Of a stretch of 64,000 nucleotides of DNA, positions 1-64,000 are shown piece after piece. The notes beneath the pieces were generated by a model. It was not told the DNA's origin and did no database searches. It was given only the letters and a program-made list of their open reading frames with translations. The stretch is taken from the NCBI GenBank assembly GCA_015179125.1, contig WHVA01000122.1, positions 183,397-247,396 on the forward strand. Direction: 5' to 3'. The first letter of the stretch is position 1. The number at the start of each line of letters is the position of its first letter. Source of the stretch: Gautieria morchelliformis. Lineage: Eukaryota; Basidiomycota; Agaricomycetes; Gomphales; Gomphaceae. A program made the position numbers and the translations under genes.

Positions 1-879
1 CTATCTACAGTCGTAGCGAAATAGCTCGCAGCACTTGACGACGTAACGTGCAAGATATCGCGGAAGGGCTGTCTAAGTTTCGACGGTCCCTTCGCTGGCG
101 AAGGTGCTCCTTCAGAGCCCCTCGCCAACAGCACAGAAAATAGTTTGAAGGCTAAGGTAACGAAGATGAAGTATGAGAACTCACCAGTGATGCCTAAGTC
201 CTTGGCTGGTTGAAGATAGAAATCTTCAAGGAGAGGCTCAAGAGGATGATCACAGCGAGGTCAAGTTTGCACAAGATGGACGACGTATGATAATTGAACT
301 GGGGAATATACATGCGAATGTAAACTACTTATATCGAATGCTCGCAAGGTATTAGCGAATAGGAAAGAGGCCGTCGTGAGTTAGGGCCGGATCGGGGTGT
401 GCAGTCATGATACTAAGGAGATGGAATAAACATACAATAGAGTGAGGGAAGAATGCGAACGTGGAACGACAGAGAGTAAAAGGGGGCGAAGGCACTTATG
501 GACAAAACCATGTCTTGGGACCCGCATACATGCTACCCTGCACGGACTCTTCGTTTACTGGGTTGATCCCGCACGACCTATGGAAGGAACGCCCTGCGAA
601 CGCACTTTGGCCATACGAACACCCAATGGGGTTGGATTAAGAAGATGATGGGGCTAATGATGAACCATCATGCCGGGTGAATGGTATCGATCATATTTGA
701 TGGCGTGCCTGCTGGCGAAATGCACGAGCAGCGAATAGCGGTTCGGAGGATGGGGCGAACAACGAGTAGAGTGGATGTAGAGGAGGAGTGGTCGGTAGGT
801 GCGGCGAACTCTGACGAAGATGCTAGGGAGTGACGAGGGGGAACATGGAGGTAACGCGGTAGGAGAAATAAACCGGTCA
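1..879. other. unclassified repeat-like stretch
   Basis: No reading frame here has recognisable protein content; the longest frames are below 90 codons and look random. The base composition (many gcgaa/cgaag words, purine-rich) resembles the Gypsy LTRs elsewhere in the window, so an old LTR or an internal non-coding piece is possible. The Copia homology starts abruptly at about 880, which makes this stretch foreign to the Copia element. I could not identify ends or target duplications. Confidence 0.3.
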
Positions 880-1486
880 TGACACAGACATTGCATTCGC
901 AGTGTCACTACTTTCTCAATTCCTCGAAAACCCAGGTTTAACTCATTGGAATGCAGTCAAACATGTCTTTAAATATCTAAAAGGCACGATGGACTACAAA
1001 TTGACACTTGGGAAGAATCGAGACGGCCTCATTGGGTATTCAGATGCGGATTGGGCTTCACAAGAGCACAGGCACTCATACTCGGCTTATATTTTTCAGA
1101 TTGATGGAGGGACAGTATCATGGAGTTGTCAAAAACAATCCATAGTAGCCCTATCATCAACTGAAGCCGAATTCGTTGCCCTGACTCATGCGAGCAAAGA
1201 AGCCTTATGGATGCGCCACTTTATTTCTGAAGTGTTCCAACCGCTGAATTGTCCCATCAAACTTTATTCAGACAATCAATCAGCCATTGCCATTGTCTAT
1301 GGCACTCAACAACACACGAGGACCAAGCATTTCGACATTAGATTATATTTCATCTGAGATATAGTCGAAGATGAAGAAATTAAGCTTGTGTACCTACCAA
1401 CGGAACACATGCTAGCCGATCTTCTCACTAAAGGACTTCCTAGTCCTAGAGTGAGAATCCTCAATGAGAGAATCGGAATATATTAA
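880..1486 (+). pseudogene. Copia (Ty1) polyprotein fragment: end of RT and RNase H
   Basis: The frame encodes the end of the Copia reverse transcriptase (the DIAFAVSLLSQF type segment) and the RNase H domain, with GYSDADWA, the STEAEF motif and the SDNQSA motif in their usual order, ending at a TAA at 1484-1486. One in-frame TGA at 1355-1357 interrupts the last helix. It stands where the family has Arg, so CGA to TGA is the likely change. The first part of the polyprotein (gag, protease, integrase, most of RT) is missing; homology begins at about 880. The polypurine tract and LTR follow directly, so this is the 3' end of a truncated element. Confidence 0.85.
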
Positions 1487-1490
1487 GCTT

Positions 1491-1499
1491 GAGGGGGCG
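1491..1499 (+). other. polypurine tract of the Copia element
   Basis: The run GAGGGGGCG lies directly before the LTR that begins TGTTGGG at 1500. This is the usual place for plus-strand priming. Confidence 0.7.
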
Positions 1500-1994
1500 T
1501 GTTGGGTGCATTTATGCTCCTGCACCAAAATCAAGCATAATATGTTCGATTTATTGTATGGTGTTTCAATTTCTTCTCACATTGTTCTTGTACCATGCAT
1601 TCACTTCTCTGATTATTTTTGAAATTTTCGGGTCACTCCCTATCTCTCCATTTCATCCTGTTATTTCTATTTTCACAGGCAGCTGCACCCAGCGGAGTTT
1701 AAAATGACATCGACGCGCGAGCCCTTGGGCGCTAAAGGGCCGGGTGCATGTATATGCCTTCTGAGACAGGATTGTACTCCTCTCTCAGTGACAATAAATT
1801 CACTGAGAGAGGCGAGTAGTATTCCTTGTATTTTCATAGCATGTTGACTGAAAATCATGTAGTACATTTGATTCTAGGTATTATATTAATATATCAGTGA
1901 CAATAAATTCACTGAGAGAGTACATTTTATTCTAGATTCTAGCTTTCTAAGAACTCTACCGAACCTTCCCTGCCATAGCCCCAAGTTGCTAACA
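1500..1994 (+). repeat. Copia 3' LTR
   Basis: The repeat runs from TGTTGGGTGC to GCTAACA (495 bases). A near-identical reverse-complement copy at 37375-37856, bounded by a perfect 5-base duplication, fixes both ends. It has inserted into the reverse transcriptase region of Gypsy A, whose reading frame resumes at 1995. An inner direct repeat around the motif TCAGTGACAATAAATTCACT occurs near 1787 and 1890. Confidence 0.9.
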
Positions 1995-3677
1995 CGAGAG
2001 TCATCGGGAAAGATCAGGACCGGGGCGGAAGTGATCAGCTCTTTGAGTTTGTCAAAGGAGGCCTGTTCCGGCTCTCCCCACTGCCATCCAACCTCCTTCT
2101 TGGTGAGGTCGAAGAGGGCACGAGCGTGGCAGGAGAAGTCCTTGATGAACTGCCGGTAGAAATTGACAAACCCAATGAAGGACTGGACCTCCTTCTTGTT
2201 CCGCGGCACAGGCCAATCTGATACACCGGAAACTTTGACTGGGTCCATTTCCACCTTCCCTTCTGACACAATCACCCCAAGATACTCTATCCACGTCCGC
2301 TCAAATTCGCACTTTTCCGGCTTGAGACACAGGTTGTATTCCCGGAGCCGTTCCAGCACTCCGCACGACTTCCCGATGTTTGGACATTGTTTTTGTGAAG
2401 ATGAGGATGTCATCGAGGTAGACGCAGACAACCCCTTCTGCTATCATGTCACGGAAAATGTCATTCATCATTGTCTGGAATGTGGCGGGACTGTTGGTGA
2501 GGCCAAAGAACATGACCTGTGGCTCAAAGAGTCCTCGGTTGGTGCGGAATGCGGCCTTCCACTCGTCTCCCTCCCGGATCCGAACATTATTGAAGCCCCA
2601 GCGGACATCCAGCTTAGGGAAGTACCTTGCCCCGCGGAGTTGTGTGATTAGTTCAGAAATGAGTGGAATGGGGTACCGGTTCTTGATCGTGATCGCATTC
2701 AAGGCCCGGTAATCCTGCACAAGTCTGAGCGAGCCGTCCTTCTTCTTGATGAAGAACACCGGAGATGCCATGGGTGACTTGGAGGGGAGGATCCTCCCTG
2801 TACGGAGGTTTTCCGCAAGGAATGCATCGAGCTCTACCTGCTCCTTGGATGACAGCGGGTAGACTTTGCAGTTGGTGGGCTTTGACCCAGGCTCCAACTT
2901 GATAGCATGGTCCCACAGCTTCCATGGAGGCAGGGCATCAAACGACTCCTTGGCAAAGATGTCCTCGAACTCCCACAGGTACTCCGGAATTTCCACCTCC
3001 ACTCTATCATGCTTCTTGGAGGCTTCAGCAAGGCGTTGCGAAATGTTTCTGGTGGCGCGGATGTGTTCCGCTTCCGGTGGAAGGTTTACGTACAGCAAGC
3101 GCTCCCCTTCTGCCAGAGTGTCTTCCGGGCCGAGTTGGATGATGTCAGAGTCGGAATCGGAATCGGAATCGGAATCGGAATTGGGACCCGGTTCAATTTC
3201 CGCTTCTGAGTCTTCTTTTGCAAGCAGTGGATGGGGGCCAGAACGACATGTCTGTATGAGCCGTTCGGTCTTCCGCTGCTCCTGGCGCTCCTTCCGCACT
3301 TCCGATCGGCACATGTGACACTTGGCCGGGCACCGACTCATCAGCACCTTCCGAGTCCGCCAATTGATCTCCGGGTTGTGCTCCTGGAGCCAGGTAAACC
3401 CGAGGATGACGTCTTGCTTTCCCAGGCTGGTGACTGCAAAGGAAGTGCGTTCTGTGTGTCCGTCGTAGCGGAGAATTGTGTCTACTATCTCTGTGGTAGA
3501 CCCTGACTCATTGGGGCTTCCATCCACATTGAACACCGGGATTGCACGTTGCAACTTCCGCGTAGTCAGTCGGTTCCGTTCCACATAGTCCCGGTCCATA
3601 AACTGACCAGTGGCCCCGCAATCGACAAGGGCAGGTCCTGATTTGACTTCCGCCGTATCTGTCGTCTGGATCTCCAC
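1995..3677 (-). pseudogene. Gypsy A pol fragment: protease, reverse transcriptase, start of RNase H
   Basis: Read on the minus strand, the protein begins with an aspartic protease whose active site reads VDCGATG (Ser replaced by Cys in DSG). An acidic linker made of Asp-Ser repeats follows. Then comes a Ty3/Gypsy reverse transcriptase with KLDVRWGFNNVRI, FFGLTNSPATF and the catalytic YLDDI. A one-base frameshift near 2340 moves the thumb and connection (the FIGFVNFYRQF segment) to another frame. The gene stops at 1995 because the Copia LTR is inserted there, so RNase H and integrase are cut off. It is typical of Agaricomycete Gypsy elements, but inactive. Confidence 0.88.
3151..3180 (-). repeat. 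six-base microsatellite in Gypsy A coding sequence
   Basis: Five exact copies of TCGGAA lie in the protease-RT linker. On the minus strand they encode alternating Asp and Ser. The six-base period preserves the reading frame. Confidence 0.9.
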
Positions 3678-3894
3678 CTTAATGACTAGTGACTTGGGGC
3701 CAGGGGTGGCAGCAACAACATAGCGCTTCGGGAGGCGTCTCTCCCAAGGGCGGATGCGGGATGGATGGGGTGTCGGATTTGGTTTTTGTGTGACTTTATC
3801 CGGTGGGTCTGTATGAAGTGAGGGGTGTGGGGCTTTTAATTCTCTACTTCAAGACAGGCAAACCGGTTATGTACAGGCAGCAGGGGCACACATC

Positions 3895-4718
3895 TCACCA
3901 GCTGCGCATCACAACATCCGACGCATCTTCCACTTCCGATGCACCATGTTCTGCATTTTCGGAAATTCCTTCCGCAGTGGGCACTCCGCTTATGTCTGCG
4001 AGTGCGAGGAACTCTGGAAGGAGCTCAAGTTTCTCCTCTGTGGTCATAAGCCGGATGTCAAAGGCTTGGGGGCACTCGTGGGCATAGTGGCCTGGTTGTC
4101 AGCATCGGAAGCAGGTGATGGTTCCATGGCCTTTTCCACGCATGTGGTCAACATCCATCAGGGCAGGGCCACTCTTCGAGGGAGGGGGGCTAGGGTTCCT
4201 GGAGCAACCGTCGGAAATATTTTCCGTGTGGGAACGAATGCACTTCCATGTTTTGGCACAGGTGGAGTAGGATGAGCGGAACTGCGTGTCATGTTCCGGT
4301 TCATCTCCACAAAGGCCTCGTTTGCTTCCCTGTTTCGGGACACCCTCCGCGCAGCTTGGTACCACCCTTCCGGGTCATCGAAATCCGGAGCTCCATCCCC
4401 AAGCAGCGCAACTTGGTTCTGGAGTGTCGGATCAAGCCCTCGTCGGGATTTGATGACGATCGTCTTGTCATCGTCATACTCCGCAAGGTCGATGAGCTCC
4501 TGGAAGCGGTCAATGTAGTCATCGACCGGATCCTTGGCCTGGTACCAGCTGGTCCCCTTGAGCTTCGTAAGGGCTGTGAGCTGCTCATTTTTCAGGCAGA
4601 ACTGGTCGGAAAATGTTTTCTCGAAGGCGTCCCAGTCCCGGAAGTAGTTCCCCTTGCCCTTTGCTTCATGTCGGATCACCTTGTTTGCAAAATGGGCATA
4701 CATCACCAATGATGTCAA
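3895..4718 (-). pseudogene. Gypsy A gag
   Basis: The minus-strand frame from 4718 encodes a Ty3-type capsid region (the WYQAKDPVDDYIDRFQEL segment and the DP-GWYQAARR segment). A frameshift near 4280 moves the rest to a second frame that contains a zinc knuckle beginning CFRC and continuing GHYAHEC. The residue after CFRC is a TGA stop inside the knuckle. A tail leads to a stop at 3895. The N-terminus is probably incomplete, since homology reaches the junction with the Copia B fragment. It belongs with the pol frame at 1995-3677, which lies 218 bases downstream. Confidence 0.8.
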
Positions 4719-4800
4719 TGATGATGCTATGTGCCCCTAGGTGGATAATCCATTGATGATGATGTATGCCCCTAGGAAATGTCCCTCTAGAATCCAATAA
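4719..4800. other. junction between Gypsy A and Copia B
   Basis: A short stretch holds two copies of a TGATGATG...ATG-GCCCCTAGG motif (about 4729-4741 and 4756-4780). No LTR ends can be seen. It may be a rearranged Gypsy A leader or a small duplication at the breakpoint. Confidence 0.3.
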
Positions 4801-5550
4801 CAGTGTGTGCTCGACAGCGAGACCCCATACGAGCTTGTTCATGGCACCAAGCCAGACCTGAGCGACTTACCTGAATGTCGTACCAGGGTTTTTGTCCTGA
4901 AAGAAGAAAGCGGCAAGTTAGAACTCAAAGCAGACCAATGGAGGTGGATGGGATACAGCGATGAGAGCAAAGGGCACAGGGTATACTGGCCTGGAAAGTG
5001 CTGCATCATGGTGGAACGTGATGCCACCTTCGATGCTGCCGTCCATGTCACTCCCACTGATGTACTGACTGAGGGGGAGTCTACCACCCCAGGCAGCCAG
5101 AATGTCAGCATTCCACCGCAACCATCAGAGCCATCAGCATGCATCAATCCACTCGAAGGGCTTGAGGCCCTGGAACCCCCAGCAGACCAGCCACAGGAGG
5201 GCAGGGGTCACTGGGTGCGGAAGCCATCTGCATATGTGCGTGGGATTGCTGATGGTGCCGGCAGCAGCACTGGATGTGTGAACACACTCACATACCCCTG
5301 AGGCCTGCCAACACCCTCCAACAGCTTGGCTCTGGTCACTCTGATAGAGCTGCAGGAGGGAATTGGTGATGAGATTGAGGGGGAGGTGCGCTAACCTTTG
5401 GAGTACTCGATAGCGGCCGTGGCGCACAATGTAGGACCAGACCTGACCAGCCTCAATGATGCGGATTCCCGCAATGATTGGCCACAGTGGGACATGTCCA
5501 TCAAGCGGGAACTGGACCAGCATGCGACCCTGAGGACATGGGACCTCATG
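4801..5550 (+). pseudogene. Copia B polyprotein, first part (integrase C-terminus to start of RT)
   Basis: The frame encodes the end of a Copia integrase (TPYELVHGTKPDLSDLP, then WRWMGYSDESKGHRVYWP), the variable linker, and the first RT residues (WPQWDMSIKRELDQH, then TWDLM). Two stops lie in the linker (5299-5301 and 5392-5394). The homology breaks off at about 5550 and resumes at 39988 with IEPPDGANIVGSK, which is what follows TWDL in Copia proteins. The two pieces are therefore halves of one element split by a 34.4-kb insertion. Confidence 0.8.
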
Positions 5551-5700
5551 GACCCACTGTATAGTTCTTGCGTGGGAATCCCCCGGGATTCCCCAGCTTA
5601 ACTTTACTTGTAACCGTCACTACGTCGTATTAGACTCACCACAGATTGGTTGAGTTCTACTACCTTGTGATAACACAAGTGATAAGCCAACAACCTTACA
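5551..5700 (+). repeat. 5' LTR of Gypsy E (5'-truncated)
   Basis: From GACCCACTGTATAG to CAACCTTACA this matches the second part of the LTR at 39757-39987. The first ~82 bases are missing, probably removed by a small deletion together with the left target duplication. Confidence 0.85.
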
Positions 5701-5712
5701 CCTTTTTGAACT
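5701..5712 (+). promoter_or_regulatory. putative primer binding site of Gypsy E
   Basis: CCTTTTTGAACT follows the LTR directly. The same 12 bases follow the LTR of Gypsy G (minus strand, at about 48851). Conservation at this position suggests a primer binding site, although it does not begin with the usual TGG. Confidence 0.45.
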
Positions 5713-5731
5713 TCCAACGACTGTTTGCCTA

Positions 5732-6303
5732 GGAGGATGTTCACATTGACAACAATGTATATTCTTCTAGGATATATTAGATATCTTTTAAAATAGCAAC
5801 CCTAACCAAATTCATAATCCATCATTTTGAGCAACTTGTATATTGTGGACATCCTAAATTTTTTGAATGTTCTGATATTTTAAAAATATGGTTGTATGTG
5901 CTAAAGCATGGTGTGTATTGATATAACAGAGCAATTTCAGAGAGGATGTGGATGACTATATATTAAAAGTATACATGAAACATGTTAGATGTACAATCAC
6001 AGAATATAGAAGCAAGTATGGACAATACCTGTACTATATTATTATATATGGTTGAGAGATCTGATTAGAAGGTATGTTTAAAATAATATGCATGTATAGT
6101 ACAAAGATATGTAACTATTGATGTTTAGACAATGGGGTATACACCCTTTCCTGGGGGAGCAGCAGAATGTGAGAAAGAACTTTGGGGCTAGGATTAAGCA
6201 TGCCTTACAGGTGCTGGCAACTGCCTCAATTTTGATATATTTTTTGAAATATAGATGAGCTAAGTTATATATACATATATATGACAGTTACAACCATCCC
6301 CCC
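5732..6303. mobile_element. AT-rich MITE-like insertion in the leader of Gypsy E
   Basis: An AT-rich, non-coding stretch of about 570 bases has imperfect inverted ends (GGAGGATG at the left, CATCCCCCC at the right) and is flanked by TA on both sides (5730-5731, 6304-6305). Removing it leaves a palindrome, CTGTTTGC-CTA-GCAAACAG. TA flanks and short inverted ends fit a Tc1/mariner-type MITE. No coding capacity is seen. Confidence 0.5.
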
Positions 6304-6362
6304 TAGCAAACAGTTGAAGAGTGGTTCCTGCAGCATCTTACACAAGATCGCTGTGCTGACGA

Positions 6363-8575
6363 TTGGAAAATCGTCAGAAAATGACCGTAGTACAACATAC
6401 TACCATCTACTGTGCGCCTGCGATGTACCTGCTCAGTCGAACGACACGATCTAGCAGTTCACGCAACAAAACCCCGGTGCAGCCTAGGGACACCATGGCT
6501 GATGCTACCTTGGGCTCAGGGCCCAAGGAGATAGAAGACGGCAAAGTCGTAGGCCTCGCCACACCCATCCTAGCACCAGAGGACGCGGACACCATCGACC
6601 AGGTGTCTCCGAGTGTGGACGAGGTAGAAGGACAGGATGGGGACAAGTCACCCTCCCCATCCCACTCATCCCCACCTCGCAACAAGGGCAAGGGCCAAGC
6701 GAGATCCCCTGTCAGCAATGACGAAGGCTCAGCATCGGACCGGACGTCGTGACAAGTTAAGAGCCATGATGCAGCCCCCCAGTCGAAAGATTGGACCCCT
6801 GTTGCTCCCCACAAGGAACAACGTCAAAAACGACAATCACCTGAGGATAATCAGGACTCGGAATACTCAAGCTCAAGTCGAAAGAGCTTGAGGACAACCA
6901 CTGCTGATGAAACAACGGTGACCATGCGGCTGAACAATCAGCTACACGAAGCAACCCAACACATTGGTCACGCCGATGCGAGGAACGAGCAGATAGGCCG
7001 CGAGCTGGAGAACGTGGCAGATGGGATTGCCGGCATAGTCACGACAGGTCGCTTGTGGGCCTGCGAGCGTCACTGGTGGAATCCCGCACGAACGTGCACC
7101 AGAGCAACACAGAGATTGCCGGCGTAAGGGCGATGCTACAAGACCTTGAAGACAAGAACGAGCATCGCCACCACAGAGGGTCGCATAGAGCAACAGACAG
7201 TGGGTGCGACAGCGCCGCTGAAGATCAGCATGAAGCACACGATTGGTGAAGAATGCTGCCGCCGAACATCCCGTCCGTGCAGGGCGTACGGTTCAGGAAT
7301 GAATCGGGAAACCGCGGGACCAACATGGCCCCAGTGAGGGATGGCAAAACCATCCAACAGGCGATCCACGAACAGGTGGCCTCGGAGGTCGACTCTGAGG
7401 ACACGGCTGTGAGCCTGGAGCTTGAAGGTGACCACTGGCAACAGAAAGAGGTGCAAGCCACCCGTCACTATACGCATGCCCTGGAGCTGCACAGGCAGCA
7501 CACCGAAGAGGCGGTGTCCCGAGCGCAATCCACACAGCTGCCGAACGAGCAGCAGGAGCGTGTCATCCAGGAGGCCAGACAAGCACGTTCTGCTCTCTCG
7601 AGCAGATTACGAGTCCAGAACGTGGGATTGACAGGGGACACCTGACATCAATCCCCGTGAAGCAGTGAGCAGTTAGAAACTGCCCCGCCACGCGCCACTG
7701 TGCAGCCGCACGAAAGGTCCGTTGCCTTGACTGAAGGTCAAGGCATCCCAGACCAAATCGAAGGCCCACAAGAGCCATATGACGGCGTCACATGGATGAT
7801 CTGTGTAGCGCTTGCAGATGCCGCAGTCACGGACCCTTAAAAGTCTGTGCTCGTGAAAGCTGGCATAAAGCTGGCACATCCCAAGCCATACGCCGGAGGT
7901 TTGGACCTCGAGGAATTCAAGGGATTCGTAGCAGGCATCTTGAGGTGGCTCAAGATGAACTGCCTACTAGGGCCAACCACCGTGCAGATGCAGGTGGATT
8001 ACCCGGGCACTCACCTAACCGGCAAGGCCCAAGAATGGTTCGTTCAAAACATTGAGCGTTTCGATCGTCAGGTCCATGAATGGACCTTGGAAATGGCTAT
8101 ACAAGGGCTGCAGAAGAGATTCATGCACACCCTCACATACCACTACGTGTCAAACAAATTTGACGTGGTCATGCAAGGCACGAAGACCGTTCAGGAAATG
8201 CTGAACGAGCTCACGAAGTACTCGGTGCAGATGATACAACTGCCTGATGAATACATGCTCCGGAGATGGTTCGTGTCAGCATTGCGCGATACCTTGCGCA
8301 ATGAAGTCCTGAAGAAAGGCTACAATGCCGAATCCAGCTTGATCGAGCAGCTCTTCGAAGCTGCCTGAATGATCGAGGAAGCATCCTGGTATAACCAAGG
8401 GATGTGCCGGGCAGAAACTGCGGCCGCAATGGCCATCATGACACGGCTTGTGACAAGCAAGTCGACCACACAGTCGGGCTTCAACAAGCCCACTGCATTC
8501 CAGGCAAACAATGCCTTCCGCCGACCCATTCCGACAAAGCCACCACAAACAGGTCGCCCACCTGAGGCGAAGCCG
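6363..8575 (+). pseudogene. Gypsy E gag, first part
   Basis: A Gag-like protein is spread over several frames. It has an acidic and serine-rich N-terminus (6363-6752), a coiled-coil-like Gln/Glu-rich middle (7253-7645), and the capsid core (7847-8368) with AGIKLAHPKPYAGG, LTGKAQEWFVQNIE and GYNAESSLIEQLFEAA. The TGA at 8366-8368 stands where the related Gypsy G gag has Cys. The related gag on the minus strand at 44846-48710 aligns segment by segment, which supports the exon-free reconstruction of the order. The gene is interrupted at 8575 by element D and resumes at 32917. The start codon is uncertain. Confidence 0.75.
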
Positions 8576-9634
8576 TGTGTGGGAACCGTTGCTAATGAAA
8601 AGCCTCGTGAAAAAAGGATTAAAATCGCTTTAAAACCCTATTTTTGTTGTAACCACAAGGTAATTTACTGAGGCGCACATACGTGCGTATACACGAGTTA
8701 CGAGTCGAGGCTATCCAGCATGCATGCTGGATCGCACGAGCCACCGAAGCCGAGCCGAGGCACCACGCGTGCAACGAGATCCGAGTATCAATACATTAGC
8801 CAAAACCGGAGATGCAGATCCTGGCGCATTTGTAGGGAGCCGGCTGAATAGTTCAGCATCTATTTAGCCTGTATCAAACCTCCTATCACAGTAGTATAAG
8901 TCACATTACATGTACCGTAGAAACGACACACAAATCTTATCCGTCCGGCTTCGAGTCACAAGCCGCAGTCCCCTGCGCTTGAGTCAAAGCACACCACGAG
9001 TCGAGTTGAGTCTGCCTCTGTGCTCGAGTCAATGCACATGCCTAAAGCACTTCTAACATCATAACAATAATTTTCCCAGCTGATAGTAGCTAATACACGT
9101 GGCTATTGTTGGGAGAACTCTATTCAAATATTCCTTGAATTTCCTCTTACTTTTTCGCCATTTAACTTGGCTTCCCTGACTCAAAAACTCCTTATTCTGT
9201 CAGGCAGAGTTATGAACCCACACACGTCCACAACTCTGCCACAGCCGCTCAGTTTCAAACTCCGACCGGAGCTTCCCACGAACTGTAAACTCGGAGTTGC
9301 AGGCACTCAAGCACCTACAACTCCGGTACCTTGGCTCACTCAAACTCAGCCACTGAGTCTGAATGTGTCCTCTACCGCTTACACAAGCCTGTGCAATTCA
9401 AACCCAGCTGGCACATGACTTGCATCATAGCAACCATGGCTGTGCAAGGCTGCATACAAAGTCACACAAAGATGTACAAAGCCAAAACTAGGGTGCAGGT
9501 TTGATAAAGCCTATTGGATGAAGGATCCTCCAAACGCAACACTATGACACCAAATAGGCCCCTTGATGTCATAGCGGCTGTAGGGCTGTGCAGGGCAGTG
9601 CAAGGCTGTGTAAGGCTGTGCAAACCAGGGAAGG
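8576..9634. mobile_element. element D (LTR-like, non-coding), left part
   Basis: The element begins TGTGTGGGAACC and its right part ends GGTTCCAAAACA at 32911, giving TG...CA ends with a short imperfect inverted repeat. It is flanked by a perfect 5-base duplication AGCCG (8571-8575 and 32912-32916) within Gypsy E gag. Without its own insert it measures about 1.86 kb. No protein is recognisable. A perfect 20-base palindrome sits at 8713-8732 and short tandem 'aaggctgtg' words at 9590-9625. A large solo LTR or a non-autonomous LTR element are the likeliest readings. Confidence 0.7.
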
Positions 9635-10181
9635 TGTTACGATACGATCCGTCGTAAGGTTGACCGAGGTCAGGGACGAAACCCGAGGCAAGGTCCGAGG
9701 TTACGGGGCGAGGTTTGGATGGGGAAGTCGGAGAGTGACTTGGCTTCAGCTTATGTGCTGCGCCGACCCTACACACGAGTCCCAACTTCAGAGGTAAACG
9801 AATAAGAGGCGAGGTTTGGCTTAAGAGGCGAGGCTTAGAAACTAGCTAAGGATCGAAGGGATACGATAGTTGATTTTCAGACTGAGGAGTAGGAATGCAT
9901 ACAAGGGGGGTTATATACGAGCGAGGGTACGAGTCAGGGGCGAACGTATTAGTGGAGGTCAGGGCGAGGTCAGGGCGAGGTAATATACGAATGATGCATG
10001 ATGGAGCGGAATCAGTAACTAAGGGGATACGGGCATGGGATCAAGGTCGGATATGAGCTCAAGCTCGGGCTCGGGCTCGGGCGCGGATAAGGATCATATG
10101 TACTCGGCACGAGTATCACAAGGCTCGGGCTCGGAAGAAGGTTTTACCGGTAAGTAACCGGCCAAAGGCCGGGTCCTTACA
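9635..10181 (-). repeat. 3' LTR of Gypsy C
   Basis: Runs TGTTACGATACG to CCTTACA in plus-strand reading, 547 bases. It differs from its partner at 31574-32103 by a few substitutions and short tandem-unit indels (for example an extra AGGTCAGGGCG unit near 9965), so insertion was fairly recent. Confidence 0.92.
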
Positions 10182-10194
10182 GTATCCCCTCCTT
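10182..10194 (-). other. polypurine tract of Gypsy C
   Basis: The minus strand reads AAGGAGGGGATAC directly before the 3' LTR. Confidence 0.7.
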
Positions 10195-10317
10195 ATGGCC
10201 GAGACCCTCGAGGCCGTAATATGAACAAGGTTCGCCTATCCTCGAATCTAGATCCCGGCCTGATGTTAAGTAGCCGGAAAGGCGAAGCTTAAATCATAGC
10301 CAAGGTTAGATAAAAGG

Positions 10318-11963
10318 GTGGGTAGGAGGCAGCGAACCCAAGTGCCAATGAATAAGGTGCGCCCGCAACCCCTCTTCAACTCCGCCGTCGACGAGAACAG
10401 CACGAACAACGCGTTTGACCAGACACTACTGTCTGAAGAGAACGGAGCCTTGGGCGAGGTTATGCCCGAGGATCGACCCGAAGTTGGCGCATTGCCAATT
10501 GATGAGACGGGGGCCATCGACATGCGGCAGCCGTGGCAGGAAGGGCCGAATGGCAAAAAGGTGAGTACCATTGTTGTATGGTCATGGACACTGCTGATTT
10601 GTACAGTATAAACGCATGTTGTTCTCGTACCACCCTACCGACTTGTCCCTATACGGGTACAAGCTCGCCAACGGGGGACCTCGTGAGTGGCAACTCGCGA
10701 CCAAGGCCGAGGTGAGGTGCGCGCGCTGCGAAGAGCGTGACTATACGTGCCTTCGGGCCGTTAGCCTCGATTTCGGCCTCGCCGACCAGGGTGCCTGCAT
10801 GTGGTGCAGGACACGCTCCTTGGGCTGTAGTATAGCCCATGGTCATCGCAGCAAGGCGACCCCAGGAAAAGGTCAGGCGAGTGCCGTGGGCAAGAAGCGA
10901 GCGAGGAGCGAGGATACCGAGGATGGACCGAGGCCGAGGAAAGAGGCCAAGGTTCGGGACGAGGTTGCAGAGGACGACGACTCAAGCGACTGGGTTGAGA
11001 GGAACCTTGAGACGAGGGTGGAGCGGATGGAAGCGAGGTTGAGCGAGGAGAAGGGTAAGGGGTCAGAGGGAGCAAGGCATAGTGAGGGGAAGGAAGCCGA
11101 GGTGGAGGAAACCGAGGTGGAAGGTCGGAGGGCGAAGAAGGACAAGAAGACGAAAAGGTCGGAGCGAAGTGCGGAGATGAGGGAGTTGATAGCGGCAGTG
11201 AGGGACGTGGGACAGAACGTTGGCGAGGTTGGGGAAAGGGTGTGTGAGTTGTTGGGGGAGTTTAGGGCCACAAATGATAGGATGATGTCAGGGGACACCC
11301 TGTTTTCCATTTCCAGTTCCGACACCACACCCAGTTCCGACTCCATTTCCGACTCCGGTTCCGGTTCCGATTCCATCTCCGCCTCCGCTTTCGGAAATGA
11401 TTCCGCTTCTGGGAGAACTTCCACCAGTTCTGTTCGCCTTGCCAGTTCCACTCCAATTTCCGACTTCCACTCCCGGAACAGTGTCGGAAATCAAGCGACT
11501 CGCATAATAGGTGGCATCAAGGGTCGATCAAGGGTCAGGGGGATGCAGGGTTGATGGCGGGTGCCAAGTGTTGTCCCTGGCTGCGCAGCGTAGTATAATA
11601 CGGGCTCGCTGACATTGGGGGGTCCTTAGACGTTTCTCTTTGGATTTCCCCTTGTCAGGTGAGAATCCCCTCTCTTGTATACTCCGTTCATTTATACATC
11701 CTTTGGATTTCCCCTTGTCAGTTGTGTGGTAGTGTGATCTCCACAACTAGCCAGGGTTGCCCTTACAGATGAATCGGGCGGATGTGGAGTTTATGAGGAT
11801 AAGGAGGAGGTGGAATTATTTGAAGCGGATGCAGGGGGCGAGGGACTTGGTGGATTATGGGGGACATGGGGGTCTGGTGGAGCGAAGCAGCAGTAGTAAT
11901 GAGGAGGAGTCAGGCGAGGGTAGCGAGGAGAGAGAGGGAGAGGATATGAGGATGTTGGAGTAA
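10318..11963 (+). CDS. antisense spliced gene of Gypsy C with twin CX2CX6C motif (split by solo LTR)
   Basis: This gene runs opposite to gag-pol, between the integrase and the LTR. Exon 1 (10318-10560) ends in GTGAGT; the intron (10561-10606, 46 bases) ends TACAG and has a CTGAT branch-like motif. Exon 2 then opens in frame with YKRMLFSYHP. The protein (about 370 residues) has two CX2CX6C units (CARCEERDYTC and CMWCRTRSLGC) separated by 15 residues, recalling a Zn2Cys6 cluster with a longer loop. A basic Lys/Arg-rich segment and a predicted coiled coil follow, then an acidic tail. A solo LTR (11286-11767) interrupts it; removing the LTR and one duplication restores the frame (TNDRM then NRADVEF). 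The function is unknown; DNA binding is an inference. Confidence 0.7.
11286..11767. repeat. solo LTR, Gypsy A-type (TGTCAGGGGACACC family)
   Basis: 482 bases from TGTCAGGGGACACC to GCCCTTACA, flanked by the perfect duplication GATGA (11281-11285, 11768-11772). A near-identical inverted copy is at 59941-60421. The first part is a degenerate TTCCGA/TTCCAG array. It lies inside the antisense gene of Gypsy C. Confidence 0.95.
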
Positions 11964-12079
11964 CTACTAAGGGAAATAATGGAATTTCTTGGATTTTATT
12001 GATTTTTTTTTGGTTCGGTTGTGAGGGGATTTTGTTATCTAGCTACTACTGGGTTCATGGGGGTTAAACAAGGAAACGA

Positions 12080-13473
12080 TCATAGAGCAGTCAAAGGTCC
12101 CGGCTTGCCCGGATAAGACTCGTGGAAATCGGTGACCAGCTCCGAGGCATGATCAAGCTCGGAAGCGAGGATCCACGAGGTTTCTTCGTCGGTACCTTCG
12201 TAACCAGTCCACCTAACAAGATAGAGTAACTTGCAGCTTTTGCGTCGATTATCGATCTTCGAGTCGAGGATTTCGGAAACCTCAAACTTGGGTTCGCCGT
12301 CGATATCGACTGGGGGCGGAGGTGGCTGAACTCGGTTCGGGATGGTGTTGGGTGAGGCTGGTTCGAGCATAGATACGTGGAATACTGGATGGACTGAATG
12401 CATGTGTTCTGGAAGTCGAAGGGTGAAGGAGTGAGTACCCACTCGGGAAATGATCTCAAAAGGACCCAAAAACTTCTCGGCGAGCTTCTTGGTAGGCTGA
12501 GTTGTTCGGAAGTACTGTGCCTTTACAAAGGCGAGGGATCTGATTTGGAAATCAGGAGCGGGTTTGCGGCGAATATCGGCCGAGGCTTGGTAGGTCTTCT
12601 GAGCCTCGAGGATGGTGAGGCGAAGTTCTTGGTGTAGCTCGTCCAGGTCAACCACAAAGTCTCAAGCTCGTGCCGAGGCGAGGTTGCGCTCGGGGTGGAC
12701 TGCGAGGTTCGGGTGGTAACCCTTATTAGCAAAGAATGGGGATATGCCGGTGGTTGCGCTAGGTGCATTGTTGTAAGCGAACTCGGCGAGGGGAAGGAGT
12801 GAAGCCCAATTGGACTGTTGATAGTTGCAGTATATCCTGAGGTACTGTTCCAAGGTCTGGTTAGCACGCTCGGTTTGACCGTCACCCTCGGGATGATATC
12901 CCGAGGTAAAATGCAACCGCATGTCCAAGGCTTTCCCTAGAGAACGCCAGAAGTGCGAGACGAACTCGGAACCCCTGTCCGAGGTGACGTGCGAGGGAAC
13001 TCCATGCTTGGAAAAGACATGAAGGACGAAGAGGTGAGCGAGCTCTTGCGAGGTTATCTTGTCGGTGGTTGGAATGAAGATAACCTGCTTAGTGAAGCGG
13101 TCAACAATCACTAGTATGGAGGTGAACTCGGATGAAGGGGGAAGCTGCTCAATGAAATCCATAGAGATGGAATTCCAAGGCTTCTCGGGAACTGGAAGTT
13201 GTTTGAGGAGACCATAGGGCTTGTGATGTTGCGGCTTGCTTCGCATACAAGTGGTGCACGTCTTGCAATACTCCTTGACAAAGGATCTAATCCCTGGCCA
13301 AGTGTAGTCTCGTCGGATCAGCTCCAAGGTCTTGTTGACCCCAGAGTGTCCCGAAAGAATGTGGTCGTGCTTGTATTGCAGGATGCGAAGTCGAAGGTCT
13401 TGGGCCGCTGGAACATAGGTTCGGTTGTCAAGCTTGAGAAAACCCTCGGGGTCTGTGGTCCACCTCGGGTCAT
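12080..13473 (-). pseudogene. Gypsy C integrase and chromodomain
   Basis: On the minus strand, the HHCC zinc-binding region (HDHILSGHSG, then CKTCTTC) is followed by the DDE core: MDFIEQLP, TSDRGSEF and GDGQTERANQ. The C-terminal part has the GPFEI fold and a classical chromodomain (EVSEILDSKI, LYLVRWTGY, EETSWI), ending at 12080. A TGA at about 12660 separates integrase core from C-terminus; it stands in an ARA-x-DFVVDL context where the family has Arg. The N-terminal junction with RNase H is split at 13474 by element T; pre-insertion codons read GLV-NDPRW. The chromodomain suggests targeting to methylated histone H3 (known for chromoviruses). Confidence 0.9.
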
Positions 13474-13475
13474 TA

Positions 13476-13975
13476 CACCCGTTTGCAGTACCTAAGGCGC
13501 GCGTCGGATTTGCTTCCGTTTTAGCACGCAAACTTCGAACAACGATATCTTGCTTGATATCGCTCCGATTCGCTTGAAATTTCATATCTGAAGCTATGTG
13601 GACCATAGCTAGGGCATAGAACTAAAAAATCCGAATAAAACAAGCATTTTTTATTTTGCATTTTGGGTGCTGAGGGGGGAACAATGTCAAGCTTAGCTTA
13701 CTGTATGTAGTTCAATGCAGGTTTTAATTTTGTTTGCTACTTTGTACTAATGGTGAGAACCCACTACAGGAGAATCTCCAGAAGAGGGTGTCATAGGATT
13801 GGAGAGGAAGGGCTTAGCTTCTTCTGACATTGGATCAGTGAGATCTGATGGTAGGCGTTCATTCTCGATGTCGGATTTCCTCCTGTGTAGCATAAGCCCC
13901 GAAATCTTTGATCCCTTCCGCACCGAGTGCCAATGCACCATAAGGCAACTTCGCCGATCCTGACATGTTCTCGCG
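13476..13975. repeat. left terminal inverted repeat of element T
   Basis: Reverse complement of 27496-27987 with only a handful of transitions, mostly at CpG, and one 6-base indel near 13925. On the minus strand it carries an open frame ending in SGDSPVVGSHH. Confidence 0.93.
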
Positions 13976-14575
13976 AAGGACGTGGGGGCGGAGGTGGGTG
14001 AGCTGGTGTAGGAGGACGGGGTGGTGGGGAAGCAGGTGGCGGTGGGTGCGGGTGTGGGTGCAGGGACGGGTTGGGCGGCAACGCGAAGGACGCGGGGGCG
14101 GAGGTGGGCGAGCTGGTGTAGGAGGACGGGGTGGTGGGGAAGCGGGCGGCGGCGGGTGCGGATGCGGGTGCGGGTGCGGGTGCAGGTACGGGCGCAGGTG
14201 CGGGTGCGGGTGCAGGTACGGACGGGTGTGGGTGCAGGTACGGGTGCAGATGCAGGTGCAGGTGCGGGTGCAGGTGCGGGTGCAGGTGCGGGTGCGGGTG
14301 CAGGGACAGGTTGGGCGGCGACGCGAAGGACGTGGGGGCGGAGGTGGGCGAGCTGGTGTAGGAGGACGGGGTGGTGGGGAAGCGGGCGGCGGCGGGTGCG
14401 GGTGCAGGTACGGGCGCAGGTGTGGGGACAGGTTGGGCGACGACGCGAAGGACGTGGGGGGCGCACGCTTACGCGGCGGGGTGAGGGGCGCGGAGGTGCT
14501 GGGGTGGGCGAGCTGGTGCAGGAGGACGGGGTGGGGAAACGGGCGGCGGCGGGTGCGGGTGCAGGTACGTGTGCC
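13976..14575. repeat. GC-rich minisatellite next to the left inverted repeat
   Basis: Degenerate units of GGGTGCGGGTGCAGGTACGG alternate with longer repeats (GAAGGACGTGGGGGCGGAGG...) at about 13975, 14085, 14325 and 14445. On the minus strand it would encode Pro-Ala or Cys-Thr-Arg repeats. A shorter version lies next to the right inverted repeat at 27335-27450, so the array has expanded on the left. Confidence 0.85.
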
Positions 14576-14698
14576 CTGGGATACAAATGTGCCTGGGCCG
14601 TGGCGCTCTGCAGGAGTTGAGTGGTCAGACCCCTGGTATGAGGAATACAGGCTGGGATACTCACGGAAGTTGGCCACTGGGGTTATGGGGGAGTTGAC

Positions 14699-14899
14699 AG
14701 GGAGCTGCTGGTACTTGACGGTGAGCCTGTGGAGCTAAGCGAAAAGGCGCGATTGAAGAACAGGGTCAGCAGATGCTTCGAAGCCCGGGGCAAGTTCATA
14801 TGGAAGACGAGTGCCGAACCAAGAGAGGCTGAAGTGTCTGTGGTGCATGGTGTTGTCGATGGTGCAGCGCGGCAAGCCGCCTATTATGAATCGGCATAA
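14699..14899 (+). CDS. short open frame with coding-like composition, in T
   Basis: The frame reads ELLVLDGEPVELSEKARL, then RCFEARGKFIWKT, up to a stop after YYESA. Its composition is protein-like, unlike the surrounding repeat frames. The start lies upstream, in the repeat-rich region, and the gene may be a fragment. I do not recognise the family. Confidence 0.3.
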   Translation, partial: RELLVLDGEPVELSEKARLKNRVSRCFEARGKFIWKTSAEPREAEVSVVHGVVDGAARQAAYYESA

Positions 14900-16857
14900 C
14901 CCGACCAAGTTCAACTTGCCTTACCAACAATGGGAAATAACAAAAATAAAAGACAGCCCACCAAGTCAACACGAGCAACGAAAAAGGTCAAAGAACCTCC
15001 AGAGGAACTGTTACCTGACATAGCGGGAATTCAGGGCAAAGGTCGGTTTATATATAATGATGCTATTTCAAGCTCACCAGTTATTTAGAATCTGTTCAAA
15101 CTACTAGCACTTTTCGACCGAAACGTCAGGCGGCAAAAAAAGTAACTTTTGAAGACTTAGAATCTGAGTCAGGGTCTTCATATGAGGAAGAGACCCAGCC
15201 GGGTCAAAGTGCATCCGAGTCCGAAGCCGAGCCCAACGACCCTAATCGAGACTCAGAGTCTGAAGAGTTAGTAGAGGTGGCAGTTCCCAAACAGGTAAAG
15301 GATATTGATGAACCTGGTATGCCATCATATTTTTCATTTATAATTTGATGCTCATCTCACGGCCTAGTAATTATCTTGCGTGTTCCGGACGGCACTGAAG
15401 CCGAAGGGTTTGTTGAGTGTGTGAAGCTTCCTGCCAATGTCAGTTACAAGAAGGTCGAGGAACGTATCTTCAAAGCGATAGGGTGCTATCAAACAGTGAA
15501 AAAGATGCCGCACCTAGCTTACCGGCTCAAAGGTGTGCGAGATAAACACCTTTCGAAACTGGCAAAAGAAGAGGACTGGGACAACCTCAAGGATGATGTG
15601 AAGGGCGCTCAGGCAAGGAAGAAAAAGGGCGATGCCAGTGGCGTGGAAGTAGACATCGTTCTGGATGAAAGTGTACGTGTGCGTGTGACTTCGCATGGCA
15701 GCCGCATCTGATATTATAAGAATTATAGTACATTGCATCGCTTTGCCATACACTTTCCAAGAAAAGGGACAAAACTGTGACAAATGCAGCTGGCAGGGGC
15801 AAAAAGAAGAAAGCTCGTATTCAGGACTTGAACGCCGATTCTGACACTGAAGGATCTGAGATTGAAGAGCATGGCCTACCGACAAAACGGGAAAGGGATT
15901 TCATGGAGGCATTGAAGGCAGAGTATTCAAACTGTGGCAAACCGGCATGTGCTTCAAAAGTCTGCAAACTGAATAAGAACGGAGATCACATGCATTTATC
16001 ATGGTGCCAACTCCAGTCCTGGGTAACAGCCTTGGTGAGTACAACCTTTGCATTTATATGTATTACTCGCTGCTAATAATGCGAATTTAGGTTTCTAACA
16101 TTCACGGGGTCACTCTGAAAGTTCCTCCAAACAACACTCACTTCGAAGATTTCCATTATCGCAAAGACTCCATTCAAAAAGAGAAGACCGATTACACTAT
16201 ATGAAAACAGCTCGGTGGGTTGTGGGCGTCGAGCTTATGTCAGGTTTTAGGTCAGCATTAGTCAGCTGGCCAATCGGATGTGAGCGGTGCAGCCGCGAGC
16301 CAAGGACGCGAGTGGCGCAGCTGGCCCAAACCGGTTCATGCCGGGCTGCCAGTTTGCGCCAGTCTTCCGGCTCCAGCGCTCAATGCGGCTGCGCAGCGTT
16401 CTGGAGCACGCGAGCGGTGCAGCCACGAGCTTATCAGCGGTTGACGCCGGTCTGCGCGCTCAAAGCAGCGCTGCGCTGGCAGAATGCTGCGCAGCCGCTT
16501 TCGCGCACTCCACCACCACCCTCCTCTCCTCTCTCCCCAGTAGATAGAATAAAATTGTGTGAGAGTGAATTAATAGATAGCCTATATAGTGTAGACTACA
16601 AAAGATCTCTTCCCAAGGAGATCTCTGCTGTGAACTATTGGGGTTGACCTCTTCAGTGGGGCAGCTTTTTCTCTGCTAAGGAGCCAGGTAGTCATCCCAG
16701 GCTGCCTTAGAGGGAGCCACAATTGCATTGCAGTTCTCTTAGTGTTGACTTGCACTACTGGTGGCTGAAGAAGACATCTCCCAGGACCAGGACCAGGACC
16801 ATTTACTGGAATTATTCCAGTTGGATAGCCGAAGAAGACTTGGATATTTTCATCAAT

Positions 16858-17090
16858 CAATTTCCTGTCCCTTCCTTGGTATGTATATATTTCTCTGTGG
16901 TCTGGTGTGAGCCATCTGACATTTATTTATTTTATTTTAAATAGAAATGAATAAATTCCCTTGACTTTGCTTAACAAACAATTACCTGTCCCTTCCTGGG
17001 TATGTATGTATTTCTCGGTGGTCTGGTGTGAGCTGTCTGACATTTATTTAATTAGAAATTAATAAATTCCCCTGACTTTGCCCAAGAAAA
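16858..17090 (+). repeat. tandem duplication in the Helitron leader
   Basis: Two copies of about 115-120 bases, each starting near CCTGTCCCTTCCT and containing GGTCTGGTGTGAGC and AATAAATTCCC, lie head to tail (about 16862-16975 and 16985-17090). They lie upstream of the Rep-helicase frame and may affect transcription. Confidence 0.8.
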
Positions 17091-17389
17091 ATTAACAACA
17101 ACAGCATCTGCTTGCAAATGTAAGTTGAATTCTGGTAGCTTGATTGTTCCTCTAAGCTTATACCTGCATTTCTCAGGTATCCATCTACTCCAGAGAGAAA
17201 TCGTCAGCAGGAGCGTGAAAGGGCAAGGGAGGAGCAGGAGGGTCATATGACATCGCCCACTGATCGGAGAGCACCTGCGCTTGCTGCTGCTGCTGTCAGA
17301 GCTCAGGACCAGCCACCCCTCCCCCACAGCCTTTTGCCATCACTCACCCTCCTCCTAGAAGCAATGTCGCTGATCCTTTTCAACAACCT

Positions 17390-20300
17390 GTGGCCGGGCC
17401 ATCACGTCCTCCTATGCTTGCACCCTCTTCACGTCTGCCCATGCTGGCACCATCATCACGTCCTCCTAATCTCAGTCCTGGAGAGCAGGTGGCAGCCCTT
17501 CATGCTCAGTTAGCAGTTATCCCACCATTACAGCCTCTGAGAAGAAATAGGCCAGACCCTGTACAGCCAGCTCCTATAGTAGGTTCAGCAGCCATTGCAG
17601 ACTTGCGTGCTCAGGTAGCTGCATTGCGGTCTTTGGGAAGGCAAAGGCCTGCATCTGTACAACCAGCGCCTCCTCCTGTAGTAGGTTCTGCAGGAGTGGC
17701 AGCATTGCGTGCTCAGGCCAATGCAATAAGACCAATGCCTCTGCTACTCCCTGCGCTTTTGCAGCCTTTTCAGCGACTCCCTCCACCTCCTCAGCCTCCT
17801 CAGCGACTCCCTGCACCTCCTCAGCCTCCCCAGCCGTTCCCTGCACCTCCTCAGCCACTCCCTGCACCTCCACAGCCTCTTCAGCCACTCCCTGAACCTC
17901 CTCAGCCTCCTCAGCCACTCCCTATACCTCGGCAGCGTCCTCAGCGACCTCCTCCTTTTATTCCACTTGGTCGCTCTAGAATAATCGAGGCAGATGTGCT
18001 GCGTCATGATCTGGGTCCCATGGTTGTTCCCTGCCCTGACTGTGGAGCATTACACTGGATGGCAGAACGCCTGCAGAAATCCTCAAATGTGCGGCCCAGG
18101 TTTGGTGATTGCTGTATGGAAGGAAAGGTGCAGCTGGAAGACCTGCCACAGCCCCCTCAGCCATTGAAACAGCTCTTAGAAGGCCAGGACCCTGAGGCAA
18201 AAGGATTTCGCCAGAATATCAGGCAGTATAATGCTGCGTTTGCATTCACTTCTGTGGGGGCCAACTTTGACCAAGATTTGCTTCGGGAGGGTCGTGGTCC
18301 ATATGTGCTCAAGCTACAGGGTGAACTGTATCATCTCCATGGCTCTCTCCTCCCTGACAATGAAGACGATCCAAAGTATGCCCAGCTTTACATATATGAT
18401 CCTGCACTGGCTTTGGCAAAGAGAAAGAATCGTAATGAGCGTCTGTCTCCAACTATCATGGGAGACTTGCAGGAAATGCTCCTACTATGCAATCCTCATG
18501 TGCGCACATATAAACAAGGAGCTGAGAGGCTCAGAGCTCAAGAACAGAATGGTGACATCCAGGCAAGGCTCACATACAGGGCGCACAGGGATCCTAGGAG
18601 ATATAATGTCCCAACTGCAGATGAGATTGCAGTCGTTCTTCCTGGAGATGGCATCGACCCTGAACCTAGGGATATTATAGTCCAGCTCAGAGGTGGACCT
18701 TTCAGAAGGGTATTGGATACCAATGCAAACTATGCCTCTCTGCACTATGTCTTTCTCTTTCCCAAGGGAGAGTTGGGATGGGAACCAGGTATTCCTTATC
18801 ATGAGCCAGAGCGTGCTCGGCAGGCCAATCCCAATCCAAACAGACGGACACAGGTCACCCAAATACAGTACCATGCGTATCGTCTGTTCCAGAGAGTGAG
18901 AGAACCTACAACACTCCTGTGTGGTGGCAAATTGTTCCAGCAGTACATTGTAGACTCCTGGGCTGCTGCAGAGCAAAGCAGACTGAGGTGGATCAGGGCC
19001 AATCAACACACTCTGCGTGCTGAGCAGTATAACCAGATGGTAGATTCATATGGAGGCTTGGACAATGACATTGGAGATGCAAACAGCTTGGGCATAAAAG
19101 TCATTCTGCCTGCAACATTTCAAGGAAGTACACGGGACATGAATCAAAACTGCCAGAACTCCCTGGCCATTGCAACAAAGAAGGGTCCCCCTGATTTATT
19201 TATTACCATGACTGCCAATCCAAAGTGGGATGAGATAGTGGCCGAGTTGCTCCCTGGACAAACTGCTCAGGACAGACCTGACCTGGTGTCGCAGGTGTTT
19301 CACCTCAAAAAGAAATACCTCATTGACTTGATCGTCAAGGACAAGATCTTTGGAGAAACTGTCACTCGCGTTCACACTATTGAATTCCAGAAGAGGGGGC
19401 TCCCACACATGCACCTGCTTATCTGGTTTGATAGGGAGTCCAAGGTCAAACATCCACATGAGGTGGATTCTATGATTTCAGCAGAGTTCCCTGATCCAGA
19501 GACACATCCTGTCCTCTACCAGTTGGTCTGTGAGCTGATGACACATGGTCCCTGTGGACAAATGAATCCAAACGCACCCTGCATGGAAAATGGCAAGTGC
19601 AAGAAAAACTTCCCAAAGCCATTCTGTGAGGAGACCGTTGTGAATGTAGATGGATATCCAAAATATCGTCGTCGCAATGATGGAAGGCTGCACAATGTCA
19701 GAGGTGACATGGTGGACAACAGATGGGTTGTGCCATACTCTCCTCTGCTCTTGCTCACACTCCGGTGTCACATCAACCTTGAATTCACCTTCAGTGTGAG
19801 GTGCGTCAAGTATATCCACAAGTATCTATACAATGGCCACGATCGGACCATGATGGAGTTTGGTGTCGACCATGATGAGATAAAGAAGTACCTGGACGCT
19901 CGCTATGTCAGTGCTCATGAGGCCTGTTGGAGGTTGCTGGAGCGGGAAATCCACACCCAGGTGCCTGCAGTCATGGCACTGCCAGTCCATGAAAAAGACC
20001 AGCAATCAGTCGTTTTCAATCCTGATGCTGATCCGCTCACCATCATGAACAGGGTGGAGGGGTCAAAGACAGTGCTCATGGCTTACTTTGAGGCCAATGC
20101 TGCCTACCCTCATGCACGCGATGTGCTCTATGTGGATTTTCCTGAGCATTTTACCTGGCAAAAAGAGGAAAGGGTATGGACACCACGTCAAAGGGGATAT
20201 AGCATTGGACGCCTTCACTTTGCAAGCCCAAAATCAGGAGAGAGATTTTATTTGCGCACTCTCCTCACGGTGGTCAAGGGGGCCAGATCCTTTGAGGAGC

Positions 20301-22156
20301 TTAGGACGGTGGGTGGCATACAATGTGCTACTTACAAGGAGGCCTGTCTTGCCAGGGGACTTCTGGAGGATGATCAGGAGTGGAGGTTGTGTCTCCAGGA
20401 AGCCAGTGGCATGAAAACAGGTGCTCAGCTCAGACCTCTCTTTGCCACCATCCTTGGTCATTGCATTCCCTCACAACCTGACAGACTATGGGATGCCTTC
20501 AAGGAGCACATATGTGATGATCTCAGACATCAGCTCCAAATCAGGCACAATATCCAGGAGCCACGGGATGATCAGGTCTATGATTTTGGCCTCTTTCTCT
20601 TGGATAAACTCCTTCAGCGTAATGGAATGTCCTTGAGCAGCTTTAAAGATATGCCTCGGGTGGTAGGCCAGTGGGAGGTCCTGATTGGAAACAGGTTCAT
20701 AGCTGAGCAGAGGGACTATGACCCTGTTCAAGAGAGGCAGATGGCTGATGAGGAGGTTCCCAAGCTGAATGAGGGGCAAAGGTCTGCGCATGATCAGATA
20801 TTACGGTCGGCACTGGACATAGATGCTCAGGGGAAACCTAACGGACAAATGTTTTTCGTCGCTGGCTCAGGGGGTGCTGGGAAATCATTCACATGGAACA
20901 CCCTAATCCACTCCTGTAGAGTGGAGAGTCTCATTGTGCTTGCTGTAGCCTCATCTGCAATGGCTGCACTTATCCTCACTAATGGGACAACCTCTCACAG
21001 CATGCTTAGAATTCCAATTCCTGTCCATGAGGGCTCTCTCTCCTCCATCAAAAAGAACTCTGACCAGGCTGATATGCTGAGACTGGCCAGGCTCATCATT
21101 TGGGATGAGGCTGCAATGCAGCATCACCATGCCATAGAGGCCATTGACAGGACACTGAGGGATTTCCTTGACCAGCCTGACCGACCCTTTGGTGGCATCA
21201 CGGTTGCCTTTGGAGGTGACTTTCAGCAGACTCTCCCAATTGTCCCTAAAGGCTCCAAGGAGGATATTGTGGGAGCTACCCTTCAGAAATCATATCTGTG
21301 GCCAAAGATCAAGGTCCTCCATCTGACAGAGAACATGCAGGTGAGAAATGACCCTGACAGAGCCAGGTTTGCAGAATGGCTGCAGAATGTGGGCCAGGGA
21401 AAGAATCTCCCACTAGATCATACGTTCTCACTCCCTCCTCACATGGTTTGTGGCCCTGGAATTGAAGATCTGATCCAGGAAATATATCCTGGCATTGGCA
21501 ATCAAGTCCCTGCCCAGGACAATTACTTTCTGGAGCGTGCCATCCTCTGTGCCAGAAACACTGAGGTCAATGAGATCAATTCCATGGTGTTTAGGGAGTT
21601 TCCAGGTGATGCTCAGGTCTTGCACTGTGCAAATTCCATTGAAGAATCCGATGATGCAGATCGGTATCCTGTGGAGTATCTGAATTCCATAGAGATGGGC
21701 TGTCTTCCTCCTGCTCACTTGGAAGTCAAGCCTGGAGTGCCTCTGATGCTGTTGCGCAATTTGGATCAGAAGCAAGGACTATGCAATGGGACAAGGTTGC
21801 GGTTGGTGAGGATAAGCATTAGAGTGTTGGAGGTCAGGATCATCTCAGGTCCATGTGCAGGCAATATTGCTTTCATCCCCAGGATCATCATTAAGCCATC
21901 AGAGGGAGAGTTGCCATTTGTGCTGCAAAGGAGGCAGTTTCCAGTGCGTTTGGCATTTGCAATGACTATCAACAAGTCTCAGGGACAGTCTTTGGGTACG
22001 GTTGGGCTGGACCTGAGATATCCAGTGTTTGGACATGGTCAGTTGTATGTTGGTGTATCAAGGGGGACCAATTGGAACAGAGTGAAGGTCTTGCTTGAGG
22101 AGGGTTTGGACACAACCAACATTGTATATAAAGATGTATTACTTAGAGCTCCTTGA
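17390..22156 (+). CDS. Helitron Rep-helicase (HUH nuclease plus PIF1-like helicase)
   Basis: An uninterrupted frame of 1588 codons. It has a Pro/Gln-rich N-terminus with about 5-residue repeats, then the Helitron-like N domain with TMTANPKWDEI. The HUH motif is GLPHMHLLIWF. The two-Tyr motif is KYIHKYLYNGHD. The PIF1 helicase follows: Walker A GSGGAGKSF (about residue 1160), Walker B IIWDEAA, GGDFQQTLP, INKSQGQSLG and YVGVSRG. The catalytic residues look present. The frame has no ATG near its start (GTG at 17390); a better N-terminus (MTSPTDRRAPALAAAAV, from 17247) lies in another frame, so a frameshift in the C-run at about 17320 or an unseen intron is likely. It probably drives rolling-circle transposition of 16192-22305. 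Confidence 0.93.
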   Translation: MAGPSRPPMLAPSSRLPMLAPSSRPPNLSPGEQVAALHAQLAVIPPLQPLRRNRPDPVQPAPIVGSAAIADLRAQVAALRSLGRQRPASVQPAPPPVVGSAGVAALRAQANAIRPMPLLLPALLQPFQRLPPPPQPPQRLPAPPQPPQPFPAPPQPLPAPPQPLQPLPEPPQPPQPLPIPRQRPQRPPPFIPLGRSRIIEADVLRHDLGPMVVPCPDCGALHWMAERLQKSSNVRPRFGDCCMEGKVQLEDLPQPPQPLKQLLEGQDPEAKGFRQNIRQYNAAFAFTSVGANFDQDLLREGRGPYVLKLQGELYHLHGSLLPDNEDDPKYAQLYIYDPALALAKRKNRNERLSPTIMGDLQEMLLLCNPHVRTYKQGAERLRAQEQNGDIQARLTYRAHRDPRRYNVPTADEIAVVLPGDGIDPEPRDIIVQLRGGPFRRVLDTNANYASLHYVFLFPKGELGWEPGIPYHEPERARQANPNPNRRTQVTQIQYHAYRLFQRVREPTTLLCGGKLFQQYIVDSWAAAEQSRLRWIRANQHTLRAEQYNQMVDSYGGLDNDIGDANSLGIKVILPATFQGSTRDMNQNCQNSLAIATKKGPPDLFITMTANPKWDEIVAELLPGQTAQDRPDLVSQVFHLKKKYLIDLIVKDKIFGETVTRVHTIEFQKRGLPHMHLLIWFDRESKVKHPHEVDSMISAEFPDPETHPVLYQLVCELMTHGPCGQMNPNAPCMENGKCKKNFPKPFCEETVVNVDGYPKYRRRNDGRLHNVRGDMVDNRWVVPYSPLLLLTLRCHINLEFTFSVRCVKYIHKYLYNGHDRTMMEFGVDHDEIKKYLDARYVSAHEACWRLLEREIHTQVPAVMALPVHEKDQQSVVFNPDADPLTIMNRVEGSKTVLMAYFEANAAYPHARDVLYVDFPEHFTWQKEERVWTPRQRGYSIGRLHFASPKSGERFYLRTLLTVVKGARSFEELRTVGGIQCATYKEACLARGLLEDDQEWRLCLQEASGMKTGAQLRPLFATILGHCIPSQPDRLWDAFKEHICDDLRHQLQIRHNIQEPRDDQVYDFGLFLLDKLLQRNGMSLSSFKDMPRVVGQWEVLIGNRFIAEQRDYDPVQERQMADEEVPKLNEGQRSAHDQILRSALDIDAQGKPNGQMFFVAGSGGAGKSFTWNTLIHSCRVESLIVLAVASSAMAALILTNGTTSHSMLRIPIPVHEGSLSSIKKNSDQADMLRLARLIIWDEAAMQHHHAIEAIDRTLRDFLDQPDRPFGGITVAFGGDFQQTLPIVPKGSKEDIVGATLQKSYLWPKIKVLHLTENMQVRNDPDRARFAEWLQNVGQGKNLPLDHTFSLPPHMVCGPGIEDLIQEIYPGIGNQVPAQDNYFLERAILCARNTEVNEINSMVFREFPGDAQVLHCANSIEESDDADRYPVEYLNSIEMGCLPPAHLEVKPGVPLMLLRNLDQKQGLCNGTRLRLVRISIRVLEVRIISGPCAGNIAFIPRIIIKPSEGELPFVLQRRQFPVRLAFAMTINKSQGQSLGTVGLDLRYPVFGHGQLYVGVSRGTNWNRVKVLLEEGLDTTNIVYKDVLLRAP

Positions 22157-22995
22157 TTTTGTTATATCCACTTCTCTTGATATGGTTTATGTGTTTTACT
22201 TCATTTTACTTCATGCAAATTGGTTACTTTTATTTTCCCCAATGCACTTGACCTTACCGATGCATTTGACCTACACCCCTGCGTGAAGCGCGGGTACCCA
22301 CCTAGTGAAGGGTCAACGGTGAACCTGCCCGGCGCTGCATTGGGTCTTCAAGGATCATTTCCTATGATGATGTTCCCACCAATTGACTATCGAATGTTTC
22401 CTCAGAACATGGTCCTGAACCGCCCTGTTACTCCAGTCAATCCTGACAAGAGACCGGAACAGTTGACCCCTGCGACTCCTGGTGACATCGCTTACCCAAG
22501 CATCGAAGAGTTTCTTGACGATGTCCGTAATTGGCCTGAGGCTAGGGGGCGGAACATTGACGAATTCAAAGGTAAATCTGAAGCAAACAATGTTTACTTC
22601 CTAAATGAACTGAAGGAGGTGACGGCTGATGTGCTCATGGCCAACATCGGGATGTCATGGGGTGACGCGAATTTCATCAAAGGAACAGCTAGAAAGGCTA
22701 TAAGGAAGCTTGCTAAGAAGGTGTGAGAGGGAGGGAGGCAAGCAGAATTATGCCAGTAGGACACAATAATTAGATTTACTATATACATCAAAAAGAACAA
22801 TTTAGAGAATTATGGATATTTGAGATTGGTGGCCTTAGTACTGTCTGAGGCAGCGCACGGCACATTATTGGTATTTAACCTTGAGGCCGCTACCACCAAC
22901 ACACCGCAAGAATGTAGATGGTTCACTTGTCACGTGACTTGTCCGCATGTTGACAACAGCTCTGCCTCTCAGACTCGCACAACATAGTTCTTTAC

Positions 22996-25316
22996 TTGTT
23001 GTCTGCCTCTAATTCTCGATATTTGTTATTCCAGATGCCATCAACACCACCCCAATCTCTCAAGCTTCCGTTGATGACGAGCACACCATATAGCGTCAGT
23101 TCCAGTAAATCTCATGAATCACACATTCGGACCCAGGATGATTTGAAAAAGCTGATGAAGGGTGAGTTCTCCGGTGCGATATTCGAGAGTAATTCTCTGC
23201 TTGAAGAGCGCTGTCGGGCGGATCAAAAAATTGTCGACGCTGTCCTATCCAAACTGAAACCTGGCGTGTTCTGGGACAACCCAACCGACACTTTCAAGGA
23301 ATGGCCCAGCCGCACTGGTCCAGAAAGCGCTCATTATGCGCCGTTGGAGTGGTTACTCAACCAGATTCTGTCCATCTCCTCCCAAAAGCTGCCGAATGGC
23401 AATATCCACTGAGGTCTTCAGTTTTACGTGTACGGTCGGGAAATGGCTGAAGGACTTGACACAGACTCCTCCCTAAAACCAGACCTTGTTGGTTGTCAGT
23501 CTGTTGGTAAGAGCCGAGGCTGAAATTTGCGTAGAGGTGAAGAATACCTGGCCTGGTTTCATCCTGCAGTCAAGCACGTATGCGTGCTGTATGTTCACAC
23601 ACCGATTGGATAGGCTCTTCGTCACTGTTATCCATTTCAACAACGCAACGATGGGGGTGCGCTTCGGATTTTATTCTCGCATGGGTCTGGTTGTTACGCC
23701 GGAACTTGACCTCTCGAAGGAGGGATGCTTTAAAGGATTTGTTCGCGGAGTGGTTGGGATTAATTCTTGGACCGACACAAACCACGCTGGAATCGATACT
23801 ACTCGTACCATCACAGACATTGCGATTCCCGAGAGGGGTATATTCAAGATTTCAAAAACACTTTGTGACCAACGTTGCGTTCGTGGACGAGCAACGCGTG
23901 TGTATCTTTTGGTCAAGAAGCGTGCATTTTGACGTTTAGAGATCTGGGCCAGTAGTTAACAATTGGGTTTGAAGGTGCAACCGCCACCGATGGTTCTCTC
24001 GCTCAACCTTCATCCACTCACCAGTATAACTTACGAAGTCACCAACCCCTGCGTTCTCAGCCTGGAAAGAGACTGACGGTCGAGAACCCTTGAGGTTGAA
24101 GGGAGGCATATCTTTGCTCTTGCCGGACACTGTCATTCTGAAAGATTCATGGCCATTGAAAACCCATAACGAAGAAGGCACAATGTTTGGAGTGTTATCG
24201 GGTGGATTTGGACTGCCAGACATCCTTGTCTCATACCCTGTCGAGGACGGAATGGATAAGCTCATACCTGATGACGCAACGTATTGGCCCATGTGTGCGC
24301 CAGAGCCATACGCCGGGGTTAGGCCTGACGAACGAATACATATGCGATCTGTTTTTGAGACCCGAGGGACGTCACTGCGAGCTGCACAAAGTCCTCGATT
24401 GCTCGTGCGTTGCATAGTGCACGCCATGTTGGGTATGTGAACGAAGAGGGCATCGGACATGATTTACCTATAATGGTGATTGACAGGGAATTTTGGCTGT
24501 TTAAGAACGGCTGGTTGCACCGTGACGTAAGTGTCGGGAACGTCATGCTGATGGATGAAGCTGAGCGGCCGCCTGTGGCAGATTACGTACCGTCTTTCAC
24601 ATCAGTCCTTTCGTTTTTTTATGTTTGCTTCAGTTTTGCCATGACTCGAGAAGTTACTAGATGTGTGGGATTCATATGCGATGGGGACCAGGCGATTCGT
24701 TGGATGGATCAGAAGCGGGAATTAGCAAAGCATCACTCGGTGGGTCTTTAGTTGTTGTGTGCGGCTTGTGATTTACATGGTTCTAGGGTACGCTGCCTTT
24801 CATGTCTCAGGTGCTGATTGTTGCTTGGGACTCTGGAACGCAAGTTGTGCACCAAGTAATTGATGACCTGGAGTCGTTTATATGGGTTTTATTTTGGTCG
24901 ATTCTGGAGATTCTGGAGACCAAGGGGGCACTCGCGCGACTAGAACAGAATTACCGTCAAACGATGCTCTCCAGCGCGTTACCTGTGTTACAAGCTAGGG
25001 GAAGTTTCCTTGATAGGTTAAAGCAACAGGATGCGGCGAAAAACTTCTCCACGGGCTTCAATCCATTCTCCAAACTCTTGATTCAATGGTTAACACTTTC
25101 TCGGGAGACTGCTCTGGAATGGCTGACACCAGACTTTGTTAAGGTGAACGCCGATGAGTACACTTTACAGGCCACCAAGCTATACAGGCAGTATGTAACG
25201 ATTGGGCTTGAATCTCTTTCAGACCTGCCAGAGAGTTGGGATTATGTTAATGAGGGGGAAATGACAGGTGAAGAGAGAGTTGAGGAGGGGGAAATGACAG
25301 GTGAAGAGAGAGGATG
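22996..25316 (+). CDS. FunK1-type fungal protein kinase gene (multi-exon, possibly degraded)
   Basis: Several frames joined by putative introns give a FunK1-like order. An N-terminal helical part (from ATG 22996 or 23035) is followed by the pre-kinase segment (LFVTVIHFNNATMGVRFGFY). The ATP-lobe Lys lies in VILKDSWP, the catalytic loop is WLHRDVSVGNVML, and the C-lobe has HQVIDDLESFIWVLF. A tail has a tandem pair of 24-base units (25248-25295). In-frame stops between segments (for example TGA at 23410) may be introns or lesions; I cannot settle which. FunK1 kinases are expanded in Agaricomycetes. Here the gene is carried between the inverted repeats of T. Confidence 0.75.
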
Positions 25317-25508
25317 AGCTGGGAAAGACCGCATGTAACGCATGACATATAATATTATGAGATCCTGTAGCCACTGTAGGAAGAGTGGGCACTTACAATG
25401 AGTACTTTTTGCACTACTAAGTGTTGTTTACCAATATGATCCATCACATTGCAGATAATTTTCAACATTCTGACAACAAAAAAATTACATTACAGTAGTA
25501 CAACTGCA

Positions 25509-26713
25509 CTACAGATAGCCACAGTCCTTCATCCACCCTCGCGCATGTCTGCGTGTAATCCGATCCAGTGCCTCATAGAGAAACATGAATAGCTCAGCCC
25601 TCTCCTTACTTGTAACACATGCACGGAACTCAGCACCATGACGTCTGAGGTGAGCTTTGATGAAGGAGAATGATTCTTCGATCGGGTTGAGATCGGGCGA
25701 GTACGGCGGAAGATACATCAGTTTGGTTCCTCTGCAAATGCAAGATTAGACACTAGTGAAAACAGTTTATAATGGTAAAAACCTTTGGGCACATAAGAGT
25801 GAGACCTCAGGTATGTGGTGAATGGCGCAGTTATCCATAAGAAGAACACTCTGTAGTGCCGGGTAAGGGTTCATTACCTCTACAAGGCCCTTCAGAAACC
25901 CAAGGAACTCTGGACCGTCGTATGCCCCTAATTTGATATGGCTATAGATGATTCCATCTTGTGAGAGCGCCGGAAGGATTGAAATCTGAGTGGATATTAG
26001 CGATACAATAATGGAGGCCCATGCACAAATTGTTACCTTTCGCCCCTTTGGAAACATGCTCGCACTCGAGGCCTACATCCCTTGTAAGCCCATCCCATTA
26101 GTCTATACGTTGTGCGAAGGTCAATTGCGCTTTCATCTGTGAAAACCAAACGGTCCGGTGGTTCACTACCAATACGAAACTGGAAAGCAGTCCGCGAGGC
26201 TTCACAGCGCTCTGCGGCTGCCCGTGAAAGCTGGATTGGAGACAAATATAAAGGTTGTCATTCTTCGAGGATTTAATGACACACTGTCTTTCTTTGCAAG
26301 CCAAGATGTCGAAGCGTCCTCCAGACAGTTGATATACTTACTAAAATACCATGCTGCACCTCTAGCTCTTCGACAAGCTCATCGAGGTAAAGATTGGGCG
26401 AGCATTCAAGAAGCGCAAGAAGAAACTGTTATAATATAAAATAAGCTACAGCTAAACACAGACATGAATTACTTACTTCACTCTGAGCTGAGGTCATTTT
26501 TGACCCATGAGATAGCCGCTTTGGCTCTGCCACGACGTCTCCAACATCCCGCCAGAGTTTGATTGTGCATTGAACTACATGTAGTGACATATCGAGGTCA
26601 ATTGCAATATCGGTTGATTTCTTGTTGAGCTTTAATTTTTGGTGTATAACGCGATCCCGCAGATCCTTGCTGTACATGTGACGAACAGGTTTAGGGTTGC
26701 CAGGGCGAGGCAT
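25509..26713 (-). CDS. DD34E transposase (Tc1/IS630-like), spliced
   Basis: Minus-strand exons. A helix-turn-helix N-terminus ([36 protein letters not shown]) ends in an intron with GTAAGT...AACAG (about 26473-26410). A second HTH part ([11 protein letters not shown]) is followed by a GTGTGT...CCAG intron. Then come VFTDESAID (first Asp), [10 protein letters not shown] (second Asp), and after an intron ending [18 protein letters not shown] (Glu). Exactly 34 residues separate the second Asp and Glu. One exon junction near 26045 does not keep frame, so a one-base lesion is possible. The family cuts and pastes at TA, matching the TA flanks of element T. Confidence 0.85.
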
Positions 26714-27334
26714 ATGAGCGATGGTGTGGGTAGTACATACAAGGAGAATGGGATTTCCCGAAACACACACCCTGACCAAGAATTCTATGACATGAATCGT
26801 GCGACAGCACTTGCACCCTTACTCCCAATGCTGAACCCCAACTCAAGTGTAATTTTCAGGTGTCGAATGGCCACTATCCCGTTTTTATTGGTGAGTTTGC
26901 TACTTATGCTTACTTTACATCCTCGCTGAAAGGGCTGTCACGCGTCCCAACTACAAGTCCACCATTGTGACTTGAAGTGCCCTTTCTACTCGTACAAGCA
27001 CGAGCAGTTCCTTCCTGTCGTCCACCCGCACCCCAACCGACCGTGGCTCCATCACTCCTACCGTCAACACCCTCGCGATGACCACCGCCACGTCCCGCGC
27101 CTCCACGCGCTACCGCAACACCAACCGCGGCGACACCCTCGCATGCCTCGAGGGCCGCCAGCCCAGTCGTGTCACGTCCGTGCTCCCATCCCTCTACCGG
27201 CTGCCGTTTGGGCCGGTATCCCCCATGTCCCCTGCGTGGAGTCCCCTGTGTGTCAAGGTGTGTCGACGCCCCTGCACCCTGCTAACCGTATGCCCAGTCT
27301 CCTCACGATGAGCTCCGTGTCGTCCATGCTGCAA

Positions 27335-27450
27335 TCGCACCCGCACCTGCACCCGTACCTGCACCCGTACCTGCACCTGCACCCGCTGCCGCCCGCTCCC
27401 CCACCACCCCATCCTCCTACACCAGCTCGCCCACCCCAGCACCTCCGCGC
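27335..27450. repeat. short GC-rich minisatellite next to the right inverted repeat
   Basis: CACCCGCACCTGCACCCGTACCTG units mirror the expanded array at 13976-14575. Plus-strand frames would give Pro-Ala-Pro or His-Leu-His repeats. Confidence 0.8.
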
Positions 27451-27495
27451 CCCTCACCCCACCGCATACGTGTGCGCCCCCGCGGTTTCTGAGCT

Positions 27496-27987
27496 CAAGA
27501 ACGTGTCAGGATCGGCAAAGTTGCCTTATGGTGCACTCGGTGCGGAAGGGATCAAAGATTTCAGGGCTTATGCTACACAGGAGGAAATCCGACATCGAGA
27601 ATGAACGCCTACCGTCAGATCTCACTGATCCAATGTCAGAAGAAGCTAAGCCCTTCCTCTCCAATCCTATGACACCCTCTTCTGGAGATTCTCCTGTAGT
27701 GGGTTCTCACCATTAGTACAAAGTAGCAAACAAAATTAAAACCTGCATTGAACTACATACAGTAAGCTAAGCTTGACATTGTTCCCCCCTCAGCACCCAA
27801 AATGCAAAATAAAAAATGCTTGTTTTATTCGGATTTTTTAGTTCTATGCCCTAGCTATGGTCCATATAGCTTCAGATATGAAATTTCAAGCGAATCGGAG
27901 CGATATCAAGCAAGATATCATTGTTCGAAGTTTGCGCGCTAAAACGGAAGCAAATCCGACGCGCGCCTTAGGTACTGCAAACGGGTG
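27496..27987. repeat. right terminal inverted repeat of element T
   Basis: Mirror of 13476-13975. Differences seen are mostly single C/T or G/A changes at CpG sites. The plus strand carries the same 62-codon frame (27528-27716) as the minus strand of the left repeat, ending SGDSPVVGSHH. Confidence 0.93.
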
Positions 27988-27989
27988 TA

Positions 27990-29536
27990 ACCAAGCCGAG
28001 GTGCGACTTGGCTATGGGGTCCGAGGGGAGGTTCGCTAGTATGTCAGCTCAGATCTGCTCGGTATCAAGCAGTGAAGCGGCTCGGAGTACGACGGGAGCG
28101 AGGTTAGTAGTTCTAAGGGACGATGCCAGCTGGTGTTGAGTAAACACTGGCCGTAGGGTCTGTGGGTTTATGGTGGCATAGTCGCTATTCCCCTCTTTAA
28201 GGTAGACATCCCATCGTCTAGTGAGAGAGTCAGGCTTCGTTCCGAGGCAACCAGGTCGGAAGCGTATGGCGAGGTTGAACTGGGAAAGGTATTCTGACCA
28301 CCGAGCTTGTCGACGGGTCAAGAGCTTCGTAGTTGAGAAGTATTCTAGGTTCTTGTGATCGGTGATAACGTCGACAGGGTCGCCAGAGCCCTCGAGGTAG
28401 TGTCGCCAGCATTGAAACGCTTCAAAAATGGCTAGGAGCTCCTTGTCATGAACATTGTAGTTGAGCTCGGTAGAGGTGAATGTGTGGGAGTGGAAAGCAA
28501 CGGGATGAAGTTCGCCTTCCGAGGTTCGCAGTGATAAGATTGCCGCTAAGGCATAATCTGAAGCATCAGTCTCTACGATTAGTGGAAGGTCAGGAATCCA
28601 GTGGGTAAGGATAGGAGCGGTAGTGAACGCCTTCTTCAACAGGTTGAAAGCCTGCCGACAATCCTTGGAAAAGTTCCAAGGGGTACCCTTGCGGGTGAGT
28701 CAGGTAAGAGGAATGGTGATGTCGGAGTAGTTGTGAATGAAACGTCGGTAGAAGTTGGCGAAACCGAGGAAGGACTGGATGTCGCGAACTTTGCGAGCTT
28801 CAGGCCAGTCTTGAATGACCTTTACCTTGTCTTCTGCCATAGTGAGGCCCTCGGGAGAGAGTATGTAGCCGAGGAATTCAACCAAGTCGTGATGAAACTC
28901 GCATTTGTCTTCTTTGGCGAAGAGGTTGTTGAGTCGCAGTCGTCGCAAGATTTCCTTGACATGTTCAACATGTTTGGAGGGGTCACTGGAGTAGATTAGA
29001 ATGTCATCCAAGTATACCACCACACAAACATCCAAAAGGTCGGCGAAAATCTCGTTCATGAATCTCTGGAAAGCAGCAGGGCATGGCATAACCAACCATT
29101 CAAAAGACCCATAGCGAGTCCTGAAGGCGGTTTTCCATTCGTCACCCTCGGCCACCCGTACGAGGTGGTAAGTGTGACGAAGGTCAATCTTCGTATAGAT
29201 GCGAGCATTCTTTGGAGCATCAAGTAAGTCAGCAATCAATGGCAGTGGATACTGATCTTTTTTCGAGATCTTGTTTAAACCTCGGAAGTCGACACATAAC
29301 CGAAGTGAGCCATCTTTTTTGCGAACAAACAATACCGGTGCACCATAAGGCGAGCGTGAAGGTCGGATGAAACCGATGTTCAAGTGCTCGTCGATGAACT
29401 CGCGAAGTGCTTTGAGTTCGGAAGCCGAGAGAGAGTAGATGGGACCGATAGGCGGCGAGGTCCCTTCTTCGAGGTTGATTTTGATATTGTGGGGTCGGTG
29501 GGGAGCTAGAGTGTCAGCGCGTGCTTTGCTGAACAC
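27990..29536 (-). pseudogene. Gypsy C reverse transcriptase and RNase H
   Basis: On the minus strand, RT begins with a conserved linker and has [24 protein letters not shown] and YLDDILIYS. The segment usually reading VMPFGLTNAPAAF is shortened to VMPCPAAF, so five residues of RT motif 4 are lost. A TGA at 28700 (T-x-LTRKGTPW, normally Arg) separates RT from RNase H. RNase H has ETDASDYALA, DKELLAIFEAF and ITDHKNLEY, and a second TGA at 28049 (TEQ-I-x-ADIL, normally Arg) precedes the linker to integrase. The frame continues across element T into 13473. Confidence 0.9.
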
Positions 29537-29599
29537 AGCTGCAAATTCGTGATATACTTTGGGAACATGTTTCTTAACGTTCTCAGAAAGCTCAGAAGA

Positions 29600-30249
29600 A
29601 CTTTCTCCCTATGTTGCCCCTCTGGCGAGGAGCTCAGGCGAAGCCAGATTGAGCTGAAACACTTCGGACCCTTCCAATCTAGATGCGCGCATGAAAGAGG
29701 GTGCATTGATTAGGGAAACGAGGGGTGCTTGCAACTTCGGAGGTGAGTTCGGAGGTGAGGTCGGAGGCGGGGGCGAAGATGCCGTAGGTGAGGTCGAAGT
29801 TGTAGCCGAAGCTGAGTGGGCTGACGTCGCTGTGGTTGCTGGAGCCGTAGTTAGGTCGATGGTCTTGAAAGTAATACTGCCCAATACCCAGTCAATCGAT
29901 GGATTGTAGCGGGTGAGCCAGTTGTGGCAAGTACCATCAAGCAACTCGAGTCGAGCGAGGTTACGTAGAAGGTAACCCATTGTTGTTCACCAGTCGGAAA
30001 GCAAATGCAGAGGTCTAGAGCTTGGGTAATGGTAGTGTTAGTACTACCGTCAAATAGTTTCAAAGGTATAGGGGAGACAGGATAAGCAGGCATAGAGTAC
30101 TTCTGGACAAATCTGGATTCAATAAAACAGTCTGAGGATCCGCAGTCAACTAATGCAACAAAAGCGACGTTGGGGAGTGAAGGCGAGGTTAGATCTACAT
30201 TAAGGGAATCTTTGGACAATGAATGAGAAGCGGCACTGAGTCTGAGCAC
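29600..30249 (-). pseudogene. Gypsy C protease region
   Basis: The minus strand encodes a retropepsin-like segment with VALVDCGSSDCFI (the catalytic Asp kept, Ser replaced by Cys), then a Thr/Ser/Pro-rich linker (PPPPTSPPNSPPK). A frameshift near 29975 divides it. It joins gag upstream and RT downstream. Confidence 0.75.
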
Positions 30250-30296
30250 ACGGGTGAGGTTACCGCAATCCTCGGATCGTGTGGTTCCGAGGTTGC

Positions 30297-31529
30297 TACC
30301 TATTTTTTCACCTCCGTAATGGAGGCCGAAGTCCCCTCGTTAGGGGTCTTTGATGCCCGACCTTTAGAACCGCTACTGTTGGTAGACTTGTTCTTCGGGC
30401 AGTCCTTCACGATGTGGCCCTTGGTGCCGCAAAGCAGACAAAGGCCTTGGTCGACCCGACGTTGGCGCTCCTCAGGGAGTAGTTTGCCATCCTTCCCGAG
30501 CTTGCTCGAAATGTCGGGCTGGCTCTTGTTGTTCGAAGAGTTGTTGTTGGAACCCTTGCCGCTGTTGTTAGTCTTGTTGCGGTTCTTATTGTTATTGGAA
30601 CCGCTGGAGGACTGGTTGTTGTTAGTGGCATTGCTGCTGGACTGATTAGTGGCGCGTGCAGGCTGGGAGCTACGACCATTGATCATGGCGTCGTATTCCT
30701 TACGCTCCCAGTAACGGCTGTCGCATTCCAACGCGAAGTTCCTAAGCTCGGCGAGGCTGCGGAATCGAGGGAAATGAAGTAAGTCGTCCTTGATTCTTTT
30801 GGCCAAGCCCTTGTAGGCGAAATGTCGGAGGGCCGCATCGTTCCACTGAGTCCGAGTCGAAGCTCGGGTGAAGTCGATAAAGAATCGGGCGGCCTTGTGG
30901 TGCTCTTTCATAACGATCTTCTCGAGGTCAATCTCGGCTTGGGCCGCGTTGTCGTATGGGCCGAAGTTGAGCTCGAGCTCGGCCTTGAAGCTGTCCCAGT
31001 CCTCGAGCCAATCTGGCTCGGGTTGGACTTCGCCGAGGATCGCCGGCTCGAAATACTGTAGAGCTGAGCCGGACAGGTAAGAAATAGCATACTGCACCTT
31101 CGAGGCCCCAGTCTTGAAAGCTGTGGGGCGATCTCGGAAGTTGAGTACGCATTGAAGGAAGAAGGTGCGAAGCTTGGCCTGGTCAGTACCGTCATAACTA
31201 TCCGGTTCCTTGACCTTGGCTCATGCTTCCGACTCGCGAGGTTTCGCGAGTTTGATGAACACTCAACGCATAAGCTCGTTGTCCTCGAGGTCACCGAGGT
31301 CCTCGGGTGGTAGGTTGGGGAGGTCCTGATCGTTGTCAGAACCTCCAGAGTCATCACCTGGATCACCCGAAGGGTCACCGGGGTCAGCCCTACCTTTGCC
31401 TTTGTTACTAGGCTCGGCGGGGTCTGCCAGGGGTATCCCCAGGGACGGTGGTGAATCGTCGGGGGCTTCCGAGAAGCGTCGTTGTTCTGATATACCCCGA
31501 AGGGTGCGAGAACGAGTTATCATGGACAT
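30297..31529 (-). pseudogene. Gypsy C gag
   Basis: The probable start is MSMITRSRTLRGISEQ at 31529. An acidic region follows, then two TGA stops near 31265 and 31215, and an intact capsid and nucleocapsid frame from 31097. The capsid has LSGSALQYFEP and FFIDFTRASTRTQW. An Asn/Ser-rich stretch leads to the zinc knuckle CLLCGTKGHIVKDC. The gene lies directly after the 5' LTR. The stops sit in CpG contexts. Confidence 0.85.
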
Positions 31530-31573
31530 AGTGAAGAAAAGGGATACGTAGGGTGTAAGCAGTCTGAAAATAC

Positions 31574-32103
31574 TGTTACGATACGATCCCTTGTAAGGTT
31601 GAACGAGGTCGAGGACGAAACCCGAGGCAAGGTCCGAGGTTACGGGGCGAGGTTTGGATGGGGAAGTCGGAGAGGGACTTGGCTTCAGCTTATGTGCTGG
31701 GCCAACCCTACGCACGAGTCCCAACTTCGGAGGTAAACGAATAAGAGGCGAGGTTTGGCTTAAGAGGCGAGGCTTAGAAACTAGCTAAGGATCGAAGGGA
31801 TACGATAGTTGATTTTCAGACTGAGGAGTAGGAATGCATACAAGGGGGGTTATATACGAGCAAGGGTACGAGTCAGGGGCGAACATATTAGTGGAGGTCA
31901 GGGCGAGGTAATATACGAATGATGTGTGATGGAGCGGAATCAGTAACTAAGGGGATACGGGCATGGGATCAAGGTCGGATATGAGCTCAAGCTCGGGCTC
32001 GGGCGCGGATAAGTATCATATGTACTCGGCACGAGTATCACAAGGCTCAGCCTCGGAAGAAGGTTTTACCGGCAAGTAACCGGCCAAAGGCCCGGTCCTT
32101 ACA
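31574..32103 (-). repeat. 5' LTR of Gypsy C
   Basis: Runs TGTTACGATACGATCC to GGTCCTTACA in plus-strand reading (530 bases), followed by the duplication GAAGG. Pairs with 9635-10181. Confidence 0.92.
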
Positions 32104-32108
32104 GAAGG

Positions 32109-32911
32109 TGATTGGCTATCTATTTCCAATTTCTTTGCACAAACACGCCGCAATAGTTACGAGGGTGTGTTTCAGCAGTGCAAATATTTACTTATGACAT
32201 CACTCACCTAATAGATAGAAGAACCCCATTTTATGTAATCCTGTGTATTTTACAATATAAAAGGAGGCCATTCTGACCTCCTTGAACCATCATTCTAGCA
32301 ATCTAACATCTTCTATCCACGTGACCTCGTGTGACTTGCATCTTACTAAGCTGCTAATCCCAGCTAGGGTTATTCACTTACTTTAGTGTCTAATTCCTTG
32401 TTAAGTAGATACTTTTCTGCTTAGCCACCTAGACTAATCCTCCGGGTGTAATTCTACAGAGTGAGTCTGTCAATTGATAGTCTTGCGCACTCCAATACCC
32501 GAGACGATCTGATCAGTCGATTTTCCTGATTAGAGACTTTCACAAGTCACTTCTAAAACTCGTTCATCCCTCGTTTTATTGCTGTGCGCTGGTAGATTAT
32601 CAGGGCAGTCCATTTATAAACTCGCCTGCTAAGTACATTCCTTTATATTTTGGAATACACTTGGACCCCGATAGTGTCCTTGAACCTACAGTCTTTTAGT
32701 TTATTGTTCAGTGCTGCTAAGAAACGCATTGCCTTCCATCCGTATTAACTTGGACTAGTTTTTACGCGGATTGCAACCAAGGTACAAATATTAAATTATT
32801 TCTGGAGTTGTGCTGCAGCATTGTTTAATATTCTTTGAGTCTCGTAAACGACACATTCTGATAGATTGAAGTGTTAGCAATAACACCAAAGTCTTGAAGG
32901 GTTCCAAAACA
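32109..32911. mobile_element. element D, right part
   Basis: Continues the element begun at 8576 and ends GGTTCCAAAACA, followed by AGCCG. The last ~300 bases match 49960-50261 closely, and the last ~60 match 51053-51110 in reverse, which defines a repeated family. No coding frame is seen. A TATAAAAGG motif near 32257 could be an LTR promoter. Confidence 0.7.
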
Positions 32912-32916
32912 AGCCG

Positions 32917-33699
32917 CCTCAGGCATCGGGAAGCTCAGCAAAGCCAAGCTACCCGCAAAAGCCATCCAGCTGCCCTCCAGATAGGCAACAAAATGCCCAT
33001 AGCAGCGCAAGCTGCTTTGAATGTGGCCAGACAGGCCAAGAGATTGAAGAGGGGGAGGGTGACCCTCAGGAAACTGAGGATCAAGAAGGGAACGGCGAGC
33101 CAGCAGAAGCCTGGGAGCCGGAGCCATCCCAATACTATGAATGGGATGAAGACATGGCAGACAATCAAACTGCCTACAGATCCAGTGCGATTAGAATCGC
33201 GCCGGTAGATGAGACAGCCAAAGTCATGGCTGCTTGAACGACGGCCCCAGACAAGGCGCACTGGGAAATTGGTGGCACAAAGGCCCACTGTCTACTAGAC
33301 AGTGGAAGTGAAGGGGTACTGCTATCCCCTGAATTCACATGTGCCACTGGCATAAAAACATTTGCTTTGGAACAGCCAATTTCCCTGCAATTGGCGTGCA
33401 TCGGTAGTCGATCAATGATCAACTACGGGACAAACACGACCATTAGATTTGGTTGCAAAACAGTCGAAGAATACTTCGACGTGGTGAATGTCGAATACTA
33501 CAACGCTATCTTGGGGACTCCGTTCCTAAGGAAACTAGGAGTGACCCTGGACTTTGCCAGTCCAGGGACGATCCATGTGGGGAATGAAATCATCTCCAGA
33601 GGAAAAGTAAGCTTCGACGATGAAAAGTTGTCAAAGAACGGCGCGGACCCAAAGGTGAGTAGAATCACCTCGGGGCCCATGCCCCCCCTGGCCAATTGA
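32917..33699 (+). pseudogene. Gypsy E gag end and protease
   Basis: Gag resumes with PPQASGSSAKPSYPQKPS and a damaged zinc knuckle (CFECGQTG, lacking the final His/Cys in frame). An acidic region (WEPEPSQYYEW) and a stop follow, then the protease with AHCLLDSGSEGVLLSPEF and ILGTPFLRKLGV. The DSG active site is intact. It ends at TGA 33697-33699. The matching region in Gypsy G is at 42566-43290. Confidence 0.85.
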
Positions 33700-33774
33700 A
33701 GCCAGGAGGATGAGCCTTGCGACTCGTCCTCACCCTCTCCCTACACCCATAGGGAGAGATGCTGTTATCTCACG

Positions 33775-35361
33775 ATGAAAGCACTAGAACAAAGGAAAAA
33801 GCCGCGGAGTGCCGGGGGTCCAAACAGACATACACGGCGCTTGATGGCTGCCCAGACCACAACCATCATCCTCACGGACGATGACATCCCTCACTTGCGC
33901 AAGGAATGGGTGGACAAGATTGCCAACCTCATCGGCGGTATTCTGTTGGAACTCCGTCCCTTACGGGAGGTGAATCACGAGATCAATCTTATTGATCCCG
34001 ACAAATGCATGCGGTATAGACTACCCAAGTGTCCCGAACACTTCCATGAGGAATTGTCTGTAAAGCTAGAACAATACACCACTGTGAAGTGGTGGATACC
34101 AGCAGTGGCCCATCAAGCAGTGCCAATGCTGTGTGTACCGAAGAAAAATGGTATGCTACGTACCGTCTTCGACCTGCGACAGCAGAACGAGAACACAGTG
34201 AAGGACATGAGGCCCTTCCCGGATCAGGATGTTATCAGGAGCAATGTTGCTTGCTGTAAATACAGGATGAAACTCGATATGTCCAAAGCATACGAGCAAA
34301 TCCGCATTTGTCCTGAAGACGTCCCAAAGACAGCCTTTGCGACAATCCTTGGCATGTTTAGGAGCCAAGTGATACAGATGGGGGACCGCAATGCCCCATT
34401 GACATTTCAACATCTCATGACATCGATATTCCATGACTGCATAGGTCGCTTCCTCCATGTCTACATGGATGACATTTTCATCTTCTCGCACTCAATACAA
34501 GAGCATGAGGAACATCTCTGTATAGTCTTTGACAGACTATGGAGCAGCCATCTCTTCTTGAGCAAAAAGAAGGTTGATCTCTATTCAGAAAGAATGGAGT
34601 GCCTTGGCCATATCATAGATGGCCAAGGAGTTCACGCGGATGGAGACAAGATGCAATGCCTCCACGAGTGGAGGAGGCCTCGCACATTTAACGATGTGCA
34701 GCGATTCCTCGGCCTTGTCCAATACCTGGCACACTACATGCCAGACATCAGCGCATACACCACTCCCTTATCGGGATGTGTGCGCAACAACTGTCTGTTT
34801 GAATGGACGCCGTTGTTGGACAAATGCTTCCACAGCATAAGGGTGCTGGCCTGCAAGGCCCCAATCCTGCGTCCCATCGGTGCATGGAATGAGGAACCGA
34901 TATGGGTCATCACCGACGGTTCAAAGTCTGGTGTCGGTGCCGTATATGGCCAGGGACCAGACTGGAGAACCTGTCGGCCGGCTGGCTTCTTGTCAAAGAG
35001 GTTCAGTGTTGCGCAGCAACACTACAGAACACACGAGCATGAAACTATCGCTGTGCTCAAAGCCCTCATGAAGTGGGAGGACAAACTCCTAGGGCGAAAG
35101 TTCACCCTAGTCACGGACCACAAGGGTCTCAAGTACTTCAAGACCCAAAAGAACCTGTCTGATAGACAGGTCCGGTGGTGGGAGTTCCTATCCCACTTCA
35201 ATTACAACACCATCTACGTTGACAGCGTTGAGAACAAAGTAGCAGACTGCTTATCCCGCTACTATGAGAGAAATACGGGTGACAAGAAGCACCCGGATCA
35301 CGTCTTTGTCAAAGCAGATGCACAACTAGACCCGGATGGTGAGCTAATGCCCACTGAATGA
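33775..35361 (+). pseudogene. Gypsy E reverse transcriptase and RNase H (open frame)
   Basis: A frame of 528 codons encodes a full RT: VPKKNGMLRTVFDLRQQN, RMKLDMSKAYEQIR, QMGDRNAPLTFQ and the catalytic YMDDIFIFS. The connection and RNase H follow (VITDGSKSGVGAVYG, THEHETIAVLKAL, VTDHKGLKYF), with the Leu-Ser-Asp motif NKVADCLSRYY. The stop at 35361 lies in PTE-x-YMELRTAA; the related element F has Arg there (PTDRYVELRTAA), so CGA to TGA is likely. RT and RNase H are otherwise undamaged. Confidence 0.9.
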
Positions 35362-35440
35362 TACATGGAACTGCGTACAGCAGCTACGAGGCGATCAACT
35401 CGCCTCACGGAAAAAAACAGAGCCGCGAACATTAGAGGCA

Positions 35441-37054
35441 GTGGCTATGAACAAAGGCTCTGTCAAGGAACCTCACCACGACACGTTGTTCCCAGACAAT
35501 GACATCCACATCATTGCCTGCAGCAATGACGGAGCTCCCCTACATGTAAGCGTAGAAGAGAACTTGGACCTACCAAAGGTCCTACGCGACTCCTACCATA
35601 AGAAGCCCATGTTCACAAATATCATGGCGAACCCGGATGCACATCCAAGATTCGGCATCCAGGATGGGCTGATTTGGATGAAGAATCAGCTCAAGAGGGA
35701 TGTCATAGCCATCCCTTGGAATGTATTTCAAGGGGGAAGGAGGCTGATCCAAATCATAATCGATCATGCCCACCAGATGATTGGCCATTACGGTCAACTG
35801 AAAACTTCGAATTACATTCGAAGAACATACTGGTGGCCCAGTATGGTCTCGGACATCGAGGCATTCTGCACTTCGTGCGCAAAGTGTCAGACTACCAAGA
35901 CAGGCATGCAACGGCCTGCAGGGCTACTACATAGTCTGCCCATACCCAATAGACCATGGCAATCTATCGGGATTGACTTCATGGGCCCATTGCCCAAGTT
36001 GAATGACTGTGATTACCTCATGGTAATCATAGATAGACTCATGTCTCACATACACCTCGTCCCAACAATGACGAGTGTAACAGCTAAAGGAATAGCCTGG
36101 CTATTCCTGAAGGAAGTCGTAAGACTTCATGGAGTCCCAGACTCCATAGTCTCAGATCGAGACTTGAAGTTCATGTCCATATTCTGGCGTGAGCTCCAAC
36201 GACTCATGGGGATGAAACTCCTCATATCCACAGCGTTCCATCCTCAAATGGATGGCGTGACCGAACAGGCAAACCGTTTGATAGGTCATATTCTTCGATC
36301 AGTTGTCAAAGACGACCAGAAGGACTGGGCCAGCAAGTGCCCAATGGTCGAGGTTGCTTTAAACAGCAACGTCAGCTCGATGACAGGGTTTGCGCCCTTC
36401 GAGCTGAACCACGGATATATGCCGCGGATCGACCTGCCAATGGCCACGGACACTGCCTTCAAGGGAGTGATGAAATTCGCACATCAGGCTCGATGGAACC
36501 TGATAGCAGCGCATGATGCCATCATAGAGCATCGTGTGATGCAGATGTTTCAAGCTAATAAGAAACATCGTGAAGGGGACATGTATGCAGTGGGAGACCG
36601 CGTGTACCTGTCAACCCAAAACCTGGCCCTGCCGAAAGGAAGGGCCAGGAAGCTAATACCACGATATATAGGACCATATCGCATGAAGAAGGCCCAGAAC
36701 GACACCTCGACGGTAACCCTCGAGTTACCAGAAGAATTGACGAACCGGCGCATCACACTGACGTTTCATACCAGCCTCATATGAAGGTATGAAGCGAACA
36801 ACGATGATCTGTTCCCTTGTTGAGAAGCAAAGTCATTCTATGACTTTGGGGCAAACGATGAGTAAGAGTGGCTCATCAACAAGATCTTATCCCATCGATG
36901 GATAAACTCAAAGGACCTAGAGTTCCAAGTCAGATGGACTCTAGGAGACGTGACATGGGAGCCCATGTCATCGTGTAAGGACCTCGAAGCCCTAGATACC
37001 TATCTAGAGCTTCAAGGCATGGCCAAACTGCATGACCTGCCTAAACGGCATTAG
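35441..37054 (+). pseudogene. Gypsy E integrase with chromodomain-like end
   Basis: An open frame to 36784 has the HHCC zinc-binding motif (HAHQMIGHYG, CTSCAKC) and the DDE core GIDFMGPLP, VSDRDLKF and TEQANR. The C-terminal GPYRM segment follows, then a TGA where F has Arg (S-L-I-x-RYEAN). Further stops (FPC-x-EAKS, against FPRREAKS in F) arose by C-to-T changes. The last part reads EWLINKILSHRW, then LEFQVRWTLGDVTWEP, a divergent chromodomain, ending at TAG 37052-37054. Confidence 0.88.
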
Positions 37055-37100
37055 GACGCGTCGGTCATGTGTGATCACGTGATGCGCCAAGCCACGGCGC

Positions 37101-37175
37101 TATAAATTTTCACCTCAGATCTCTCTGAGGGCGCTTCACTTCTTAAGAAGCGACCACCACCATCTTCGTTAGAAG
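37101..37175 (+). promoter_or_regulatory. TATA motif and hairpin leader of ORF3 in Gypsy E
   Basis: TATAAAT (37101-37107) is followed by three inverted repeats: CCTCAGA-tctc-TCTGAGG (37113-37130), CGCTTC...GAAGCG (37132-37152) and CATCTTC-gtta-GAAGATG. The ORF3 start codon lies in the last. Element F has the same three hairpins with different bases, including a matched A-T to G-C change in the first. The arrangement suggests an internal promoter and a structured leader. Confidence 0.55.
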
Positions 37176-39734
37176 ATGGATGGCATCAAAGAAGTCATGG
37201 ACGTTGAGCAATCAACGTCCATGCCACGACCAGTGGCCCCAAAGAAGGGCCCCCGCAATATTTTCGAAGAAACTAGCTCCCGAAAACTGGGAGATAGCAT
37301 CGTGGAACGACGGCCTCGCTATTATCCACTCGGATAAATGCGACTGTTGCAAGTCATACGCAACACATCTAGTGTGTTAGCAACTTGGGGCTATGGCAGG
37401 GAAGGTTCGGTAGAGTTCTTAGAAAGCTAGAATCAAATGTACTCTCTCAGTGAATTTATTGTCACTGATATATTAATATAATACCTAGAATCAATACATG
37501 ATTTTCAGTCAACATGCTATGAAAATACAAGGAATACTACTCGCCTCTCTCAGTGAATTTATTGTCACTGAGAGAGGAGTACAATCCTGTCTCAGAAGGC
37601 AAATACATGCACCTGGCCCTTTAGCGCCCAAGGGCTCGCGCATCGAAGTCATTTTAAACTCCGCTGGGTGCAGCCGCCTGTGAAAATAGAAATAACAGGA
37701 TGAAATGGAGAGATAGGGAGTGACCCGAAAATTTCAAAAATAATCAGAGAAGTGAATGCATGGTACAAGAACAATGTGAGAAGAAATTGAAACACCATAC
37801 AATAAATCGAACATATTATGCTTGATTTTGGTGCAGGAGCATAAATGCACCCAACATAGTGGAGTCATCCAACTCCGGTAAGATACGGATGCTAGACGAT
37901 GACATCGCCTACGCCATTGAGGACACCTGGCCCTGGATCACCAAAGGGGCCAGGCGGATGGCAGTCGAGGATGCTCAGGCAGAGATTGAGTGCCTCAAGT
38001 GGGACCTCATCTCTGAGCATGACCACAGATAGGAAACTGCTTGCACTTTTTCTATTAACGTGCTTTTGTTGTCCACTTTGCATGAGTGAGTCTCACGCCA
38101 AGACGACAAAATCCACGAGTTGAAACAACAACTGGAAGGAGCCAGGCAGACGCGTCACACCCTGCCATGGCCAAAGGCTCAGCCTGTGGCCGGTCCATCC
38201 TCCCGCCCGATAGCTCCACTGCCATCGCGTGAACAAGGGGCAACACTAGCCCCAGGGGCCACGCCCCTCTCAACAGGTCTGGCACTGGCCAACCGAATCA
38301 CGGAGCCCAGCATGGCACCCGTCGCGGATGCCTGAGTGGCATCCAGGACAGCGACAGTCACCATGCTGTCGACTGCAACGGCGCCGCTCGAGTCATACGA
38401 CTCTGACATCCCGGCCAGGTGGCTGTTGGACATGTCGATCTGGGACGATTATAAACCAGATCGGCCTCAACGCATTTCCAAATGGAAATGCAGGAGAATG
38501 CCTCCCACCGCCAGTCATGGAAAATGGACTGGCGGATGAACTAGAACATGTCAAGGACGCATATCTAGCTGAGTCGTCGATGCACCCCTGGCTACAACAG
38601 GCACTAGCCATGGTGCAGGCCCAGTATATTGGGCCTCACGTTGTGCTACCGCTGCCGGGGTCGGGCGTTGTACAACGCTACCCGGGGGAAGGGGAGCCGT
38701 TGAGACACAAAAATCCACCGATCTCTGTGATGGGCCACTTATCACAGCCCCTAGGCAGATCAGTCCCTCGGGTTGCCAAGTGGTACCACGTCTGCCCGAT
38801 CAGCAAGCAGAGGTTTTTAGACCTCCTCGTGCTCGCCAGGGACACTCCGGTCGACCAGCACACGCCGGAAATGAACACGGCGTTCTGGCACCTCCGTGAG
38901 GAGGGCCCCCGTAAGCCCCGTCCAAACTATATCAACATTTTGGATGGCACACCTGACAATATCGACATGGTGCTGAATGGGTGGCGGTCAAATGCCGAAG
39001 GGGTCCCTCCCGCCATCCGCGATGATGTGGAGGGTGGGCTCAACACAACAGATATCAATATCTGGATGTGGGTACGGATCCTGGCCCCCAAGGGCAAGCC
39101 ACGATCCCCTCTCAAGTTGCGTTTAAGTGACTTGTTTGGTATGCCAGGCCATTGGCTTGACCTCATGACCGACGTCATGATCCTGTCCCCCGCTGCAGAC
39201 ACCTTGTGGGCTTTGATCACTGGGACGTTCCCGCTCGGGAATAGACTCACGCACGAGATCCCACTGAAGGAGCTCGCATCATGGCTAGCCCTTCATGCCG
39301 GCATCAACCATGAACATATCCCTTGGATTGAGGGATACTTCCAGCGACTTCGAGACAAAGAAGTCGCAAACACCACTGCACGCATGTGGCAGCGGCGTCA
39401 TAAACAGGGACTGAAGATGTCCCAGCATGCCCGTGAGAAAGCGGCCGCGTGCACTTCAGAATAGCTTGACAAGGAGCTGCTCACGGCCCACCCCCTGGAT
39501 CCACAACCTGATCCGGCCGCGGAGGCCGCCTTCATCCAAGAGATGGGAATCAATCCATCTCTTGAAACGGGTCCATATCAGCCCTGAGCTGAACCCGGCC
39601 CATCCACATCTGCTCATGCAGATGTGATGCACAAGGATCCCCGGCCCTTGCTGGCTCCATACGAGGACGTCCCAATGGACGACGCTCCATCACCCGAGGA
39701 TAATGACCTCAATGACGACATCTATGGAGACTAG
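37176..39734 (+). pseudogene. ORF3 of Gypsy E, extra gene between pol and 3' LTR
   Basis: The gene begins MDGIKEVMDVEQS. A frameshift near 37260 leads to WEIASWNDGLAIIHSDKCDCCKSYATHL (CX2C with a downstream His). A solo LTR (37375-37856) interrupts it in frame. A coiled-coil-like segment (DDKIHELKQQLEGAR) follows, with an intron-like or degraded stretch at about 38035-38100. The conserved domain spans 38500-39464 (KWYHVCPISKQRFLDLL, NINIWMWV-type, LFGMPGHWLDLMTDV, EIPLKELASWLALHAGI). Acidic tail to TAG 39732. Gypsy F has the same gene at 59480-61844. I do not recognise the family; it is not an envelope-like protein, since no signal peptide or membrane helix is seen. Confidence 0.7.
37375..37856 (-). 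repeat. solo Copia LTR inside ORF3 of Gypsy E
   Basis: 482 bases, from TGTTAGCAAC to CACCCAACA in plus reading, flanked by the perfect duplication TAGTG (37370-37374, 37857-37861). Reverse complement of the LTR at 1500-1994. Removing it restores the ORF3 frame (YATHL-V-ESSN). Confidence 0.96.
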
Positions 39735-39747
39735 AGTTCTCTATAGT

Positions 39748-39756
39748 GGGGGAGGG
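39748..39756 (+). other. polypurine tract of Gypsy E
   Basis: GGGGGAGGG directly before the 3' LTR; the identical tract precedes the LTR of Gypsy F (59454-59462, minus strand). Confidence 0.75.
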
Positions 39757-39987
39757 TGTAAATATAGGTATTTACCTGTGTTGCCTCACGGCAACACATA
39801 ATAGCTGGTAGCTTACATAGCACCAGTGGGTCCTCACAGACCCACTGTATAGTTCTTCGTGGGAATCCCCCAGGATTCCCCAGCTTAACTTTACTTGTAA
39901 CTGTCACTATGTCATATTAGAATCACCACATATTTGTCGAGTTCTACTACCTTGTGATAACACAAGTGATAAGCCAACAACCTTACA
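39757..39987 (+). repeat. 3' LTR of Gypsy E
   Basis: Runs TGTAAATATAGG to AACCTTACA (231 bases), ends forming a 5-base inverted repeat TGTAA/TTACA. Contains a CAGTGGGTCC...GACCCACTG inverted repeat near 39825-39848. Copia B coding sequence resumes immediately after. Confidence 0.9.
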
Positions 39988-41002
39988 TAGAACCACCTGA
40001 TGGTGCGAATATCGTTGGCAGCAAGCTCATGTTCCATTATAAACATGATGCAAATGGTAAGGTGGTAATCCACAAGACCAGGCTCATGGCACAAGGCTTC
40101 ACACAGGTGGAAGGTATAGATTATACTGAAACATTCTCTCCCACCGCCAAACTCTCCACCATATGCATAATCGCTGCAATTGCGGTCAGAAATGATTGGG
40201 AACTTGAACAGACCGACATAGATGGCACTTACCTCAATGCCTCGATCACTGAGACCATATATATGTGTCAGGAAAGAGGTTACGAGACTCCAGGGAATGA
40301 GCACCATGTTTGTCAGCTCAACCGTGCGATCTATGGCCTCAATAGTCGGGAAGAGAATGGTATGAGATGTTTTGAAGTATCATGTACCGATTCAACTTCA
40401 CTCACTGCGAGGCCGAACATGCAGTGTTCCACAGGTACACTGGTCAAGATTCACTCATCATTGCAGTTGATGTCAATGACCTCACCATGGCTGGTAACTC
40501 GAAGGATGCAATCCATGCATTTAAGGATGAGCTGCGCAGTCCTCAAGATCAAGGATCTTGGGGACCTAAGTTGGCTACTTGGGATAGAGGGAAAGTGGGA
40601 CTGTAAGCTACACACAATCTCACTGTCACAGTGTGCATACATAGATAAGATCCACAAGTGTTTTAATCTACAGGATGCCAACCCGCTGAGTACACCACTT
40701 GACCCCCACCATAAGCTCTCGCTCTCACAATCCCCCTCTACCCCTCACCAATTCAATGACATGCACAATGTGCCCTACAGGGAGGCCATTGGCTTCCTGA
40801 TGTATGTGGCCCTAGGCATGCACCCTGACATTTCATTCGCGGTGTTGTTCCTGGCACAGTTCATGCAGAACCCAGGCAGGTCACACTGGGAGGCCGTCAA
40901 GCGGGTATTCCATTACCTGAAGGCACCAGGGGTATGTGCCTCATCATTGGCGGATTGCACCTAGGCCTGGAGGCCTATTTGATGCAGATTGGGCATCACA
41001 GG
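39988..41002 (+). pseudogene. Copia B reverse transcriptase, second part
   Basis: Resumes with EPPDGANIVGSK and covers most of the Copia RT: KTRLMAQGFTQVEGIDYTETFSP, LEQTDIDGTYLNA, then a frameshift near 40344 after AIYGLN. The catalytic block reads VDVNDLTMAG, with Asn replacing the first Asp of the usual YVDD-type motif, and MHPDISFAVLFLAQFMQNPGR closes RT. RNase H begins with DADWASQ and is broken at 41002 by a solo LTR. Confidence 0.85.
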
Positions 41003-41543
41003 TGTTGGGTGCATATGTGCACCAGACTTCAAACCTAACATTTCTGTTCTTTCTTTCGATTTTGACCTGAAACTATGCTGACATTCATTCTATGCCTTTT
41101 ACAATTTTCCTTGATTTTTTCGAGGCTGTATTACTACTCCTTTTCATGTTCTGTCCAACCGACCCTTTGTGGGTGGTTGTGGACATGTTTCCTTTTTGAG
41201 CTGCAGCTGTTCACTAACGTGTTATGTTCTATGGGCGCTTAGTCTGGCACACCATTGCCTGAAGGGCGCTTAAGTGCCGGAACTTCGTATATGGGAGTGA
41301 AACAAGCCCATGCGCAGCCTCCCCTCCTCAGTGTTGACAATCACTGAGGAGGTGAGTTTAATAGTGTACTTTCGTAATATTTAACTGAAAAACACATGTA
41401 GAATATTAAATAGGTAGCTTTCCTTTATATTACTAGTGTTGACTATCACTGAGGAGAACATTAAATAGTTTATTAATCTCCTGCAAGTCCCATCATTCAT
41501 ATCTGGTGTATAACTTCCTACTTGCCCAAACTGAGTTTCTACA
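41003..41543 (+). repeat. solo Copia LTR inside Copia B
   Basis: 541 bases, TGTTGGGTGCATATG to TTTCTACA, flanked by perfect ACAGG duplications (40998-41002, 41544-41548). A reverse-complement relative is at 57601-58147. Removing it restores WASQ-EHQHS in frame. Confidence 0.96.
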
Positions 41544-41548
41544 ACAGG

Positions 41549-41713
41549 AACACCAACATTCCATACCTGGGTACGTTTTCACTATAGGTGGCAGGGCTGT
41601 CTCTTGGAGCTTGAAGAAGCAACCAATTGTTGCACTGTCAACAACCAAAGCAGAGTACATTGCAGCAACTCACACACTGCAAAGGAAGCACTCTGGATTC
41701 ACACATTCCTAGC
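41549..41713 (+). pseudogene. Copia B RNase H remnant
   Basis: Encodes [30 protein letters not shown] and [10 protein letters not shown]; a one-base insertion shifts the frame before [12 protein letters not shown]. It is cut at 41713 by an A-type LTR end. The Copia 3' LTR is not seen. Confidence 0.8.
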
Positions 41714-42490
41714 TGTCAGGGGACACCCTGTTTTCCAGTTCCAACGCCATGCCAAGTTCTGACTCCATTTCCAACTCCACTTCCAGTTCCACTTCAGTTG
41801 GTTGTAGTACCTTGCCATGCCATCTTTGGCCTTTGCAAGGCAGACTTGGCTTCCGAAAGGGTTGAGTCCATGCGGTCTCGGAACTCATTGACTGTCTCCA
41901 GTCGGGACTCTGCCTGGCGTGGCTTGAAGCCCATCCGCAGGTGTTGTCCAGAGTGGAGCATGAAGGGAGTCTTCTGTGTGGCAGAATGTACATGGTTGTT
42001 GTATTGGAATTCTGCCAGTAGAAGTAGCTCCTCCCTATAATCCTGCCTCTCATTGATGAAGAGGTGGAGATATTGCTCTAGCTCCTGATTGACCCGTTCC
42101 GTCTGTCCATTGCCCTGTGGATGGTATGCTGTGGTGGCAGCTAGCTTTATTCCGAGCAGGCAGTAGAGCTCCTATGTCAGTTCCACAACAAACTGCAGAC
42201 CTCTGTCGGAAACGACTTGCTTTGGGAGTCCATGCAGCTTCCAGACATGTGCAAGGAACAGGCAGGCCACTCTGAGATCGGAATGAAGTGGGACACCTTG
42301 CTTACCAAGTCCATGATGTTCATGATTGCATCATAGCCGTGAGACTCCGGGAGTTCAACAATGAAGTTGACACTGATGGTGTCCCAGTGGGATTCTGGAA
42401 TGTGGTCTTGGATGCCATTAGGCACTGTGTGCATCTGTTAGGTCCCCCGGCATGTGGGGCCGCCTTCTTCTTTCCCATCGCTTTCATTGT
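41714..42490 (-). pseudogene. Gypsy A-type LTR end fused to an integrase fragment
   Basis: Plus reading begins with the LTR end TGTCAGGGGACACCCTG and a TTCC-rich array (to about 41800). The minus strand of the rest encodes integrase: [49 protein letters not shown] and LLLAEFQYNN, with several frame breaks. The integrase C-terminus and most of the LTR are deleted. In the coding sense the LTR would end CCCCTGACA. Confidence 0.75.
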
Positions 42491-42492
42491 CA

Positions 42493-43299
42493 GGTGGGAG
42501 CGCCTCTCCCTACGAGTGTAGGGAGAGTTCGAGGATGAGTCGTTATGTGACTCGTCCTCCTGGCTTCAATGAGCCAGGTCAGGCTTCGGTTCTGAGGTGA
42601 TTCTGTTTACCCTCGGTTCCTTGCCTTTGATTGGTGCTTCCTTAGCATTGAACGATACCTTGCTGGTGGGGATGATCTCATTCCCTACGCAGATTGTCCC
42701 TGGACTTGAGAAGTACAAGGTGATGCCGAATCTCCTTAGGAACGGCATCCCCAAGATCATGTCATAATATTTGATGTTGGCTATATCAAAATACTCGTCG
42801 TAAGTTTCACAACCAACTTTAATGGTTGTGTTCATTCCATACTTGATTGTGGAGTGACTGCCTATACAGGCTAACTGCAGCGCAATTGGCTGGTCCAGGG
42901 CGAATGTTTTCATCCCTGTGGCACATGTGAACTCGGGGGATAGCAGCACCCCTTTGCTCCCGCTATCAAGCAGGCAGTGGGCCTTCACACTGTTTATTTC
43001 CCAGTACCCCAAGAGGGTACGGTTTTCATTTCATGGCAGCATTGGCCACGTCTGGTGTTTGCTTCGATGGTGATACACCAGTTCAGCCGCTTTGTCTGGT
43101 GTGGCCGACATACATGTGGCCATGACTTTTGTGGCAGTTTCGTCCTTCAGCACGATTCTGATCACACTGGATCTGTAGGCGGTCATGTTATCTTCCACCT
43201 CTTTGTCCCATTCATAGTATTGGGATGGTTCAGGTTCCCACTCATCAGCAGGCGCGTCTCTGTTGTCCGGAAACTCATTGGGTTGTCATTGCCATGGAT
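42493..43299 (-). pseudogene. Gypsy G protease and gag tail
   Basis: The minus frame 43012-42566 encodes YWEINSVKAHCLLDSGSKG, IALQLACIGSHSTIKYG and MILGMPFLRRFGIT, closely similar to Gypsy E (33260-33699). Upstream, the acidic gag tail (WEPEPSQYYEWDKE) and linker are recognisable in other frames to about 43290. The element ends at about 42493, before RT, fused to the A-type integrase scrap. Confidence 0.85.
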
Positions 43300-44570
43300 G
43301 AGGGTAATCTGGGAGGAAATCACTTGGCTGAGGTTCTTCAGCTTTCAACCACTGCGGCATGTCTACCTGGAAAAATCATGTCATCTCAGTTGCGTACCAT
43401 GTGCTCTGACCTTATTCCTAATTCTGACAAGTGAACTGTAATAGGTACAAGCAGTATCTCATTTCTACTTGGACTAGCTTCTTCAAGTCCGCTAGGTCAC
43501 TTGGATTTAGTGCATCTTGTGTGAAGTTGATGACAGCAAATATCTCATAACTGATAATTTATCCAGGGCCTGTCCAAGTTACCATATGCTTAGGCTTTGC
43601 CTTAGGTGCATCCGTACTGATGGCAGGGCTACTCATAGCTTGCACTTTTGGCAATCACCCCATTGTCGTGAAGAACTTCAATTACCTTTCTGAAAATTAC
43701 TGCAGTGGCTTGAGTTCGCTTAATGCACATAGGTCTCTCTATACTGATTTATTTTTAAGAGCAACTGTACTGATTAGTCTCACACACAAAGCAAGAAATA
43801 TCTTCTGCAAAATTACACTGGAAGAGGTTGCTGCCCCACGAGCAAGGAATTACAGCAGCTGCCCAAAAAGCCCACCGCTGGTGGACCAATCTTCAACTTT
43901 CACATCACAAAGCTGCTGTGTGTATCTCTAAGTTGTTTAATGTACCTACCCCTTTACTCATAATCTTGGATAGTTTGCAGCTCGCTGCACTTACATATGA
44001 ATGCAACACTCAACCTGTCAACTTTGCGGTTGCCATAGCACAAGCACATGGTAGCTCTCCCTCTTCCAGCATGAATGATGCGAGCACCAGTGGCACTGCA
44101 GTGAATGACGAGTTACACAACAAGGTAATTTCTGATCACTTCAAATCCATTGCAACTATCATATTTGATGTGCCGGCTCCAGGATCATGCTATTCACCGT
44201 TTCTGTGGAAATTTTCATCTCGCTTATTCTGTGGCCTCTGAGTTGAATACATGCGACTCAGCATTTGCAGCTCTTTTCTGGTGTCCTTCATCCACTTGGA
44301 TTACCTTAGCTTTTAAAGGGACATCTCCAACAGAATTCAATGGTGAGTACCATATTGTGCTATTCTCTAGTCGTCATCTGAGGCTGAGAAACATCCATAG
44401 ACTGGATTACATATTTTAATTGTCAGCCAGTTGACGCTGGCTTGGAATTGCCTGGATTCAGAAAAGGTGTGCATCATTGTCATCATGGCTGCGGCATTAA
44501 AAAAGACGTATTATCTAGTGCATGGTATTGATGTCTCTGCTTCGCAAATATACATCTCATTTTTGGTGGC
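43300..44570. other. unclassified insertion in Gypsy G gag
   Basis: Gypsy G gag (EEGEGLPPK at about 44580) and its tail (about 43290) are separated by 1.27 kb with no counterpart in Gypsy E. A plus-strand frame (43828-44115) has protein-like composition (AAAQKAHRWWTNLQLSHHKAAVCISKLFN, split here for length: WWTNLQLSHHK then LFNVPTPLLIILDSLQLAAL) and ends near a GTAATT that may be an intron donor. I could not define ends or a family. Confidence 0.35.
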
Positions 44571-45165
44571 AGACCCTCCCCCTCTTCATCAATCTGCTGA
44601 AGAGAGTTTTGCTCAGGATCCGCAACTGGATCCTCGTCATCATTATTGTGCCTTGTGGCCACTGTCCATATTCCAGATCTGAGTCAGGGGCACTCCACCT
44701 TCTTGTGGCCAGTTGGGCCACATTCAAAGCACATAGTGCTGCTTTGATTACTGCTGGGTCAATTGTTATATCAATTCATCAATTTCAGCGGTGGGGTCAG
44801 CTTCAGCAAGGTCCCTGATGCTTGAGGCTGTTTGGCCTCAGGTGGTCATCCAGTTTGGGCTGGGTGTGGGGGTGGAGGGCATTGAGACACCCCACTCCTC
44901 AGGAACAGGATAGGCCTGCTCAGGCCTGTCTGTGTTACCAGCTTATTTGTTGCAAGCTGGGCCACACTTGCTGATGCAGCAGCGCTTTCTGCCTGGCGCA
45001 TCCCCATGTTATATTGGGACACTTCCTTGATCATGCAGGCTGTTTTGAAGAGTTGCTCTATCAAGCTGCTCTCAGCGTTATAGCCCTTTTTGAGGACTTC
45101 ATTGCGCAGCACAGACATGAACCGTCTACGGAATGTGTAGTCATCCAGTGGCTGTATCATATATC

Positions 45166-45709
45166 TAGTAAAGGCTCTTCAGTGGTTTGGACAGGGGATA
45201 GCGACGTGCTCGGATCGGGACTCGATGGAACTATACTACTTATTGTAGTGTACAAATGACTCGGTAGTCTATGTCGCTTAGGCTGGAGCGACAGTGAGAG
45301 CTACAAGGGACCGGAGCTGGGAATAGCACGGAAATGGACAACTGTAATTGTCTGGGCTCTTCGACATACAAGGTAACTACTTTATACTAAGCAGAGTATC
45401 GCTGACTAGTAGGTATTTAGCTTGGTGTGGAGTGCGGAGGAATGTACGCAGAAGATCGGATGGGAAATAGTGCAGGGATAGATCTCCGGGGTTATGCCTG
45501 GAGTGGAGTCAAGTCACAGGGTAGTTTTATACCTAGTTGTACATGTACATACTCTGGATCGGGTGTAGTGAATGGAGATGGAGTGGGGGAATTGGGCCGA
45601 GTCATGGGGTAAGAGTCAGTTGGGGATTAGGAGCGTATGGGATCATACATGGCGCGTATATGCGTTCGGATCAGTCCCAGGCAGCCGGTACGTCTCTGGT
45701 TTCACAACA
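45166..45709. repeat. LTR-like insertion in Gypsy G gag
   Basis: 544 bases separate LTKY and MIQPLDDY, which are adjacent in Gypsy E. Ends read TAGTAAAGG and TTTCACAACA; flanks ATATC and ATATA agree at four of five positions. Probably an old solo LTR with a mutated first dinucleotide. Confidence 0.5.
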
Positions 45710-46007
45710 ATATACGCCACATACTTTGTGAGCTTGTTCAGCATCTCCTGAACGGTTTTCGTGCCCTGCATGACCGCGTCAAATTTATTAGATGTGTGAT
45801 GGTATGTCAGCATGTGCAGGAACCTTTTTTGAAGGCCCTGCATCACTGTTTCCAAGGTCCAGCTATGGACCTGGCAGTCAAAACATTCCACATTTTGAAG
45901 GAACCACTCCTGGGCTTTGCCAGTCAGGCAAGTGCCCACGTAGCCAACTTGCATGTCTATGCTGGTCGGCCCTAGAAGGCAGTTGATTTTGAGCCATTGA
46001 AATATGG

Positions 46008-46971
46008 TGTCATGATTCGTTTATTCTACGAATCAGCGATCCATATTCAACAAATGAACATCCCCACTATTGGACCTTCGAACTCTTCGCCGAACCCCTT
46101 TCACATTCACTAACACATCATTTCCCATCAGGACCCCAGCCCATGGAGCCATCACTGATAATAGAACCCATCACCTGTGAAACTCCCACTCCATGAATGA
46201 CCCTCATGCTCAGCACACATTCGGCCAGTGTTGGTTGCAGCCTCTGTGCAGGTTAGCATCAATGGGCTTGATACCGCCCCAGGACAGGATGGTAGGAGCT
46301 GCCAAGGCATGGAATCTCCATTAATCTTTCAAAAGCCCCTCTTTCTGGTTGGAATTAGTTTTTCTACAGGCTCCACTCTATATAGTATATTTCCCCTTTG
46401 TTTGTCACGTGACTGTGCATCCCTTGTAATACTCCGAACCACCCGGCCTCTTTCTCATTCACCAGTAGAATACATGTATTCTCTATAAAAAGGACTCACC
46501 TCTCATGTATGCTCCCTAGTTCAATTATCATACGTCTTCCTTGTGCATTACCTTACCCACTTGTGAAAAACCAACTCTTGAGCTCTACCCTTCTATCATG
46601 CCCCTCATTCATATCAGGACTAGGAACATCACTAGTGAGTTAAAACTACCCATTCTCCTTACTCCGAACCCTTGGGATTACTCTGCACCTGTTGGTGAAG
46701 GCCTCTAGAGGAGTGCCTTCGCAGATGAAGAGGTCATCTACCTCAGATAACCCTTCTTCATCACTTTGGACCATTTCGCCGAGTGCTGTAAAGGCTTCGC
46801 TTCAACTGTAGACTTGGGGTCCATCTATTGTATACCCCTTTGTAGTATTAGTAGTAAGCTGGTACCCTTCGCCAGCTACGTAGTTGATTCGCACAGAGAC
46901 CTCTTGGTTCACTGCGTCTGGGTGTCTCAGATTCATTGACACATTAAACCTTAAAAGAACCAATTCTGACA
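46008..46971. repeat. probable solo LTR in Gypsy G gag
   Basis: 964 bases with ends TGTCATGATTCG and CCAATTCTGACA (imperfect inverted repeat) interrupt gag between LAAI and QWLKINCLLG. Flanks TATGG and GATGG agree at four of five positions. No coding frame is seen; a TATATAGTATA region near 46379 could be a promoter. Confidence 0.6.
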
Positions 46972-48123
46972 GATGGCTGCAAGGAAGATTTCAAACTCTT
47001 CGAGGTCTGATCCCCCTGGATATGGCTCAGGGTGCACCAGCTTTATGCCGGCCTTTGCTAGCACAGACTTCTCAGGGTCCATGTCTGCAATGTCCGCTAG
47101 CACCACATGGATCATCCATGTGATCCTGTCGTATGGCTCTTGTGAGCTGTCGGTTTGATCTGGTATGCCCCATCCTTCTATCGGGGCTATTGATCGTTCG
47201 CGCAGCTGTGACGCTGTGCGGGGCAGGCTGTTGTATGCCCTAACAGGGCCCAGGCCCGGGTCGGGCTCTGGATCTGGAGCATTTTGTGCTCTTGGATCTG
47301 GGGGAGGCCTGTGACGAGTGTCCCCTGTCAGTCCCGCGTTGCGGATGCACAGCCTGCTGTTGTAGGCTGCATGCACTTGTCATGCTTCCTGTACGGCACG
47401 CGTGAACTGCTCATCAGGTTGCTGAGCAGCATGGCCCTGAGCCACCACTTCCTCGGTGTTCCTTGCTAGCAGCTTGATGGCCCATGTGTGGTGGTGCGTG
47501 GTGGTGGCTTCTTTTTGTTGCCAGTGCGTGGCTTCGAGCTCCAAGCTCTCCATTGTTGCTTCAGAGTCCGGTTCTGAGGCAATTTTCTCCCTGATGATCT
47601 GTTGGATAGTCTTACAGTTGCCTGTAGGGGCAACCAGGTCCCCATGGGGTTCATTTCTGAACCATACATCTTTTCGACCAGGGCAGCTGGCGGCGGCATT
47701 CGCTGCCGGTCTTGTTCTTCTCGGCACTGTTCTTCAGAGACTTGGCCATGTTCGCTAGCTGTTGACTGGCATGAGCTTTGGCATGGTGTCCTGTGTTCCC
47801 TGTGCAAGCGAAGGGCTGTCTGGACGTCCTCCAATGCGGCAGCGTCCTGTTGCTGGATCACCTCAATCTGGTGGAGCTCCTTGCTGAACTGCATTAGGGC
47901 GGCCCCTATATCAGTGAGTCGCAATGCGATATGCTCATGCTTATGGCCCATGAGGGCATTCCTGTGCAATGTGTCCTGCACTTGTTTGACCATTGCCTCG
48001 GCCATCTTGTTGTCGATGGCATGTGTCCTTGAGCTCTTGTGGGCTCAAGCTCAAATATTCCAAGCCCTGACCATCATCGGGTGCTCGTATTTTGTGTCGT
48101 CATCCCTCATCAGGGATGATGGT

Positions 48124-48336
48124 TGTAAATAACCCGTGTATCTACATGTACATTAGTTATTACATAATCCCAGTGGGCCCCTTAGGGACCCACTGTATAG
48201 TTTATGCGTGGGAACCGGCTAGCGGTCCCCATCGCATCTTACCCTTACACTGTCACTACGTAGCATCAGAATACCACACATTGGTCAAGTTCTGTTGTGC
48301 TCTTGTGACTTAAGGCTTAAGATAGACATCTTTACA
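48124..48336 (+). repeat. solo LTR, E/G type, inside Gypsy G gag
   Basis: 213 bases, TGTAAATAACC to ATCTTTACA, flanked by perfect ATGGT duplications (48119-48123, 48337-48341). It is inverted relative to G's own LTR at 48852-49054. Confidence 0.95.
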
Positions 48337-48851
48337 ATGGTCATCGCTTGACTCCTCAAGTGGTGGCCAGAGTCTCAACTTTGAGCCTGTCTCAAACATG
48401 ATGCTCTGCCGTCTGATGACGGTGAGACTTCTCTGCCCTTACCTTTGTTCATGGGCAGAGGGGATTGGGGGGGCAGTGCCAGCTTATCGCCCGGTGGCAT
48501 CTCGTCCTCGACCACACTTGGTGATATGTTGTCAGGGTTTTCCTTGTTTTCGATTGGGGAGATGAGTGCAGTGAGGTCTATGATCTCTCTGTCTTCTGGT
48601 GTCCTGGACTCTTGGTCCAGGGTTGCGTCAGCTGTTGTGTCACTAGGCTGAGCCTGGGGTGTGGTTCGCAAGCTGGTGGCTTGCGTCCATCTTTGACTGT
48701 GTGGAATCATCGCGCTCGCAGCCGACAGTAGAGGGTCTACTGGAGGGTCTCAACGATGTTTGGTTGTCGATGCAGTGATCTTTTTCAAGATTGCTCCAAA
48801 TCCACATTCGGTTGGTTGTGTGGCGATCAACTGCAGGATAGTTCAAAAAGG

Positions 48852-49054
48852 TGAAAAGATGTGTATCTTAAACCTTGTGTCACAAGGGCAGACAGAACTT
48901 GACCAATATGTGGTATTCTGGATGCTAATTAGTGACAGTGTAAGGTAAGATGCGATTGGGAACCACCGGACGGTTCCCATGCATGAACTGTACAGTGGGT
49001 CCCTAAGGGGCCCACTGGCATTAGCTAAGCAACTATGTACATAGGTTATTTACA
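48852..49054 (-). repeat. 5' LTR of Gypsy G
   Basis: Minus reading TGTAAATAACCTATG to CATCTTTTCA, followed by the CCTTTTTGAAC primer-site-like motif and then gag. Contains the GGGCCCACTG/CAGTGGGTCCC inverted repeat typical of this LTR group. Confidence 0.8.
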
Positions 49055-49330
49055 AGGGGTGTCATCATCATCGGGTATAGTGTTGGGTATAGCTTTGGGT
49101 AATCAGAGAGTGGCCTTTGTAGGGCTACATTGACATCGACATCCTCATTCATGGTGGCAATGTCGTGGCAGTCGAAGAAAGGGCGAGTCACATGCATGAT
49201 TGTCAGGCACATGTTGATTAGTAAGGAGGGGCCATCTTCATCCCCAAGACTGATGGTTCCTAATTACCTATTGACCAGAATGTATAACTGTACATATATA
49301 TTATAAAAGTATTACATTTAAAAAATTCAC
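49055..49330. other. unassigned stretch upstream of Gypsy G
   Basis: No gene recognised. A minus frame (about 49240-49060) reads DGPSLLINMCLTIMHVTRPFF, then DIATMNEDVDVNV, with an acidic bias; it could be the tail of another element's gene, but this is a guess. Confidence 0.2.
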
Positions 49331-50261
49331 AAGGAGGAGGTGATTGGCTACTTCCAGAAGGCATATTAGCTGGAAGACTTACCAGTAATCCCCCCTGAGG
49401 GACAGGGGCATTCAGCTGCAAAGGAAATGACAGGATGACATGTATATATCTCACACTTACACATATCAAAGAAGGGGGAATCCCTGTGCCCTCCCTGGAT
49501 CTCCAGAGCTGGAATAAAGCTGGTGAGTTTACATTTCTCAATACTGCAAATTATCATGTGCTTGATAGCTTATATTTTAGCCCTGATTATCCACATCATT
49601 TCCTACTATTTGCTTTTCTTGTTATCAGCAGTATTGGGTGAGATATGTATTTATTTTGCTAGAACTCACGTTTGGGCATTTTTTTTAGCACATGCCCTAA
49701 CTTATGCAAAACACTGTAAACTTTTTTACAATTTTCTTGCTCAATGAATTCTAACAAAAACACAAAATTTTGTTAAAGTTTTTTCACATTCAAAACACAA
49801 AAAGATTTTGGAATATCTTTACAGGTTTTTGAACAGTTTTTCAGACCAGAAAATTTTTATATGCCTCCAGTGCAAGTCAAGTCAAGTTGTGTGCGAAAGC
49901 CACTTCACCTTACTCTCTCGTTATTGCAGTGCATTGACATTGGTTGACCCAATCCACTTACAAACTCTCCTGTGGAGCCTATTCCCTCTTTATTAAAAGG
50001 AATACTCTTGGACCCCGATAGTGTCCTTGAACCTACACACTCTTTTAGTTTATTGTTCAGTGCAGCTAAGAAACGCATTGCCTTCTAGCTGTAGTAACTT
50101 GGACTAGTTATTACATGGATTGCAACCGAGGCACAAATATTAAATTATTTCCGGAGTTGTGCTGCTGCATTGAATTGGTATTCTACTAGTTGTGTAAACG
50201 ACACGTTCTGATAGACAGAGGCGTTAGCAATAACACCAAAGTCTTGAAGGGTTCCAAAACA
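49331..50261 (+). repeat. second copy of element D (3' part)
   Basis: From GGTGATTGGCTAC near 49338 this resembles 32107 onward, and the last ~300 bases (from CTTGGACCCCGATAGTGTCC) match 32662-32911 closely, ending GGTTCCAAAACA. The middle is AT-rich and diverged, and the left boundary is unclear. Confidence 0.65.
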
Positions 50262-51052
50262 AAGTCTCACAAGACACGTTTTCCATCTTCTGCAAGACAT
50301 TTTTATACTTAAATGGTTCAATATAAAATACTATAGTACTCTGACCAGAGATATGACCAGGATGGCCAAGTAGGACCAAGTCAAGCATAGCCATTCATAT
50401 CTGTATCCCCCTTCTGCTGTGAGATAGAACTCTAGGTGCAGGCACCTCAGATCGTTATAATGCAATCTCTGCTACAGACAGTAGGTGGTTCCTTCTGATA
50501 GAGAGGTTACAGTTGGACTTTAGCTCTCTCCTTATACCCACAGCCTAAAAGCATTGAAAGGCTCTGAAGGCACTATACAGACATCCTTAAGGGACTCCTG
50601 TAAGGGGTGTGCAAATGCCCATTGAACTGGGGACTGAGATGTGTCAGATTCCCAGACAAATGAAGTCTCAAGAATACTGGCTGCAGTCCCCCAAGGAGTT
50701 TCCAATAATGGATCCTCCAATGTTAGTAGGTGTGACAGTGTCACTGTAATGATGAATAGTAGATGAGGACATACCCAAGTTTCTGAAAGAAGCAAGTTTG
50801 TCATAAGGATGAAATGATTTGAAATGAGGTGCGGTTTGGTTTGGTGTTGAGCAAGGGTTTAGGTAAGGTAAAGGTGAAGGAGGAGAGATAAGCATAGAGT
50901 AAGCATAAGTTGTGTCTGTTGAAAGTTTCCAAGGGGAAGCTTCTAAAGAGTGGGACACAAGGTTAAGCGTGGACTGTGTTATTGCAGGTTTGGAGATCTC
51001 AGCAATGGTAGTAAATTCTACACTCGAAATGCTGCTAAGCAATTACCAACAT
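50262..51052. other. non-coding stretch between D fragments
   Basis: No gene seen. AT-rich, with short random frames. It lies between D copies in opposite orientation and may be the inside of a D-related element. Confidence 0.25.
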
Positions 51053-51110
51053 CCACCAAGACTTTGGTGTTATTGCTAACACTTCAATCTATCATATTGT
51101 GTCATGAATA
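51053..51110 (-). repeat. inverted fragment of element D end
   Basis: About 58 bases (CAAGACTTTGGTGTTATTGC, then AACACTTCAATCTATCA) match the reverse complement of 32845-32899. Confidence 0.8.
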
Positions 51111-51530
51111 GGTTGTTTTTTCCTCCAAAAGCTTAACAAAACAATAATATTTTGCCAGTTAAAACTATAAACAAATACATGGTATTACACATTTTCCCTG
51201 GGGGAAAATGCAAAGCAAATGGTGAGCCTTCACAGCAGGGAAAATCATAAGGATAAGTCTGGTACAAGATTTTTCCTGCTATGAAGACTCAGATTTTGCA
51301 GGTCGGGAAAATCCATGTTAAACCTCATGTTTTCACAGAGTCTTTCCATGACAAACAACCTATTCACAATACTATGGTTTCTCAAGGTTTTACTCATGGT
51401 TTTACCAACCCAAATCCTATGATTTTGCTTGGTTTTTCATGGCAGGTCAAATCATGGGAGAATTCACAGGTTTGTTATGGTTTTCCCTGCCCAAAATATT
51501 ATAAATGCGAGCTGCTTCACTTCTGGCATT

Positions 51531-51652
51531 GTTCTGAAAGTGGAAGTGTGGAAGTGGGGAAGCAAGTGGAGTTGGCAGAAGTGCTTCCAGAAGCAGAAGC
51601 AGAAATGGAGCAAGTGGAACTTGGAACAAGGTCAGAACTGGAAAAGGGGGTG
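51531..51652 (-). repeat. A-type LTR fragment
   Basis: A GGAAGTGGAA-type array ending GGGTGTCCCCTG matches the reverse complement of the first part of the TGTCAGGGGACACC LTR. The last ACA is missing. Confidence 0.65.
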
Positions 51653-52717
51653 TCCCCTGGGAGGACAGGGGCCTCCTTTGCACAGCAGAGAAAAAAGGAA
51701 GGACTGCAGTCCTGCCCTTATGGCCCACTGTCTTTCTGTGCAGAATCCTCCTCTTCTTCTAAGAGTTTGCCTGTACCCAAAGGACTGTAGTTATTATGCT
51801 GCAGCCCTGATGGGCCTAAGGGCTATATTGCTAGAGGAGCCAACATAATGGGACACATGTGTAGGGAATGTCTGTCAATGACATTCACAGGGGGACCAAG
51901 GCCTTGTTTACAAGGTGCTGTTGCTGGGTGGTTAGCTTACCACCCAAACCTTGGCCCCTGGGGCACCTCTCATATCTTCCATGCCAAATGCAGGCAATTC
52001 AATATAGATATGTCGGCGAGCATTGACCTAAGGTGAAGGGTACCACCTAACTTTTTTTCCTGCAAGTCCAGTCTTTGTCTGGCATCACCCTTTTTGTCTT
52101 TCTGAGCCAAAAAAAAAAATTTGAATGAACCTGCATACTCATGACCTGCTCTCTGTTTCAGAAACAGTGAACTATGAGTGAAATATTTAGCCAAAGTGTT
52201 GTCTCAAGCACTCCTAAGCAGATTGGGGCCATTTCAAAAAAAGCAGAAGCATGACCACATGATGAATGAGTCAGAGCCAATGACAGTTGATGCTATCATG
52301 AATAGGTTGGCAGAGGACATGAAATTGGTCTCACACCTGTGCAAAAGAAATCTCAACAAATTTAATGAGGCCTATGCATGGATTGAGCAGTGAAAGGGGG
52401 TATGGGCATGGTGGAGTTGGAAGGAACTTGATAGAAAGAGTTGGCACAAGCTTTGAATCCAAGAGTGCTGGAGCTGCATTGAGTGCAGTCCATGGGAGTA
52501 TACCATCTTAATAGTGATGGGGCCACCACCTCTCTCCTAAAGATACTCCTGGGGGCCCAGCCAGAATGGTTTAGCTTTGAAAACCCAGGCCATGTGTTGT
52601 TCGTTGCCCTGGAGCAGTGGCTCTGTACTGGGGATCATATGCTGGGCCTTATAATGCTGAAGCCAGGACACACTGTCTGACTGTCTGTGTCTCCTGGCCT
52701 CAACAAGGCATCCCTAC
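51653..52717. other. 1.07-kb segment between two outward-facing LTR fragments
   Basis: Plus-strand frames have some protein-like segments (TVDAIMNRLAEDMKLVSHL, then CKRNLNKFNEAYAWIEQ, near 52300-52390), but stops are frequent. Could be a decayed internal region of an A-type element. I cannot name it. Confidence 0.3.
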
Positions 52718-53035
52718 TGTCAGGGGACATCCTGTTTTCCAGTTCTGACACCAACCAGTTCTGACACTATCCCAAGTTCTGCTTCCATTTCTGAGTCCAA
52801 TTCTGGTAACATTTCCACTTCTAGGAGAACTTCCGCCAGTTCCATTCACTCCACCAATTCAGCTCCATTTTCCGACTTCTGCTTTTGGAACAATGTTGGA
52901 AGTTGAGCAACTCGTGTAATACCTGGCATTGGCCTCCAGGGTCAGTTAAGGGTTGGGGAGGCCAGGGGTGCCAGGTGTTGGCCCTGGCTGCGGACTAGTG
53001 TAGTATAATATGGGCTTGCTGGCATATAATCCAAC
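52718..53035 (+). repeat. A-type LTR fragment, 3'-truncated
   Basis: Begins TGTCAGGGGACATCCTG, follows the LTR at 11286 with about 15-20% divergence as far as GTATAATATGGGCTTGCTGGC, then breaks off. Older than the solo copies at 11286 and 59941. Confidence 0.8.
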
Positions 53036-53182
53036 CACTTTTTCCAATTTTATTCAGGGTGTTTTCCATGGGAAAACATTCCTATGCCCCCAGTGTTGTG
53101 GACCTGAGCTCATTGGATCGTTGTCACTTGAACGTTGCCTGTAAATTAAGTGGCGCTCGTGGCATAGTGTATTGTTGCACCG

Positions 53183-53261
53183 TGGTCCAGTAGGTAGGCG
53201 CACTGCTCACTGGCATGACTCCGAGTCATGAGAATGGAACAGAGCCGAGGTCTTTCGAGCC
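53183..53261 (+). ncRNA. tRNA-like sequence with pol III boxes (SINE head or tRNA relic)
   Basis: TGGTCCAGTAGG (53183-53194) resembles an A box, and GGTCTTTCGAGCC (53249-53261) resembles a B box. Between them CATGA-CTCCGAG-TCATG forms a five-base stem with a seven-base loop, like an anticodon arm with CCG (Arg). A matching acceptor stem is not seen, so a working tRNA is unlikely. Confidence 0.3.
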
Positions 53262-53464
53262 ACAGCATTATTTACCGTGGAGTTTGGAGAGCAAAACGGC
53301 CGCCGCGAAGAAGGAAATCAGGGTATGTTGGCATGCTACATATATGCGTTGCTTACACGTATTATGATACATGAACATTGTCACAAACAAGTTGCTAATT
53401 TGTACAAGGTGACATCGCTGGATCAGAAACAACAGTCATCGAAGTGACCGACTTGAAAAAAAAC

Positions 53465-54634
53465 TCAATCAAACTCTGGCAAGGGATATGGATTTTTCAC
53501 GAGCCGCTGAATCGTCTTCCGGTCTTTCTTATTCAACTTCACCAGAGTGTCGATATACTCAAATGTCCTTCCTCGAATGGCTGCTTCGTGCAACTTGATT
53601 GGATCCGCCTCGTAGTTCTGAAAGAACTGGCTATACACGTGCTTCAACTGCGCCCTTTCCATTTCGTCTTTGCAATTGAAGAACCCATAATCGACACCTA
53701 CGGGAGGAATCAGGGTTCCGGCCTTGGCAACGACGAATTGTTTAAGATCCCAAACAGACTTTGACATCGTGGGAGAACCCTCTAGAATGTCTGAGAGGTG
53801 GGGGATGTTATCGAATTCCGCTTTAAGTCCTTTCGAATAGAAGAGGGCTTTGAGAGAAGAAGACGCGTACGCGGCATATAATTTTCCAAAAGAGCATCTC
53901 TCCATTAATTTCTTGTAGAGTAGAGCAAGCCTCGATTCGGTATATTCTTGACATGCGCAAAAACCGAACGTCAACCAGGCTTGTTGGTCGGGAGATGGAT
54001 GCCAATCGCCGAGAAGACAGCTACAGAACGCCAAACATTCACGTTTGCGTTCTGGCCAGGTAGCTTTAATGGCGTCTATCTCCTCTTTAGTTGCTGAAGC
54101 GCTGCCACCAGCATATTGCCAACCACGGACGACAAGTTGAAGGCGGAGATCCGGAGCAGCTTGCGTGCTATCAAGTACCCATTGGTTCTGCAGGAACCAC
54201 GGATAATAACCGCCCCGGTTGTTCCGTGGTAACTTCTCGAACGTAGTTTTGATGTTTTGAATGAGTGTTCCCTGAATACGCCACCTATGGATTGTCTTGG
54301 GCTCCACATTTTGGTATTGGATTAAGCCTATGTAAAGTCCAAGGAGTTTCGATCTGTTTTGCACGGTGAAAGCTCTGGTGAAGCCGTAGTCCTCGCAGGT
54401 TTGGGGATCTTCCGGGAAGACATCCTGATAGACCGCACGAGCGAGGTGGTAGGCGGTATTGATTGACTTTCGTTTATTGCACTCGAATTTATGAAACGCC
54501 CAAACTTCCCGCTGGCATTTCACACTGCAGAACCACGCCGACGGGACAGCGCACGCAGAACATCTCCGGGTTGCCGGTTCATCGCAGCCACGGCACTTGT
54601 GCATCCTATGCTTGGTGATAGATTGATCAGCCAT
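53465..54634 (-). CDS. MYND-type zinc-finger protein
   Basis: A single uninterrupted frame of 389 codons starting MADQSITKHRMHKCRGC. The MYND finger occupies about residues 14-51: CRGCDEPATRRCSAC, then WFCSVKCQREVW, then HKFEC, the full set of zinc ligands. The remaining ~340 residues (helical, with QNQWVLDSTQAAPDLRLQL and a basic C-terminus KKDRKTIQRLVKNPYPLP) do not match a family I know. MYND proteins of this sort, often one-exon and protein-interaction proteins, are numerous in mushroom genomes. No damage is visible and it lies outside transposons, so it is the best candidate for a live host gene here. Confidence 0.9.
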   Translation of the reverse strand: MADQSITKHRMHKCRGCDEPATRRCSACAVPSAWFCSVKCQREVWAFHKFECNKRKSINTAYHLARAVYQDVFPEDPQTCEDYGFTRAFTVQNRSKLLGLYIGLIQYQNVEPKTIHRWRIQGTLIQNIKTTFEKLPRNNRGGYYPWFLQNQWVLDSTQAAPDLRLQLVVRGWQYAGGSASATKEEIDAIKATWPERKRECLAFCSCLLGDWHPSPDQQAWLTFGFCACQEYTESRLALLYKKLMERCSFGKLYAAYASSSLKALFYSKGLKAEFDNIPHLSDILEGSPTMSKSVWDLKQFVVAKAGTLIPPVGVDYGFFNCKDEMERAQLKHVYSQFFQNYEADPIKLHEAAIRGRTFEYIDTLVKLNKKDRKTIQRLVKNPYPLPEFD

Positions 54635-56352
54635 AGAAATGACTGAGTGCGGTGGAGAGGGTTGTCGAGGTGGGGGGCTGGCAGCTTCTGAATGAAAGAC
54701 GACGAGAGGAATAAGCTATGATCCGACAGCGCAGAACGAATAAGATCTACCTGTATAGTAGGAGAGAAGGGGACAGGAAAAGAAAAGAAGCGAGAAGTAG
54801 GATCTCACTAAAGATTCATGCGCGTGCATCTATGCAGCCACTGGGACTCGGGGAGTAGGGAATCGGATTGAAGGCCCAAATGCAGGATGTGGACAGTGGC
54901 AATCTGACAGGTAGAGGACCCCATATCGATGGCATGAATAGCGCCTATATATACTAAGACCAGAAAACCTTGATTGCCAGGTCAGGAAACTTCTTCAAGG
55001 TTCAGTCCGCCACCCCATTCCAGGAATTAGTACTGACTCCAGTATATACTTAACTTGCGACGCTGAAGCATTGAAAACCGACACAGTAGTTGCTGAATGA
55101 GATCTTTGATCATACTCCACTCCAAATAATTTCATGTCACTTCTGTTGATGTTTATTCAGCTAAAGCTTACAGCATAAGTATGCAGAATCAGCGCGAATA
55201 CCAATATTGCCGGAATCAGGAGATAAACTTACTTTTACTCCTGGATTCTGTTACTCAAAGCCGCGGGTTCAGCCTACGACCGTTCCAAGGTTCCGCTATA
55301 AGAATGTTTTTACGAACTCACATGTTATGTAATAGCACATGCCTTTTCATGGGAGTTATTTGTAGTTTTTAACAGTGCTCTGCCAGTGGAGCTTTTCTCG
55401 ACTACATATCAGGGCCTATGTATCTGCGGTTCAAAGAATCCTCCCTCAATGACTCTGCAAAGCCTGCCCTCAAATCTGGTTCAAAGACTTCAAGTTGGAA
55501 CATCTCGGGGTTGACGCGAGGGTCGAACGTCGAGGGACCATACGTACCATGTGTTGTGAGTCAATGCACAGACGGTCATACCTATGTGTAGTGTCTGAGG
55601 ACCTGCCACTGACAGTGAACGGCAGGCCAGGGTCATTCACGACGTCCCTTCGCTCGAACCCTGAAGTTCCTTATTGTTGCCCGGTTTGATGGCACCCTCA
55701 ACAGACGAGGAGAGCCTTGATATCATCAACAACGGCAGCAGCAACAGTTTCTGAGATATTCTGTGCTGTATCCGAGCCCTCCGAGAGCGAGGCTCGTGGC
55801 CTGCGTTGTTTCCTCAGCCGCGACTCTGTCTGGACAGGCCCTCACCGCTTCGCGTTGCTATCGCATTTCCCTTCTATGTCAACTATCTAGTCAAACACAG
55901 ACCCAGGGAATGCGTCGCTGATGGGAGAAGGACACTGCAGCAGTGTGATATGACAGAGTCTGGGGAGGCCAGATCATGGATCTCTCTAGGCTCACCCGGC
56001 AAGGCTAAGAGTGCCGTTCCAGATAAGCCTAGTCTCAACTGCGTCATCACTCTATTTCTTGAGCCGGAGACTCTTTCGTACCCACCTAGTGTTCCGACAC
56101 ATGGACTGCCACCCCTCGCGTGGCCAGGCGACCCACCCGTGACCTTTGACCATTATGGAGCCGTGCAGTCCACCATCGAATTCCCGTGGCCGGATTCACG
56201 CACAATTTATTTATTTATTACTTGGGCGCGAGGAATTGTGTCTGTGCAGTCCGGTGCGCGGTGCTTGCGTTGAACTAGAGTGTGTGCAGAACAAAGTCGA
56301 ATCACGGACGCACGCCGACTGGCCGCAGGGACTCGTGGAAAGGACTCGAGAC
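54635..56352. other. intergenic stretch
   Basis: No convincing gene. The first ~200 bases upstream of the MYND gene are purine-rich and may hold its promoter. The frames at 55806-56273 and 56146-56469 are low-confidence and partly antisense to the zinc-finger gene. Confidence 0.4.
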
Positions 56353-56871
56353 TTAGGAAACGCCTGGCATAACGTCCTGAAACGGCTCACCGTACTGCTT
56401 GACCAGGACAGCGACAAAACGCAATGGCGTACCGTACCCGACAATCCCGCCACTGGTGCGTGGCGCTGAGAAGGTAAAGGACAATGATGGTGCTGGTGGG
56501 GTAAAGGATGGTGGTGGTGCTGAGGAGGTTACCTTTCCCACCGTCGGAGTCTCGTCGCCCACCGTCTTCCCCGGCGGAAGGTACCCCCGGCACTCAGTGT
56601 TTTCAAGGTGGCGCGTGACAGCATCTGGCCGCGCCAAAAGCATCGGGCACGCTGGGTTCTCGCACAGGTACCGGACGTCGTGGTGCGTCTGTATGTGGCG
56701 CTCCGCCTCCGCCTTGCGGCCGGAGTGTTTGGTACAATTGTTGAAACACTTCCACCGCCATGATCCTTCAATTACGACGTTTTCGGGGCGCTGGACCTCT
56801 TCCGGAGTCAAGATGACTGGTGCGCGTCTGCCATCCCCGGTAGGTCGAACGGTCTTATATATCCTTTCCAA
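56353..56871 (-). CDS. small zinc-finger protein (two C2H2-like fingers)
   Basis: A 172-codon frame starts MERIYKTVRPTGDGRRAPV. Residues about 42-65 hold a finger-like block (CFNNCTKHSG, then HIQTHH), and residues about 70-95 hold a second (CENPACPM, then TRHLENTEC), with Cys as last ligand. A Pro/Ser-rich C-terminus follows. A TATATAAG motif lies just before the start on the minus strand (about 56855-56862 overlaps the first codons), so the real start may differ. Probably a DNA-binding or orphan regulatory protein; may be a fragment. Confidence 0.6.
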   Translation of the reverse strand: MERIYKTVRPTGDGRRAPVILTPEEVQRPENVVIEGSWRWKCFNNCTKHSGRKAEAERHIQTHHDVRYLCENPACPMLLARPDAVTRHLENTECRGYLPPGKTVGDETPTVGKVTSSAPPPSFTPPAPSLSFTFSAPRTSGGIVGYGTPLRFVAVLVKQYGEPFQDVMPGVS

Positions 56872-57600
56872 ATCAAGATTGACGTGGCTGTGTCATTTTC
56901 TTATTCGCAAGTCACCGCCTGAGTTTCCTCTGACCTATCTTCAACATGAGGGTTTTTTCTCTCTCCCCCGCCCCAGGAGCCGACAAGTACTCGGAGCATG
57001 ATGGGATGCCGTGAAAGGAGCAGCTTCTGCGTAATTGATATTGAATGGTGGTCCCTCAGACATGTCCCCGGTCCCACTCATTTATAGCATACAGGAATCT
57101 TGTGCACAGTTTTCAGGAGCAACGTCGATGGCACCGATCGAGGCTGAAGCTCTCCCCGATTCTCGCTTTTCCGGACGGTGAAAGTGGCGATCTCGCTGCA
57201 TGCAGCGTCGTGTCCGAGCTCCCGCCGCCGCCGTCCTTCCGTATATCCCACCCCCGCGCACAGACTGGCAGTTGCCGCTGATATTCCAATGGCAGAGCTG
57301 CTAGGGCGGCGGCGCTACATGTACGCATCCGCCCTGCGTTATGAGTGAGTCGATGAAGCCTTGAGTCTTCACGGTCGAGACGCCATATCCAAAAACAGGA
57401 TGCTTGGACTGAAGACGGCGAGACAGGGACCAAGAACAAGCAGCGACATTGCTTGCTTCCATGTAACCAACAAACTTGGGCAGTCATGGCGATGGCGCTG
57501 GCCCGAGAGCACGACTGTGTTGTACTACAAAATAGGAATTCGAGCGGAATTATGCGGCGCCTCCGTACCGTTGCTTTTCCATAAGCACAGAGGAACTCGA
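56872..57600. other. intergenic stretch
   Basis: No gene I can support. A minus frame of 169 codons (57622-57113) has cysteine-rich but random-looking composition and runs into the LTR at 57601. Confidence 0.35.
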
Positions 57601-58147
57601 TGTAGTAACTTGGTTTGGGCAAGTAGGAAGTTATATGCCAGATATGAACGGTGGGACTTGCAGGAGATTAATAAACTATTTAATGTTCTCCTCAGTGATA
57701 GTCAACACTGAGTAATATAAAGGAATGCTACCTATTCAATGTTCTACATGTTTTTTCAGTTTCATACTATGAAAGTACACACTATTAAACTCACCTCCTC
57801 AGTGATTGTCAACACTGAGGAGGGGAGGCTGCGCATGGGCTTGTTTCACTCCCATATACGAAGTTCCGGCACTTAAGCGCCCTTGAGGCACTGGTGTGCC
57901 ATGCTAAGCGCCCATAGAACGTAACACGTTTAGTGAACAGCCGCAGCTCAAAAAGGAAACTTGTCCATAAGCACCCACAAAGGGTTGGTTGGACAGAACA
58001 TGAAAAGGAGTAGTAATACAGCCTCGAAAAAATCAAAGAAAATTGTGAAAGGCATAGAATGAATGTCAGCATAGTTTCAGGTCAAAATCGAGAGAAAGAA
58101 CAACAGAAATGTTAGGTTTGGAGTCTGGTGCACATATGCACCCAACA
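57601..58147 (-). repeat. solo Copia LTR
   Basis: 547 bases, TGTAGTAACTTGG to CACCCAACA in plus reading, flanked by perfect CTCGA duplications (57596-57600, 58148-58152). Reverse complement of the family at 41003-41543. Confidence 0.95.
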
Positions 58148-58163
58148 CTCGAGGCTTGAGAAC

Positions 58164-58376
58164 TGTAAAGATGTCTATCTTAAGCCTTAAGTCACAAGAG
58201 CACGACAGAACTTGACCAATGTGTGGTATTCTGATGCTACGTAGTGACAGTGTAAGGGTAAGATGCGATGGTGACCGCTAGCCGGTTCCCACGCATAAAC
58301 TATACAGTGGGTCCCTAAGGGGCCCACTGGGATTATGTAATAACTAATGTACATGTAGATACATGGGTTATTTATT
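58164..58376 (-). repeat. E/G-type LTR, probably solo and decayed
   Basis: Reverse complement of the LTR at 48124-48336 with few differences, but the first bases (TGT in coding sense) are changed and no target duplication is seen. Confidence 0.75.
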
Positions 58377-58387
58377 TTGGATTAAGG

Positions 58388-59453
58388 TGTCAATTAGTGC
58401 CTTTTAACAAGTAGAATCTATTGCTCAGTGATTGAAACCACTGCGTTCGTCCCTCTTCTATGTGCTGACTAAGCCTTTCGAGGCGCGTCCAGCACTGATG
58501 AATGAGAGTCACGTGACCGTGTCGACAGAAGAACGGTGTCGATCCAAGGGATAGTCAAATCAAAAGCGTTCGCTTTTAAGGTAGTATAGAGTAAACAGTG
58601 ATAGTAGACCCTTGACGAAGATTTGGAATAAACTATCAAGATCTGAGCTCTGTAGCTATCAAACAAGACTACAGCAATTTCAGGAGGCAGAATAATCGAT
58701 TCTGGATAATCTTGTTCATACATGTGTACTAGCTATTTATACTATGTTGGTAGTAACTACTAGTGTTCAAGATATTGGATGGATGGGTCGAAAAACTACT
58801 TGTAACTAAGGGGTGACTAGTTTATAGTCATAAAGTCATGGGGTGATGGGGATGGTATCAGGATTGTCTGGGCTTTGGAATAGAGATCTGTACCTAGTAT
58901 ACAAAGCCCCTGTCCACATGATGTTAAGATAGTAATCAGTCAGACGTGTCATGGGGTTCAAATAGGAAAATGAATCTGAGTTTACCCTGCCCAGCATATA
59001 TGCTGGGCTTGGAGATGGGGCCGCTGTCTCTGTGCCCTTTCTGTGGGGCAGCTGATTGAGTCTGTATACTGCAGGTGACGTTCTCAGGTCGCTCCACAGC
59101 ATCCTGTACTCCTGCGCAGTCTATTGTTCTCTGCGGCGTTTGGTGCCCGCACCCCTCGGTGCCTATGGCCTGGCGCCTGTCGACGTCATGGCCAATGCCA
59201 TCACTCGATAGGCGTGCCGTCCCTGATCGACCGCACGTGGTTGACGCTCGAACTCCTGTATATTACCCGATCTATGGGTAATATAGCGTGTCATAAATTC
59301 GTATGATCGTCGTCTGCGTTGACGTCTATTATAAATGTCATTTTTGTTTCTTTTTAATCTTTTTCTTTTCTTTTCTTTATTAGCTTCTTTTTATATATAG
59401 ATGATTAAAAATAGGATAGTTGCATTTATCACAACAATTTACACCCTCCCCCT
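58388..59453 (-). repeat. probable 3' LTR of Gypsy F
   Basis: In coding sense it follows the polypurine tract GAGGGGGAGGG and starts TGTAAATTGTTG; a matching end AATTGACA falls at 58388, giving 1.07 kb with an 8-base inverted end. A TATAAATAG motif near 58733-58741 (minus strand) is a possible promoter. The partner LTR is outside the window, so the length is inferred. Confidence 0.55.
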
Positions 59454-59464
59454 CTATAGACAAC
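59454..59464 (-). other. polypurine tract of Gypsy F
   Basis: GAGGGGGAGGG on the minus strand, directly before the LTR. Confidence 0.7.
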
Positions 59465-59479
59465 TATAGGGGTTAACTC

Positions 59480-61844
59480 CTACTCATAGAGGTCATCCAT
59501 AAGGGAGTCCTCTAGAGTGGCCGATACGATGATGTCGTCATCATACGGGGCCGGTGGAGCACGTGACTCCTCTGGGGGCACCTCCGCGTCATCGGTGGTG
59601 ATTGGGTGAGGCTGGTCGGCCTCACCGCTAGCGGCGGTATCCGCTTGGGTGATGGGGCCAGTGTCCTCACGGAGCATGGCCTCAACGGCCGGGTCCTCAG
59701 TCTGAGGAGGGGGCCGGAAGCGCGCCAGCTCTCGGTCGAGCTGAGCGTGAGTGAGGGGCCGCGGCACCGCGGCCCTCACATGGCTGGTCTTGATGACCTT
59801 TTGTTGGCCCTCGCGGGCGGCGGCACTGAAGGCTGCGCTGGTGATGCTGTGTTGAACATAATGTTCAATGCGCGCCACTCGCTCGCGAGTGACTCCCACG
59901 TAGCGGGCCAACCATCTCGCGATCTCCACGAGTGGGATGTTGTAAGGGCAACCCTGGCTAGTTGTGGAGATCACACTACCACACAACTGACAAGGGGAAA
60001 TCCAAAGTATGTATAAATGAACGGAGTATACAAGAGAGGGGATTCTCACATGACAAGGGGAAATCCAAAGAGAAAAGTCTAAGGACCCCCAATGTCAGCG
60101 AGCCCGTATTATACTACGCTGCGCAGCCAGGGGCAACACTTGGCACCCGCAATCAACCCTGCACCTCCCTGACCCTTGATCGACCCTTGATGCCACCTAT
60201 TACGCGAGTCGCTTGATTTCCGACACTGTTCCGAGAGTGGAAGTCGGAAATTGGGGTGGAACTGGCAAGGCGAACAGAACTGGTGGAAGTTCTCCCAGAA
60301 GCGGAATCATTTCCGAAAGCGGAGGCGGAGATGGAATCGGAACCGGAACCGGAGTCGGAAATGGAGTCGGAACTGGGTGTGGTGTCGGAACTGGAAATGG
60401 AAAACAGGGTGTCCCCTGACAGATGTCGGGGCCGGCTCGGCCCTCCACAGGGAATGGGCCCGTGATGGAGAGCCGCAGGGTGGTGCTCTGGGGCGTCAGC
60501 ACTTCCCTGGCATCGACGAGGCTCGACCATTGGTCTGTCGAGCCAAAGAGGTCGAGTAGCCTCGCCCTGAGTGGTGATGCGACCCTTTGACCTGGGGCGC
60601 AAGGGCCTTCAACCACATCCAGACGTCCATGTCGTCTAGGTTGAAGGTGCCATCCGCGTTGTTACGGATGGCGGATGGGATCCCTTCGGGTTGTGTATCC
60701 AACCCTTCAGGATGGCCGCGATGTCGTGCGGGGTACCGCCCGCTATCACGAGACAATCCCTTTTGGGATTGCGAGCACGTTGTTCGCGCTTGATGCGTTT
60801 GAATACGCCGATCATCTCACGCGTACGCGCGAGCTGTGGTGTTTCTTTTGCCTGCGCTATGAGCTCAACGAAGCGTGGGTCATCGAGCGGGCAGACGTCG
60901 TACCATTGAGTACCCGCTGTTGGGCCTTTCCTACCGGCCGTGGTAGGAGGCCCGTCTCAGAGATCGGTGGGTCTCCGAGTGGTATGATCACTCCCTCCCC
61001 CGGGTAGGGAGGGTGAACTGTCCCCGCCAGCGGAGGCAGGGCCATGCCAGGCCCGACGTACTGGGCCTCGATCTGTGCTACCTGCCGCTGAAGGGCGGGG
61101 TCGTTGACGGTGTGCGACGATGACGCCGCTAGGTAAGCGCTAATCGCGCTTTCCTTCGCAATGGCTAGCCCATTGACGGTGTGGGGGGAGCCGCGCAATT
61201 TCTTGCGTTTTTTCTTTGGCTGCTCTGCCAGCCTCTGTGCCCGTTCGGGGTCGTACGTCTTCCAGACGGATGAGTCGGACTCGCATCCATTGGGGACGCC
61301 ATATGCAGAGTCGGAAGGCACGCTCTGCTCTTCCGTAGGGGTCATCGTCGGGGTCGGTGCCGACAATCGGGACACTAGCCCCAATGTTGCACGCGCCGGC
61401 AACGGCGCCGTCACGCGGGGTGAGGATGGCCCGGCCACTGGGGCCGTAGCCGGGTCATGTCACGGCCTTTTTGAGGCAGCGTAGACCAGGGTAACCTGGA
61501 GCTGGGCAGCGCTCAGCTGTTGCTCCAGTTCCTTGATCCTGGCGCGCTTGGATGCGAGTGCATGCGTCACGCGCAATGCCCCTTGGGAGCCATCCCCACG
61601 CTGCATCGACGGCGTCGCCGATGTCTTCATCCCGCAATTTGACCTTGTGGGTGCCGGTCACGGCCCTAAGGTGCGTGGCGTAGTCTGCGCACGTTGCGCA
61701 ATCGTCCGGGTGGACGATGGCGAGGGCGTCCTCCCATCCAACGATCACCCAGTGCTCCTGGTCTATTGGAGCACGGAGAATGTCTGCGGCCCCCTGCCTC
61801 GGGGCCGTTGTTCGCGTTGTGGACGTTGACGGATCAACGTCCAT
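59480..61844 (-). pseudogene. ORF3 of Gypsy F
   Basis: Same gene as 37176-39734 in Gypsy E. It starts MDVDPSTSTTRTTAPRQG and has WVIVGWEDALAIVHPDDCATCADYATH (given in two parts: WVIVGWEDALAIV and DDCATCADYATH), a coiled-coil block (RIKELEQQLSAAQ), a Ser/Pro-rich region, AQYVGPGMALPPL, then LDDMDVWMWLKALAP. A solo LTR (59941-60421) interrupts it and its removal restores RAGPD-IPLVEIARWL. The acidic tail ends DSLMDDLYE at 59480. Several frameshifts are present. Sequence has diverged strongly from E while keeping motif order. Confidence 0.7.
59941..60421 (-). repeat. solo LTR, A-type, inside ORF3 of Gypsy F
   Basis: 481 bases, TGTAAGGGCAACC to GTCCCCTGACA in plus reading, flanked by perfect GATGT duplications (59936-59940, 60422-60426). 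Nearly identical to 11286-11767 in inverted orientation. Confidence 0.96.
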
Positions 61845-61950
61845 CCCATCTTTGGGGGCATCATCTTCGTGGGTAGATGATGGTGGTTGCTTCCAAGAAG
61901 CGATGCGCCCTCGGAAATATCCGAGGCGAAGATTTAACCGCGCCGTGGCC
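61845..61950 (-). promoter_or_regulatory. hairpin leader of ORF3 in Gypsy F
   Basis: Minus strand: GGTTAAAT, then CCTCGGA-tatt-TCCGAGG, GCTTC-ttg-GAAGC and CATCATCT...AGATGATG before the start codon. Same order and spacing as 37101-37175. Confidence 0.5.
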
Positions 61951-62019
61951 GGCGTGTCACGTGGTCTGCACGTGACAGACGCGTCTAGCGGTGTCTGGGG
62001 AGGTCGCGTGGCTTGCCCA

Positions 62020-63500
62020 CCCCAGCTCTAGATAGCTATCTAGGGCTTCAAGGTCCTTGCAGGATGACATGGGTTCCTATGTCACGTCGCCCAGGGTCCA
62101 ACGGACCTGGAACTCCAGGTCCATCGAGTTTATCCATCGATGTGCGATAATCTCGTCGATGAGCCACTCCTCGTCGTCATTTGCCCCGAAGTCATAAAAT
62201 GACTTGGCCTCACGACGAGGGAACAATTCATCGTTGTTAGCCTCGTATCGCCGTACGAGGCTGGAATGGAAGACCAGTGAAATACGACGGCTTTTCAGTT
62301 TGTCGGGAAGATCGAGGGTCACCGTCGAGGCGTTGTTGTGAGCCTCGACAACGCGGTACGGTCCGATGTACCACAGGACTAGCTTTCTGGCTCTTCCCTT
62401 TGGGAGAGTTAGGTTTTGTGTCGAAAGGTAGACGTGGTCGTTGGCCGCATACCTGTCGCTCGCCGTACGTTTCTTGTTTGCATGAAACATTTGCGTCACT
62501 CGATGCTCTATGATTGCATCATGTGCCGCCATCAGGTTCCATTTGCCTGATGTGCGAACCGAGCTACCCCCTTGAACGGGGTGTCCACGGCTATGAGGAG
62601 GTCTATCCGCGGCATATAGCCGTGGTTCAGCTCGAAAGGTGCGAACCCTGTGGTCACGCTGACGTTGCTGTTGAGGGCGACCTCAACCATTGGGCATTTC
62701 AATGCCCAATCCTTCTGATCGTCTCTGACAACCGCGCGCAATATCTGGCCGATCGAGCGGTTTGCCCACTCGGTGGCTCCATCCGTTTGGGGATGGAAGG
62801 CAGTTGACATGAGGAGCTTAGTCCCCATGAGTTGCTGTAGTTCACGCCAGAAGATCGACGTGAACTTCGAGTCTCTGTCCGAGACGATGGAGTCGGGAAC
62901 TCCGTGGAGTCGAATGACCTCCTTCAGAAACAGCCAGGCTACTCCCTTGGCTGACACGCTCGTCGTGGTTGGTACGAGGTGTACGAGCGACGTTAGTCGG
63001 TCGATGACTACCATCAGGTAGTCACAGTTGTTGTATTTGGGCAGGGGCCCCATGAAGTCGATGCCAATCGACTGCCACGGCCTATCTGGAATGGGTAGGC
63101 TGTGTAGTAGGCCTTTGGGCCGTTGTGGCCCGGTTTTCGTCATCTGACACCTTGCGCACGATGTGCAGAACGCTTCTATGTCTGGGCTCATGCCCGGCCA
63201 CCAATGTGCTCTTTGAACGTAGTCGAAGTCTTCAGATGGCCGTAGTGGCCGACTATCTGATGTGCCCGATCGATGATAATTTCGATCATTCCTTCCCCTT
63301 GAAGAACAGAGCGGGGACGCAATGACGTCTCTTTTGAGCTGATTCTTAGTCCAGATCAGCCATCCCGGATCCCGAATCTCGGGTGCGCGTCCGGGTGTGC
63401 CATGATCTTTGTGAACATGGTGTCCCTGTGGTACGCGTCTCGTAGGACTTCGACAGGTCTACGCCTTGCTCGACAACCCGGCGCAGGGGCGCACTGTCAT
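62020..63500 (-). pseudogene. Gypsy F integrase
   Basis: The minus frame 63191-62532 has CTSCARCQ (HHCC), GIDFMGPLPKY, VSDRDSKFTS and GATEWANRS (catalytic Glu kept), and a frameshift leads to 62532-62077 with GPYRVVEAHNNASTV and the divergent chromodomain segment EEWLIDEIIAHRW, LEFQVRWTLGDVT. A TAG replaces the Trp of the usual VTWEP (G-to-A). Upstream frames to 63500 hold the linker with several stops. Confidence 0.85.
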
Positions 63501-64000
63501 TTCCTGCGGCGATGGCTCTGATGTCATCGTTGTCATCACGGGACGCGGCGACGTTTGCGGGCTCTGGCGAGCCTCGTTTAATGCAGCGGCTTCCGTTATT
63601 CTCGCCTCTGTCTTCTCAGCGAGGCGTTTAGAGTGTCTTGTCGCTGCTGTTCGCAACTCGACATACCGGTCGGTGGGCAATAACTCGCCGTCCGGGTCCA
63701 ACGCGCATCCGCGTTCACGAAGACATGGTCGGGTGATTGTCATCACTCGTGTCGCTCTCGTAGTAGCGCGACAGGCAGTCCGCTACCTTGTTCTCTACAC
63801 CGTCACATGAACGGTGTTGAAATTGAACCGGGATAGAAACTCCCACCATCTGACCTGTCGGTCAGATAGGCTCTTCTGGGTCTCGAATACTCGAGCCCTT
63901 TGTGGTCTGTGACGAGGGTGAACCTTTGCCCCAGCAGTTTGACCTCCCATTTCATGAGAGCCTCGAGCACCGCGATCGTCTCGTGCTCGTGAGTCCGGTA
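63501..64000 (-). pseudogene. Gypsy F RNase H end, cut by the window edge
   Basis: Minus strand: YRTHEHETIAVLEALMKWE, VTDHKGLEY in the first ~100 bases, then the linker ADARW-DPDGELLPTDRYVELRTAATRH in shifted frames. RT lies beyond the window. Confidence 0.8.

Follow-up and report, generated by a model that had tools for sequence, protein, structure and literature searches.

Most Tc1/mariner elements are minimal transposons with one gene. Long-repeat Tc1 members such as Minos combine a DD34E transposase, duplication of TA and terminal repeats of several hundred bases, and Tc1 elements are about 1300 bases long with a single ORF (excerpts of PMC7325037). The element described here, which we call T, resembles Minos in its DD34E transposase, its TA-containing target and its repeats of several hundred bases, whereas its 8.4 kb and three genes depart from the usual, though not obligatory, short form with a transposase only. 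Its closest precedent is in ciliates: the TBE elements of Oxytricha are described as Tc1/mariner transposons with three genes, including one for a zinc-finger/kinase protein, and T is like them in having several genes, one of them opposite to the others (excerpts of PMC4724952 and PMC12242761). In the same excerpts TBE elements have ciliate hosts, terminal repeats of 78 bases (TBE1) and an ANT target duplication, whereas T has repeats of about 495 bases, a TTAA target, introns, a separate FunK1-type kinase gene and an orphan protein whose seven database relatives all belong to Gomphales. Because of the TBE zinc-finger/kinase protein, a kinase within the Tc1/mariner superfamily has a precedent; the target, repeats, second protein and host differ.

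The mover of the fungal transposon ToxhAT is a hAT transposase and that of Starships, which are much larger than T, is a tyrosine recombinase; both are unlike T. ToxhAT and Starships resemble T as fungal elements holding genes beyond those for movement (excerpts of PMC12506042). The words "mariner" and "Tc1" do not occur in the main text of a review of giant transposons (PMC6431247), and a paper on Paracoccidioides covers both FunK1 and transposons with no link between them in its excerpts (PMC3203195). No publication on this lineage or on a FunK1-bearing Tc1/mariner element was found among titles and abstract openings of the open-licence literature.

T spans positions 13476..27987 of the window, the whole 64,000-nucleotide stretch of Gautieria morchelliformis DNA that was analysed. 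Its features are as follows.

13474..13475, no strand: TA beside the left end of T (target TTAA; TTA before the end), from the empty site at L025, which reads TTAA
13476..13971, + strand: left terminal inverted repeat, from self-comparison and a match in other copies
13972..14600, no strand: GC-rich subterminal repeats, left, variable from copy to copy; borders approximate
14930..15040, + strand: orphan exon 1 (gene model)
15088..15294, + strand: orphan exon 2 (gene model)
15382..15672, + strand: orphan exon 3 (gene model)
15762..16034, + strand: orphan exon 4 (gene model), with the Cys/His cluster
16091..16192, + strand: orphan exon 5, first part; the Helitron interrupts the exon here (copy comparison)
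16192..22305, + strand: nested Helitron, junctions A/...CTAG/T with one base ambiguous (comparison with other copies)
17264..22153, + strand: Rep-helicase open frame of the Helitron, 1630 codons between stops (domain matches)
22306..22726, + strand: orphan exon 5, second part, up to the stop codon (copy comparison)
23035..23929, + strand: FunK1 coding block 1, broken in T near 23516-23520 (copy comparison)
24066..24437, + strand: FunK1 coding block 2 (gene model)
24485..24739, + strand: FunK1 coding block 3, catalytic loop (gene model, domain match)
24787..25314, + strand: FunK1 coding block 4 (gene model, domain match)
25512..25730, - strand: transposase exon 5, catalytic Glu (splice model, DDE_3)
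25782..25988, - strand: transposase exon 4, with a one-base frameshift in T (splice model, alignment of copies)
26039..26230, - strand: transposase exon 3 (splice model)
26288..26425, - strand: transposase exon 2 (splice model)
26477..26713, - strand: transposase exon 1 (splice model)
27330..27480, no strand: GC-rich subterminal repeats, right; borders approximate
27498..27987, - strand: right terminal inverted repeat (self-comparison)
27988..27989, no strand: TA beside the right end of T (end sequence read)

An inverted-repeat search gave arms at 13473-13930 and 27533-27990, 458 bases long and 99% complementary, with 38 further inward bases at 95%. The terminal inverted repeats are thus about 495 bases each, which is of the Tc1/mariner kind but unusually long, and TA adjoins both ends. 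The left repeat, TTA included, had a 499-base match in other copies. Across the 122-Mb genome, the 11-base end CACCCGTTTGC was found at 178 places and its reversed control at 9; for the 22-base end there were 134 exact matches and none for the control, so the ends recur beyond chance. These arms and the adjoining TA confirmed the long inverted repeats and TA sites of the first-pass annotation, and the recurring ends show that the unit is real and repeated. Its size had to be corrected. The span in the window is 14.5 kb, but the true unit by copy comparison is about 8.4 kb because a Helitron of about 6.1 kb is nested within it. Although the unit is real and repeated, T itself is a damaged copy: its transposase and kinase genes are frameshifted and its orphan gene is split by the Helitron.

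The insert, which splits orphan exon 5, has the hallmarks of a Helitron: a frame with Rep and PIF1 helicase domains (Helitron_like_N, 1.8e-56; PIF1, 1e-63), a CTAG 3′ end and insertion between A and T without duplication. The region around 16192/22306 was present in 14 of the 16 other copies, all 14 of which run through it without a Helitron; it is lacking in L010 and L012.

Copies with the same ends, sought as a check on the first-pass annotation, were numerous. We read 17 end-paired copies, T included, out of 18 convergent pairs no more than 25 kb apart among those of the 178 CACCCGTTTGC end matches that were listed; the pair in C150 was left out. Every one of the 17 had the transposase gene along with FunK1, whole or in part, and 15 had the orphan gene. 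The case in which the ends of T would occur only without a transposase was therefore not seen. The other copies were mostly 93-97% identical to T, and this identity suggests that the burst of the T family may have been fairly recent.

T interrupts a Gypsy-like retrotransposon. An intact stretch of this retrotransposon at L025 reads GGTCA-TTAA-CCAAG at the insertion point. All 40 scored places for this empty site (of 296 candidates, L025 included) matched across all 131 bases. The empty site of L010 also read TTAA, in eight matches from seven sources, as did that of L016 in one match. Since the empty sites of three insertions read TTAA, the target is TTAA. Consistent with this, TTA precedes 40 of the 43 end rows in the sequence read (one end was counted twice, as L008 and L028) and 129 of the 134 exact 22-base ends genome-wide. 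Filled sites of the form TTA...TAA against an empty TTAA fit doubling of TA and insertion between TT and AA equally; we take doubling of TA to be what presumably happens, rather than entry between TT and AA.

The transposase claimed in the first-pass annotation, a spliced DD34E enzyme of the Tc1/mariner type, was borne out. A DDE_3 domain was found in T by Pfam search, the protein spliced from another copy matched DDE_3 with 96 bits (2.2e-27), and in the splice model of intact copies the catalytic residues have D-34-E spacing. Helix-turn-helix domains of the transposase type, as in the superfamily, lie at the N-terminus: HTH_33 matched at the cut-off and HTH_32 and HTH_Tnp_Tc3_2 below it. Relative to the other aligned copies, the T gene has a one-base frameshift. 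By our exon test, in which an exon may lack as many as five terminal residues and splice sites play no part, all five exons were clean in 10 of the 16 other copies. These include L013 and L016, in which the final codons of exon 1 hold an insertion; the test passed over these insertions and the frameshift of T. Inverted repeats belonging to the gene itself would have set it apart from T. A search in T gave four inverted pairs, the best of 16 bases at 81% or 14 bases at 86%, none convincing; around the transposase gene of the sister family described below there were none, only a palindrome. One of the weak pairs, 25481-25496/26841-26856, flanks the gene in T.

A host-type FunK1 kinase gene inside T was likewise supported. 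The Pkinase_fungal domain was found in T by Pfam search, and the spliced kinase of L020 matched it with 124 bits over profile positions 3-386 of 387, nearly the whole length. L020 was the only one of the 17 copies with four clean kinase blocks, and 1.27 kb have been inserted between its blocks 2 and 3. None of the 28 database relatives of the kinase exceeded 35% identity, so the capture may be old, or the donor may be missing from the collection searched.

The orphan gene, multi-exon in the first-pass annotation, has five exons and is absent from L010 and L012, both with perfect ends. In none of the 17 copies were all five exons clean, and in none were all three genes clean together. The predicted protein is acidic, with a conserved Cys/His cluster. 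Its seven database relatives comprised six from Gautieria and a distant one from Ramaria rubella (2.4e-6, 20%), with no homologue outside Gomphales among the seven. Comparison with Pfam and solved structures gave nothing convincing, and no nuclease-like Pfam match.

A second family of elements, family 2, bears on the roles of these genes. Its ends, TTACACCTGTTTGCAGTACGTAAGG, had 26 exact matches, all preceded by TTA, and 70 matches with at most one mismatch, some of which are equally near the T end and may be T copies (control, 0). The family-2 repeat is 79% identical to the T repeat over 195 bases. A 10.2-kb copy at C1 contains a transposase gene, which begins about 80 bases inside the repeat, and an orphan gene; the two converge as they do in T. 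Between the two families, dN/dS was 0.077 for the transposase (dS 1.06) and 0.151-0.168 for orphan exons 3-5 (dS 1.25-1.28). The low dN/dS and similar dS of both genes suggest that they travelled together under constraint. Since the orphan gene is shared with the sister family under purifying selection, it looks like a core gene, and on this ground we rejected the idea that it is mere cargo. It may still be dispensable in cis, as it was broken everywhere read and L010 and L012 do without it.

FunK1 was absent from the family-2 copies read. In its place, between the core genes, the C1 copy has a fragment matching UBA (6.1e-11), UBA_7 (1.4e-11) and DUF913 (2.8e-7), which we take to be the TOM1/HUWE1 architecture. 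This TOM1-like fragment was present in six contigs, all of which also have a listed transposase match. C286 carries a copy 94% identical to it within a 916-residue open frame, with no transposase listed there, and is for these reasons the likely donor. In C164, a shorter derivative, one edge of the fragment remains, and short family-2 derivatives such as C347 (L030) contain a C-terminal P450 fragment (3.1e-6). The middle of the element resembles a bay in which host genes are captured.

More distant relatives were mixed. The transposase of L033 is more distant (43-48%), and its orphan homologue falls into three pieces (2e-7, 3e-6 and 1e-4; best shuffled control, 0.23). L031 has repeats of about 500 bases starting with TTACAG, within which the orphan matches were weak: one at 0.018 and one at 2.1, a value that shuffled controls also reached. 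No orphan homologue was found in L029 (cut by the contig end), L030, L032 or L034; L032 and L034 do carry related transposase genes.

Linkage was counted from 150 transposase places, the scored ones of 369 candidates. Among the orphan matches listed (171 in all), 64 of 101 places had a listed transposase place at most 15 kb away, with about 3.7 expected by chance. From 118 FunK1 matches we assigned 36 places by hand as T-like and 38 as other, dropping the remainder, which were for the most part additional exons of the same loci. By the same 15-kb measure, a listed transposase place was near 30 of the 36 T-like places (about 1.3 by chance) and 1 of the 38 others.

Decay differed among the three genes. 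With one anchor or the consensus of the 17 copies as reference, disabling changes per kb were 0.70 in the transposase, 1.89 in the orphan and 2.03 in the kinase gene, N/S among T-family copies was near neutral in all three, and 414 of 674 changes were C to T or G to A. Stops common to several copies were found at six sites in the kinase gene, four in the orphan gene and none in the transposase gene. Small as these numbers are, they suggest that copies spread with the kinase and orphan genes already broken.

The element is real, repeated and unusual, and looks like a Tc1/mariner lineage with two apparent core genes and a cargo bay. We consider it likely that T is a damaged member of a cut-and-paste DD34E family of this kind. 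The transposase, encoded near one repeat, would recognise the long terminal repeats and excise the unit, which would enter TTAA with doubling of the central TA. The second core gene, near the other repeat and pointing toward the transposase gene, would encode what is probably an accessory DNA-binding or regulatory factor. The space between them would serve as the bay, occupied by FunK1 in the T family, the TOM1-like fragment in family 2 and the P450 fragment in short derivatives. The analysis shows the copies with their ends, target and genes, the homology of core genes and ends across the families, and a likely host source of one cargo; that the resident transposase moves the unit and that the orphan protein assists, as well as the doubling of TA, are inferred. 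Against this explanation stand the broken orphan genes (0 of 17 clean), the shared stops and the perfect ends of L010 and L012 without the gene; the near-neutral N/S of all three genes within the family; and the related transposases of L032 and L034, where no orphan homologue was found.

Four other explanations were weighed. T might be a composite in which a short Tc1/mariner element jumped early into a long-repeat transposon whose true transposase is elsewhere or is the orphan protein. The length of T, far beyond the superfamily norm, and the weak inverted pair (16 bases, 81%) around its transposase gene would fit, but ends and transposase are homologous between the two families, the family-2 gene lies about 80 bases inside the repeat with no inverted repeats of its own, the TA-containing target fits the superfamily and Pfam gave nothing nuclease-like for the orphan protein; we regard a composite as quite improbable. 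The TTAA target would also suit a non-autonomous passenger of a piggyBac-type transposase. PiggyBac elements duplicate all four bases, whereas here at most two (TA) are doubled, and the resident transposase is a DDE_3 DD34E enzyme; we rejected piggyBac membership for want of the four-base duplication, and a passenger role is highly improbable. Mobilisation of T by the inner Helitron, with helitron-captured repeats, could draw on the 1630-codon Rep-helicase frame inside T, yet the 14 copies that hold the region without a Helitron contradict it, and the Helitron has its own A/CTAG/T junction and its own ends, with 97 genome matches at no more than two mismatches. We rejected it as a mover of T; its chance of being right is minute.

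The kinase, for its part, might be machinery of the element, for example in control of the transposase by phosphorylation, rather than cargo. This agrees with kinase sequence, at least in part, in all 17 copies, and with the TBE zinc-finger/kinase protein (excerpts of PMC4724952 and PMC12242761). It is unlikely in view of the single copy with four clean blocks, itself bearing the 1.27-kb insertion, the shared stops and near-neutral N/S, and the lack of the gene in the family-2 copies read. An extension of our preferred reading is a Gomphales Tc1/mariner lineage that pairs the DD34E enzyme with a lineage-specific Cys/His-cluster protein, uses TTAA nearly exclusively and has an exchangeable bay (kinase, ubiquitin-ligase fragment, P450 fragment), the kinase perhaps having been recruited in parallel to the TBE protein. 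It is weakened by the insertion in L020, the only copy with clean kinase blocks, and we hold it as tentative and rather doubtful.

If the preferred reading of two core genes, nearly strict use of TTAA and a cargo bay is true, the lineage would be a further vehicle for gene movement within fungal genomes. Two ideas would then become testable: that an accessory protein enables the Tc1/mariner class of enzyme to move larger DNA, and that a part of the numerous FunK1 kinases in mushrooms in fact belongs to transposons.

The nested Helitron was absent from the first-pass annotation. In its Rep-helicase, CTAG end and A/T site it is like described fungal Helitrons (excerpts of PMC4289320 and PMC5148889). 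At most of the 97 matching places its 5′ end is preceded by A or G, and a near-full Helitron protein was encoded at 28 further places among the 29 scored (of 6085 candidates).

T (window 13476-27987) lies within another mobile element, which it splits in two. The parts of this retrotransposon, and a further copy of it at another locus, are as follows, Gypsy-like being a label given by the appearance of the translations.

Window 13001-13472, minus strand: one half of the Gypsy-like retrotransposon, by the look of its translation.
Window 27991-28498, minus strand: the other half, by the same criterion.
L025:4657-5142, at a locus elsewhere in the genome: a copy of the retrotransposon that received the window T, within another T copy.

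The T family and this retrotransposon family are thus each nested in the other. At another locus, L001, a T end sits inside the terminal repeat of a different T copy.

The Helitron nested in T (window 16192-22305) is one member of a high-copy family. Its ends had 97 matches genome-wide when up to two mismatches were allowed, and the Rep-helicase frame was stop-free in 26 of the 29 places scored among 6085 candidates.

The T copies at two further loci, L009 and L020, have flanks in common that are 97-99% identical, while their interiors diverge by about 3-5%. The two loci are one site in two contigs, either via duplication or within two repeat copies. With all three genes taken together, transitions from C to T or from G to A make up most of the decay of T copies (414 of 674 changes), a bias as would be expected if the copies were methylated.

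The assembly also contains another group of repeated FunK1 genes (contigs C305, C981, C332, C482, C207 and C257), whose members resemble one another in frames and stops. No transposase was found near this group among the transposase matches listed. The group may perhaps represent another mobile carrier.

An additional relative of the orphan gene was seen at L031:194-856, beyond the repeats of the related element there (scores 0.0025 and 0.27); its Cys/His pattern is similar.
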